Shown here piece by piece: positions 1-50,625 of a DNA stretch of 50,625 nucleotides (positions are counted from its first letter, which is position 1; each line of letters starts with the position of its first letter). The position numbers were made by a program, and so were the translations under genes. Origin of the DNA: an uncultured cyanobacterium (lineage in GTDB: Bacteria; Cyanobacteriota; Cyanobacteriia; PCC-6307; Cyanobiaceae); assembly GCA_903935205.1 (NCBI GenBank), contig CAIZQU010000116.1, positions 1-50,625 on the forward strand, read 5' to 3'. The notes under the pieces are model-generated. The model had not been told where the DNA came from, did no database searches, and saw nothing but the letters and a program-made list of their open reading frames with translations.

Positions 1-240
1 ACAAGTCAATCGCCTCGATTCATCGTGGCTGCAAGAGGTGCATCTGCGCCTCTCGAATGACAGTCCGTCATTCCACCCTGTTCACCCTCTGATCAGGGCA
101 TTCGGGCCTCGGGTTTTACACCACTCAAAGGGACGCGGCCTCATTGCCCAGGTGACGCTCTATTCCGCGGCCGCGAACGACCCCGCGGACCTTGAATAGC
201 CCGGCCCATCAACCATGCAGCACCCCACCCCAACACCCCC

Positions 241-1350
241 TCAGGGCAGCGGTGTGATCCGCAGCTCGCGGAAGCTCTGGCGCTCCAGCGGCAGGTCTTC
301 GCAGGCCTTGCCATCGCTGCGCAGGTTGCCGTCATCGCTGAGCAGCACCAGGCTGTCGCCATCGGCCAGCAGCGCCTCGGGGTTGAACGGCACCCCATCG
401 GCGGGCGGGAAGCTGCGCAGCCGTTCCGGGGCGTCGGCGAAGCGACCGCTCCAGCGGTAAAGCGCCGATGGCACCGCCTTCTGGCCCCCCGTCGCCGGCC
501 CGGCCACGATCAACAGGTTGGTGCCCACCCGCTCCAGGCTGCGGATGCCGAGGCCTCCCAGATCGAGCAGCACCGGATCGCCGAACACCGCCGTTTCGCC
601 GCCCAGCACGGCGTTGGGATTGCTCAGCGGCACCAGCAGTGCCTTGCCGCCGGGGGTGGGATTGCGGAAGCCGATCAGCAGGCCGCCATTGGGCATCGCC
701 GCCAAGCCCTCGATGGTCAGGCCGCCTGGATCCTTGTCCGGCCGGTTGGCCGCCTCCGCCAGGGCGAAGCCCCCGTAGCGGGGATCGTTGGCCAGATCGT
801 CGATCAGGCGGGTGTAGGGCCGGCCCACCGGCTCGGCGTGAATCGTGATCTTGCGGCCATCCTCCGAGGCCCGCAGGCCCAGATTGGTGGCGAACAGGCG
901 GCGGCGGTTGGGACGCTCCTCCGCCCCGCCGTTGCCGGCGCGGGCCGAGCCGTGGGAGCCCATCCAATAGACCAGCGGCCCGATCCGGGCCGAGGCCTCC
1001 AGATCCAGCCCCGGATGGGCCCCCGCCACCGGCGCCACCGCCGCCGCCGGGATCTCTCCCCGACCCAGGGGCGGCCCCTCCTGGCCGCTGCGATACAGCC
1101 CGAGCGGCACCGCCGGCCCGGCCTTGTTGTCGGCCATCACGAACTGCCCCTCCCCCAGCGCCAGGGCGGTGGAGGCATTGCAAGGGCCCTGGTGGCGGAT
1201 CACGGTGGCGGAGGGTTCCGCCAGGGCCGCCTGTTGGGGCGCCAGGAGCAGAGCCAGCAACAGGGCAGCTCCGGCGGTGCTCCTGGGCAACGGCCTGGAG
1301 GGAGCCGGCAGGTCACTCCTCCCTGGGACTGGATGGCCGCAGCGGCCCAT
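241..1350 (-). CDS. Exported DUF3616-like protein
   Basis: Predicted secreted or periplasmic protein of unknown reaction. The ATG at 1350 is preferred because it gives a basic N-terminus, a hydrophobic run (AALLLALLLAP) and an Ala-Leu-Ala cleavage-like site near residue 40. The open frame continues upstream to 1587 but that part is Arg/Gly/Trp-rich and not protein-like. The mature part has repeated strand-turn patterns such as TIEGLAAMPNGGLLIGF and FNPEALLADGDSLVLLSDDG, typical of DUF3616 proteins, which I take to have a beta-propeller-like fold. It is divergent from hypD with about 270 bp between starts, so a link to hydrogenase maturation is not implied. The family assignment is by pattern recognition and is moderately sure; no catalytic residue can be named. 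Confidence 0.7.
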   Translation of the reverse strand: MGRCGHPVPGRSDLPAPSRPLPRSTAGAALLLALLLAPQQAALAEPSATVIRHQGPCNASTALALGEGQFVMADNKAGPAVPLGLYRSGQEGPPLGRGEIPAAAVAPVAGAHPGLDLEASARIGPLVYWMGSHGSARAGNGGAEERPNRRRLFATNLGLRASEDGRKITIHAEPVGRPYTRLIDDLANDPRYGGFALAEAANRPDKDPGGLTIEGLAAMPNGGLLIGFRNPTPGGKALLVPLSNPNAVLGGETAVFGDPVLLDLGGLGIRSLERVGTNLLIVAGPATGGQKAVPSALYRWSGRFADAPERLRSFPPADGVPFNPEALLADGDSLVLLSDDGNLRSDGKACEDLPLERQSFRELRITPLP

Positions 1351-1616
1351 GGCAACGGAAACAGCTGAGGGCAGAATCCCATCCCAGCCCGCGAGCCACC
1401 AGCCCACGCTCCGCCACCAGCCGAGCGGCCGCCGCGCCGCCGCCGAATCCAGACCCCGACGCCGCTCCGGATCGGCATCAGCGTCGTCCCAGATCGCCGC
1501 TCTGCCTACGGTCTCCCCAGCTGGCGTGGCAGGACCTGGACCTCTCCACCGCCGCAGCTGCCGCTCCGGCAGCAGTCCCCTCGGCAACCGCCGCGACTGA
1601 GCCCCCCACCGCCGCG

Positions 1617-3110
1617 GTGCCGCAGCTGCTGGCGGAGCTGGCGGCGATCACCAGCCGCCCCTGGACCCTGATGGAGGTCTGCGGCGGCCAGACCCACGCG
1701 ATCCTGCGCTGGGGGCTCGATCAACTGCTGCAGCCGGGGCTGCGGTTGATCCATGGCCCCGGCTGCCCGGTCTGCATCACGCCAGCCGCCATCCTCGATG
1801 CCGCCATCGCCCTGGCGGCCCGGCCGGAGCTGATCCTGGCCTCCTACGGCGACATGCTGCGGGTGCCCGGCAGCGATGGCACCAGCCTGCTCGAGGCCCG
1901 GGCCGCCGGCGGCGACGTGCGTCTGCTCACCTCCCCCCTGCAGGCCCTGACCCTGGCCCGCGACCATCCCGACCGCCAGGTGGTGTTCCTGGCGGTCGGC
2001 TTCGAGACCACCGCCCCCGCCACCGCCCTGCTGGCCCACCAGACCCTGGCCCTGGGCCTGACCAATCTGACCATCCTCTGCGCCCACAGCCGGGTGGCGC
2101 CGGCGATGGAGGCCCTGCTGGCGCCGCCGCCGGGAGATGGCGGAGAGGAAGAGGTTCCGGGGGCCGACCCACCATCCCCCGTTCAGGCCTTCCTGGCGGC
2201 GGGCCATGTCTGCGCGGTGCTCGGCACCGAGGAGCTGGAGGCGCTGGTGGCACGCCGGCGCCTGCCGGTTGTGGTGAGCGGCTTCGGGCCGGAGGAGCTG
2301 CTGCGGGGCGTGCTGGCCTGCGTGCGCCAACTCGAAGCGGGTCAGGCCCGGCTGGCCAATGCCTACGCCGCCGTGGTGCGGCCGGCGGGCAATGCGGCCG
2401 CCCGGAGGCTGTTGACCGAGGTGTTTGAGCCGGTGGATCGGCCCTGGCGCGGCCTCGGCCTGATCCCCGGCGGCGGCCTGGCCCTGGCCGGTCCGTTCGC
2501 GGCCCTGGAGGCTCGGGTGCGGTTCGGGCTGAGCGAGGCGATCGATGCCGCTGAGCCGGGTCTGCGGCACACCGGCAGCGGCCCCCACCCCTGGAGCCAT
2601 CCCCGGCGTCAGGCCGAGCCCAGCGGATCCCCCCCTCCCGATGGCGCCGCTGAGGCCTGGCCCCCCACGACCGCAGGCCCCGAAGCCGCAGGCTCGGAAG
2701 CCGCAGGCTCCACGGCGGGGTTTACCGCCGCTGGAAATCCCGCAGGCGGAGCTCGCCGGCTCTGGCACCCCCGCGCCGGGCGCCCGGAGGCAGGGCCTCC
2801 CGCGGCCGCGGCACCTCGGTCCGGGCACTCCGAGACAGGGCACTCCGAGACCGGTGGCTCCGAGACCTGGCCTCCCGCGGCCGCACCTCCCGAGGCCGCC
2901 CCGCCCCAGACCGCAGGCCCCCAGTCCTGGCCGACGGCGACCGCCACCGCTTGCATCGCCGGCGCCATCCTGCGGGGCCTGGCCCTGCCCAGCCACTGCC
3001 CATCCTTCGGCGCTGCCTGCACCCCCGAGCACCCCCTCGGCGCCCCGATGGTCTCCAGCGAAGGCGCCTGCGCCGCCTACCACCACTACCGCAGCGGTCC
3101 AGCGCCATGA
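1617..3110 (+). CDS. hypD: Hydrogenase maturation factor HypD with a low-complexity insert
   Basis: HypD is the iron-sulfur scaffold on which HypC and HypE build the Fe(CN)2CO centre of [NiFe]-hydrogenases in the cytoplasm. Visible hallmarks are MEVCGGQTH (Cys22) and HGPGCPVC (Cys50, Cys53), with the same 28- and 3-residue spacing as in E. coli HypD. The C-terminal motifs HCPSFGAACTP and MVSSEGACAAY supply the cluster cysteines. At 497 residues it is about 120 longer than usual, because residues about 320-443 are an Ala/Pro/Gly/Ser-rich insert with short repeats placed just before the cluster region. The GTG at 1617 leaves a rather short N-terminus, but I see no better start in frame upstream. 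The stop overlaps the hypE start (ATGA), indicating translational coupling. Confidence 0.93.
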   Translation: MPQLLAELAAITSRPWTLMEVCGGQTHAILRWGLDQLLQPGLRLIHGPGCPVCITPAAILDAAIALAARPELILASYGDMLRVPGSDGTSLLEARAAGGDVRLLTSPLQALTLARDHPDRQVVFLAVGFETTAPATALLAHQTLALGLTNLTILCAHSRVAPAMEALLAPPPGDGGEEEVPGADPPSPVQAFLAAGHVCAVLGTEELEALVARRRLPVVVSGFGPEELLRGVLACVRQLEAGQARLANAYAAVVRPAGNAAARRLLTEVFEPVDRPWRGLGLIPGGGLALAGPFAALEARVRFGLSEAIDAAEPGLRHTGSGPHPWSHPRRQAEPSGSPPPDGAAEAWPPTTAGPEAAGSEAAGSTAGFTAAGNPAGGARRLWHPRAGRPEAGPPAAAAPRSGHSETGHSETGGSETWPPAAAPPEAAPPQTAGPQSWPTATATACIAGAILRGLALPSHCPSFGAACTPEHPLGAPMVSSEGACAAYHHYRSGPAP

Positions 3111-4096
3111 GTGAGCGCATCCAGCTGGGCCATGGCGGCGGCGGCACCCTTATGCAACGGCTGATCGATGCCGAACTGCGGCCCCTGCTCCCCGATCCCC
3201 AGGCGCCGCTGCACGATGCCGCCAGGTTGGAGTTGCCCCACGGCCGCCTGGCCTTCAGCAGCGATGGCTATGTGGTCAACCCCCTGGAGTTCCCAGGCGG
3301 CTGCATCGGCCGCCTGGCGGTGGTGGGCACCTGCAACGACCTGGCCATGGCCGGCGCCAGGCCCCTCTGGCTCAGCCTCGGCCTGATCCTGGAGGAGGGG
3401 CTGGAGCTGGCCCTGCTGCGCCGCCTGATCGCCGGCCTGGCCGCCGCCGCCGGCGAGTGCGGCGTGCGGGTGGTGACCGGCGACACCAAGGTGGTGGAGC
3501 GGGGCAAGGGGGATGGGGCGTTCCTCACCACCAGCGGCATCGGCCTGCTCGAAGCCCCCGAACCGATCGATCCCGCGGCGATCCGCCCCGGCGATCAGCT
3601 GGTCCTCAGCGGCGATCCGGGCCGCCATGGCCTGGCGATCCTGGCCGCCCGCCATGGCCTGACCCTCCAGCCGCCGGTGCTCAGCGACTGCACCCCGCTC
3701 TGGCCGCTGGTGGCGCGGCTGCTGGCGGCCGGGGTGAGGCCCCACTGCCTGCGGGACCTGACCCGTGGCGGCCTGGCGAGCGTGCTGCAGGAATTCGCCC
3801 AGGCCAGTGGCCACACCCTGGCGATCGAGGAGGACCGCATCCCCCTGGATGCCGCCGTGGCCCGCGGCGCCGACCTGCTCGGCATCGATCCGCTCCAGCT
3901 CGCCTGCGAGGGGCGCTTCCTGGCGGTGGTGGCGCCCCAGCAGCTGGAGGCCTGCCTGGCGGTGCTGGAGGCGGCGGGCGGTGCCTGGATCGGCACCGTG
4001 GTGGCGGGGGCACCGCGGGTGCTGCTGCGCACCGCCTTCGGCAGCGAACGCCTGCTGCTACCCCCCAGCGGCGAACTGCTGCCGCGCATCTGCTGA
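3107..4096 (+). CDS. hypE: Hydrogenase maturation factor HypE (carbamoyl dehydratase)
   Basis: HypE converts a carbamoyl group, delivered by HypF onto its C-terminal cysteine, into a thiocyanate and hands cyanide to the HypC-HypD complex. The 329-residue product ends in PRIC, so the acceptor cysteine is the last residue, as the family requires. The N-terminus has the glycine-rich LGHGGGGTLMQRLI motif, followed by FSSDGYVVNPLEFPGG and VTGDTKVVERGKGDG, all characteristic of HypE and the related PurM/SelD fold. The ATG overlaps the hypD stop by 4 bp, so the pair forms one operon. No hydrogenase structural genes, nor hypA, hypB, hypC or hypF, lie in this window. Confidence 0.96.
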   Translation: MSERIQLGHGGGGTLMQRLIDAELRPLLPDPQAPLHDAARLELPHGRLAFSSDGYVVNPLEFPGGCIGRLAVVGTCNDLAMAGARPLWLSLGLILEEGLELALLRRLIAGLAAAAGECGVRVVTGDTKVVERGKGDGAFLTTSGIGLLEAPEPIDPAAIRPGDQLVLSGDPGRHGLAILAARHGLTLQPPVLSDCTPLWPLVARLLAAGVRPHCLRDLTRGGLASVLQEFAQASGHTLAIEEDRIPLDAAVARGADLLGIDPLQLACEGRFLAVVAPQQLEACLAVLEAAGGAWIGTVVAGAPRVLLRTAFGSERLLLPPSGELLPRIC

Positions 4097-4130
4097 GCCG
4101 CGGCGGCCTCCTGATCGGCTGACCGTCCGG

Positions 4131-4212
4131 CGGCCCAGCGCCCCATCGGCCCAACGGCCCAGCGGCCCAGCGGCCCAGCGGCCCAACGGGCCAGCGGGCC
4201 AGCGGCCCAGCG
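4131..4212. repeat. 8-bp tandem repeat block, unit CGGCCCAG
   Basis: About ten consecutive 8-bp units of CGGCCCAG or one-base variants (CGGCCCAA, CGGGCCAG), beginning 34 bp after the hypE stop. It lies in the gap between the convergent hypE and kaiC genes and is not inside any convincing gene. The variants suggest slippage expansion followed by point change. Confidence 0.9.
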
Positions 4213-4339
4213 CTTAGCCCTGCAACAACCCCAGAACAGCGGATGCCATGGGCAAGCCATGGGCCGGCTGCAGGGATGGCTCAAGGGCTGCCTGGCTGGC
4301 GATTGAAACCAGGGCCAGGGCGAGGGCCCAGAAGCTGGG

Positions 4340-4415
4340 CCTGAGGATTGGTCTGAGGTATGACCTGGGGTATGGCCTGAGGTATGGCTTGAGCCTGAGG
4401 TATGGCTTGAGGATT
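4340..4415. repeat. 12-bp tandem repeat block, unit CCTGAGGTATGG
   Basis: Five near-identical 12-bp units plus one half unit (CTTGAG) and a partial last unit, all matching CCTGAGGTATGG with one to three changes. It sits 80 bp before the kaiC stop. The minus strand of this block can be read as IPQA-type tetrapeptide repeats, but the frame runs into kaiC and has no good start, so I treat it as non-coding. Together with the 8-bp block it fills much of the 398-bp hypE-kaiC gap; nothing else is recognisable there. Confidence 0.88.
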
Positions 4416-4494
4416 AACGCCCATCGTCTCCCTCGCAAATACGCGGCAAAGACGGGTCAGGAAACCAACCACTGCCGGCCCCTGATTGTGCGGA

Positions 4495-6048
4495 TCAAAG
4501 ATCTTCAGAGGCCACCCCTTGGACAATGCGCGAGAGCTCGCTGCGCTCATCGCTGCTGACGCGATGGGGCACGCCGCTGATGATGCGCTCGAAATTGGAG
4601 AAGGAATCCTTGATCTCCGGACCATTACTGGTGATCACGAACTCACGGATGCCCTTGTCATGCCAGGAGCCGCGCATCTTGAACACGTTCAATGCCCGCG
4701 CCATCTCGCCGCGAATCTCCACATACTGGAGCAAGAGGATCGTATCGGTGATCGTTGAGATGTGAGAGTCGGTGATCGAGTGACTCCCCATGAACTCCTC
4801 CGATGTATTGGTGAAGAAGCCCGCGATCTCCTCCTGCTTGGCATAACCTGTCACACCGATCACAAACTGGCGGAAGGCGTTGTGGCTCACCCCTCGGGCC
4901 AGGGCAGAAAGCGAATCGATCGCCATCCGTGATGGCTTGAACTGGCTGATCTCGGTCTTGATGATCTGGAGATGATCTTCAAGGCCCGTTGATTCGGGGT
5001 AGGCACAGATAATCTTGAGCAGGCCATCCTGCTCCATCTGCTCGAAGTCGATCCCCCAACTGGTGGCATTGCGCAGCAGCTGGGCCCGCGATTCCTCATA
5101 GGCAAACAGGATGGCCCGCTCCTTGGAGCGACAGGCATCCTCGATGAACTTGCTGACGAGCAGCGTCTTGCCGGTGCCGGTGGCACCGGTGGCGAGGATG
5201 ATCGAATCCTTGAAGAAACCGCCGCCGCACATCGCATCCAGGCGCGGCACACCCGAGCTGAGCCGCACGTTGGAGGAGCGCTGGGTGAGGCGCATCGCCC
5301 CGAGCGGGAAGATGCTCACCCCATGGGCTCCCATGGTGAATGGGAACTCTCCCTTCATGTGGGTGGTGCCGCGCAGCTTGAGAATCTCAACGGTGCGCCG
5401 CCGCCGCTCACCCTCCAGCACATTGCGGAGAATGACCACGTTGTCACTGACGAATTCCTCGACGCCATAACGGGCGATCGGCCCGTATTCATCGATTCGC
5501 TCTGTGGTCATCACCGTGGTCACACCGATCTCCTTGAGCCGGGCGATCAGGCGAAAGATCTCACGGCGCACCACCGAGACGGCATCGTATTGCTGAAACA
5601 CCGCCGTGATCGAGTCGATGGCAACCCGCTTCGCCTTATACTTACGAATCGCATAGTTGATGCGCTCAATCAAACCAGACAGGTCGAAGCTACCTGCCAC
5701 ATCCTGGCCCTCGGGATCGGGGGAGGCATCGAGCAAAAACAACTTGTCCTGGGCCACCATCTCCTGCAGATTCCAGCCGAAGCTGGCGGCATTGCGAAGG
5801 ATATCGAGAGGCGACTCTTCGAAGGTCACGAAGATGCCGGGCTCATTGAAGTCGCGGATGCCGTTATAAAGAAAGTTCAGCGAGAATACGGTTTTTCCAG
5901 TACCCGAAGTCCCGCTGATCAAGGTGGAACGGCTGATCGGCAGGCCGCCATGGCAGATGTCATCAAAGCCCTCGATACCGGTGGGCAGCTTCTGCACCTG
6001 CATCAGCGGACTGGCGGCGGCGGTGCTGGTCGGGCTTGGATCCTGCAT
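4495..6048 (-). CDS. kaiC: Circadian clock protein KaiC
   Basis: KaiC is the hexameric ATPase, autokinase and autophosphatase at the core of the cyanobacterial circadian oscillator. The 517-residue product has two RecA-like halves, each with a Walker A motif: GTSGTGKT in CI and GATGTGKT in CII. The CII phosphorylation pair falls in DSHISTITDT at Ser431 and Thr432, exactly the numbering of the S. elongatus protein. The C-terminal A-loop and tail that KaiA binds are present (SELSRIVQGV near the end). It is the last gene of a minus-strand kaiA-kaiB-kaiC cluster, 68 bp after kaiB. It appears complete and unmodified, in contrast to its two partners. Confidence 0.99.
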   Translation of the reverse strand: MQDPSPTSTAAASPLMQVQKLPTGIEGFDDICHGGLPISRSTLISGTSGTGKTVFSLNFLYNGIRDFNEPGIFVTFEESPLDILRNAASFGWNLQEMVAQDKLFLLDASPDPEGQDVAGSFDLSGLIERINYAIRKYKAKRVAIDSITAVFQQYDAVSVVRREIFRLIARLKEIGVTTVMTTERIDEYGPIARYGVEEFVSDNVVILRNVLEGERRRRTVEILKLRGTTHMKGEFPFTMGAHGVSIFPLGAMRLTQRSSNVRLSSGVPRLDAMCGGGFFKDSIILATGATGTGKTLLVSKFIEDACRSKERAILFAYEESRAQLLRNATSWGIDFEQMEQDGLLKIICAYPESTGLEDHLQIIKTEISQFKPSRMAIDSLSALARGVSHNAFRQFVIGVTGYAKQEEIAGFFTNTSEEFMGSHSITDSHISTITDTILLLQYVEIRGEMARALNVFKMRGSWHDKGIREFVITSNGPEIKDSFSNFERIISGVPHRVSSDERSELSRIVQGVASEDL

Positions 6049-6116
6049 CGACGGGGTGGGGTGGAAGGGGATAGGGAAAAGGAGATGGGAAGGGAATCGG
6101 CGGGTCTCTGCCGAGT

Positions 6117-6512
6117 TCAGCCAGGCTCAGGCCCCGCCGGATCCAAGGCGGCGTCGGCCCCGTCCGGCGGCGGCAGGTCGAGCGGTGCGGCGGCTCGCGG
6201 CTCCAGATCAAAACTCTCGTCGCTGAGCTCGTCATAGAGCAGATCGAGGCCGATCAACACCCGCTCCCGGTCCGAGAGGTCGCCGATGATCCGCCGCACC
6301 GGTGGCGGCAGGATTTTGGCCAGGGTGGGGGTGGCGAGGATCTTGTCCTCCTCAGCGAGCTGGGGATTCTTGAGCACATCGATCACCTTCAATGCGTATA
6401 CCCCCAGAAACTCGGTCTCAAGAATGTTGCGAAGGGTCTTCAAAGCTCGCATCGAGTTGGGCGTGTTTCCCGCCACATAGAGCTTGAGGATGTAGGTCTT
6501 GCGGGGGGGCAT
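6117..6512 (-). CDS. kaiB: Circadian clock protein KaiB with a C-terminal tail
   Basis: KaiB is the fold-switching thioredoxin-like clock protein that binds the KaiC CI ring, sequesters KaiA and signals to the output kinase. The first 100 residues match the family closely: [15 protein letters not shown], then [20 protein letters not shown] and [20 protein letters not shown]. The usual length is about 102 residues. This protein has 131, with a Pro/Ala/Asp/Glu-rich acidic tail of about 25-30 residues. It is 93 bp downstream of kaiA and 68 bp upstream of kaiC on the same strand, so the three are probably at least partly co-transcribed. The function of the tail is unknown. Confidence 0.98.
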
Positions 6513-6605
6513 GGCGGCGGCTTTTTGACGGTGGGTGGAAGCTTGGAGAGAGGGCGATGAGGGGGACTGGAGCGAATCGGGAAGGCCAATCCTGGGGAGG
6601 GCTGA

Positions 6606-7619
6606 TCAGGGCTCGCTGCTGAGGGTGGTAGCAGCATCGAGGCTGATCGGGGCGTCCTGACGGCTGGTCAGGGGCGGATCCGGGGGAATCGAGCGGCGGT
6701 ACATCTCACAGAGATGGGCCATCACATCGAGCAGGGCCAGTCGGTAGTCCTGAAGAAAGTCGTTCTTGTGACCCTCCAGCTGCAGCTGCTTGCCAAAACG
6801 ATCGATCAGATTCATGTGGATCTCCACCACCCGCGTGATCGGCAGATCGCTGAAGAACGCGGTGTTCACAAAGCTCTCCAGGGCCTGGTTGGCGCTGGCC
6901 GGATCGCGGAAGTAACTGAGCAGCAGGTCGCGGTAGGTGCGGGTCAGCGACCCCAGCAGCTCCTCCCGGTCCTTGGCGCCGAGATGGCGCAGGAAGCGGG
7001 CCGGATCGCGTTTGTAATAAATGCCGAGGTAGCCGAGCCGATCACGCAGGCGATTGGCCAGCTTCCAGCGTTCGGCGGCCCCCTCGGCCTCTGCCCGGGT
7101 CGCGCCGGCGCCCCCGGCGGCGGTGGCCGCCGCGCCGCCCCCGGCGGCAGGGGTGCCGCCACCACGGTCCTCAGCCGTTGCGAGCCCGCCGTCTGAAACC
7201 TCGCCAGCCGCGGCCGAGGCCTGGCCAGCACCAGCCCTGCTGGCCAGGCTCGGCGTGCCGCGGCGCAGAAAGCGGGCCACGGCGGCATCAAGGCTGTAGG
7301 TGAGCTGCTCGAGCTGATCCGGCGGCAGGTGCACCTCCGCCTCATGGAGCTCCACCCGGCCGCTGACGGCGCCGATCACCACCGCCGGCAGCAGCAGGCC
7401 TCGCTCCTCCAGGGCCGCCACCACGGCCGACCCCAGGCTCCCCTGCTCCAGCAACAGCGCATCGATGCCCTCCCGCCTCTCCTCCAGGGACGCCACCGGA
7501 TCGGCATCGGCCGGAAGCAGCTCCAGCCGATAGGGACCACCCCGCAACCACTGGGCGCTGGCGGCAATCAACGTGGCATCGCGCAGCAGCGAAGCGATGG
7601 TGAGCTCCGGTTCGGGCAT
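6606..7619 (-). CDS. kaiA: Circadian clock protein KaiA with an expanded linker
   Basis: KaiA stimulates KaiC autophosphorylation by holding its C-terminal A-loop. The ATG at 7619 (MPEPELTIASLL) gives 337 residues; the frame stays open to 7808 but that part is not conserved-looking. Residues 1-120 form the pseudo-receiver domain. Residues about 183-310 are the all-helical dimerising, KaiC-binding domain, recognisable from LGYLGIYYKRDPARFLRHL and VVEIHMNLIDRFGKQLQLEGHK style sequence. Residues 121-182 are an Ala/Gly-rich low-complexity linker, which explains why the protein exceeds the roughly 284-300 residues usual for KaiA. It is divergent from rplU, with 179 bp between starts that must hold both promoters. 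Confidence 0.97.
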   Translation of the reverse strand: MPEPELTIASLLRDATLIAASAQWLRGGPYRLELLPADADPVASLEERREGIDALLLEQGSLGSAVVAALEERGLLLPAVVIGAVSGRVELHEAEVHLPPDQLEQLTYSLDAAVARFLRRGTPSLASRAGAGQASAAAGEVSDGGLATAEDRGGGTPAAGGGAAATAAGGAGATRAEAEGAAERWKLANRLRDRLGYLGIYYKRDPARFLRHLGAKDREELLGSLTRTYRDLLLSYFRDPASANQALESFVNTAFFSDLPITRVVEIHMNLIDRFGKQLQLEGHKNDFLQDYRLALLDVMAHLCEMYRRSIPPDPPLTSRQDAPISLDAATTLSSEP

Positions 7620-7798
7620 CGGCCGAGACGAGGGGGACAACCCTCGGGTCCCAGGCATGTTGACGGAGCGGACCTGCGAATGGGAAAGTCTTTGTTTGTC
7701 TTTCGATTGACGCGCGCCAGGCCCCAATGGGCCCAGGAGCTCGGCTGCGCCTCGCAGCCGCTTCAGCCTGCCGCCAGCCTGGCCGTGCCCCGACGCCC

Positions 7799-8218
7799 AT
7801 GAGCGCAACCCCCACCACCCCAGCCGACACCGCCCCAGCGGCCAGCCCCAGCCCCAGCCCCGCCCCCGCCGCCGAAGCGGGCCCAGGCCCCTACGCGATC
7901 GTCGAGGCCTCCGGACAGCAGTTCTGGATGCAGCCGGATCGGTACCTCGACATCGACCGTCTCAACGCCGAGGTCGACAGCACCGTCAGCCTCGACACCG
8001 TGCTGCTCGTGCGCGATGCCAAGGGCACCAGCCTCGGTGCTCCCTACGTCAAGGGCGCCACGGTGACCCTCAAGGTGCTGGCCCACCGCCGGGGCCCGAA
8101 GGTGATCGTCTACAAGATGCGCCCCAAGAAGAAGACCCGTCGCAAGAATGGGCACCGCCAGGAGCTCACTCGCGTCCTGGTGACCGCGATCGAGGTCGGC
8201 GGCAAGGCGATCGCCTGA
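7799..8218 (+). CDS. rplU: 50S ribosomal protein L21
   Basis: Component of the large ribosomal subunit that binds 23S rRNA. The core begins at [19 protein letters not shown] and ends with the basic [17 protein letters not shown] stretch, as in L21. The ATG at 7799 gives 139 residues, with an N-terminal Pro/Ala/Ser-rich extension of about 30 residues before the conserved core. Bacterial L21 is usually near 103 residues, so the extension is real if this start is used; no later ATG precedes the core. It is followed 46 bp later by rpmA, the usual L21-L27 pair. Confidence 0.97.
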
Positions 8219-8264
8219 CCCCCTTCCCCGCTCCGTTCCCCAGCCCCCTCACAACACCGCTCCC

Positions 8265-8528
8265 ATGGCCCACAAGAAAGGCACAGGTTCCACCCGCAAC
8301 GGTCGCGATTCCAACTCCAAGCGCCTCGGCGTGAAGCGCTACGGGGGCGAAGTGGTCAGCGCCGGCTCGATCCTGATCCGCCAGCGCGGCACCTCGGTTC
8401 TGCCCGGCGTCAATGTGGGCCGTGGCTCCGACGACACCCTCTATGCCCTCGTCGATGGGGTGGTGAGCTTCGAATCGATCCGCCGCGGCCTGCGCAACCG
8501 CAAGCGCGTGCACGTGGCCGTGGGGTGA
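8265..8528 (+). CDS. rpmA: 50S ribosomal protein L27
   Basis: L27 reaches toward the peptidyl transferase centre of the large ribosomal subunit. The 87-residue product starts [20 protein letters not shown], the characteristic basic N-terminus, with no sign of the cleaved N-terminal extension found in Firmicutes. The sequence [20 protein letters not shown] is a clear family match. It lies between rplU and truB, and its stop overlaps a possible GTG start of truB. Confidence 0.99.
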
Positions 8529-8548
8529 CCCCGGTCCCTCCCGGCACC

Positions 8549-9466
8549 ATGGCCGCCACCAGCGGCCCCTGCGGTTTCCTGGTGGTCGACAAACCGGCTG
8601 GAATCACCTCCCACGGCTGTGTGGCGGCCGTCCGCCGGGCCTATGGCCTGCGCAGGGTCGGCCATGGGGGCACCCTCGATCCGGCCGTGACCGGGGTGTT
8701 GCCCATGGCGATCGGTCCTGCCACCCGCCTGCTGCCCTACCTGGGCGGGGCCAAGGCCTATCTGGGCGTCGTGCAGCTGGGGTTGCGCAGCAGCAGCGAT
8801 GACCTCGATGGCACCGTGCTCGACCGCCAACCGCTGCCCCACCTGGGGCGAGGGGAGCTGGAGGAGGCTCTGAAGCCGTTCCGCGGTCCGATCCTCCAGG
8901 TTCCCCCCCAGGTCTCCGCCGTTCATGTCGACGGCGAACGGGCCTACGCCAGGGCCCGACGGGGTGAGACGGTGGCTCTGGAGCCCCGGCCGGTCACGAT
9001 CGAACAGCTGCAGCTGATCGGCTGGGATCCGGCCAGCGGCCAGCTGGAGCTGGCGGTCCGCTGCTCCGCCGGCACCTACATCCGCTCCCTGGCCCGGGAT
9101 CTCGGCGATAGCCTCGGCTGTGGCGGCGCCCTGGCCCGCCTGCGCCGCACCGAAGCCCTCGGCTTCGACCTCAGCGAGGCCATCCCCCTCGACCGGCTTG
9201 CGGCCCCCCCGGCGCCGCCCCTGCTCGATCCCCTCCAGGCCCTTGGCCATCTGGCCCAGTACCGGCTCAACCCGGCCGAGCTGCTCGACTGGCGCTGCGG
9301 ACGGCGACTTCAGGGCGATCCGCCCCCGGTCGAGGCATCGCCCTCCGGGCGCGATCCAGCGGGGCCGGTGGCTGTGGTCGCCCCCGATGGCCGCTTGGCG
9401 GGCATCGCCCAGCCCAGCCCCGAAGGCGGCCTCCGCCCCCGCCTGGTGTTCGACGCCGCCGGCTGA
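8549..9466 (+). CDS. truB: tRNA pseudouridine(55) synthase TruB
   Basis: TruB isomerises U55 in the T-loop of tRNAs to pseudouridine. The catalytic motif VGHGGTLDPAVTGVLP is present, with the nucleophilic aspartate at residue 44. KPAGITSHG near the N-terminus and CSAGTYIRSLARDLG further on are also standard. I choose the ATG at 8549 because homologues begin close to the FLVVDKPAG segment. A GTG at 8525 overlapping the rpmA stop (GTGA) would add eight residues and is a real alternative. A thumb/PUA-like C-terminal part follows the core. Third gene of the rplU-rpmA-truB-yebC run. Confidence 0.96.
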   Translation: MAATSGPCGFLVVDKPAGITSHGCVAAVRRAYGLRRVGHGGTLDPAVTGVLPMAIGPATRLLPYLGGAKAYLGVVQLGLRSSSDDLDGTVLDRQPLPHLGRGELEEALKPFRGPILQVPPQVSAVHVDGERAYARARRGETVALEPRPVTIEQLQLIGWDPASGQLELAVRCSAGTYIRSLARDLGDSLGCGGALARLRRTEALGFDLSEAIPLDRLAAPPAPPLLDPLQALGHLAQYRLNPAELLDWRCGRRLQGDPPPVEASPSGRDPAGPVAVVAPDGRLAGIAQPSPEGGLRPRLVFDAAG

Positions 9467-9509
9467 TCCCCTTCCCCCTCCGCATCCATCACCCGAACCC
9501 TGAGCAGCG

Positions 9510-10283
9510 ATGGCCGGCCACAGCAAATGGGCCCAGATCAAGCGCACCAAGGCGGTGGTCGACGCCAAGCGGGGCGCGGTGTTCACCCGCCTCGGCCGGG
9601 AGATCACGGTGGCCGCCCGCGCCGGCGCCGATCCGGCAGGTAATTTCCAGCTGCGCACCGCCATCGAGAAGGCCCGGGCCGCCGGCGTGCCGAACGCCAA
9701 CATCGAGCGGGCGATCGCCAAGGGCTCGGGACAGGGAAGCGGCGATGGCGTGCAGTTCGAGGCGGTGCGCTACGAGGGCTACGGACCCGGTGGCGTGGCC
9801 GTGCTGATCGAGGCCCTGACCGACAACCGCAACCGCACCGCCGCCGATCTGCGCCTGGCCTTCAGCAAGCACGGCGGCAATCTCGGCGAGAGCGGCTGCG
9901 TGAGCTACCTGTTCGAGCAGCGCTCCGCGGTGCGGCTGGCCCAGACCGATCTGCAGGAGGAACTGCTGCTGGAACGCTTGCTGGAGCTTGAGGAGCAGGG
10001 TGGGCCTGCGGTGCTCAGCTACAGCCTCGAACCGGAAGGCGCCGAGGTGTTCGCGGGTTTCGCCGATCTCGAAGCCCTGCAGGATGGCCTGCGTCGCCTC
10101 GGGCTGCCGGTGGCCGGCTGGGAACACCGCTGGATCTCGGCCGTTCCCTGCAGGCTGGAGAACGAGGACAGCCTGCGCTCCTGCCTGCGCATGCTCGATG
10201 CGCTCGAAGAGCTCGACGACGTGCGCAGCGTGACCTCCAACCTTGAGGCCGACGACGCCCTGCTGGAAGCCGTGATGGCCTAG
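9510..10283 (+). CDS. YebC/PmpR/TACO1-family protein
   Basis: Members of this family are described as DNA-binding regulators (PmpR type) or as translation factors that relieve ribosome stalling (TACO1, YeeI/YebC2 type); which applies here cannot be told. The 257-residue protein opens with [20 protein letters not shown] and contains [11 protein letters not shown] and [19 protein letters not shown], all diagnostic. The start follows truB by 43 bp. Its stop codon TAG lies inside a CCTAGG hexamer that is also the left end of a 270-bp inverted-repeat element, so the element abuts or supplied the end of the gene. Confidence 0.95.
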
Positions 10284-10546
10284 GAAATCTGTTGCCCATC
10301 GGTCGCCAGACCAGACCCCGATCAAAGACACACCCGATCGGGCGCCTATCGCGACCGCAGCCTGAGACACAGGCCATCAGGAACAACGCCGCACCTTGAT
10401 CCCAAGATCTACTGCGGCGCAATCATTCTGCCCTTTGGTACGGCGCCGCAATCGCGATGCTGCTGAGATCCAGGGGAAACTCCACGTCGCTCCATCGCGG
10501 GTTCTGCCCATCGATCTGGAGCCATCATGGCGACGTGCGACAGGCT
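10279..10546. mobile_element. Diverged copy (C) of a 270-bp inverted-repeat element, MITE-like
   Basis: By eye this segment aligns along its whole length with the two better copies at 10976-11248 and 15442-15713. Shared landmarks are a left end CCTAGG..TGTTGC, the internal strings CTGCCCTTTGG and TGAGATCCAGGGGA, TCGCGGG near the right, and a right end GCGACAGGCT. It has many substitutions and small gaps and its right CCTAGG has been lost. It encodes nothing: any frame is soon stopped. The CCTAGG at its left end contains the stop codon of the preceding yebC-family gene. Confidence 0.75.
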
Positions 10547-10730
10547 TTGTGGAGCGCGAGGCCCGAGGTCGACGAGACTTCTTCCAGGCTGCTCCTGATT
10601 CCTGGCTGCGCCAGGTGCCTCAACGGCCAGGCCACACGCACGATGAGATGACCCTGTCGCCGGCAACGGCATCGTTCGATCGGCAGATAGACAGCCGGGA
10701 GGGGCTCGCCGGATCTTATGGCCGAACGCA

Positions 10731-10842
10731 TAGGCGCCTCGAAATTCCTGTTTCCCGCCGCCTGCAGGAAGTAAGGCTCATTGCCTGGCGGGAGCGATGC
10801 TGGCCCGCTGGATAGGGAAAGCGCGATTCTTCAGGGTGCCCT
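10731..10842 (-). repeat. Dispersed repeat, family 2, copy on the minus strand
   Basis: Read on the minus strand, this segment matches 21721-21835 on the plus strand. Both contain TTTCCCT.TCCAGCGGGCC, GGCAATGAG, GGCGG and GAATT in the same order and with similar spacing. The identity looks near 65-70 percent by eye over about 100 bp. There is no open frame or inverted end. It lies within the 429-bp gene-free gap (10547-10975) between two copies of the inverted-repeat element. The rest of that gap holds only a small hairpin near 10903-10919 (GCCAGCG-GAG-CGCTGGC). Confidence 0.6.
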
Positions 10843-10975
10843 GAGTAACGATACTACCTCATTCACGACATGAAAGCAACAGAGCGTCCGGCTTCCGCTG
10901 CCAGCGGAGCGCTGGCGCCCACGGCCCATGGACCGAGATTCGCTCGGCCTACTCGGCCTACACCCGTCAGAGTCT

Positions 10976-11248
10976 CCTAGGTGCCTGTTGCGCGTAGGTC
11001 GACAGGCCAGGCCCTGAACCATGACGGACCCGAAGCGGCGCCTATCGAGGCCTCTTCCTGAGACAAAGGGCATCCAGGATATCTCTGCACCGTCATCGCA
11101 AGATCTGCTGCCGTGCCATCAATCTGCCTTTTGGCACGGCGGCGCAATCCCAATGCGGATGAGATCCAGGGGAGATCCTGTTCCGTTGTGTCGCGGGATC
11201 TCCCCAGGGATTTGGATCCAATGCGGCTACGCGCAACAGGCTCCTAGG
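10976..11248. mobile_element. 270-bp inverted-repeat element copy A, MITE-like
   Basis: The ends 10976-10997 and 11227-11248 are inverted repeats of 22 bp with a single mismatch. Both begin CCTAGG and contain CCTGTTGCGCGTAG. The interior is about 94 percent identical by eye to copy B at 15442-15713. An internal inverted pair (GCCGTGCC with GGCACGGC) predicts a hairpin. No transposase is encoded; a frame of about 75 codons is open but shows no coding constraint between copies. The right CCTAGG contains the stop codon of the nagB-like gene. Size, matched ends and lack of a gene fit a non-autonomous element. A CTAG target duplication, as in parts of the IS5 family, is possible but unproven. Confidence 0.85.
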
Positions 11249-12056
11249 CCTGCGGCAACGCCGCCTGGTCGGCGATCACGGTGACGGCGGGATGGCGCTG
11301 GATCCAGCTGGCGGGAAGGGAGGGGCTGGGGGGCTCCTGCAGGGCCCGGTGGAGCACCTCAGCCTTGGCCGCCCCGGTGACCACCAGCAGCAGCCGTTCG
11401 GCCGCCAGGATCTCCCGCAGGCCCAGGGTGATCGCCAGCTCCGGCACGGCCGCCGGATCGCCTCCGAAGGCGGCGGCGTTCTGGCGGCGGGTGGCGGCGC
11501 TCAGGGTCAGGCAGCGGCAGGGCAGATCGGAGCCGCTGGGGGGTTCGTTGAAGCCGACATGGCCGTTCAGGCCCAGCCCGAGCAACTGCAGGCCGATGCC
11601 CCCGGCCGCCGCCACCGCCTCGCCGTAGCGGCGGGCGGCGGCCTGGGGATCGGCGGCCAGGCCATCGGGCAGATGGACCCTGGCCGGATCCAGGCCCAGG
11701 GGAGCGGTCAGGCGCACCTCCATCTCGGCAGCGAAGGAGCGGGGATCGGCGGGGCCGAGACCCACGTACTCGTCGAGATTGAAGCTGCACCAGTTTCGCC
11801 GCACCACCTCGGCCTCCCTGGCCGGCAGGGCGTCCAGCCGGCGGGCCAGGGCCCCGTAGACCGGCTCCATCGTGCGGCCCGTGGCCAGGCCGAGGGGGCG
11901 ATGGGGAATGGCCTGGGCTTCCTGCAACAGCAACGCGGCCACCCGTTCGGCCACCGCCTGCGGATCGGCCAGACGGATCAGCCGCGGGCCCGATTCAGCG
12001 CCCGGCGTAGGGGACCAGTTCGGCACCCCGGTAATAGTGGCGGAGGATCGCGCCAT
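11244..12056 (-). CDS. nagB: Glucosamine-6-phosphate deaminase/isomerase-like protein
   Basis: The family converts glucosamine 6-phosphate to fructose 6-phosphate and ammonia, or is a 6-phosphogluconolactonase-like relative. Diagnostic parts are GLATGRTMEPVY (phosphate binding), SFNLDEYVGL (active-site aspartate of NagB) and LLGLGLNGHVGFNEPPSG, which favour true NagB. The ATG at 12056 overlaps the end of the upstream spoIID-like gene by 62 bp; a GTG at 12026 is an alternative and would shorten the overlap. The stop TAG lies in the CCTAGG end of the repeat element at 10976-11248, so the native C-terminus may have been trimmed or simply abutted. Same strand as and directly downstream of the SpoIID-like gene. 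Confidence 0.88.
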   Translation of the reverse strand: MARSSATITGVPNWSPTPGAESGPRLIRLADPQAVAERVAALLLQEAQAIPHRPLGLATGRTMEPVYGALARRLDALPAREAEVVRRNWCSFNLDEYVGLGPADPRSFAAEMEVRLTAPLGLDPARVHLPDGLAADPQAAARRYGEAVAAAGGIGLQLLGLGLNGHVGFNEPPSGSDLPCRCLTLSAATRRQNAAAFGGDPAAVPELAITLGLREILAAERLLLVVTGAAKAEVLHRALQEPPSPSLPASWIQRHPAVTVIADQAALPQA

Positions 12057-13599
12057 ACTCCTTGCCGCGCAGTGCCAGGGCGTAGGCGCCCCACTGACTC
12101 ATTCCTACTCCATGGCCGAAACCCCGCCCCACCACTTCGAGGGCGGGAAGCTGGGGACGCAGGGCAGGGGCGGGTTGGGCCGGATCAGGGCCCTCGACCA
12201 GGGCCTCAGCCGCCGCCACCGCCCCCGTCGCGGAATCCACCAGCGCGGGCAGCGGCGGTGGCGGTGGAGCGGCACTCGGGCCCGTCGGCGAGGTCTGGCG
12301 GGCGGAGGAGGGGGCATCGGCGTCCCGACCAGACCACCAGCCCCCGCCGTAGCGGGCTGCAGCGGCGGCCCGGGCCGTGGCTGCGGCGATGCCACCGCCC
12401 ATCCCGCCTGGGGCGCCGGGGGCTGAGCCTCCGGCGGCGGAATCGCCAGCGCGTTCCTCGAAGCGGAACTCAACAAGGGTGCTGCGCAGCCCGAGCCTCT
12501 GCCGCAGCTCGCCACCGCTCAGATCGAGGCTGCCAGCCGGTCCGATCACCCGGGCCCGCCGCACCCGGCCCGTGCTGGAGGTGGCCAGCACCTCGATCCG
12601 GTTGGCTCCAGCGGTCTCACGGAAGGCACGGCGCAGCTGCTGGGGTTCAAAGCGCAGGGACCACTGGCGCCAGGGCGACTGGTCATCGCCATCGGGCACG
12701 CTCACCAGATAGGGAAGCTGACGGTTCCAGGTTTCGCCGCTGTTCTCGGTGCTGCCGCCACTGCTGCTGTGAAACACCGCATCGATCAGGGCGCCACGGA
12801 AGCGCAGCACCTGGGAGCGGGTGGCGGCCACGGCGGCGCGGGTGGAGGGGGTCTCCGCCTCGACCCCCAGGTAGGCCTGGCTGGCCACCGTGGCCTTGAG
12901 GTCGTAGGCGGCGGCGGGCTTCAGCTGGGACAGGGCGTAGGTGCGGGCCGCCACGGCCTGGGCTCGCAGGGCCTCCGCCGGCCAGCGGGCCGGCATCTCG
13001 CTGCCCACCACGCTGGGCAGGTAGGTCTCCAGGGGGATCAGGTTGAGGGCCAGCAACGTCGAACCCTCCGGCCGCACCTGCAGGGCGCCGCGGTAAGCAC
13101 GGCGGCCCAGGGATACGAGCCCCTGCTGAACCTGCAGGGCCCCGGCCCAGGACAGGGCTCCGATCCCGTTGGCGGGTCCGGCCGGGCCCCGGCCAGCGGG
13201 GGCCACCGGCAGCGGCTCCAGCACCAGCCCCTGCAGCGCCAGCCGCTGCGGAGCCGCCAGCTGCGGATCCGGGCTGTCGGGGCGCTCCAGCACCAGACCA
13301 CCGCCATCGCGCTGGATCCGCAGCCGCTCCCCTTCGGGCAGCTGCAGCAGTTCCCGCCCCTGGCCGTCGCGCAGCCGCAGCGGTCCACCCTGGGCGCGCG
13401 GTTCGAGCGCGGTGCCCTGCTGGAGCAGCACCCGCAGCAGGGGATTGGAGGCGCTGGGGGAGGAGTCGGCCGTTGCGACGGGGACAGCGCGGCGGGGCCG
13501 GGCCCAGGCCTGACCCGCCACCGCAGCGGCCAGAAGCCCGGCCAGCAGCAGCGTCGCGGCCCGTCGACCGGGGCGCTGACCAGGGGTGGGGTGGGCCAC
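11995..13599 (-). CDS. SpoIID/LytB-domain exported protein
   Basis: SpoIID-family proteins act on peptidoglycan; SpoIID itself cleaves glycan strands lacking stem peptides, whereas cyanobacterial members are poorly studied. Family motifs are [44 protein letters not shown] and the C-terminal [16 protein letters not shown] start at the GTG at 13599 gives 534 residues with a basic N-terminus and hydrophobic run ([20 protein letters not shown]) ending in an Ala-Trp-Ala cleavage-like site. The frame is open further upstream to 13890, but that region overlaps the divergent RNase Z gene. A long Ala/Gly/Pro/Ser-rich segment lies between the last two motifs. Export to the periplasm is inferred. Confidence 0.87.
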
Positions 13600-13702
13600 G
13601 GCGACACCAGGAGCGCCCCATTGTGGCGGTCCGCCCAGCGCCGGGCCAGGGCCTTCCCGCCCGGCCCCCGTGGCAACATGCCCGGGGCCATCCGCAGCTG
13701 CC

Positions 13703-14725
13703 GTGCAGGTCACCTTCCTGGGCACCAGCTCGGGCGTTCCCACCCGTTCTCGCAATGTCTCGGCCGTGGCCGTGCGCCTCCCCCAGCGGGCGGAGCTCTG
13801 GTTGTTCGACTGCGGCGAGGCCACCCAGCACCAGTTTCTGCGCAGCGATCTGCGGGTCTCCCAGCTGCGGCGGATCTTCGTGACGCACATGCACGGGGAT
13901 CATGTGCTCGGGTTGCCCGGGCTGCTGGCCAGCCTCGGCCTGGCCGGAAGCTGCCCGGGCCTCGATCTCTACGGTCCGGATCCCCTGCGCGATTTCCTCG
14001 AAGGGGTGCTGCGCACCACCTCGACCCGGATCGGGTATCCCCTGCGCACCCACCGGGTGCGGGACGCGGCCCGCAGCGGCGCCCTGCTGCTCGATGACGA
14101 CGACATCACCGTGCGTTGCACCGCCCTGACCCACCGGGTGCCGGCCTACGCCTATCGGATCGATCGCAAGCCGAGGCCGGGCCACTTCGATGTGGCCAGG
14201 GCCCGCCAGCTGGGGATTCCGCCAGGCCCGATCTACGGCCAGCTGAAGGCCGGTCGCAGCGTCACCCTCGACGATGGCCGCATCATCCGCGGCGAGGCCC
14301 TCTGCGGTCCCCCCAGGCCCGGCTGCAGCCTGGTGTACTGCACCGATACCGTGTTCAGCGAGGCGGCCGTGGCCCTGGCCCAGGGTGCCGACCTGCTGAT
14401 CCACGAATCCACCTTTGCCCATGGCGAGGCGGCGATGGCGATCGCCCGCCAGCACTCGACGAGCACCATGGCGGCCCAGACCGCCCTGGAGGCGGGCGTG
14501 AAGCGGCTGGTGCTGACCCACCTCAGCCCCCGCTACCTGCCAGGCAATCCCGTCAGCCCGGACGACCTGCTGGCCGAGGCCCGGGCGATCTTCCCGCAGA
14601 CCCAGGTGGCCAAGGATTTCCTCAGCCTTGAGCTGGGGGAGGAGGGGGGGAATCCCGAACCGGACCCCGCCCCCGACCCTGCAACAGTTCACGAGGATCC
14701 CGACCGCCGGACCCACGCCCCGTGA
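13703..14725 (+). CDS. rnz: Ribonuclease Z
   Basis: RNase Z is the zinc endonuclease that trims the 3' trailer of tRNA precursors that lack an encoded CCA. This suits the tRNA-Val in this window, which has no CCA. The metallo-beta-lactamase motif THMHGDH is at residues 61-67. Other family marks are [12 protein letters not shown] at the N-terminus, [10 protein letters not shown], and LTHLSPRY near the end. The GTG at 13703 places VTFLGTSSG at the very N-terminus as in homologues; total 340 residues. It is divergent from the SpoIID-like gene with about 100 bp between the starts. The stop overlaps an in-frame GTG of psbV, but psbV more likely starts later. Confidence 0.95.
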
Positions 14726-14772
14726 TACAAGGTCTCAGTCGCGGTTCTACCGCCATTTCACCGGCATTCTCC

Positions 14773-15285
14773 ATGGCCCCCTTCCTCCCTTCAGCCATTC
14801 GCGCCGTCCTACGCACCCTGCTGGTGCTGCCGCTGGCGCTGTTGGTCTGCTTCGCCGGTCCCGCCGCGGCCGCCCGCTGGGATAGCGCCTCCCTCACGGT
14901 TCCGACCCACGCCGATGGCACCACGGTCACATTCAGCGAGAAGGAGATCAAAGCCGGCCGCAAGTTGTTCAACTCCAGCTGCGGCACCTGCCATGCCGGT
15001 GGCATCACCAAGACCAACCAGAACGTCGGCCTCGACCCTGAGACCCTCGCCCTGGCCACCCCTCCCCGCGACAACGTCGACGCCCTGGTCGACTTCATGA
15101 AGGATCCCACCTCCTACGACGGGGAGTACAGCATTGCCGACGTGCACCCGAGCCTGCGCAGCAGCGATGTCTTCGTGAAGATGCGTGATCTCGATGAAAA
15201 CGATCTGCGCCTGATCGCCGGTTACATTCTCGTGGCCCCCAAGGTTCAGGGCATTCAGTGGGGCGGCGGCAAGATCTATTTCTGA
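14773..15285 (+). CDS. psbV: Photosystem II cytochrome c550 (PsbV)
   Basis: PsbV is the extrinsic lumenal c-type cytochrome that stabilises the oxygen-evolving cluster of photosystem II. The 170-residue precursor begins with a signal peptide: basic start, LLVLPLALLVCFAGP, cleavage near Ala-Ala-Ala at residues 31-34. The haem attachment site CGTCH is at residues 70-74. The second axial ligand is His125 in DVHPSLRSSD, and the protein ends GGGKIYF as PsbV proteins do. I choose the ATG at 14773; a GTG at 14722 overlapping the rnz stop would add 17 residues. A strong terminator follows at 15398-15430. Confidence 0.97.
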   Translation: MAPFLPSAIRAVLRTLLVLPLALLVCFAGPAAAARWDSASLTVPTHADGTTVTFSEKEIKAGRKLFNSSCGTCHAGGITKTNQNVGLDPETLALATPPRDNVDALVDFMKDPTSYDGEYSIADVHPSLRSSDVFVKMRDLDENDLRLIAGYILVAPKVQGIQWGGGKIYF

Positions 15286-15397
15286 TCCGTTGCTGCTGGG
15301 ATCCAGCCCCCAGGGTCCTGAATCGCCCGCGACCAGGACCAGCAAAGCCCCATGCTCCACTCCTGTGGTCCTGGGATGTCAATCTGCCTACCATCCA

Positions 15398-15430
15398 GGC
15401 CTCTCCGCTGAGCGGGGGGCCATTTTTTTT
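15398..15430 (+). terminator. Rho-independent terminator after psbV
   Basis: A GC-rich hairpin (GGCCTCTCCGC, loop TGA, GCGGGGGGCC) is followed by a run of eight T residues. It lies 112 bp after the psbV stop on the plus strand. It is immediately followed by copy B of the inverted-repeat element. Confidence 0.88.
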
Positions 15431-15441
15431 GATCCTGCGGG

Positions 15442-15713
15442 CCAGGAGCCCGTTGCGCGTAGGTCGACAGGCCAGGCCCTGAACAATGACTGACCCGAAG
15501 CGGCGACTATCGCGGCCTCATCCTGAGACAAAGGGCATCAAGGACATCTCTGCACCGTCGTCGCAAGATCTGCTGCCGTGCCATCCATCTGCCCTTTGGC
15601 ACGGCGCCGCAATCCCAATGCGGATGAGATCCAGGGGAGATCCTGTTCCGTTGTGTCGCGGGATCACCCCAGGGATTTGGAGCCGATGCGGCTACGCGCA
15701 ACAGGCTCCTAGG
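15442..15713. mobile_element. 270-bp inverted-repeat element copy B, MITE-like
   Basis: Same element as copy A, differing by roughly 16-20 substitutions by eye and in the same orientation. The right end keeps the full inverted repeat (15692-15713, ending CCTAGG). The left end (15442-15462) reads CCAGGAGCCCGTTGCGCGTAG, as if the T of CCTAGG were lost. It lies in a 448-bp gene-free stretch between psbV and the minus-strand gene ending at 15734, after the psbV terminator. No gene is encoded. Confidence 0.85.
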
Positions 15714-15733
15714 CCCCTATGCCCTGGCCCAGT

Positions 15734-16348
15734 TCACGCGGAAGCCGTGTTGACCGTCGTGGCCGTGGCATCGAGCCCATGACTGGCCCCGAGCGGCGGC
15801 GGGGGCTGGCCATTGGCGGGATCGAGGGAGGCGGGCAGCTTGCTGTACCACCACTCCTGCAGTGCCGGCACCAGGCGGTGGGGGAAGAGGGTGATCACCG
15901 TGACGGTTGGTCGCGCCCCCGGCTGGAGCAGTTCCACGGCATAGGAGGGGCAGCGCCGGGAGGCCAGGTCGGCCACGAAGCGACGTCCGATGCGGCGCCA
16001 GCTGGGCTCCTTGCTCCGCCAGGCGAGGCGACAGCAGGGCCAGGGCAGCTCCTCCCGGTCAAACAGGCGGCAACAGGGACCCAGGATTCGATAGCTGTAC
16101 TGCCCCCCCAGACTGGGCCGGATGCTGCCGTGGGGCAGCACCACCTGCTCGGGGGCATCCAGCCAGGGCGCTCTCGGGCCTGGCTGGACGCCCCCAGGGT
16201 CAGCAGCATCGGCCGGTTCCACGCCGGCCGTGGCCGGGGTGGCGGCAACGGACCCGGCGTCGGCGGAAGGGGAGGGGAGCACAGGGGTCAACAAGGGAAG
16301 GAGCGCCCAGACCAGTGCTCCCTGAACGGGCCCAGCGTGCCAGATCAC
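15734..16348 (-). CDS. Unknown protein with N-terminal membrane or signal segment
   Basis: I do not recognise this protein. The GTG at 16348 gives 204 residues beginning MIWHAGPVQGALVWALLPLL, a plausible signal peptide or membrane anchor. The frame is open to 16531 but the added part looks unlike protein. The body contains YSYRILGPCCRLF and ELPWPCCRLAWRSK (two Cys-Cys pairs) and a well-formed segment VELLQPGARPTVTVITLFP followed by LVPALQEWWYSKLP. Codon use follows the high-GC third-position pattern of its neighbours, supporting a real gene. It is on the same strand as petF but separated by petF's terminator. Function cannot be stated. Confidence 0.6.
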   Translation of the reverse strand: MIWHAGPVQGALVWALLPLLTPVLPSPSADAGSVAATPATAGVEPADAADPGGVQPGPRAPWLDAPEQVVLPHGSIRPSLGGQYSYRILGPCCRLFDREELPWPCCRLAWRSKEPSWRRIGRRFVADLASRRCPSYAVELLQPGARPTVTVITLFPHRLVPALQEWWYSKLPASLDPANGQPPPPLGASHGLDATATTVNTASA

Positions 16349-16612
16349 GGCGGCGGCGGGCAGAGGACCGGCCCTGGATCTGGGGGCCACGGGGCAGGGC
16401 AGGAGGCAGGCCAGGCGGGATCGGAAGCCCCGGAGGAGGGCGGGTTCCGCTGGCGAAGGGAACGCGGAGAGCGAGGCGAACGCAGCGGCGGGGGTGTGCG
16501 GACATCCAGGCTCAGGCGTCTTGAGGTCCATTCCGGCGCCACCTGGATCTGGCGGCGCTGATGGGAGCGGATGCGGCGCAGACAGGACCTATCGCAGCGC
16601 TGAACCAACCAG

Positions 16613-16637
16613 CAAAAAAGCCACCCTCGCGGGTGGC
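16613..16637 (-). terminator. Rho-independent terminator after petF
   Basis: On the minus strand, the hairpin GCCACCC-GCGA-GGGTGGC is followed by a run of T residues (A run at 16614-16619 on the plus strand). It is 74 bp after the petF stop. The remainder of the 362-bp gap between petF and the unknown gene (16349-16710) shows nothing recognisable. Confidence 0.88.
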
Positions 16638-16710
16638 CGATCCAGTATCAGTACTCCAGAAGACAGCAAAGTCTTGTGGCAGAGGGATCGTTAGCTTCCG
16701 GGGAAGAGGC

Positions 16711-17010
16711 TCAGTAGAGCTCTTCTTCGGCATGGGTGTTGATGGTCACATCCGAGGTGGGGTAGGCCACGCAGGTGAGAACGAAACCAGCAGCGATCTG
16801 GTCATCGTCAAGGAAGCTCTGGTCCGACTGATCCACGCTTCCAGAAACGATCTTGCCGGCGCAGGTTGAGCAGGCGCCAGCCCGGCAGGAGTAGGGGAGG
16901 TCGATCCCCTGCTCCTCGGCAGCATCAAGAATGTATTGGTTGTCGGGAACCTCAATGGTTTTGTTGAGATTCTCGGCCTCATTGACCAGAGTGACCTTGT
17001 AGGACGGCAT
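16711..17010 (-). CDS. petF: Plant-type [2Fe-2S] ferredoxin
   Basis: Soluble electron carrier that takes electrons from photosystem I and supplies NADP reductase, ferredoxin-thioredoxin reductase and other enzymes. The 99-residue protein has the cluster ligands in [10 protein letters not shown] (Cys42, Cys47, Cys50) and Cys80 in VLTCVAY. The acidic C-terminus HAEEELY is typical of photosynthetic ferredoxins. It is monocistronic, with its own terminator. The catalytic partner subunit FtrV is encoded elsewhere in this window. Confidence 0.98.
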
Positions 17011-17151
17011 GGAAGGGTCTGAAGCTCACAGGCGGCCGATGGCCATACCTGCAGGACCTGCCCTTCCTACATCCTCCTGGGGCTGATTCACGCGATCCTG
17101 GAGCCAGGCGCTGGGAAGGCCAATCAAAACGAGGACACGGATCAGCGTAAC

Positions 17152-18120
17152 TTATGTAACAAGCTCCGGCCCATGAATGCGAAGCAGGCCCCAGCGCTCC
17201 TGGCGGCCGACCAGGCGGGACGTCCAGCCCTGGGCCTGCAGAACCCTCTCCAGCTCTGGCGCCTGGTCGACCAGCAGGCCGCTGAGCAGCCCGATCCCTC
17301 CGGGCGCCAGCACCGAGCCAAAAGCGGGGCAGAGGGCCGTGATCACCGGCGCCAGGATGTTGCAGAGGAGAAGATCCGCCGGACGGTTCTCCAGCAGGTC
17401 GGCGAGCAGCTCGATGCTGCCCAGCCCCACCGCCACCGCGTCGCCCAGCCCGTTGAGGGCCGCATTGTCGCGGCTGGCCCGCACCGCCAGACCGTCGGTA
17501 TCGACCATCGCCACCGAGGTGGCACCCAGCCGCAGGGCGCCCAGGCCGAGGATGCCGCTGCCGCAGCCCAGGTCCGCCACCCGCAGCCCCGTCAGTCCGG
17601 AGGGGGTCGCCGCCAGCTCCTCCAGGGCCTCCAGGCAGAGGCGGGTGGTGGGATGGCTACCGGTGCCGAAGGCGCTGCCCGGGTCCATGGCGATCACCAG
17701 CCTGTCGGCGTGTTCGGGGGGAACCTCCAGCCAGGCCGGCAGGATCAGCAGCCGCTGGCCCACCGGATCGGGCTGCCAGTGGCGCTTCCAGCTGAGGCTC
17801 CAGTCCTCATCGTCCTGGCGATACCAGACGGCGGCGGGCAGGGCCAGACCAAAGGGTTCCCCCAGGGGCTCCAGGGCCTTGAGCAATTCGATGCGCTCCG
17901 GCTTGGGCCAATCGGCCGCCGGCAGCCAGGCCTGCAGCAAGCGCTCAGCCGGCCGCTCGGGACGGTGGCGCACCGCCAGCCGCGGGATGCCCAGCTGGGG
18001 CAGCTTCCAGAGCAGGGATTCCTCCAGCTCCGGAGGCAGCGGCAGCTCCAGGCGCCACCAGGAGCCTCCACGGACCGGTGGATCCGGCTCCGCTGAGGGC
18101 GATGGGGCTGGGGCCACCAT
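17152..18120 (-). CDS. prmA: Ribosomal protein L11 methyltransferase
   Basis: PrmA uses S-adenosylmethionine to trimethylate lysines and the N-terminus of ribosomal protein L11. The C-terminal methyltransferase domain has MDPGSAFGTGSHPTT, then the SAM-binding motif VADLGCGSGILGLGA and the active-site CNILAPVI segment. The N-terminal 120 residues are the weaker-conserved substrate domain. The product is 322 residues, slightly longer than usual because of a Pro-rich start. Its ATG overlaps the serA stop (ATGA), so serA and prmA are translationally coupled. Confidence 0.95.
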   Translation of the reverse strand: MVAPAPSPSAEPDPPVRGGSWWRLELPLPPELEESLLWKLPQLGIPRLAVRHRPERPAERLLQAWLPAADWPKPERIELLKALEPLGEPFGLALPAAVWYRQDDEDWSLSWKRHWQPDPVGQRLLILPAWLEVPPEHADRLVIAMDPGSAFGTGSHPTTRLCLEALEELAATPSGLTGLRVADLGCGSGILGLGALRLGATSVAMVDTDGLAVRASRDNAALNGLGDAVAVGLGSIELLADLLENRPADLLLCNILAPVITALCPAFGSVLAPGGIGLLSGLLVDQAPELERVLQAQGWTSRLVGRQERWGLLRIHGPELVT

Positions 18121-19706
18121 CAGAGGGTGACCGGGTGGGCTTCCTGGATGCCGTTGATGCTGTGGATGGTGGCCAGCAGATCGGCGGGAATCGGATCGTC
18201 GACGCTGAGCACCATCACCGCGTCGCCGCGCACGATGCGGCGGCCCACCTGCATGGCGGCGATGTTGACGTTGTGCTCACCCAGCAGGGAACCCAGCTGG
18301 CCGATGATGCCGGGCATGTCGCGGTGGCGGGTGAACAGCATGTGACGGCTGGGGGTCACATTCACCGGGAATTCATCGATGCTCGTCACCCGCAGCTCCC
18401 CATCGGCGAACACGGCGCCGGTGACGCTGTGGTTGCCCTGGCTGCCGCGGCTGCTCAGCTGCAGGGAACCGCCGGCGAAGTCACGGCTGGCCTCGTCCTT
18501 CACCTCCAGCACCTTCAGGCCCCGCTCCCGTGCCTCCAGGCTGGCATTGACGTAGTTGATGCTGTCCCCCAGGGCTGTCGACAGCAGGCCCTTCAGGGCC
18601 GCCACCACAAGCGGCTGGGAGGGATGGGAGGCAAAGGCCCCCTGCAGCCGCACCTCCAGCTCGCTGATCTGGCTGCCGGAGAGCTGGCTGAGCAGCTGGC
18701 CGAGGGTTTCGGCCAGCTGGAGGTGGGGCTTGAGCTGCTCCATCACCTCGGCATTGAGGCCGGGAATGTTCACAGCGCTGCGGGCCGGCAGACCGAGCAA
18801 CACATCACGGATCTGCTCGGCCACATCGATCGCCACGTTTTCCTGGGCCTCCTCGGTTGAGGCGCCCAGATGGGGGGTGAGGATCAGGCGCTCCTTGACG
18901 GCCCGCAGCGGCGAATCGGCCGCCAGCGGTTCCTTGGAGAACACATCCAGGGCGGCGCCGGCGATCACCCCCTGCTCCACCGCCTCGGCCAGGGCTGCCT
19001 CATCGACGATCCCACCACGGGCGCAGTTGACCAGCCGCGCCGTGGGTTTCATCGTGCGCAGCAGCGCGGCGTTCACCAGGTTCTCGGTGTCCGGCGTGCG
19101 GGGCAGGTGGAGGGTGATGTAGTCGGCCTCGGCGAACAGCTGGGGCAGGGGCAGCAGCTTCACCTGCAGTTGCTGGGCCCGCTCCGGGGAGATGAAGGGG
19201 TCGTAGGCGACGACCTCCATGCCCATGGCCCTGGCGACCCGGGCCACATGGGAACCGATCTTGCCGAGGCCAACAACGCCGAGAACCTTCTTGTAGAGCT
19301 CATTGCCCACATAGGTCTTGCGGTCCCAGCCGCCGGCCATGGTGCTGGCGTGGGCGTGGGGCACATGGCGGGACAGGGCCAGCATCAGGGCCAGGGCCTG
19401 TTCGGCGGCGGCGATCGTGTTCCCCTCCGGCGAGTTGACCACCAGCACACCGCGGCGGGTGGCGGCCTTGACATCGACGTTGTCGACGCCGACACCGGCC
19501 CGGCCGATGATCCGCAGGCGGCTGGCCGCTTCGATCACATCGGCCGTGACCTGTGTCCCGGAGCGGATCATCAGGCCGTCGTACTCGCCGATGATCGCCT
19601 TGAGTTCCTCGGGAGCCAGGCCGGTGCGTACATCCACCTGGGCGACCTGGGCGAGGATGTCGATCCCCGTTTGATCGATGGGATCGGAAACCAGAACCTT
19701 CGTCAT
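18120..19706 (-). CDS. serA: D-3-phosphoglycerate dehydrogenase
   Basis: SerA catalyses the first step of serine synthesis, oxidising 3-phosphoglycerate to 3-phosphohydroxypyruvate with NAD. The ATG at 19706 starts MTKVLVSDPIDQTGIDIL and gives 528 residues, the long type of SerA. The order is substrate domain, NAD domain (VGLGKIGSHVARVARAMGM; NCARGGIVDEAAL; HLGASTEEAQENVA), an intervening domain, and a C-terminal ACT regulatory domain (MLFTRHRDMPGIIGQLGSLLGEH, cut here to its core DMPGIIGQLG). The ACT domain suggests serine feedback. The stop overlaps prmA. Confidence 0.97.
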   Translation of the reverse strand: MTKVLVSDPIDQTGIDILAQVAQVDVRTGLAPEELKAIIGEYDGLMIRSGTQVTADVIEAASRLRIIGRAGVGVDNVDVKAATRRGVLVVNSPEGNTIAAAEQALALMLALSRHVPHAHASTMAGGWDRKTYVGNELYKKVLGVVGLGKIGSHVARVARAMGMEVVAYDPFISPERAQQLQVKLLPLPQLFAEADYITLHLPRTPDTENLVNAALLRTMKPTARLVNCARGGIVDEAALAEAVEQGVIAGAALDVFSKEPLAADSPLRAVKERLILTPHLGASTEEAQENVAIDVAEQIRDVLLGLPARSAVNIPGLNAEVMEQLKPHLQLAETLGQLLSQLSGSQISELEVRLQGAFASHPSQPLVVAALKGLLSTALGDSINYVNASLEARERGLKVLEVKDEASRDFAGGSLQLSSRGSQGNHSVTGAVFADGELRVTSIDEFPVNVTPSRHMLFTRHRDMPGIIGQLGSLLGEHNVNIAAMQVGRRIVRGDAVMVLSVDDPIPADLLATIHSINGIQEAHPVTL

Positions 19707-19874
19707 GACCGGCACGGTGAGGGGCCCCGGGGGGCGCGGTGAAGTGCTCCGCCCCGGCGGGGCAGGCCGGAGGTGAAGTGTAGTGATCCGTCCTCCGGCA
19801 ACCCTGCGGCGCTGCGCCCTCACCCCGGCCTGCCGGATGCCAGCCTGTGGTCGTTCGGCGATCGAAACGAAAGC

Positions 19875-20378
19875 GTGGCTCTCTGCGTGGTGGTGGTGCT
19901 GGATGACCGCAAACGGCTGGCGACGCTCAAGGAGCGGCTCGCGGCCGCCGATCCCGCCCCCCTCCAACTGTTGAGCATCGGCCAGGGCGAGGCCGACATC
20001 GCTGGCGTCGAGCGCCTCGATCCCACCGCCAGCCGGCGGCGCCGGCAGCGCTCGATGGTGCGCTGGCTGCTGCCCTTCGGTTTCCTGGCCGGCCTCACCT
20101 TCACCCAGATCACCGATCTCCACACCTTTGATGCCCTGGGGTCCTGGGGCCAGCCGGTGGTCGGCGGCCTGCTCGGCATGATCTCGGGCTGGATGGGCAG
20201 CTTTGCCGCCGCCGCCAGCGTGGCATCCGAGGAGGACGACCGCATCCGCAGCCTGCGCAACCGGCTCGATGAGGGCAACTGGCTGCTGCTGGTCGAACCC
20301 GCCGCCGGCACTGAACCCCCCTGGCCCCTGATCCAGCAGGCCCGGCCCCGGGCGGTGATCCGTCTCGGCGAGAGCTGA
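19875..20378 (+). CDS. Conserved small membrane protein
   Basis: I cannot assign a function. The GTG at 19875 begins MALCVVVVLDDRKRLATLKERL, and the protein has 167 residues. The frame is open back to 19773, but the extra segment is unconvincing. Two membrane segments follow: about WLLPFGFLAGLTFTQI and VVGGLLGMISGWMGSFAAA. A basic patch (SRRRRQRSMVRW) precedes them, and a soluble C-terminal part (EEDDRIRSLRNRLDEGNWLL) follows. The layout resembles small cyanobacterial membrane proteins of unknown role. It ends 10 bp before the S4-domain gene and is probably co-transcribed with it. It is divergent from serA. Confidence 0.65.
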   Translation: MALCVVVVLDDRKRLATLKERLAAADPAPLQLLSIGQGEADIAGVERLDPTASRRRRQRSMVRWLLPFGFLAGLTFTQITDLHTFDALGSWGQPVVGGLLGMISGWMGSFAAAASVASEEDDRIRSLRNRLDEGNWLLLVEPAAGTEPPWPLIQQARPRAVIRLGES

Positions 20379-20388
20379 ACCGCCGCCC

Positions 20389-21174
20389 ATGCTCTCCAAC
20401 CGCGACCTGCTCGCCGGCAGCACCCGCACCGAGGACCTGGGCCCCCTGCTCGCCCTGGCCGACCACGCCCTGCGCACCTGGACCCCCACCTGGTCCCCCT
20501 TCCTCGACGGCGGCCTGCGGGAGGAGGCGGAAGCGCGGCTGGCGGCCCTGGTGGATCTGGCGATCGGGCGCGACGGCGGCCATCCGGCGGCGGAACGCTG
20601 CCGGCTGCTGTTTCAGCGGGCCGAAGCGGCTCTGCCCGGGGCGGAACTGGCCGGCGACTTCGCCGGTCTGGAGATCGCCGGCAATTTTCTCTTCGATCCC
20701 GCCGAGCCGGCCGATTTCCGCAGCGGCCTGGCAACGGCCGGCGCCCTGGAGGGATGCTGCGGCGACCTCTGGATTCGGGGGGACCGGGGTGCCCAGGCGA
20801 TCGTCTCCCCCGCCCTGGCCGCTCGGCTCGATGGCCAGGAGGGACTGGTGCGCACGGTGCCGGTGCGGTTCGAGGCCCGGCCGATCGCTGAGCTTCAGCC
20901 ACCGCCGCCGCGGCTGCCCCGCAGCCTGAGCACGGTGGAGGCCTCCTGCCGACTCGATGCGGTGGCCTCCGCAGGCTTCGGCATCTCCCGCAGCCGCATG
21001 GCCGCCCTGATCCGCCAGGGGGCGGTGCGGGTCGACTGGACCCCGGTCACCCGGGCCAGCCGGGAGCTGGCGGTGGGTGAGCGGGTGCAGCTGGAGGGTC
21101 GGGGCGAGCTGCGGATCGAGGCGGTGGAGATCACCCGCAAGGACCGCTACCGGATCCGCCTGCAACGGCACTGA
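20389..21174 (+). CDS. Photosystem II-type S4 domain protein (YlmH-like)
   Basis: Cyanobacterial and plastid RNA-binding protein of the YlmH family, annotated elsewhere as a photosystem II S4 domain protein; its precise role is not settled. The N-terminal 170 residues match YlmH (LLALADHALRTWTPTWSPFL, LEGCCGDLWIRGDRGAQ). The C-terminal S4 domain is RLDAVASAGFGISRSRMAAL followed by RQGAVRVDWTP. The product is 261 residues. The ATG is 10 bp after the membrane-protein gene. By analogy it may act on ribosomes or rRNA. Confidence 0.9.
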   Translation: MLSNRDLLAGSTRTEDLGPLLALADHALRTWTPTWSPFLDGGLREEAEARLAALVDLAIGRDGGHPAAERCRLLFQRAEAALPGAELAGDFAGLEIAGNFLFDPAEPADFRSGLATAGALEGCCGDLWIRGDRGAQAIVSPALAARLDGQEGLVRTVPVRFEARPIAELQPPPPRLPRSLSTVEASCRLDAVASAGFGISRSRMAALIRQGAVRVDWTPVTRASRELAVGERVQLEGRGELRIEAVEITRKDRYRIRLQRH

Positions 21175-21554
21175 GCCGCCGTCGGCCTCTGAAGGCTGGA
21201 CGATGGCAGGTTGCGGCCCCCTCCCCCTGGTCGGCTCGGCGGTGCCCAGGGGGGGGCTGAGCAGGGCAGGGCAAGAGGGGATGGCGACAACCGAGCTGGA
21301 TCTCCCCCGCTGGCCCGGGCCACGGTGACGACGGTGGCCTCGGTGACGTAAGTTGCCCTCAACGGCCCACGCACCCCGGTGCTGAAGGTCCGCCGCTGTG
21401 GCCCCCGGGCTCGGCCCAATCACCCGGTGTCGCCGCCAGCCATGGCAGCATGCCTGGGTTCCCGCCTCCAGGGCTCTGGTGATCAGCACCACCGGCCGCC
21501 CTGATTCTGGTCTCCGGATCGGATCCGCGCTCCAGCTTCAGCCGGGGCAACCGC
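21175..21554. other. Gene-free interval before tRNA-Val
   Basis: 380 bp between the S4-domain gene and tRNA-Val. I see no convincing frame, repeat or terminator. It presumably includes the tRNA promoter, but no clear -35/-10 pair stands out. Confidence 0.5.
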
Positions 21555-21626
21555 GGGCGATTAGCTCAGAGGTAGAGCACTACCTTGACACGGTAGGAGT
21601 CACTGGTTCGATTCCAGTATCGCCCA
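21555..21626 (+). tRNA. tRNA-Val (anticodon GAC)
   Basis: A complete cloverleaf of 72 nt. The acceptor stem is GGGCGAT with ATCGCCC, the D arm begins TAGCTCAGAGGTAGAGC, and the anticodon stem CTACC/GGTAG encloses loop TTGACAC with anticodon GAC. The T arm holds GGTTCGATTCC. The discriminator is A and no CCA is encoded, so the end must be made by RNase Z (encoded at 13703-14725) and CCA transferase. Confidence 0.97.
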
Positions 21627-21650
21627 CTTTCGTTTTGCAAGTTCTGGTCT

Positions 21651-21734
21651 CAAGGTCACACCACAAGGCCACACAACAAAGCCACATCAGCAAGGTCTTA
21701 CAACAAGGTCACATCAACAAGGGCATAGCAAGGA
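21651..21734. repeat. Degenerate 13-bp tandem repeat after tRNA-Val
   Basis: Six to seven imperfect units of about 13 bp, each beginning CAAGG or CAAAG and continuing TCACACCA or a variant, start 25 bp after the tRNA. The composition (A/C-rich) differs sharply from the GC-rich surroundings. It abuts the plus-strand copy of dispersed repeat family 2. No reading frame of interest passes through it. Confidence 0.75.
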
Positions 21735-21835
21735 ATCGGTCTTTCCCTGTCCAGCGGGCCTGCTTCGTTCAGGCTGGGCAATGAGTCTCACGCACCGCAA
21801 CCGGCGGCAATCCGAATTGATCAAGGCACCCTTAA
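21721..21835 (+). repeat. Dispersed repeat, family 2, copy on the plus strand
   Basis: Partner of the minus-strand segment at 10731-10842. Shared strings include TCCAGCGGGCC, GGCAATGAG, GGCGG and GAATT in the same order. It is in the 568-bp gene-free stretch between tRNA-Val and murD (21627-22194). Apart from the 13-bp tandem repeat, this copy and the hairpin at 22087-22107, that stretch shows nothing recognisable. Confidence 0.6.
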
Positions 21836-22086
21836 ACCAGGGAACCTTTCATACACAGCGACCGCTCAGCCTCTCGGAAACGGCGAACAATCCCTTCTGT
21901 CGTGGCGCCGCTGGCCAGCGAGATCAGTGACAGCAAGGGATTTCATTCCGGAAGGCGAGGCGAAGCCGAAGCCGAAGAGAAATGCTTCGAGATGCCCTCC
22001 TGAGGCTCTGAGCTTCTGAGGTGCGCCTGACAGCCATGGGCTGACAAGGTCGTTGAAGGGGTGTCCAGAGCTTCCCGGGGATGATC

Positions 22087-22107
22087 GGCCCCGGCTTAGC
22101 CGGGGCC
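22087..22107 (+). other. Perfect hairpin upstream of murD
   Basis: GGCCCCGGC-TTA-GCCGGGGCC: a 9-bp perfect stem with a 3-nt loop, 87 bp before the murD start. It is not followed by a T run, so it is not a classical terminator. It may be a structured leader or a factor-assisted stop. Confidence 0.6.
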
Positions 22108-22194
22108 CCTGGAGTCCGTCAGGGCGGAATCCGCTGCCCAGCCCCCCAGGGGCCACAATCGGGCCTTTCACCCCGGACCGATCCGGACTCCGCC

Positions 22195-23607
22195 ATGGTC
22201 AGCAGCCAGCGGCACGGCACCGTCGTCGTCGGACTGGGCCGCTCCGGCATCGGTGCCGCCCGGTTGCTCCAGGCCCTTGGGGAACCGGTGCAGCTGATCG
22301 AGAGCCGCCGCGACGCCGCCCTGGAGCAGCGGGCCGCCGACCTCGCAGCCGAGGGCATCCCGGTGCGGCTGGGCATCCCGTTGGAGGCCGCCAGCATCGA
22401 GGCCCTCGATCCGTCACCGCTCCGGGTGGTGGTGAGCCCCGGTATCCGCTTCGACCATCCCGCCCTGCAGGAGCTGCGCCAGCGGGGCGTGCGGGTCGAA
22501 GGCGAGCTGGTGGCCGCCTGGCAGGCGGGCCGGGCGGTGCCCTGGGTTGGGATCACCGGCACCAACGGCAAGACCACCGTCACCCATCTGGTGCACCATC
22601 TGCTCAAGGCCGGCGGGCTCGATGCCCCCCTCTGCGGCAACGTCGGCACCTCGGCGGCGGATGTGGTGCTGGAGCGGATCATCGGCCGAGCCGATGGCCC
22701 ACCGCCCTCCTCTCTGCCCGACTGGCTGGTGGTGGAGCTGAGCAGCTACCAGATCGAGGCCGCCCCCCAGCTGGCGCCGCGGATCGGCATCTGGACCACC
22801 CTCACCCCCGATCACCTGGAGCGCCACGGAACCCTGGACGCCTACCGGGCGATCAAAAGGCAGCTGCTTGAGAATGCCGGTCTGCGCATCCTCAACGCCG
22901 ACGACCCGGACCTGCGAGCCCGGGCATCGAGCTGGGACCAGGCCAGCTGGATCACCGCCGGCCCCCGCCAGGCCGCCCGCGCCGCCGGCATCGACCCCCA
23001 TCTCTGGATCGAGGACGGTCGGGTCTGGGATGGGACCGGCCCCCTCTTCCCTGCCGCAGCCCTGGCGATGCCCGGGGATCACAACCGTCGCAACCTGCTG
23101 ATGGCCACCGCCGTCGGTCTGGCGGCCGGGCTGCCGCCCGCGGCCCTGGAGGCAGGCCTACGCTCATTCCCGGGCGTGCCCCATCGGCTCGAACGGATCC
23201 GCGATCACCAGGGAGTGGTCTGGTTCAACGACAGCAAGGCCACCAACTACGACGCCGCAGAGGTGGCGCTGCGGGCCCTGGATGGGCCCCTGGTGGTGCT
23301 GGCCGGCGGCCAGGCCAAGCAGGGGGACGCGGCGGCCTGGATCGAGCAGCTCCGCCGCCAGGCGGGTGCGGTGATTCTGTTCGGTGCCGCCCGCGGTGAG
23401 TTCGCGGCCCTGCTGGCGGCCGGCGGCTACGGCGGGCCGATCGCCAGCGTCGAGGGGCTGGAGGAAGCGGTGCCTCTGGCAGCCTCCCTGGCCCGCAGCA
23501 GCGGCAGCGGCGCCGTGCTGCTCTCACCGGCCTGCGCCAGCTTTGATCAATACAGCGACTTCGAGGCCCGCGGCGACCACTTCCGGCGCCTGGTTCTGGC
23601 ACTCTGA
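22195..23607 (+). CDS. murD: UDP-N-acetylmuramoylalanine--D-glutamate ligase
   Basis: MurD adds D-glutamate to UDP-MurNAc-L-alanine in cytoplasmic peptidoglycan precursor synthesis. The N-terminal Rossmann-like domain starts VVVGLGRSGIGAARLL. The ATP-binding loop WVGITGTNGKTTVTHLV is near residue 120, and the C-terminal domain has FNDSKATNYDAAEVAL and LSPACASFDQYSDFEARG, both characteristic of MurD. The ATG at 22195 gives 470 residues, close to normal; the open frame back to 22081 is not conserved-looking. Not obviously in an operon. Confidence 0.97.
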   Translation: MVSSQRHGTVVVGLGRSGIGAARLLQALGEPVQLIESRRDAALEQRAADLAAEGIPVRLGIPLEAASIEALDPSPLRVVVSPGIRFDHPALQELRQRGVRVEGELVAAWQAGRAVPWVGITGTNGKTTVTHLVHHLLKAGGLDAPLCGNVGTSAADVVLERIIGRADGPPPSSLPDWLVVELSSYQIEAAPQLAPRIGIWTTLTPDHLERHGTLDAYRAIKRQLLENAGLRILNADDPDLRARASSWDQASWITAGPRQAARAAGIDPHLWIEDGRVWDGTGPLFPAAALAMPGDHNRRNLLMATAVGLAAGLPPAALEAGLRSFPGVPHRLERIRDHQGVVWFNDSKATNYDAAEVALRALDGPLVVLAGGQAKQGDAAAWIEQLRRQAGAVILFGAARGEFAALLAAGGYGGPIASVEGLEEAVPLAASLARSSGSGAVLLSPACASFDQYSDFEARGDHFRRLVLAL

Positions 23608-23679
23608 GGCCCGGTCTGGATCGACGACGATCCACCGGCCGCCCCGCCGCCGCCACCCCACACCCCCCACGCCGCCGCC

Positions 23680-24141
23680 ATGGCCCACTGGCTGATGAAG
23701 AGCGAGCCGGATGTCTACGGCATCCACCATCTCGAAGCGGAGGGGAGCACCCTCTGGGATGGCATCCGCAACTACCAGGCCCGCAATTTCATGCGGGCCA
23801 TGGTTCCCGGTGACCTGGCCTTCTTCTACCACTCCAACACCAGTCCCCCCGGCATCGTCGGTCTGATGGAGGTGGTGGAGACGGGCCTGGTCGATCCCAG
23901 TCAGTTCGATCCCGCTTCGAAGTACCACGACCCCAAGGCCACCCGGGACAAGCCCCGCTGGGATTGCGTGCGGCTGCGTCACCGGCGCAGCTTTACCCGG
24001 CTGCTGAGCCTGGAGACCCTGCGCGAGCAGTTTGAAGCCGAGGAGCTGGCCGTTGTGCGCCGCGGCAATCGCCTCTCGATTCTGCCGGTGAGCGAGCCGG
24101 TGGCCCTGCGCCTGTACGCCCTGCTCGGCGAAAGCGCCTGA
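23680..24141 (+). CDS. EVE-domain protein
   Basis: EVE domains are PUA-related folds thought to recognise modified bases in RNA or DNA; the human relative is THYN1. The 153-residue product opens HWLMKSEPDVYGIHHL and contains LWDGIRNYQARNFMRAM and PGDLAFFYHSN, the standard EVE motifs. It covers the whole protein with no fused nuclease or other effector domain. It follows murD by 72 bp on the same strand and converges on the DUF2811 gene. The biological role is not established for this type. Confidence 0.92.
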   Translation: MAHWLMKSEPDVYGIHHLEAEGSTLWDGIRNYQARNFMRAMVPGDLAFFYHSNTSPPGIVGLMEVVETGLVDPSQFDPASKYHDPKATRDKPRWDCVRLRHRRSFTRLLSLETLREQFEAEELAVVRRGNRLSILPVSEPVALRLYALLGESA

Positions 24142-24169
24142 ATTCTTGCCCGGGCCACCGGGGCAGCCC

Positions 24170-24445
24170 TCAGACGGCGGCCCGGCTGCCGCTGCTGCGG
24201 GAAGGGCTGGAGCTGCCGCCGCGACCACCGGGACGGTGGGGTGGGGAGGCAAAGCGCCGCTGGGAGGGGAAGAGGTTGGCGAGGTAACAGCGGGTCACGC
24301 CCCGGTCCTGGACTCCGTTCTGGACCAGAAAGCCAGCCAGGGCGGCCTGGAAGAGGCGGTACTGGTCCCAGTTGGGGTGGCGTTCGATGAACGCCGCCAT
24401 CGCCTTGAGCAGGGTCTCCGGCACCTCAGCCCGCAGGCTCACCAT
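24170..24445 (-). CDS. DUF2811-family small cyanobacterial protein
   Basis: Small protein of unknown function found in cyanobacteria. The conserved part is RAEVPETLLKAMAAFIERHP, then NWDQYRLFQAALAGFLVQNG and VTRCYLANLF. I take the ATG at 24445 (MVSLRAEVPE) as the start because it puts the domain at the N-terminus as in homologues and has AGGAGG 11 nt upstream; this gives 91 residues. An ATG at 24580 in the same frame would add 45 Ala/Gly-rich residues. The C-terminus is Ser/Gly/Arg-rich. It converges on the EVE gene with a 28-bp gap. Confidence 0.8.
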   Translation of the reverse strand: MVSLRAEVPETLLKAMAAFIERHPNWDQYRLFQAALAGFLVQNGVQDRGVTRCYLANLFPSQRRFASPPHRPGGRGGSSSPSRSSGSRAAV

Positions 24446-24911
24446 GCAACCGCCGTCCTCCTGGCCAGCGGCGGCGGTCGCCGCTGGCAGGGGAGCGGGC
24501 CGCCCAGAACCACCACCACCGGCCACGGCACCGCCATCCTCCGCCGCAGATCCAACCACCCCTGCGTCTCCCTCAAACATGCAACCCCTGCGTGTGTTCC
24601 ACCAATCCAGTTCCTCACAAGGCGGCGCCCCCGTCAAATCGGCCCGCGGCCGGGCCGTCCGCTCCGTCCCAGGATGAGACCGCCGGCGCCGCAAGGGGCC
24701 GGGCAGCTCCGCTGCGGGGGTGCGGGCAACGCAGAGGGATGGACGGCCATCGTCAAGCGCCTGGCGCCGCGCGGGGCCTTTCTCCCCTGATTCGGCCCGC
24801 GCCAGGGGATGGCTGGGGAAAAACGGGGGAAAAGGTGGAGGTGGCGGGGAATCGCCGGGGAAAAACGGGCCGATCAGGATTGCTGATCACCGCCCCTGGG
24901 GCCCCCTGTTC
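24446..24911. other. Gene-free interval between DUF2811 and DUF1818 genes
   Basis: 466 bp. Contains two GGGGAAAAACGGG strings (near 24819 and 24859) and otherwise no convincing gene. It must carry the promoter of the DUF2811 gene. If that gene starts at 24580 the gap shrinks accordingly. Confidence 0.5.
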
Positions 24912-25340
24912 TCAGCGGGAGTCCGACTCCGACTCCGCCCCCTCGCCGATCGCCAGGGCCGCCAGGGCTGCCGCCAGGGCCGCGCTGGCTGTGGAGTCCC
25001 AGCTGCCTTCCAGGGCCCGCTGGCCGGCGCCGGGGGTGAGCACGAAGCGCAGGCTCCAGCAGCTGCGCTCGCCCCCCAGGCCGAGCCACAGCACGCCACC
25101 GCCGCCGCAGGGAACCTCCAGCTCCAGATCGATCGCCTCCTCCTCCAGCAGCAGGGGCACCAGGGCCTGGTGCTCAGCCCGCAACCGCAGGACCGCCCCG
25201 CGCAGGGCCGTCGCCTCGGCCGCGGTCAGCTCCGCGGCCCAGCCGCCCCCATTCGCCGAACCTCCACCCACCAACACCACAAAGGGGTGGCGGGCCGGAT
25301 CGTGCTCCAGCCGCCACCCCTCGCCCTGACCGACCTGCAT
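24912..25340 (-). CDS. DUF1818-family cyanobacterial protein
   Basis: Small protein of unknown function restricted to cyanobacteria and plastid-bearing relatives. Hallmarks are GEGWRLEHDPARHPFVVLVG at the start, a central AAELTAAEATALRGAVLRL, and SLRFVLTPGAGQRALEGSW. The ATG at 25340 gives 142 residues; a TTG at 25349 would add three. It follows rpoZ on the same strand with only 9 bp between, so the two are likely one operon. That linkage suggests, but does not show, a role near transcription. Confidence 0.85.
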   Translation of the reverse strand: MQVGQGEGWRLEHDPARHPFVVLVGGGSANGGGWAAELTAAEATALRGAVLRLRAEHQALVPLLLEEEAIDLELEVPCGGGGVLWLGLGGERSCWSLRFVLTPGAGQRALEGSWDSTASAALAAALAALAIGEGAESESDSR

Positions 25341-25349
25341 TGTGGCCAA

Positions 25350-25580
25350 TCAGCCCGGCAATAGGTCGGGCTGATCCTGTTCGTCGGAAAGCTCGATGAT
25401 CGCCCGCTGCACGGGCTTGACCATGGTGTCGTCGAGCAGGCCGTCGAAATCGTCGAAGCGGCGTTGTTTGGCCCGAAAGGCGATCCGCACGGTGGTGAGG
25501 TAGCGGTTGTTGGCGTGACGGATCAGACTTTCCGCCCTCTGGGCCAGTTCCTTCGAATTCAAGGGGGCGCTGCCGGGCAT
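25350..25580 (-). CDS. rpoZ: RNA polymerase omega subunit
   Basis: Omega helps assemble and stabilise RNA polymerase by binding the beta-prime subunit. The 76-residue product from the ATG at 25580 has [32 protein letters not shown] and [19 protein letters not shown], which match the cyanobacterial form of RpoZ. The frame is open far upstream (antisense to the Hsp70-like gene), which is not coding. It is divergent from the Hsp70-like gene with 66 bp between starts and is followed directly by the DUF1818 gene. Confidence 0.92.
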
Positions 25581-25646
25581 GCGTCGATTCGTCCTGCCGA
25601 TCCACCACCCTAGGGGAGCGTCGGTCACCCCCTCCCCTCCACCGCC

Positions 25647-27212
25647 ATGCCGGGAAGCCTCGCGATTGATCTGGGCAGCAGCACCACGGTGGTGGCCTGG
25701 CACGACGGCACGGCCGCCCCACCCCGGCTGCTGGCCCTGCCTCCTTACAGCCTCGGCGATCCGGCCGTGGTGCCGAGCCTGATCTGGCTGGCGGCGGCCG
25801 ACGGCCAGGAGCGGGCCCTGCTGGGCCGCCAGGTGCTCGAGTCCGACCTGGCGGACGGCGAGGGACCCGGACTCTGCCGCGATTTCAAGCGCCGCATCGG
25901 CGCCCCCGCCGCCGCCGGCACCGATGGGGCGGCGGGGACCTGGCTCAGCCCCGAGGCGGCGGGATCCCTGCTGCTGCGCCGCCTCTGGCAGGCCCTGCCG
26001 CCCGAGGTGCGGCCGGAGCGGCTGGTGCTCACCGCCCCGGTGGAGGCCTACCGGGGCTATCGCCAATGGCTGCGTGAGGTGTGCCGCGATCTGGAGGTGG
26101 CCGAGCTGGCTCTGGTCGATGAACCCACCGCCGCCGCCATCGGCGCCGGACTGCCACCGGGAAGTCGGGTGCTGGTGGTGGATGTGGGCGGCGGCACGAT
26201 CGATCTTTCCCTGGTGGCCCTGGAGGGCGGGGAGGGGCGGGCGGCACCGATCGCCCAGCTGCTGCGCTTCGCCGGCCGCGATCTGGAGGGCGACCGCCAG
26301 GCCCTGCGCTGCGCCCGGGTGATCGGCAAGGCGGGACTGGCGATCGGAGGCCGCGACATCGACCGTTGGATCGCCGCCGAGCTCTGCCCGGACCTGCCCC
26401 CCGGCGGCGCCCTGCTGCGGGAGGCGGAGGCGATCAAATGCCAGCTCAGCGATCAACCGCGGGCGGTGCGTCTCTGGACCCCGGCCGACGGGGTGCGTCG
26501 GGAACTGCGACTGGAGCGCCCGCGCTTCGAGATGCTGCTGGAGGAGCGGGGCCTGATCGGCCAGCTCGATGCCCTGCTCGACACCATCCAGGCGGCGGCG
26601 CGGCGAGAGGGGCTGGATCCGGCCCGGATCGATGCGATCCTGCCCGTGGGGGGCGGCAGCCGCATCCCCCGGCTGCGGCGTTGGCTGGCGGACCGCTGCG
26701 GCACGATCCCACTCAAGGGGGAGCGGCCGGTGGAGGCGGTGGCGCTGGGGGCCCTGGCCCTCACCCCGGGGGTGCGGCTGCGGGATGTGCTGCGGCGGGG
26801 GGTGGCCCTGCGCTGCTGGGACCAGCGCCTCGGCGCCCATCGCTGGCAGCCCCTGTTTGCGGCGGGCCAGCCCTGGCCCACGGATCCACCCCTGGAGATC
26901 GTGCTCGCCTGCAGCCGCGATCAGCAGCAGGCTCTGGAGCTGGTGCTCGGCGAACCCGTGGCCGAGGAGCGGGCCGAGGTGGTGTTCCGCGGGGGCGTGC
27001 CGGTGTTGCGGCGCCGGCCCGCCGGCGATCCGGATGTGGAGGCCTGGGCCCGCCAACCTGAGCCCTGGGAGCTGCAGCCCCCGGGCCAGCGGGGCCAGGA
27101 CCGGCTGCGGCTGCGGTTCAGCATCGATGGAGAGGGGCAGCTGCTGGTGGAGGGTGAGGACCTCGGCGGTGGCGCCCCCCTGGCCCGCCGCCGGCTGGGT
27201 CCGGTGCGCTGA
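25647..27212 (+). CDS. Hsp70-like (DnaK superfamily) protein, short form
   Basis: Actin/Hsp70-fold ATPase of unknown client. The nucleotide-binding motifs are present: [15 protein letters not shown] (phosphate 1), [31 protein letters not shown] (phosphate 2) and [13 protein letters not shown] (adenosine). At 521 residues it is shorter than DnaK (about 635). The C-terminal region lacks a recognisable lid and the EEVD-like end, so it is probably not the housekeeping chaperone. The start ATG is 66 bp from the divergent rpoZ start. The gene downstream, encoding a membrane-anchored protein, follows after 23 bp and may be co-expressed. Confidence 0.9.
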
Positions 27213-27235
27213 GCGACCACCCAGGCCCGCCCTGG

Positions 27236-28111
27236 GTGGTCTGGGTGCATACAACAGGGCTCAACACGGCCCTCACCAACCCCTTGAGCCCCCGCCGGTC
27301 CAGGTTGCCGCGCTTCTGGCTGGCCCTCACCCTGGGAACGCTGACCCTTGGCCTGGCCGGGGTGTACTGGTGGGAGCGGCAGCTGCCGGAGAGGCTGGCG
27401 GCGGCGGCCGCCGCCGGCAATCTCGATCAGTGCCTGCGCTACGGAGAGCAGCTCAGCGCCCTGAGCTGGCTGCCTGGGCGTGCCCCGTTCGACCACGGCC
27501 GCTGCCGCCGCCAGAAGGCGATCCAGCTCTGGCAGCGGGGGCAGGCGGCCCAGGCCCTGCGCCTGCAACGCCAGCTGCTTCATTCCCCAGCCGCGACCCG
27601 GGCCGACCAGCAGCGTCTCGACGCCTGGCAGCACGAGCTGCAGCGCCAGGCTCTGCAGCGCTTCGAGGCGGGCGACCTGGACGGGGCCCTGGCTTCCCTG
27701 GCGCCCCTCGGAGAGGACCGCTCGGCCGATGGCCAGGCCCTGGGCGACCAGCTGCGGCTCAACTGGCAGCGCAACCGGCTCGAGCTGGAGCGGGCCACGC
27801 GGCTTGTCGGCCAGGCCCGCTGGTGGGAGGCGCTCGACAGCCTGCATCGCCTCGATCACCCCTGGTGGCAACGCCGGGCCGCGACCCTGCGACGCCAGGT
27901 GGATCAGCGTCTGGCCAGCCTCGCCAAGGACGAACGGGAACACGATGGTCACGGGGCCGTGCCCCATTCGGTGCCGGTGGCTGACCTCGACGCCCGGGTG
28001 CAGCAGCGGATCGCCGGCGGCCAGTCGGAATGGCAGGCCTTTGAGGCGGCCTGCCGGGAGCTGGGGGGCAAGGTGGTGGAAGCGGGACCGGATTCGGCCT
28101 GCCAGCGCTGA
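27236..28111 (+). CDS. Membrane-anchored protein of unknown function
   Basis: I do not recognise a named family. The 291-residue product has one N-terminal membrane segment ([20 protein letters not shown]) followed by a long, helical, Gln/Arg/Leu-rich region with TPR-like spacing ([44 protein letters not shown]). The C-terminus has [19 protein letters not shown]. It starts 23 bp after the Hsp70-like gene, suggesting co-expression and perhaps partnership; that is inference. The start is uncertain: the GTG at 27236 gives 20 extra residues before the basic stretch. Confidence 0.75.
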
Positions 28112-28226
28112 GAAGGCTGACTCCCGCCCCTGGCCGGAGCCGGTCCGGCCGCTACGGACGGGGCCCGGCAGGACCCCAGGCCGCCGGTGACCATGACAGG
28201 ATTGGCCATCGAGCGAAAACGCCCTG

Positions 28227-28448
28227 ATGATGCAGCCAGGAGATCGGGTGACGGTGTGCCGCAGCGTTGTGGTGTTCACCCACCCGGAGCACCGCGGCAA
28301 GGCCTTTGACATGGAAGGCCAGGAGGGGGAGGTGGTGCAGCTGCTCAACGACTGGAAGGGGCGCCCGATCAGTCCGACCCTGCCGGTGCTGGTCGCCTTC
28401 GGGCGGTTCCGGGCCCATTTCCGCGAGGACGAACTCAGCGCCGCCTGA
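28227..28448 (+). CDS. ftrV: Ferredoxin-thioredoxin reductase, variable chain
   Basis: FtrV is the non-catalytic alpha subunit of ferredoxin:thioredoxin reductase, which passes light-derived electrons from ferredoxin to thioredoxin. The 73-residue, SH3-like protein matches closely: GDRVTVCRSVVVFTHPEHRG, EGQEGEVVQLLNDWKGRPIS and FRAHFREDEL. The catalytic FtrC subunit is not in this window. The gene stands alone, 115 bp after the membrane-anchored protein gene and converging on pyrR. Confidence 0.95.
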   Translation: MMQPGDRVTVCRSVVVFTHPEHRGKAFDMEGQEGEVVQLLNDWKGRPISPTLPVLVAFGRFRAHFREDELSAA

Positions 28449-28616
28449 ACCGGGAGACGCTGACCAGACGGGGTTCAACAGCTCCAGGCCGCCACGCCAG
28501 GGCTGGCGGCTGGCGGCAGGTACCTGGTCAGGCTTGCGACAGCGATCCTGACCCCTGGCTCTATTCAGGACCGCAGCGGTGGCATCCTGCGTTGTGTGTG
28601 GGGACCCGGGGCGCGT

Positions 28617-29153
28617 TCAGGGCCTCAGGAGGTAGACCCCTTCCTCACCATCGACGGAACGGAGGCAGAGCTGGATCGTCTCCTGGCGGGTGGTCGGCAC
28701 GACGCGCCCACAGAAATCGGGCTGGATCGGCAGTTCACGATGGCCGCGGTCGACCATCGCCAGGAGCTGCACCCGTCGCGGGCGCCCCCAGGTGTGCAGG
28801 GACTCCAGGGCCGCCCGCACCGTGCGGCCGGTGAAGATCACATCATCGACTAGCACCACATGGCGACCCTCGACACCGGTGGGCAGCTCCGTGGCCTCCC
28901 CCAGGCGGGTAGCGACCCGTTCGAGATCATCGCGGTGGAAGGTTGGATCGATGCTGCCGCACTCCGGTGGCTGGCCGCTGAGGGCCTCCAGGCGGCCGGC
29001 CAGCACCCTGGCCAGGGCCACGCCCCGGGTCGGGATCCCCAGCAACAGCAGCTCGCCGCTGTCGCCGGCACTCTCCAATACCTGGGAGGCGAGGCGGTCG
29101 AGAGTTCGGGCGAGCTCAGCCTCGGAGAGCAGTTCGTGTCGATCAGCCGCCAT
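28617..29153 (-). CDS. pyrR: PyrR bifunctional regulator/uracil phosphoribosyltransferase
   Basis: PyrR is a phosphoribosyltransferase-fold protein. In some bacteria it binds pyr mRNA to cause attenuation and it also has uracil phosphoribosyltransferase activity; in cyanobacteria the regulatory role is unproven. The PRPP-binding motif VVLVDDVIFTGRTVRAAL and the N-terminal LLLLGIPTRGVALARVL segment are clear, as is VQLLAMVDRGHRELPIQPDF. The product is 178 residues. It is divergent from gpmI, as in other Synechococcus genomes by my recollection. Confidence 0.94.
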   Translation of the reverse strand: MAADRHELLSEAELARTLDRLASQVLESAGDSGELLLLGIPTRGVALARVLAGRLEALSGQPPECGSIDPTFHRDDLERVATRLGEATELPTGVEGRHVVLVDDVIFTGRTVRAALESLHTWGRPRRVQLLAMVDRGHRELPIQPDFCGRVVPTTRQETIQLCLRSVDGEEGVYLLRP

Positions 29154-29351
29154 GCCGGCACCGGAGTTGCGGGGGGTTCATGGTGGCTGGGCTGGGGATC
29201 AGGATGTAGTCAAAGCCTGACGCGCCCACGGCCGGGGTGGGGGATGACCGACCCCGCTGTAGGTTGGCTTTATTCAGGCTACTGACCGTTGGGTGATCGG
29301 GTGAACGCAGCCTCCTCCCCACAGCAATCCCCGAGCCGACCAGCTCAGGGA

Positions 29352-31001
29352 ATGGTTTCCCTTCAGGGGGCTGCCAGCTCAACGTCAGCGCCTCCCCCCT
29401 ATTCCGAGTCGTCACCGGTGGCCCCGGTGGTGTTGGCGATTCTGGACGGATGGGGTTATCGCCACGAGAGCGACCACAACGCCATCCGCGCCGCAGCCAC
29501 GCCGGTGATGGATGCCCTCTGGCATGCCTATCCCCACACCCTGATCGAGGCCAGTGGTGGCGCCGTCGGACTGCCCGACCACCAGATGGGCAACTCGGAG
29601 GTGGGGCACCTCACGATCGGTTCCGGCCGGATCATCCGCCAGGAGCTGGTGCGGATCGGTCAGGCCGTCCGCGACGGCAGCATCGCCTCCAATTCCGCCC
29701 TCAACGCCCTGGCCGACACCCTGTTGGCCTCCCGGTCCACCCTGCACCTGATCGGCCTCTGCTCCGACGGCGGTGTGCACAGCCACATCGACCATCTGGG
29801 GGGCCTGTTGCACTGGGCGGCCGGTCGCGGCCTGGATGATGTCTGCATCCATGTGATCACCGACGGTCGCGACACCGCCCCCAACAGCGCCGCCGCCTTC
29901 CTGGCCACCATCGGCGACCAGATCCGCAGTGCCGGGGTGGGGCGGATCGCCACCCTGTGCGGGCGCTACTGGGCGATGGATCGCGACAACCGCTGGGAGC
30001 GGACTGAAAAGGCTTATCAGCTGCTCACCAGCTCCAGCGACCCCGCCGCCGCCAGCCCCGAGGAGGCCCTGCAGGCGTCCTATGCGGCTGGCATCAGCGA
30101 TGAGTTTCTCGAACCGGTTCGGCTGGCCGGCGCGGGCATCCAGGCCGGCGATGGTCTGATCTGCTTCAACTTCAGACCCGATCGGGTCCGCCAACTGGTG
30201 CGTGCCCTGGTGCACGAGGAGTTCACCGGTTTCCCGAGGGAGCAGATCGACCCCCTCCGTCTGGTCACCTTCACCCAGTACGAACGGGGCCTGCCGGTGG
30301 CTGTGGCCTTTCCGCCGGAATCCCTGGACGGACTTCTGGGCCAGGTGGTTTCCGAGCACGGGCTGCGCCAGTTCCGTACCGCTGAAACCGAGAAATATCC
30401 CCACGTCACCTATTTCATGAACGGTGGCATTGAGCAGGCCTTCCCCGGCGAAGACCGCCATCTTGTCCCCTCCCCCAGGGTCGCCACCTACGACCAGGCT
30501 CCGGGCATGTCGGCAGAGAAGCTGACCGAGAGTTGCCTGGCGGCGATCCAGAAAGGCATTTATTCATTGGTGGTGATCAACTACGCCAATCCCGATATGG
30601 TCGGTCACACCGGTCAGATGGTCGCCACGATCGAGGCAATCAGCACGGTCGATCGCTGCGTCGGACGCCTGATGGAGGCCACCAACCGCATGGGCGGCAC
30701 CCTGTTGATCACCGCGGACCATGGCAATGCGGAGGTGATGCAGGGACCGGATGGTCTGCCCTGGACGGCACACACCACCAATCCGGTGCCAGTGATCCTG
30801 GTGGAGGGTGAGAAGCGCAAGCTGCCGGGCCATGGCACCAACGTTCAGCTTCGCGATCACGGCGGCCTGGCGGATATCGCGCCCACCCTCCTCGACATTC
30901 TTGGTTTGCCGAAACCGGAACGGATGACCGGTGAATCCCTGATCCTGCCCGCCGGTACCCTGAGCCCCCTGAGCCGAACCCCTCAGACCCTCGGCCTCTG
31001 A
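29352..31001 (+). CDS. gpmI: 2,3-bisphosphoglycerate-independent phosphoglycerate mutase
   Basis: Cofactor-independent interconversion of 3- and 2-phosphoglycerate, a manganese enzyme of the alkaline phosphatase superfamily. It has the metal-site start LAILDGWG, the phosphorylated serine (Ser82) in [29 protein letters not shown], the metal-binding [11 protein letters not shown] and [10 protein letters not shown] choose the ATG at 29352, giving 549 residues with a 20-residue Ser/Pro-rich lead. The TTG at 29289 would add 21 more. It is followed by secG after 33 bp. Confidence 0.97.
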
Positions 31002-31034
31002 CCTCCGCCCCCCAACTCCCCCCTCAAGCCAGCC

Positions 31035-31265
31035 ATGCTCAGGACTGTGATCTCGGCGCTCTGGATGCTCAGCGCCGTTCTGCTGATTGTCAGCGTGCTG
31101 CTGCACAGCCCCAAAGGCGATGGCATGGGTGGGTTGGCGGCCAGCGGCGGCTCGATGTTCAGCAGCGCCCGTAGCGCCGAACAGACCCTCAACCGCATCT
31201 CCTGGACCCTGTTGGCGCTGTTCGTCGGCCTGGCGGTGGTGCTGAGTGCCGGCTGGGTCGGCTGA
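31035..31265 (+). CDS. secG: Protein translocase subunit SecG
   Basis: SecG is the small non-essential partner of SecYE in the protein-export channel. The 76-residue protein has the expected two membrane segments: ISALWMLSAVLLIVSVLLHS and ISWTLLALFVGLAVVLSAGW. The glycine-rich linker between them carries GDGMGGLAASGGSMFSSARS, typical of SecG. It is between gpmI and msrB; the msrB ATG begins 1 bp after its stop. Confidence 0.95.
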   Translation: MLRTVISALWMLSAVLLIVSVLLHSPKGDGMGGLAASGGSMFSSARSAEQTLNRISWTLLALFVGLAVVLSAGWVG

Positions 31266-31266
31266 G

Positions 31267-31797
31267 ATGTTCCCCATGGCGAAGGATCCGTCCCGCCTGG
31301 CCCGACGCGAGGCCCTGGTTCTCCTGAGTCGTGGCCTGGCCGGATTGACGCCCCTGGCCGTGGCGCTGGGGCGCCCGGAGCGAACCGAGGCGGCAGCGCG
31401 GGCCGGCGATCCCCAGTGGCAGCTCAGTGAAGCGGCCTGGCGCCAGCGGCTCCCGGCTGCGGCCTATGCCGTGCTGCGCCAGGAGGGCACGGAGCGGCCG
31501 TTCAGCAGTCCGTTGGCAGCAGAGAAGCGCAAGGGTGTCTACGCCTGTGCCGGTTGCGGTCTGGCCCTGTTCAGCTCAAGCCGCAAGTATGACAGCGGCA
31601 CCGGATGGCCCAGTTTCTGGGAGGCCCTGCCCAACGCCCTGGCCACCAAGGCGGATTTCAAGCTGCTGGTGCCCCGCACCGAATACCACTGCCGGCGCTG
31701 TGGCGGCCACCAGGGGCATGTCTTCAACGACGGTCCGAAGCCCACGGGCAAGCGCTATTGCAACAACGGGGTGGCCCTGGCCTTTCTGCCCGCCTGA
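31267..31797 (+). CDS. msrB: Peptide-methionine (R)-S-oxide reductase MsrB
   Basis: MsrB reduces the R form of methionine sulfoxide in proteins. The zinc-binding pairs are CAGCG and CRRCGG, the core has SGTGWPSFWEAL, and the catalytic cysteine is in GKRYCNNGVAL. The 176-residue product has an extra N-terminal 50 residues. They start with an Arg-Arg pair (ARREALVLLSRGLAGLTPLAVALG) resembling a twin-arginine or other export signal, so a periplasmic or lumenal location is possible. An ATG at 31276 is an alternative start. It is directly coupled to secG. Confidence 0.94.
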   Translation: MFPMAKDPSRLARREALVLLSRGLAGLTPLAVALGRPERTEAAARAGDPQWQLSEAAWRQRLPAAAYAVLRQEGTERPFSSPLAAEKRKGVYACAGCGLALFSSSRKYDSGTGWPSFWEALPNALATKADFKLLVPRTEYHCRRCGGHQGHVFNDGPKPTGKRYCNNGVALAFLPA

Positions 31798-31999
31798 GCC
31801 GTCTGTGTCGGCCATCCGGTTCGGCACATCCGTGGAGCCGCACGCCATTCCTCGACGCCTGGGCGCTGCACAACAACAGCGGTGACGTTGCGCTGCTTGA
31901 CGGAACAGAGGCGGACGATGGTTTCCTGATCGAATCGCCTTACTGTGCATTGACCGTGGTCTCGCTGGCCACTCCCTCACTGCGCCATCACCGCTGCCG

Positions 32000-32359
32000 A
32001 TGGGATCACCGATCAGTCGCGACACATTTCTGCAGCGGGCCCAGGCCCGATTTGGTGATGCCTATGACTACAGCGAGATCGTCTACAAAAGCTACAAGAC
32101 ACCAGTCAGTATTCGCTGCCGGATTCATCCCGTCAAGCTGATTTCCATTACACCTGAAAAGCATCTCCAGACCAGCGGTGGCTGCAAATTCTGTCTGCGC
32201 CAGAGCCGCATTCGCATGTTGGAGCGCGAACTGCACCGTGATTCCGCTGAGGGCGCCAGCCTGGGAATGGCGTTGACCGAGAGGGTCAAACTCAGCTCTG
32301 GAGGCAGCACCGGCACCCATCCGACTGGCTCAGCGCAACAGCAACAGCAACAGCACTAG
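32000..32359 (+). CDS. Orphan zinc-ribbon-like domain protein, possible remnant
   Basis: Residues 8-75 look like the single repeat found in phage and endonuclease-associated proteins: FLQRAQARFGDAYDYSEIVY, TPVSIRCRIHPVKLISITPE, then CKFC, with a CxxH...CxxC set of possible zinc ligands. I recognise the pattern, not a named function. After residue 75 the sequence becomes low complexity and ends in a Gln run encoded by CAACAG microsatellite repeats (about 32333-32371). The gene may therefore be truncated and read through into repeat DNA. It lies alone 202 bp after msrB in a less GC-rich segment. Confidence 0.5.
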   Translation: MGSPISRDTFLQRAQARFGDAYDYSEIVYKSYKTPVSIRCRIHPVKLISITPEKHLQTSGGCKFCLRQSRIRMLERELHRDSAEGASLGMALTERVKLSSGGSTGTHPTGSAQQQQQQH

Positions 32360-32789
32360 CACTAGCACCAGGCGCCGCTGCGCTGAGCAGCAACTTGGGC
32401 TGATCGGTGCCGCGGGAGGCTCCGGAGGGCACGCCGTCAGCCCGGGCGGCCTGGCCTGGACATGCCCCTGGGTGGGCGGTTGCGCCACAGCCGAGGCTGC
32501 GGCGCGGGCATCCACTCAGGAAAGGCATCTTTTGCAGGGAGGGGAGCTATGCAAGATCTGCATGATCCGCGGTCAGGATTGCAGCCACGAGTGTGTGGGT
32601 TTGCATCATTTTGCTGCAAGATCATGCGCTAGTTCCAGCGCCCATGCATCCAGCACCCGCCAGACCCCTTGCCCCACCTGGGAAGCTCAGGCATGACAGG
32701 CATGCCGCGTCGATCACGGAGAGATGTAGATTGCCTGTATGTAGCGCCTACAGCAATGATAATCTTGAGGAGCGTCTCGGGTTAGCCCG
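32360..32789. other. Gene-free interval upstream of the first ribbon-helix-helix gene
   Basis: 430 bp. It contains the end of a CAACAG/CACTAG microsatellite at its left, a palindrome at 32740-32752 and a possible GAGGAG ribosome-binding site near 32768. No credible gene is seen. Composition is patchy and less GC-rich than the rest of the window. Confidence 0.5.
32740..32752. promoter_or_regulatory. Perfect palindrome, possible operator
   Basis: TGTAGCGCCTACA, inverted arms TGTAG and CTACA around GCG/CGC-type centre, 38 bp before the start of the ribbon-helix-helix gene at 32790. Such proteins often repress their own promoter through short inverted sites. The assignment is inference from position only. 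Confidence 0.35.
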
Positions 32790-33053
32790 GTGAACAAACC
32801 CTCTCGCCCCGTAACCATGGCCTCCTCCTCCGCAGTCGATGCGATCGTTCGTCCGGCGTTCCGTTCGCCGCGCCGGGTGACTATCACCCTTCCCTATGCC
32901 ACTTATCACGACTTGCAGGAGCGCGCCGATGATGAGGGACGCTCCCTGAGCAACCTGGCTGCCTTTCTGCTGGAGTCATCACTCCAGGAAAAAAATGATG
33001 TGGCGTCCAACGCCCCAGCACCAGCAGGCGATTTGATCAACATCTTTCACTGA
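32790..33053 (+). CDS. Ribbon-helix-helix (CopG-like) DNA-binding protein 1
   Basis: Small putative transcription regulator or antitoxin-like protein. The core is PRRVTITLPYATYHDLQERA followed by GRSLSNLAAFLLESSL, a strand with alternating residues then two helices, as in ribbon-helix-helix proteins. The GTG at 32790 gives 87 residues; the ATG at 32817 is an alternative starting just before the basic lead. No toxin-like partner gene is adjacent. Similar proteins are common as stand-alone genes in picocyanobacteria. Confidence 0.75.
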   Translation: MNKPSRPVTMASSSAVDAIVRPAFRSPRRVTITLPYATYHDLQERADDEGRSLSNLAAFLLESSLQEKNDVASNAPAPAGDLINIFH

Positions 33054-33091
33054 TCCAGAGTCCCCGGCTCCATCCGTTGTGGCCTATCAGG

Positions 33092-33114
33092 TTGAAGGCT
33101 TCGCCCGCCTTCAA
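33092..33114. terminator. Hairpin between convergent genes, possible terminator
   Basis: TTGAAGGC, 7-nt loop, GCCTTCAA: a perfect 8-bp stem between the plus-strand gene ending at 33053 and the minus-strand gene ending at 33111, whose stop it overlaps. There is no T run on either side, so termination is only suggested by position. Confidence 0.45.
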
Positions 33115-33338
33115 TCCCCTGGGACCGGATCGGCGCTTGGATCGGCAGCGGCACCCTGGGAGAGTTGCTGATCAATCAGCTCAAGCGCAATCTCGCTGAT
33201 GTCCCGTCCGCTCCGGCGGGCTCGTTGCAGCAGTGCCCGCCAGAGTGCGTCGGAGAGCTCCACCGACACAGCCCTGGGGAACCTGTCTGGGTCCAGGGAC
33301 CAGGCGATGGGTTGGTCGGGGGTGGGCTGGATGTCCAA
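33111..33338 (-). CDS. Ribbon-helix-helix-like small protein 2
   Basis: A 75-residue protein read from a TTG at 33338. The central part AVSVELSDALWRALLQRARR followed by RDISEIALELIDQQL has the strand-helix-helix pattern and hydrophobic spacing of ribbon-helix-helix proteins. The tail is Ala/Asp/Pro-rich. The start is uncertain. It converges on protein 1 and is the second of three such genes within 1.2 kb; they are too different in sequence to be recent duplicates. Confidence 0.5.
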   Translation of the reverse strand: MDIQPTPDQPIAWSLDPDRFPRAVSVELSDALWRALLQRARRSGRDISEIALELIDQQLSQGAAADPSADPVPGD

Positions 33339-33666
33339 GGGGGAAAAAGGGGAGGGGGGGGCATGGAATGCTCCGATCTAGCCAGTCCTCGGGCATCGGC
33401 TGAATCGGACCAGAACTCCAGAAGGTGCAAGCAGCAGCCATCGCGATGATCTGGGCTGCTGCTGGAGGCCTCGCAACCGTTCGCGGGGCTGGCACTCAAG
33501 TGGCAACAACCGTTTACACCGCAGAGTCACTGGACTTTTACTAATGATTCTAAATCAACTATTGCCCATGATACAACAGCCAGTGCCGGGGCAATTGCGG
33601 CGGATACGATGAAACCGTTCGCCAGGCCGGAGCCGGCAGCGGATAACAGCAAATCCAGCAGCGAAT
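33339..33666. other. Gene-free interval between ribbon-helix-helix genes 2 and 3
   Basis: 328 bp without a credible gene. It includes a G-run stretch near 33340-33362 and an AT-rich patch at about 33525-33575 that could contain promoter elements for gene 3. The composition contrast with the flanking housekeeping genes is clear by eye. Confidence 0.45.
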
Positions 33667-33939
33667 ATGGAGCAAAGCACTTCGCTGCAAAAGTGCATAT
33701 GCACTTGCCTCGATGGGTCTGGTGTCGTCTGTACCCTTATCAACATTGACCCAATACCGTTGTCTCGCATCACCATCACGCTGGACGACAGCCAGCACCG
33801 CTCGCTCAAGCTGCTCAGCATCCTTGAGAACAAAACACTCGCCCAGGTGCTTCAGGAAGCGATTCAGGACCACCTGCAGCGCAAGGGGGCCGACAGACTG
33901 GAGGTCACCCAGGGCCAGGAGCTTGGCGGTAACGGCTGA
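33667..33939 (+). CDS. Ribbon-helix-helix-like small protein 3
   Basis: The conserved part is PLSRITITLDDSQHRSLKLL then ENKTLAQVLQEAIQDHLQRK, a ribbon-helix-helix pattern with the alternating ITITLDD strand. From the ATG at 33667 the protein has 90 residues, but the first 30 are Cys-rich and unlike the family. A TTG near 33760 (MSRITITLDD-like start) would fit better. Possible antitoxin-like or self-regulating DNA-binding protein without visible partner. Confidence 0.6.
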   Translation: MEQSTSLQKCICTCLDGSGVVCTLINIDPIPLSRITITLDDSQHRSLKLLSILENKTLAQVLQEAIQDHLQRKGADRLEVTQGQELGGNG

Positions 33940-34161
33940 GCGCCGGCGCTCTGTTCCAGCCTCCGCCTGCCCCTGATCATGCGGCATTGGATCGCGGCCG
34001 GGAGGCCACAAGGCTGTGCAAGCAACGGGGGGGCCCATCCCGCCGGGGGACCGCCTCAGCTCCGTTGTGGCCCCTGAGCAGTCCGGGGCCCAGGTGACAG
34101 GCCCCTGGGCCCTGGCACAGGCCCGAATGCCAGGCAGCCCAGGGCCAGGGGCAAAGGGCAC

Positions 34162-34185
34162 AAAAAAGGAGGGCCGTAGCCCTCC
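34162..34185 (-). terminator. Rho-independent terminator after groEL
   Basis: On the minus strand, GGAGGGC-TACG-GCCCTCC is followed by six T residues (A run at 34162-34167 on the plus strand). It is 45 bp after the groEL stop. A second perfect 8-bp stem (GATCAGAC, loop GCAGG, GTCTGATC, at 34201-34221) lies between it and the stop. Confidence 0.9.
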
Positions 34186-34229
34186 CGGTGATGCTGAGCA
34201 GATCAGACGCAGGGTCTGATCCTGGGCGA

Positions 34230-38271
<4,042 letters not shown>

Positions 38272-38285
38272 GCGGAGCCATCCTG

Positions 38286-38693
38286 ATGTCATTCACCCTT
38301 CGCGTTCTCGCTCCCGATCAGAGCGTCTTTGACGGCAGCGCCGACGAGGTGATCCTGCCCAGCACCACCGGCCAGCTCGGAGTTCTCACCGGTCACGTAT
38401 CGATGCTCACCGCCCTCGACAGCGGTGTGCTGCGGGTCCGCGAGGGCAACAGCTGGAAAGCCATTGCCCTCAGCGGTGGCTTCGCCGAGGTCGATGCCGA
38501 CGAGGTCACGGTGTTGGTTAATGCTGCCGAACTCGGAAGCAACATCGACACCGCCACCGCCGAAAAGGCCTTCGAAGCAGCTCAGCAGCTCTTCAACGGC
38601 TTCGAGGGCAAACCCTCCAGTCCCGAAAAGATCAAGGCCGAGAAGTCCCTGGCCAACGCCCGGGCCCGCCTCTCCGCTTCCCGCGCCGGCTGA
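38286..38693 (+). CDS. atpC: ATP synthase F1 subunit epsilon
   Basis: Central-stalk subunit that couples rotation and inhibits ATP hydrolysis. The 135-residue protein begins FTLRVLAPDQSVFDGSADEV, with LPSTTGQLGVLTGHVSMLTA and the C-terminal helical pair (KAEKSLANARARLSASRAG). It follows atpD by 14 bp and is followed by a strong terminator, so atpD-atpC is a two-gene operon. Confidence 0.97.
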   Translation: MSFTLRVLAPDQSVFDGSADEVILPSTTGQLGVLTGHVSMLTALDSGVLRVREGNSWKAIALSGGFAEVDADEVTVLVNAAELGSNIDTATAEKAFEAAQQLFNGFEGKPSSPEKIKAEKSLANARARLSASRAG

Positions 38694-38713
38694 ACCACCC
38701 GCCGATTCACCCC

Positions 38714-38747
38714 AGCCCGATCCGACCTCTGTCGGGTCGGGCTTTTT
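38714..38747 (+). terminator. Rho-independent terminator of the atpD-atpC operon
   Basis: AGCCCGATCCGAC, loop CTCT, GTCGGGTCGGGCT: a long, nearly perfect hairpin ending in a run of T residues, 20 bp after the atpC stop. Confidence 0.93.
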
Positions 38748-38876
38748 CGCTGAAGGCCCCTGTGCCCCCCCGCACCAGCCTCCTCACCCCCAAGCCTCCG
38801 CCAGGGTGAGCGGCGCTACAGCCGCATCAGCCCCCGGCGCCAGCGCCCGCACCGCCGCTCACCCTGGCCCCCACCC

Positions 38877-39560
38877 ATGGCTCTGCGCCTGCTTCTCGAC
38901 ACCGCCGACCCCGAGGCCTGGAACCAGTGGCTGCCGAGCGGATTGTTCGAGGGTGTGACCACCAACCCCAGCCTGCTGCGGCGGGCCGGGCTGCCCTGCC
39001 AACTGGATGCCATCGCGGAGCTGAGCCAGCGGGCCCTGGACCTTGGTGTCACGGAACTGCACCTGCAGGCCTGGGGTGAGGAGCCGGCGACGTTGGCTGA
39101 TCGCGGAGCGGCCCTGGCGGCCCTGGCGCCTGGGAAGGTGCTGGTGAAGCTACCGATCACCCGGGCAGGAGCCGCGGCTGCGCGGCAGCTGATCGCAGCC
39201 GGGGTACCGGTGACGTTCACCGCCTGCTACGGGGCCGAGCAGGTACTGGTGGCCGCCGCTCTGGGGGCCCGTTACATCGCCCCCTATCTGGGTCGGATCG
39301 ATGATCTGGGCGGCGATGGCCACGGCGAACTGGTGGTGATGCAACGGGCCCTCGACGGGGTGGGGGCAGCGACGCGGCTGCTGGTGGCCAGCCTGCGCGC
39401 CCCCTCAGACCTGAGTCGCCTGGCGGCCGCCGGGCTGAACACCTTCACCCTGTCCCCGGCCCTGGCGGCGGCCCTATTGGCCCATCCCGCCACGGAAGCG
39501 GCGGCCAGGCAGTTCGAGAACGACGCCATGGAGCGGGGAGGCAGCCCCACGGATTCCTAA
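38877..39560 (+). CDS. Transaldolase/fructose-6-phosphate aldolase-like protein
   Basis: Class I aldolase of the small transaldolase family (FSA/TalC type). The Schiff-base lysine is in GKVLVKLPIT, and the N-terminus RLLLDTADPEAWNQWL with FEGVTTNPSLL is standard. PYLGRIDDLGGDG lines the active site. At 227 residues it is of the short FSA/TalC size, not the 330-residue transaldolase B size. Whether it acts as transaldolase or as fructose-6-phosphate aldolase cannot be decided from sequence. It stands alone after the atpC terminator, 23 bp before the rhomboid-like gene. Confidence 0.88.
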   Translation: MALRLLLDTADPEAWNQWLPSGLFEGVTTNPSLLRRAGLPCQLDAIAELSQRALDLGVTELHLQAWGEEPATLADRGAALAALAPGKVLVKLPITRAGAAAARQLIAAGVPVTFTACYGAEQVLVAAALGARYIAPYLGRIDDLGGDGHGELVVMQRALDGVGAATRLLVASLRAPSDLSRLAAAGLNTFTLSPALAAALLAHPATEAAARQFENDAMERGGSPTDS

Positions 39561-39583
39561 GCTCGGCCCCTCGACAGGAGGGC

Positions 39584-40975
39584 ATGGGCACAGGGCGACG
39601 GCTGGGGCAGCAACTGGCGGAATGGCTAGCCACCGGCACCGCCGGTCTGGATAACGGCCTGGCGCTGGGGAATCGGCTCTGCGATCTGCTCGGTGCCGAC
39701 CAGGCCCTGGCGGGCCCGTTGCGGGATCTGGCCCGGCGACCATTGCTGCGCCAGGCGATGCAAAGTCAGGGCATGGCGCGACGCAGTGCCCTGCGGGCCC
39801 TGGTCAGCGATCTGGAGAGCACCTATGCGCCGCGGGTGCTTGCGGAATTGGTGGACCTGCTGGAGGCCGCCCTCGGCGAGGCCGGGCTTCACGATGCCGG
39901 CTTCGGAATGGGTGATCGCCGGGAGCAGGAAGCGAAACCGACGGTGCTGCGGGCCAGCCCGGGAGGCGGCGACGACGGCTGGATCGTCGCTGGCGGTGGG
40001 GCCACACCCCAACCCAGCCCGCCGCCCAGCTGGATTCCGGACGGGGCTCCGGGGCCTGGGCCGTCGAACGGTGGAACGGCGGCCGGATCATCGCCGCCGC
40101 TGGCGACGGGGGTGGGGGTGGGGGTGGGGCGAGATCCGCTGGCACCCCAGGCGGCCAGCGGCGGCGGCGCCCCCATCCCCCCAGCAACCCGGCGACGGCA
40201 TCTCCAGCGCAGCGCCACACGGCTGCTCCGCTCCCTCGGGCACCGGTTGCGCCCGCTCGCTGCCGGTCTGGCCCTTGCCGCCGCCATGGCGCTGGTGTTG
40301 TCCTGGCTGGCGGGAGTGCTGGATCAGCTCGTGTTCGAGCCCTGGCAGTGGAGCGGCGGCCAGGCCCTGGTGCTGGTGCTGGTGCTGCCCCAGCTGCTCA
40401 CCATCGGCCCGTTCGCCAAGGCCCGCCAGGCCGCTGTCCTGAGCCAGGAGCAAAGCGGTGAGATCGGCCAGGCCTGGCGCTGGGTGACGGCCCCCTGGAT
40501 CCACGACCGCCACAGCGAGGCGATCCTGCACGGCCTGGTGCTGTTGCTGATCCTCGGCCCCTCTCCCCTTCCGCTCGAGGACGGCGTGTTGCGCTATGCC
40601 CTGACCGCCCTGGCGACGATGGCCCTGGCCTGCCTGAGCGCGGGCACCCTGGGGTTGAGGGGGCAGCGCTGGGCCGGGGCCTCCGGGGTCAGCGGAGCCC
40701 TGATCGGTCTGGCGGCCTGCCACAGCCTGCTGCGTTGGCGGGAGATCAGCTTTGCGCTCGGCAGCCAGGCGGTGCCGGCCTGGGTGCTGCTGGTGGTGGT
40801 GGGTTGCCTGCAGCTGGTCTGGATCCTGCCGCGGCGGGGGCAGGAGGCGGGCGGCCGGGGCCGCGACCGGCTGTTGAGCTCCCAGTGGTTCTGGGGTCTG
40901 ACCCTGGGGATCGCCTGGGGCGTTCTGAGCTGGCTGGTGAGCCTGCTGCCCAGCGGCGGTGGTGCGGCGGGCTGA
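39584..40975 (+). CDS. Multi-span membrane protein, rhomboid-like, probably without protease activity
   Basis: The N-terminal 210 residues are soluble, with a helical start and a Gly/Pro/Ser-rich linker. They are followed by about seven membrane segments, including LALAAAMALVLSWLAGVL, ILHGLVLLLILG and AWVLLVVVGCLQLVWIL. Two parts resemble rhomboid proteases: WIHDRHSEAILHG, like the loop with conserved His before the second segment, and WAGASGVSGALIGLAA, like the catalytic GxSG segment. No His follows in the expected later segment, so the catalytic pair seems incomplete. Rhomboid relatedness is an inference. Its stop and that of the convergent PBP gene share the palindrome TGATCA. Confidence 0.6.
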   Translation: MGTGRRLGQQLAEWLATGTAGLDNGLALGNRLCDLLGADQALAGPLRDLARRPLLRQAMQSQGMARRSALRALVSDLESTYAPRVLAELVDLLEAALGEAGLHDAGFGMGDRREQEAKPTVLRASPGGGDDGWIVAGGGATPQPSPPPSWIPDGAPGPGPSNGGTAAGSSPPLATGVGVGVGRDPLAPQAASGGGAPIPPATRRRHLQRSATRLLRSLGHRLRPLAAGLALAAAMALVLSWLAGVLDQLVFEPWQWSGGQALVLVLVLPQLLTIGPFAKARQAAVLSQEQSGEIGQAWRWVTAPWIHDRHSEAILHGLVLLLILGPSPLPLEDGVLRYALTALATMALACLSAGTLGLRGQRWAGASGVSGALIGLAACHSLLRWREISFALGSQAVPAWVLLVVVGCLQLVWILPRRGQEAGGRGRDRLLSSQWFWGLTLGIAWGVLSWLVSLLPSGGGAAG

Positions 40976-43339
40976 TCAGCCCAGGGCGGCCCCCATGAAC
41001 CGCGCCCAGACCTCGGTGGCCAGCACACTGGTGGCCGCCTCGGCGGGACGGTTGTCGTCATTGCCCATCCAGATGGCGGTGAGGATGCCGGCAGCGGGGG
41101 AATAACCGACGAACAGCACATCGACTCCATCGTTGGTGGTGCCGGTCTTGCCGCGGGCATCGGTGATCCTTGCCGCCGCCCGGCCGGTACCCTCGCTGAC
41201 CACCAACCGCAGCAGGCCATCCATGCGAGCGGCGACGGCCGGATCGAGCAGCTGCCGCGGCGTTTCGCCCACCGGATCGCTGATCGCCTGGGAGGGGCAG
41301 TCGGCCCCATCAGCGCCACCAGGACAGAGCCCCAGGTCGATGATCCGCCGCACCCCGTGCATCGGCACGGAGCGTCCCCCGTTGGCCACCACCGCATAGG
41401 CCCGCGCCAATTCATAGAGGTAGGTGGCATCGCCGCCGAGCACCATGTTGTGATCGGGGCGCAGCGCTGTGCTGATGCCCAGCCGCCGGGCCTGGGCGAT
41501 CACCGTATCGAGACCGACCCGGTCGGCCAGGCGCAAGGCCACCACGTTCTCGGACCTGGCGAAGCCGCTGGCGACACTGGTGCTGCCATCGGCTCCGACC
41601 GGGCCGTGGCCGCAGCCGGCCACCGGCCCGAGCGGGGCGCAGGAGATCCGTTCGCCGGGTTCGATGCCGCGGGCCAGGGCGGCGAGGAAGGTGAACAGCT
41701 TGAAGGTGGAGCCGGGTTGGCGCAGGGCCTGGACCCGGTCATAGGCGCTGCGGCCGTAATCGCGCCCACCCACGTAGGCCAGGATGTCGCCGCTGCGTAG
41801 ATCGAGACTGATCAACGCCGCCTGGCTGACGCCGAGGGGTTCAGCCTGGCGATCGATGAAGCGGCGCAGCTCTGTTTCGGCCAGCTGCTGCAGGCGGGGA
41901 TTGATGGTGCTGATCACGGCGTAATTGCCGCCACCGCGCTCGGGGTCGAGGTTGAGGCCGAAGCGGCGGCCCTGCAGTTCGCCGCGCACGTAATCGGCGA
42001 AGAAGGGGTGGCTGCGGTAGGCGGACACGCCACCACAGGCGGAGGGATCGATGTTGAGGGGACGTCGCTGGGCGTCGCGCAGGGCGTCCTGGCCGATGTA
42101 ACCCTCCTCATGCATGCGCCGCAGGACAAGATTGCGGCGCTGCACCGGCGCCCAGTTGTCGAGGGCACCATCCGACGGCTGGGGGGCCAGGCAGGGGCTG
42201 TAGCCATTGGGACTGGGCAGCAGCCCCACCAGGAAGGCGGATTCGGCCAGGTCGAGCTGGCGAGCCGACTTACGGAAATAGAGCTGGGCGGCCTGCTCGA
42301 AGCCCTCGCTGCCCAGGCCGAGGGGGGCCCGGTCGAGGTACATCTTCAGGATCCGGTTCTTGCTGAAGGCTGTCTCCAGCTGCCAGGCCACCCAGAGTTC
42401 GCGCAACTTGCGCTCGACGCTCACGGCATGACCCACCGCCGGGTCATAGAGACGGGCCACCTGCTGGGTCAGACCGCTGCCGCCGCCCGACCCCTGGATC
42501 AGGGCCCGCAACGTGCCGAACAGATCGAGGCCGCTGTTCCAGCCGAAGCGGGCATCCTCCGAAGCCAGGAGCGCCTGCTGCAGGGTCTGGGGGTAATCGG
42601 CGAGGCTGGGCAGGGCCGTGGCGGCCCCCTCGCCCGCATCGATGCGGCGAAAATCGGCCGCCAGGATCTTGAGGGGCCCGCCGTAGAAGCGGATCGTCGA
42701 GCCCCCCGCCACGCTGCTCACCAGCAGCAGACCGCTGACCAGAACGCCGGAACCCACCAGAGCGATCAGGCCGAGGCCATGGATCGCCCCCTCCATGGGG
42801 CTGCGGGGATGGCTGTAGCGCAGGCTTGGGGTGGCAGGGCCCTTCAGGGGGGAGCCCAGCAGCACCCTGTCGCCATGGCGCAGGCCGATGGCGCGGATGC
42901 GGCGATCGCGCCAGAACAGGCCGTTGGTGGCGTGGAAGTCCTCGAGGCGATGGTTGCGGCCTTGCGGGTGCTCCCGCTCCAGCACCGCATGGATCCGACT
43001 GACGCCGGGCGCCTCGACCCGCAACTCGCAGAGGGGATCGCGGCCGATCCGCAGACGCTCGTCACCGAGGGGCAGGCGGCCGGTGCAGACATCACCGCTC
43101 CAGAGCTCCAAGGCGGCCTGGCAACGGGTCAGACCGGCCCAGGCCTCAACCAGGGCCTGGCGGCGGCGGGGCCAGGGTGCCGGGTTGCGCAGGGCCTGCA
43201 CCAGGGCCGCCCAGGGGGCCAGCGCTGCGGCCAGGCTGCCAGGGCCGATGGGGCCGGACAGGCTGGTGGGTCCGGGTGTTGGGTGTCTGCCGGTGGCAGC
43301 CGGGTCCGGGGACAGCGGCGGAGAAGGCTGTGGCCCCAT
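40976..43339 (-). CDS. Class A penicillin-binding protein with N-terminal FHA domain
   Basis: Bifunctional peptidoglycan synthase. Domain order in 787 residues: Pro-rich start; cytoplasmic FHA domain at about 90-165 (RIGRDPLCELRVEAPGVSRIH, with Gly99-Arg100, Ser114, His117 and Asn139); membrane segment 187-209; glycosyltransferase GT51 from about 245 (catalytic Glu261 in SEDARFGWNSGLD, GSGLTQQVARLYD); transpeptidase with Ser544 and Lys547 in PGSTFK, SEN at 596-598 and KTG at 731-733. In GT51 the usual His of EDxxFxxHxG is Asn268. FHA domains read phosphothreonine, so docking to a phosphorylated partner is expected. The gene is divergent from the FHA/kinase/vWA/PP2C run with 28 bp between starts. 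Confidence 0.93.
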   Translation of the reverse strand: MGPQPSPPLSPDPAATGRHPTPGPTSLSGPIGPGSLAAALAPWAALVQALRNPAPWPRRRQALVEAWAGLTRCQAALELWSGDVCTGRLPLGDERLRIGRDPLCELRVEAPGVSRIHAVLEREHPQGRNHRLEDFHATNGLFWRDRRIRAIGLRHGDRVLLGSPLKGPATPSLRYSHPRSPMEGAIHGLGLIALVGSGVLVSGLLLVSSVAGGSTIRFYGGPLKILAADFRRIDAGEGAATALPSLADYPQTLQQALLASEDARFGWNSGLDLFGTLRALIQGSGGGSGLTQQVARLYDPAVGHAVSVERKLRELWVAWQLETAFSKNRILKMYLDRAPLGLGSEGFEQAAQLYFRKSARQLDLAESAFLVGLLPSPNGYSPCLAPQPSDGALDNWAPVQRRNLVLRRMHEEGYIGQDALRDAQRRPLNIDPSACGGVSAYRSHPFFADYVRGELQGRRFGLNLDPERGGGNYAVISTINPRLQQLAETELRRFIDRQAEPLGVSQAALISLDLRSGDILAYVGGRDYGRSAYDRVQALRQPGSTFKLFTFLAALARGIEPGERISCAPLGPVAGCGHGPVGADGSTSVASGFARSENVVALRLADRVGLDTVIAQARRLGISTALRPDHNMVLGGDATYLYELARAYAVVANGGRSVPMHGVRRIIDLGLCPGGADGADCPSQAISDPVGETPRQLLDPAVAARMDGLLRLVVSEGTGRAAARITDARGKTGTTNDGVDVLFVGYSPAAGILTAIWMGNDDNRPAEAATSVLATEVWARFMGAALG

Positions 43340-43367
43340 AGGCTACCGGGGTGAGCAGTTCGCAGCA

Positions 43368-43691
43368 GTGCAGCGACCGCGGGATCCCTGGGCCCCCTTT
43401 CGAATCGGGATCGCCCTGAGCATCGGTCTTTATGCCCTGCGTGCCGCCCTGGTGACCACCCCGCTGGGGGCGATCCCGGGCTATGTGCTGCTGCTGCTGG
43501 TGCTGGGGGCCCTGGCCCTGGCCCTGGGAGCCCTGCTCTGGCCGGGGCGGGTGGTGTTCTGGCGCGAGACAGCGCCGGGCCCGGAGGCCCTGGGGCCCGG
43601 CAGCGGCGGCCGTGGCCGGCGTGGCGGCGGGATCGGCAGCGCTGGCCCGGGCGGCGGCCGGGTCGGTGGCAGCGGCCGGGGCCAGGGATGA
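43368..43691 (+). CDS. Small membrane protein at the head of the FHA-kinase cluster
   Basis: I do not recognise the family. From the GTG at 43368 it has 107 residues, beginning VQRPRDPWAPFRIGIALSIG. Two membrane segments are visible: IALSIGLYALRAALV and GYVLLLLVLGALALALGALL. A Gly/Arg-rich tail follows (GRGRRGGGIGSAGPGGGRVG). The stop overlaps the next gene's ATG (ATGA), so it is coupled to the FHA protein. The start codon lies only 28 bp from the divergent PBP start. Confidence 0.6.
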   Translation: MQRPRDPWAPFRIGIALSIGLYALRAALVTTPLGAIPGYVLLLLVLGALALALGALLWPGRVVFWRETAPGPEALGPGSGGRGRRGGGIGSAGPGGGRVGGSGRGQG

Positions 43692-44521
43692 GCGAGGCAG
43701 CCTCCCTGGTGCGACTGGGCCTGGCGGACCAGCCGATCCGCCTCGATCCCCAGCGGCCGCTGACGATCGGCCGCGACCCCAGCTGCGGCCTGGCCCTTCC
43801 CGGGGAGCGGGGGCTGTCGCGGCGCCATGCCGAACTGCGGCGCCAGGCGGACGGCTCCTGGCTGCTGTGCGACCTGGGCAGCAGCAACGGCACCTGGATC
43901 GGAGAGGAGCGGTTGGAGGGCTGCCGCCCCCTGCGGGAGGGGGATCTGATCCGGCTGGGTCGCCAGGGCCCGGCCCTGGTGTTCCGGGCCGCAATGGCGT
44001 CGCCGGGACCGGCCCCCGACCATCCATCGCCGACCCGCTCTCAGGCCGCCACCCCAGCGGCTGCGGTGGCCAGGCCGAGCCCCCCCAGCCCCAGGCGCAC
44101 CCCGGCGGCGGTCCCGATGGATGCCGAGCCAGCCGTCCCATCGGGATCGCTCCGGCCGGCAGGCCGCGGCGGGCCGGTCGCCAGCCCCAGCGGCACGATC
44201 ACGGTGGCGGGGCGGCCGGTGCCCCTCGACCAGATCGAGGAGGTCAGCCTGCGGCGCCAGGCCCGCCATCCCCACAGCTTCAGCTGGTGGGTGCTGGTCT
44301 GCCTGAGCGGCCTGCTGCTGCTGCCCTTCCGGGTGGCGTTCGTGGTGGTGGAGGTGGCCGCCCTGGTGCTCTGGCTGGGGCCCGGCAGCCGCCAGGATCA
44401 TCTGCTCAGCCTCACCCTGCGGGATGGCCTGGCCCTGCGGCATCGTTTCCAGGACCGGGCCACCGCCGAAGCCCATCTGCAGGGCATCCGCCGGGCCCTG
44501 GGCTGGAGCGAGGCGCCATGA
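43688..44521 (+). CDS. FHA-domain membrane protein
   Basis: Phosphothreonine-reading adaptor. The N-terminal FHA domain (about residues 4-100) has TIGRDPSCGLALPG, SRRHAEL and DLGSSNGTWIG, all the binding-site residues. A Pro/Ala/Ser-rich linker follows (about 100-165). Two closely spaced membrane segments come next (FSWWVLVCLSGLLLLPFRVA and VVVEVAALVLWLG), then a short soluble tail (LTLRDGLALRHRFQ). The product is 277 residues. It is coupled to the preceding small membrane gene by ATGA and stands 92 bp before the kinase gene. Confidence 0.92.
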   Translation: MSEAASLVRLGLADQPIRLDPQRPLTIGRDPSCGLALPGERGLSRRHAELRRQADGSWLLCDLGSSNGTWIGEERLEGCRPLREGDLIRLGRQGPALVFRAAMASPGPAPDHPSPTRSQAATPAAAVARPSPPSPRRTPAAVPMDAEPAVPSGSLRPAGRGGPVASPSGTITVAGRPVPLDQIEEVSLRRQARHPHSFSWWVLVCLSGLLLLPFRVAFVVVEVAALVLWLGPGSRQDHLLSLTLRDGLALRHRFQDRATAEAHLQGIRRALGWSEAP

Positions 44522-44613
44522 GTTCCGCCAAGGTCGGTCCAGGGCCCGGCGGGGTGACGGCCGCGGTCGGGCCCAGGCCCCGCCGCACAGCCTGAGCGGA
44601 GGGGTCCACGGCG

Positions 44614-45984
44614 ATGCGCTGGCTGCTCAGCCCCGGTTCCACCCATCGGTTCGCGGATCTGCCCGAACCGGTCACGATCCTGCGGGGCCTGGGGGGCGGC
44701 AGCCAGGGACAGGTGTTCGCCGTGCGCCTGGGGGGGGAGGAGCTGGCCCTGAAGTGGTATTTGCCCGGCTTCCTGGCCCGGGACCGGGGGCTGGAGGGTC
44801 GACTGCAGGAGAGCATTCGCCGCGGCTCCCCCGGCGCCGCCTTCCTCTGGCCCCTCGCTCTGCTGCGCCCAGAAGCGCCGCTGGCGGGGGTCGGCCGTTC
44901 CGCTGGCACGGGCGGTGCTGATGGGCGGGGCCAGGGGCTCAGCACCGCTGGCTGGGGCTATCTGATGCCGCTGCGCCCCCCCAGCTACCGCGGGGCAGTG
45001 GATCACGCCGCCGGACGGCTGACGATCAGCCTGGCCAACGTGCTGCGCTGCGCCTTTCAGCTGGCCAGCGGCTTCCACGACCTCCACAGCCTGGGCCTCT
45101 GTTACAAGGATGTCTCTCTCGGCAATGTGTTCCTCGATCCGGAGCGGGGCCGGATTCTGATCGGCGATAACGACAACGTGGCGGTGAGCGGCGACGGCAG
45201 CGGAGCCGTGATCGGCACCTGGGGATTCATGGCGCCGGAGGTGGCGCTGGGCCAGGCCCGACCCAGCGCCAGCTCGGATCTGTTCGCCCTGGCGGCGCTG
45301 CTGTTCCAGCTGCTCACCCGCCATGACCCGTTCAAGGGGGCCCTGGAGCTGGCGATCCCCTGCCTCGACCTTCCCCATCGGCGCCGGCTCTATGCCGAGG
45401 ATCCGGTCTTCATCTTCGATCCGCGCGACGGGCGCAACCGACCCGATCCGATCGAGCACGGGGCGGCGCTGCTCACCTGGCCGATCTACCCCCGGACCCT
45501 GCAGCAGCTGTTCGAGCGGACCTTCGGACCCGGCCTGCGCGATCCGGTCCAGCGCACCCTCACCGGCGAATGGCGCCAGGTCCTGGCGGCCTGTCTCGAC
45601 CAGCGGCGCCTCTGCCCAGCCTGCGGCGAGGAGAACTTCGTGGAACCGCGGGCCAGCGGGCTCTGCTGGGCCTGCGCCGCCCCCCTGCCGCCGCCACCGC
45701 GGCTGCTGGCCCCGGCCGGGGTGGTGAGCGTGGCCGCCGGCAACGAGCTGCACCGCCACCATCTCGATCCCCTGGCGGCGGAGGCGATCGACCAACCCTT
45801 GGCGCGGGTGGAGGCCCACCCCAACCGGCCGGCTCTGCTGGGGCTGCGCAATCTCTCCACCCATCCCTGGACCCTGACCCTGGCCGGGGGTGAGACGATC
45901 ACGGTGGCCCCTGGCGAGACCGCTGGCCTCGCCCGCAGCCGCGAGCTTCGCTCGGCGGCCGGGCAGATCCGGATCGAGCCCTGA
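44614..45984 (+). CDS. Ser/Thr protein kinase-like protein with zinc ribbon (TerY-P type)
   Basis: Soluble kinase-fold protein. The glycine loop GLGGGSQGQVFAV is near residue 25, and the ATP-binding lysine is in LALKWY (about residue 47). The catalytic loop is YKDVSLGNVFLD with Asp166, instead of the usual HRDxxxxN. The metal-binding Asp is in LIGDNDNVAVS (DND rather than DFG), and MAPEV is the APE motif. A zinc ribbon follows at about residues 334-354 (CPAC, CWAC). The last 90 residues form a beta-rich tail. Asp, Lys and Asn needed for catalysis are kept, so activity is plausible. Its start has a GGAGG ribosome-binding site. With the vWA and PP2C genes it makes the triad described as TerY-P. 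Confidence 0.85.
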   Translation: MRWLLSPGSTHRFADLPEPVTILRGLGGGSQGQVFAVRLGGEELALKWYLPGFLARDRGLEGRLQESIRRGSPGAAFLWPLALLRPEAPLAGVGRSAGTGGADGRGQGLSTAGWGYLMPLRPPSYRGAVDHAAGRLTISLANVLRCAFQLASGFHDLHSLGLCYKDVSLGNVFLDPERGRILIGDNDNVAVSGDGSGAVIGTWGFMAPEVALGQARPSASSDLFALAALLFQLLTRHDPFKGALELAIPCLDLPHRRRLYAEDPVFIFDPRDGRNRPDPIEHGAALLTWPIYPRTLQQLFERTFGPGLRDPVQRTLTGEWRQVLAACLDQRRLCPACGEENFVEPRASGLCWACAAPLPPPPRLLAPAGVVSVAAGNELHRHHLDPLAAEAIDQPLARVEAHPNRPALLGLRNLSTHPWTLTLAGGETITVAPGETAGLARSRELRSAAGQIRIEP

Positions 45985-46102
45985 GGCCGTTCCAGGAGCC
46001 GGGCCGGCATCCGGCCAGGGCGGCGGCCAGACCGGGCGCCAGGCACCCGATCCTGACGCTCCGGCCGCCAGGCCCGCCAGGCCCGCCACCAACCGACTCC
46101 CC

Positions 46103-46138
46103 CCAGCTCCCGCTCCCCAGCTCCCGCTCCCCAGCTCC
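46103..46138. repeat. 14-bp tandem repeat between kinase and vWA genes
   Basis: Two and a half copies of CCAGCTCCCGCTCC in the 190-bp gap between the kinase stop and the vWA start. The composition is C-rich with no frame of note. Confidence 0.85.
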
Positions 46139-46173
46139 ACCCCGCCACGCACCGGCTTCCCCCGGCACTTTCG

Positions 46174-46953
46174 ATGGCCTTCCCCAATGTCCGCCTGGCC
46201 AGCAGGCCACTGCACTTCATCTACCTCTGCGACTGCTCCGGGTCGATGGAGGCCCAGGGCAAGATCCAGTCGTTGAACCAGGCGATTCGCCAGTCGCTGC
46301 CCGATATGGCCGCCGTGGCCAGGGAGAACCCGGAGGCGCGCCTGCTGGTGCGCGCCCTGCGCTTCGCCGACCGCGCCGCCTGGCACATCCAGCATCCGAC
46401 CCCGGTGGAGGAGCTGCACTGGCTGGATCTGCAGGCCGGCGGGGTGACGGCCATGGGCGAGGCCCTGGAGCTGCTGGCGGCGGAACTGCGCAGTCCGCCG
46501 ATGGAACAGCGAGCCCTGCCGCCGGTGCTGGTGCTGATCTCCGATGGCCAGCCCACCGATTGCTTCGACGCGGGGCTGGCGACCCTGATGGCCGAACCCT
46601 GGGCCCGGCGGGCGGTGCGATTGGCGATCGCGATGGGCCACGACGCCGACGAGGAGGTGCTGCAGCGCTTCATCGGTCCAGGCCCCTCCCTGCCGCCGGG
46701 AGAGGTGCCGGGGGCGAGCGGCGAGATGCCACGCCATGGACCTGGCGCCTCCCCCCGCCGGCCGCTGCGGGCCAACAACGCCACCACCCTGGCCCGTTAC
46801 ATCCAGTGGGCTTCGACGGCGGTGGTCGGAGCCGCCTCGAGCAGCGCCAGCCGGATCAGCGGCGCCGCCACCGACCAGGGCAACGTGCCGCTGCCGGAGC
46901 TGCCGCCGACGGAACTCGATCCGCTCGACGATCCCGACCCGCTCAAGTGGTGA
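46174..46953 (+). CDS. von Willebrand A domain protein, TerY-like
   Basis: Metal-binding interaction protein. The MIDAS residues are present: DCSGSM (Asp20, Ser22, Ser24), the Thr in GGVTAMGEAL (about residue 92) and Asp125 in LISDGQPTD. The vWA fold fills residues 10-185, followed by a Pro/Gly-rich stretch and a short tail (PELPPTELDPLDDPD). Total 259 residues, no signal or membrane segment. It is in the same run as the kinase and PP2C genes (7 bp before the latter), the classical TerY-P order of vWA, phosphatase and kinase proteins. Likely a scaffold or substrate of the kinase; that is inference. Confidence 0.93.
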   Translation: MAFPNVRLASRPLHFIYLCDCSGSMEAQGKIQSLNQAIRQSLPDMAAVARENPEARLLVRALRFADRAAWHIQHPTPVEELHWLDLQAGGVTAMGEALELLAAELRSPPMEQRALPPVLVLISDGQPTDCFDAGLATLMAEPWARRAVRLAIAMGHDADEEVLQRFIGPGPSLPPGEVPGASGEMPRHGPGASPRRPLRANNATTLARYIQWASTAVVGAASSSASRISGAATDQGNVPLPELPPTELDPLDDPDPLKW

Positions 46954-46960
46954 GGGGGCA

Positions 46961-49141
46961 ATGCTGAACAGCTGGTCGCCACCGCTGGTGCACAGCAGCG
47001 CCGGAGCCTCCCATCGGCGCCGGGGCCAGCCCTGCCAGGATGCCTCCCTGATGGCCGAGCTGGCCGGGGCCGATGGCACGGCCCTCACCCTGATGGCCGT
47101 CGCCGATGGCCATGGAGCGCCGGCCTATCGCCACAGCGCCGTAGGGAGTGCGGCCGCCTGCCAGGCGGCCGGGGAGGCGGTGGCCGAGGCCCTGGCCCAG
47201 CCCGGTGGGAACTGGCGGCAGCCCGATCCCGACACCCTGGAGCGCTGGCTGGCCCGGGAGCTGCCGGAGGTGATCCGGCGGCGCTGGCTGGCAGCGATCG
47301 GGCGGCACTGGGAGGCTCAGGCAGAGGGGAAGACGGCGCCACCGTTCCAGCCGCGGCCCTACGGCACCACCCTGGGGCTGGTGCTGGTGACAGCGGGCTG
47401 GTGGGCCTGCACCGGCCTGGGGGACTGGGATCTGGTGCTGATCGATGCGGATGGCGCCCGGCTGCTCAGCCAGGAGGAGGGGCTGGGCGGCGGCGGTGAA
47501 GCCACCGCCAGCCTGGCGGCCGGCGGCTGCGGCGACGGGAGCCGTGGTGGTGGTGATGCGCCGTTCCCCTTCCGCTGGCACTGGTTCGGGCTGGATCCGG
47601 ACGCCTCCCCCTTCGCCCTGGTGCTCAGCACCGACGGCATCCGCAAGTCGTGCGCCAGCGACGCCGATTTCCTGGCCCTGGCCAGCTGGCTGGCCACGGG
47701 CATGGCAGCCCCCGCCCTGGAAGACAGCCTGGAGCGGATCAGCCGCGAGGGCTGTGGCGACGATGTGAGTGTGGCGATCGTGCGCTGGGGAGCGATCGGC
47801 GCGGCATCGCAACCGCAACCGGGTGTTCAGGACCTGCAGGCGGCCCGGGGGCCGCAAGCCAGCGGTCTGGCCGGCGGCGACGCTGATCCGGCCCCGGGCG
47901 GCCGGATCAGCGCAGGTGATCGCCCCCAGGGGTCAGCGATGGCATCGGTGGCCGACCGCGGGACCCTGGCGGCCGGGGTGATGGAGGTTCCCATGGACGA
48001 TCGAGAGGCTCCGGGACCTCCAGGCGGTCGGGGTGGTCCGGGCCGTTCAACGAGCCCGGTCCAGCCGGGCGGCCGCTGGATGGTGGCGGGCCTGATGGGC
48101 CTGGCGGCCGTTGGTACTTCGATCGGCCTGCGGCTGCCCCAGCGGCTGGTGCCGGCCGGCGACCCCCTGGCCCAGGAGGTGGAGCGCCTCTGCGCCAGCC
48201 CGGGCCTGGCTGCGGCGGCCCTCGCCAGCCGCCGCAGCCAGTTCGAGGGACTGCGGCAGGGCCGGCTGCGCCGCGGCGACCTGCTGGCCCAGCAACAGCG
48301 GGACCCCCTCGGAGCCCTGATCGCCAGCACCTTCCCGACCCCGACCCCGAAAGCGAACCCGACAGCGACCGCACCCCCTACGGTGTCCCCATCAGCCGCC
48401 CTTCCCCTCGCCGCTCCATCAGCCGCTTCCGCTCCAGCGGCGGCGACGCCCCCCCCGAGCGCTCAAGCCTCCCCGGCAGCGACCGCGACCGGGGGCATGG
48501 CCAGGCTGGCGGCCCCGGGGCGGCCCTGCCCGGCCCTGAACCAGGCCCTCGACAGCCTCTGGGGCCGCAGCGGAGCAGTGCCAGCCCTCGACCAGGGTCT
48601 GGCCGTTGCCGACGACTCCAGCGGCGGGCCCCGGTCCCAGGCGCCCGCCCCGATGGCCTCCCCCCCAGGGAAGGGTCGGGCCGTGGCGGCGGCAGAGGGA
48701 GCGACAGCCCGCCAGGAGGCGGCGATCCGTACGGTCCTGGCGCTCTACGGCGCCCTGGCCCGCGGCGATGGTGCCAGTGCGCGGGCCTACCTGGGGGCCG
48801 GCGCCGCCGACCAGTTCGATTCCATCCTGTTCCGGCCGTTCGCGAGGGTGGAGCTGGAGGCTCTGAGGCCGATCGTGCGGGCGAGCGAGCAGCAGCCTGA
48901 GGCGAACGGGCAGAACCCGGAGGGTGCGAGCGTCGAGGGCAAACCCCTGGGCGGGGAGCAGCGGCCGGACCAGGAGGGCGGCACCGTGATCCTGGCGGGG
49001 GTGGTGCGGCTGGTGGACCGCGAGGGGCGGATCCAGCGGGAGAGACGCACCTTCCTGGTAGGGCAGGAGGGTGGCGTGATGCGCGTCACCGCCAGCGCCT
49101 TCGGAGCGGTGCTCGAAGCGGACGAACGACAACGGCCATGA
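46961..49141 (+). CDS. PP2C-family protein phosphatase with membrane anchor and C-terminal domain
   Basis: Metal-dependent Ser/Thr phosphatase expected to oppose the kinase. The phosphatase domain is in residues 1-290: RRRGQPCQDASL, metal-site VADGHG (Asp near residue 49), YGTTLGLVLV, LSTDGIRKSC and REGCGDDVSVAIVRW. A Pro/Gly linker leads to one membrane segment at about 372-390 (WMVAGLMGLAAVGTSIGL). The rest is probably periplasmic: a Pro/Thr/Ala-rich stretch (about 450-520) and a C-terminal domain from about 585 (IRTVLALYGALARGDGASA) that resembles NTF2/IMS-like folds by pattern only. The ATG has GAGGGGG just upstream. Total 726 residues, unusually long for TerY-P PP2C proteins. Confidence 0.9.
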   Translation: MLNSWSPPLVHSSAGASHRRRGQPCQDASLMAELAGADGTALTLMAVADGHGAPAYRHSAVGSAAACQAAGEAVAEALAQPGGNWRQPDPDTLERWLARELPEVIRRRWLAAIGRHWEAQAEGKTAPPFQPRPYGTTLGLVLVTAGWWACTGLGDWDLVLIDADGARLLSQEEGLGGGGEATASLAAGGCGDGSRGGGDAPFPFRWHWFGLDPDASPFALVLSTDGIRKSCASDADFLALASWLATGMAAPALEDSLERISREGCGDDVSVAIVRWGAIGAASQPQPGVQDLQAARGPQASGLAGGDADPAPGGRISAGDRPQGSAMASVADRGTLAAGVMEVPMDDREAPGPPGGRGGPGRSTSPVQPGGRWMVAGLMGLAAVGTSIGLRLPQRLVPAGDPLAQEVERLCASPGLAAAALASRRSQFEGLRQGRLRRGDLLAQQQRDPLGALIASTFPTPTPKANPTATAPPTVSPSAALPLAAPSAASAPAAATPPPSAQASPAATATGGMARLAAPGRPCPALNQALDSLWGRSGAVPALDQGLAVADDSSGGPRSQAPAPMASPPGKGRAVAAAEGATARQEAAIRTVLALYGALARGDGASARAYLGAGAADQFDSILFRPFARVELEALRPIVRASEQQPEANGQNPEGASVEGKPLGGEQRPDQEGGTVILAGVVRLVDREGRIQRERRTFLVGQEGGVMRVTASAFGAVLEADERQRP

Positions 49142-49204
49142 CCCGCAAGGGACCATGGCCGCGATGGCTGAAGTGGGGGCGGGCCCTCAGGCGGTCCCGC
49201 GGAA

Positions 49205-49747
<543 letters not shown>

Positions 49748-49773
49748 TTACAAGCCGAGCCGTCCCGGCAATC

Positions 49774-50625
49774 CTGGAACTGCGCGCCGTCCTGCTGTTC
49801 GACATCGATGGCGTGATCCGCGACGTGGCTGGCAGCTACCGCCGCGCCATCGTCGAAACGGTGCACCACTACAGCGGCTGGCGTCCCGATCCGGCGGCGA
49901 TCGACGCGCTCAAGGGCGAAGGCCGTTGGAACAACGACTGGGAGGCCTCCCTGGAGCTGTTGCGCCGCCATGGCGACGATGGCGGCGATGGCGAGCGGCC
50001 TGGGGAGCTGCCGAGCCTGGAGGCGCTGGCGGCGGTGTTCGGAGGCTTCTATTTCGGCGGCGATCCGGAGGGTGATCCGGCCGGATGGCGGGGCTTCATC
50101 GGCTCCGAGCCGCTCCTGGTGGAGCCGCCATTCTTCCGCGAACTGGAGCAGCTCGGCGTCGCCTGGGGGTTCGTGAGCGGGGCGGAGCCGCCCTCGGCGC
50201 GGTTCGTGCTCGAGCGGCGCCTGGCCCTGGTGGATCCGCCCCTGATCGCCATGGGCGACGCCCCAGACAAACCGGACCCGAGCGGCCTGCTGCAGCTGGC
50301 TGAGGCGATCTGCCGTCGCCACGGGGGGCCGGGCCTGGGGCCCAAGGCTCCGCCGGTGGCCTATCTCGGCGACACCGTGGCCGATGTGACCACGGTGCAG
50401 CGGGCCCGCCAGCGGCTGCCCCAGCAGCGCTTCTGGAGCCTCGCCGTGGCGCCGCCCCACCTGCACGGCCCGGAGGCCAGCGAGCGCCGGCGGAGCTACG
50501 AGGAGCAGCTGCGGCAGGCCGGAGCCGATCGGATCCTCCCCCAGACCGCCGCCGTGGCGGACGCGCTGCTGGCGCTGCTGGCGCTGCTGGCCAGCGCAAC
50601 GCTTCCGGCCATGACGTTCCAGGCC
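49774..50625 (+). CDS. HAD-superfamily hydrolase, partial at window end
   Basis: Haloacid dehalogenase-like phosphatase of the cyanobacterial subfamily IA type (TIGR01548-like). Motif I is LLFDIDGVIRDVAGSY with the nucleophile Asp, followed by a cap region (NNDWEASLELLRRHG); motif II is FVSGAEPPSAR, motif III has the lysine in GDAPDKPDP, and motif IV is YLGDTVADV. There is no ATG, GTG or TTG in frame between the upstream stop TAA at 49729 and motif I. Homologues begin MELRA-like, which here corresponds to CTG-GAA-CTG-CGC at 49774, so initiation appears to use CTG. No stop occurs before 50625, so the end lies outside the window. Substrate unknown. Confidence 0.88.
   Translation, partial: MELRAVLLFDIDGVIRDVAGSYRRAIVETVHHYSGWRPDPAAIDALKGEGRWNNDWEASLELLRRHGDDGGDGERPGELPSLEALAAVFGGFYFGGDPEGDPAGWRGFIGSEPLLVEPPFFRELEQLGVAWGFVSGAEPPSARFVLERRLALVDPPLIAMGDAPDKPDPSGLLQLAEAICRRHGGPGLGPKAPPVAYLGDTVADVTTVQRARQRLPQQRFWSLAVAPPHLHGPEASERRRSYEEQLRQAGADRILPQTAAVADALLALLALLASATLPAMTFQA

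Follow-up and report, generated by a model that had tools for sequence, protein, structure and literature searches.

The window analysed here, a stretch of 50,625 nucleotides from an uncultured cyanobacterium of the family Cyanobiaceae, is contig C116 of a 3.82 Mb assembly in 169 contigs. On its minus strand, positions 40976-43339 encode a class A penicillin-binding protein (PBP) with a cytoplasmic N-terminal FHA domain (Pfam: FHA 5.9e-12, Transgly 1.4e-41, Transpeptidase 1.8e-22), the FHA domain itself (PF00498, E=5.9e-12) covering residues 97-162 (42854-43051, minus strand). Divergent from it, a run of plus-strand genes begins with a small membrane protein of 107 aa, read from a GTG and likely to have two transmembrane (TM) segments (43368-43691). 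The stop of this gene overlaps the start of the next, which encodes an FHA protein with a TM segment near 202-220 (FHA-TM; 43688-44521; PF00498 E=4e-18). There follow a Hanks-type kinase with a Zn ribbon and a C-terminal beta-rich domain (44614-45984; PF00069 Pkinase, 1.9e-12), a vWA protein with a MIDAS motif and a conserved C-terminal tail (46174-46953; PF00092 VWA, E=1.5e-5), and a PP2C phosphatase with one weakly hydrophobic TM-like segment and a fused outer NTF2-like domain (46961-49141; PF13672 PP2C_2, 2.6e-24). The first-pass annotation had described both this run and the divergent FHA-bearing PBP, and every gene it named was found where it had placed it. The PP2C open reading frame is listed from 46736, and the ATG at 46961 (giving 726 aa) was picked by eye as the likely start; the PBP start is uncertain, the ATG at 43339 (28 nt from the small gene) having in-frame alternatives at 43201 and 43111. 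A scan of 43000-49300 gave no sigma-70 promoter or terminator matches. To the gene set first noted can be added a rhomboid-like membrane protein whose N-terminus is a helical domain (HD), encoded at 39584-40975 on the plus strand (PF01694, E=4.1e-5). The block is flanked by atpC and a transaldolase-like gene before it and by a PSRP3/Ycf65-like gene after it, names that were assigned by eye.

The PBP has a TM segment at 189-207, and both of its catalytic residues, Glu261 and Ser544, were present in 62 of 62 orthologs, with the KTG at 731-733 conserved. The FHA residues G99, R100, S114, R115, H117, N139 and G140 were also retained in all 62. We take the Gly-Arg, Ser-Arg-x-His and Asn-Gly set to be the phosphothreonine (pThr) pocket of FHA domains, and judged by these residues the PBP FHA is phosphothreonine-competent. 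Cyanobacterial PBPs are reportedly the subject of work by Leganes et al. from 2005. With the window PBP (P0002) as query, a class-wide sample of 145 genomes gave matches at E<=1e-85 in 122 (23 were without), mostly one per genome and mostly starting in the FHA region; the FHA itself was aligned solely for the class-wide PBPs placed in the tree described below. These class-wide proteins (e.g. G000:C3:71184-73247) are 37-47% identical to P0002 (37-45% in the sample of 145) and have the same FHA, transglycosylase and transpeptidase layout, but they lack linkage to the kinase, vWA and PP2C genes (the triad) and fall in a separate clade; close orthologs of the window's PBP were present in the class sample in G000, G005 and G009. 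In a midpoint-rooted tree of 69 FHA-PBPs (24 from blocks of the present kind, hereafter cassettes, 20 Cyanobiaceae housekeeping copies and 25 from other families) the three sets separated with support of 1.0, 1.0 and 0.99, and the 24 of 24 cassette copies sampled formed one clade (support 1.0). On this phylogeny the cassette PBP is its own diverged paralog of an old, general cyanobacterial FHA-PBP fusion and, since the fusion is old and general across cyanobacteria, an FHA domain on a PBP does not by itself imply a triad. Residue 115 is Arg in all cassette copies, Arg or Lys in the Cyanobiaceae housekeeping copies and mostly Gln elsewhere; the other main FHA residues are kept in the housekeeping and other-family proteins. 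As FHA-PBPs without a linked triad keep these residues, another kinase may serve the class-wide FHA domains.

TerY-P triads were reportedly described by Anantharaman, Iyer and Aravind in 2012. By its three components the triad of the block fits this type, as the first-pass annotation had proposed, and its Zn-ribbon kinase, vWA protein and PP2C match the description in the part of PMC11090510 available to us, where adjacent genes encode a TerY-like vWA protein, a PP2C and a Ser/Thr kinase with a C-terminal zinc ribbon. Judged by their residues, the kinase, phosphatase and vWA protein look active. In the kinase, K47, D166, N171 and D185 are invariant (33/33), as are T202 and the Zn-ribbon cysteines C334/C337/C351/C354 (33/33; a regular expression for their spacing matched 61 of 65). 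Its AlphaFold2 model (mean pLDDT 91.6) matched kinase folds in Foldseek, the best 50 matches of the whole model all being kinase entries. For the beta-rich C-terminal domain Pfam gave a sub-threshold LapA match (0.13) in the window copy and nothing in three other copies, and the idea of a hidden FHA domain there was rejected after hhalign against an FHA set returned a probability of 0.34%. The vWA protein has DxSxS and Thr92 in 63 of 63 copies, with a narrower expression for the Thr motif matching 55 of 63; a sequence search against solved structures gave one weak match. DGHG was found in 60 of 60 PP2Cs, and two other motifs, sought with narrow expressions, were recognized in 35 and 57 of the 60.

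Although the block shares with TerY-P the same three components in adjacent genes, it differs in its surroundings. The earlier statement that ter genes are not visible holds for the TerD family (PF02342, the one family searched), which is absent from the window's own assembly, and none of the named cassette genes is a nuclease or restriction gene. Instead, the triad is tied to the FHA-PBP, FHA-TM, small TM and HD/NTF2 membrane proteins, and its vWA protein carries a PPT-x-x-D tail. The YegI-PphC-YegL locus of E. coli (L145) also has kinase, PP2C and vWA genes close by, but YegL, read by eye, is without the PPT-x-x-D tail and terminal Trp, and the annotation of the 14 kb around the E. coli locus lists neither a PBP nor an FHA gene.

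The first-pass annotation had cast the FHA membrane protein as a local anchor; the window copy has the full pThr residue set, but the binding residues vary among orthologs (Arg29 in 53/64, Ser44 in 54/64, Arg45 in 28/64, Asn67 in 29/64), and with the set incomplete in many orthologs a role as phosphothreonine anchor is not supported. A hydrophobic open reading frame occupies the gap of the small gene at 62 of 63 loci, and the ten viewed look alike by eye.

The outer domain of the PP2C, which had been put forward as a sensor, is NTF2-like (48689-49138, plus strand); it is fused to the phosphatase here and elsewhere lies beside it in a receptor-like protein. It has no Pfam match of its own and is 33-43% identical to 27 orthologous domains. 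The C-terminal part of the window PP2C matched in 30 of 66 other loci searched, and of the 27 of these at which reading frames were read, 26 had separate genes encoding a helical N-terminus, a hydrophobic segment and an NTF2-like part (HD-TM-NTF2); the frame at L078 lacks its start. On these matches the NTF2-like domain of the PP2C and the separate HD-TM-NTF2 protein found in other cassettes are homologs. Modelled with AlphaFold2 (mean pLDDT 79.5, pTM 0.37), the L114 protein has six helices, one TM helix and an NTF2-like domain; its best PDB matches in Foldseek, the CaMKII hub and RsgI9 NTF2, were read as NTF2-like, two matches having E<=0.001 and the best 7.7e-4. The helical part was not seen in the window fusion. 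At least one TM segment was found in 41 of 57 PP2Cs viewed and none above threshold in 16, including that of the window, in which the weakly hydrophobic stretch is visible by eye below the TM threshold, so that membrane tethering may not hold for all of these phosphatases. In hhalign comparisons the HD of the NTF2 proteins matched that of the L050/L137 proteins well (E=6.9e-9, probability 95%) and, more weakly, those of the rhomboid gene (E=3.3e-5, probability 46%) and the f15/f24 proteins (5.3e-5, probability 39%), and there was no match between the HDs of the rhomboid and f15/f24 or between those of f15/f24 and L050/L137. We treat the HD only tentatively as a single family across cyanobacteria; the HD of the rhomboid may share ancestry with its counterpart in the HD-TM-NTF2 protein of orthologous cassettes. 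A sensing role for the outer domains is putative.

The triad is strongly linked to the cassette PBP. We surveyed 400 genomes of the window's family, with E<=1e-142 for the PBP query P0002 and E<=1e-60 for the kinase. P0002 matched in 70 genomes, or 69 once the match in G578 (46% identity) is set aside as a paralog; the kinase was found in 72, PBP and kinase together in 69, and the PBP without the kinase in none of the 400. When the gene neighbourhoods of the PBP were compared, as had been proposed with the first-pass annotation, 69 of the 70 PBP matches adjoined the kinase in divergent orientation at 957-2393 bp, and the 70th (G685) was on a 5.1 kb contig ending inside FHA-TM. There were three kinase-only genomes: in G578 a 3.4 kb contig holds a PBP fragment beside FHA-TM and the kinase; in G473 (74% complete) just 0.56 kb of sequence precedes the kinase on its 4.9 kb contig, which makes it weak evidence of PBP absence; and G029 (99% complete) alone is a firm exception, with a kinase and no cassette PBP. 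Among 59 named loci the PBP lies beside FHA-TM and the kinase in 55. G029 was taken as the same record as the named locus L119 (Prochlorococcus MIT 0701, the same place as L050), and G473 as L124 (Prochlorococcus AG-412-I05). L102 and L124 are cut by a contig end, the latter without an FHA-TM match in the 0.56 kb before the kinase, and L119 and L134 have the triad with no PBP match in the stretch, L134 being a Bryobacterales MAG with a kinase 38% identical to the query. L082 gave no PP2C match at threshold, and L109, L128 and L129 end before the vWA gene.

Kinase matches at E<=1e-30 occurred in 16 of 388 class genomes, seven of them outside the family (L138-L144). Both vWA and PP2C were matched at L138, L140, L141 and L143, whereas the 12 kb of L139 held neither of them, L142 stops too soon and L144 had the vWA alone; no PBP was found at L138-L144 in the 8-18.5 kb fetched. 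The first-pass annotation had staked its link on PBP and triad not routinely occurring apart. In the wider families they do occur apart, the class-wide FHA-PBPs having no linked triad and the extra-family triads no PBP, whereas the cassette lineage keeps both together, so that this condition counts against the link in the wider families but not in that lineage. FHA proteins lie near the kinase at L138 (one FHA domain being fused to a PrsW-type protease), L141, L142 and L143 and, with L050/L119, an FHA neighbour is present at five of ten PBP-less loci. At L124 (4.9 kb), L134, L139, L140 and L144 a home-made FHA model found none, the model being an insensitive one that missed the FHA domains found by Pfam at L141-L143. 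A possible-HD protein carries a phosphonate-binding-type domain at L139, L140, L141 and L143, and at L140, L141 and L143 one polypeptide combines the vWA with a second Hanks kinase.

Where there is enough flanking sequence, the block mostly lies between atpC and PSRP3, and with so fixed a site descent alone could keep the gene order. Of the 400 genomes 328 gave no kinase match, and from these we hand-picked nine that lack the cassette. In all nine atpC and PSRP3 are close together, with a transaldolase gene between them in six, and the site held no rhomboid, PBP, FHA-TM, kinase, vWA or PP2C gene. The rhomboid-like gene accompanies the block at the usual site and is absent where the block is absent. 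PBP, FHA-TM and triad also occur together at other sites, in L116, L117, L120 (the same contig as L161), L121, L122, L137 and L159; the stretches fetched for these seven gave no atpC or PSRP3 match, and no rhomboid gene except for a weak N-terminal match in L137. Ten loci including these seven were scanned for tRNA genes, and one of the seven relocated cassettes (L159) had one. G261 carries its cassette at another place (L137), with the usual site (L152) unoccupied. The five proteins of this cassette share 75-88% identity with their L081 counterparts, and L081 is the closest relative in each of the five gene trees; for the atpC of G261 the identity is 69% to that of L081 and 64-73% to others. 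This cassette was apparently transferred as a unit. In the PBP tree L116/L117/L121/L122, L120 and L137 fall on different branches, suggesting that the cassette was placed separately three times or more. Over 58 loci the distance matrices of the cassette proteins agree (Mantel r 0.74-0.86; shuffle maximum 0.20), an agreement also expected from plain co-descent. That the block is retained, lost and relocated as a whole suggests that protein phosphorylation may switch wall growth.

A possible site for such a switch lies at the end of the vWA protein. In Cyanobiaceae a poorly conserved linker is followed by a tail of the form PPT-x-x-...-W, in which the Thr and the C-terminal Trp were found in 63 of 63 copies and position +3 was Asp in 59 and Gly in four (L116, L117, L121 and L122, all with the PBP adjoining). 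The set comprises 63 non-identical loci, many of them close relatives, without L134, and no tail is in view at L109, L128 and L129. T-x-x-D is a preference of FHA domains. In the window the motif reads PPTELD (46903-46920, plus strand; Thr246 and Asp249), a candidate phospho-docking site. Thr columns kept at 95% or more numbered nine in the PBP, all periplasmic (276 onward) with none in the cytoplasmic part; in the PP2C they were 137 and 182, inside the catalytic match, in FHA-TM 69 (in the FHA) and 259, and in the vWA protein 76, 92, 128, 204, 215 and 246. With Thr204 and Thr215 taken as part of the conserved folded stretch before the linker, Thr246 is the sole invariant Thr that we place outside the folded parts of these four proteins and hence the best candidate for a shared phosphosite. 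L119 in Prochlorococcus keeps the tail without a cassette PBP, about 5 kb from an FHA-FHA-ABC transporter; L138, in another family, has T-A-I-D, and L140, L141 and L143 have no clear equivalent by eye.

Our preferred reading, to which we give roughly even odds, is that the block is one transmembrane phospho-signalling cassette with a dedicated class A PBP as its output. The outer NTF2-like domain, on the PP2C here and on a separate HD-TM protein elsewhere, would sense the state of the envelope, and this signal would alter how the activities of the Zn-ribbon kinase and the PP2C are balanced. The kinase would phosphorylate Thr246 in the PPT-x-x-D tail of the vWA protein, the PBP FHA would read the phosphorylated tail so that the PBP is recruited or switched (in activity or place), and the phosphatase would reset the tail. 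We infer every phosphorylation, binding and sensing step, and the direction of control; the reading itself rests on the gene content, the strict linkage, the absence and relocation as a unit, the intact catalytic residues, the intact PBP FHA and the conserved vWA tail. The fusion of the vWA to a second Hanks kinase at L140, L141 and L143 was also counted in its favour. Counted against it were that descent at a stable site can be enough to preserve linkage, that related FHA-PBPs with the main FHA residues are common in cyanobacteria with no triad linked to them, that four vWA tails have Gly at +3 despite an adjoining PBP, that L119 keeps the tail without the PBP, that FHA-TM is not strictly pThr-competent and that 16 of the 57 PP2Cs viewed had no TM segment above threshold. 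Comparable arrangements exist: M. tuberculosis Rv1747 with PknF is reportedly an FHA-ABC transporter, likewise a kinase with the FHA of a membrane machine, with another kinase and another effector. TssL/Fha/PpkA offers a precedent for the preferred reading, since an FHA domain there reads phosphothreonine made by the partner kinase, again tying kinase signalling to the FHA of a membrane machine, but the kinase and effectors are others and the part of PMC3953482 available to us does not mention a vWA partner.

The main rival, which we consider unlikely, is that the block serves antiphage or stress defence as a mobile cassette of the TerY-P kind, the PBP and rhomboid being either effectors or bystanders once the kinase fires. 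PMC11090510 describes TerY-P-like modules with an OB-fold kinase as stand-alone antiphage systems, the best PADLOC matches of the kinase are defence kinases (mad6, 4.2e-17; PD-T4-6, 8.8e-15), presence is patchy with relocation as a unit, and the Prochlorococcus triad L050 has a tyrosine integrase nearby. However, most loci with enough flank share the one atpC-PSRP3 site, the PADLOC TerY match of the vWA protein is weak (E=0.0037), and the PBP, FHA-TM, PP2C and rhomboid have no PADLOC match; the kinase carries a Zn ribbon, and the PBP retains both active sites. We would give similarly low odds to a second possibility, that the PBP FHA reads a pThr other than that of the vWA tail, whether on the kinase, FHA-TM, a divisome protein or the PBP itself. 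The main residues are retained in every FHA-PBP aligned, whether or not a triad is linked to it, and the tail, which persists without the PBP in Prochlorococcus L119, has lost Asp+3 in 4 of 63; against this, we place no other invariant Thr outside the folded parts of the four proteins compared. Finally, that the genes are neighbours with no functional tie to the PBP, kept by descent and lost or moved by chance, seems improbable: the flanking atpC and PSRP3 are likewise conserved and a block deletion takes out linked genes jointly, but separately branching lineages keep the block at other sites, the PBP was never found without the kinase in 400 genomes, and the cassette PBP is a clade of its own.

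On a broader reading, the cyanobacterial triad might be a form of plug-in signalling, in which receptor-like HD membrane proteins with exchangeable outer domains (NTF2-like or phosphonate-binding) act through a phospho-vWA carrier on exchangeable FHA effectors (a class A PBP, an ABC transporter or a PrsW-type protease), and picocyanobacterial peptidoglycan synthesis would come under direct pThr control. We hold this extension to be rather unlikely, its odds being reduced by the finding of an FHA neighbour at only half of the PBP-less loci. In the open-access literature searched, no paper ties the TerY-P triad to a PBP or describes the cassette; the TerY-P triad is known, and relative to that literature the tie to a class A PBP, the vWA tail and the different FHA neighbours are new. 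In those parts of the literature available to us TerY-P triads are proposed phosphorylation switches with no defined target, and the cassette offers such a triad one defined, membrane-bound, enzymatic output, together with a prediction at the level of a single residue, that vWA Thr246 is read by the PBP FHA. If true, a class A PBP in cyanobacteria would be under direct phosphorylation control by a soluble kinase and its vWA partner, and the same logic would render the class-wide cyanobacterial FHA-PBP testable.

In the window, the kinase gene (44614-45984, plus strand) and the vWA gene (46174-46953, plus strand) of the triad are separated by a gap of 189 bases (45985-46173), within which the short repeat CAGCTCCCGCTCCC was read by eye. 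The picocyanobacterial cassette was also present in L108, a locus deposited as part of a Bifidobacterium breve MAG, a bin that is most likely mislabelled or contaminated. The triad of Prochlorococcus MIT 0701 (L050) has genes for an FHA-FHA-ABC transporter and trypsin-TPR proteins nearby, together with a tyrosine integrase, and these surroundings (L050:3347-5704 and 15663-16856) resemble an island.

Outside the family of the window, a PrsW-type intramembrane protease fused with an FHA domain adjoins the triad at L138 (6691-8196). In another cyanobacterial family the triad vWA was found fused to a second Hanks-type kinase (L140:12113-13660, L141:5321-6898 and L143:5043-6662), and a protein adjoining these triads carries a phosphonate-binding-type domain; directly downstream of the L140 triad lies an additional Hanks-type kinase gene (15539-17035).

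FHA-type PBPs across the class, which would read a phosphothreonine through this domain, showed no linkage to the triad. A protein search of the class sample with P0002, the FHA-bearing class A PBP of the window, gave matches at E<=1e-85 in 122 of 145 cyanobacterial genomes (examples are G000, contig C3, 71184-73247, and loci L162-L187). Judged by these matches, a class A PBP of this kind is common among cyanobacteria.
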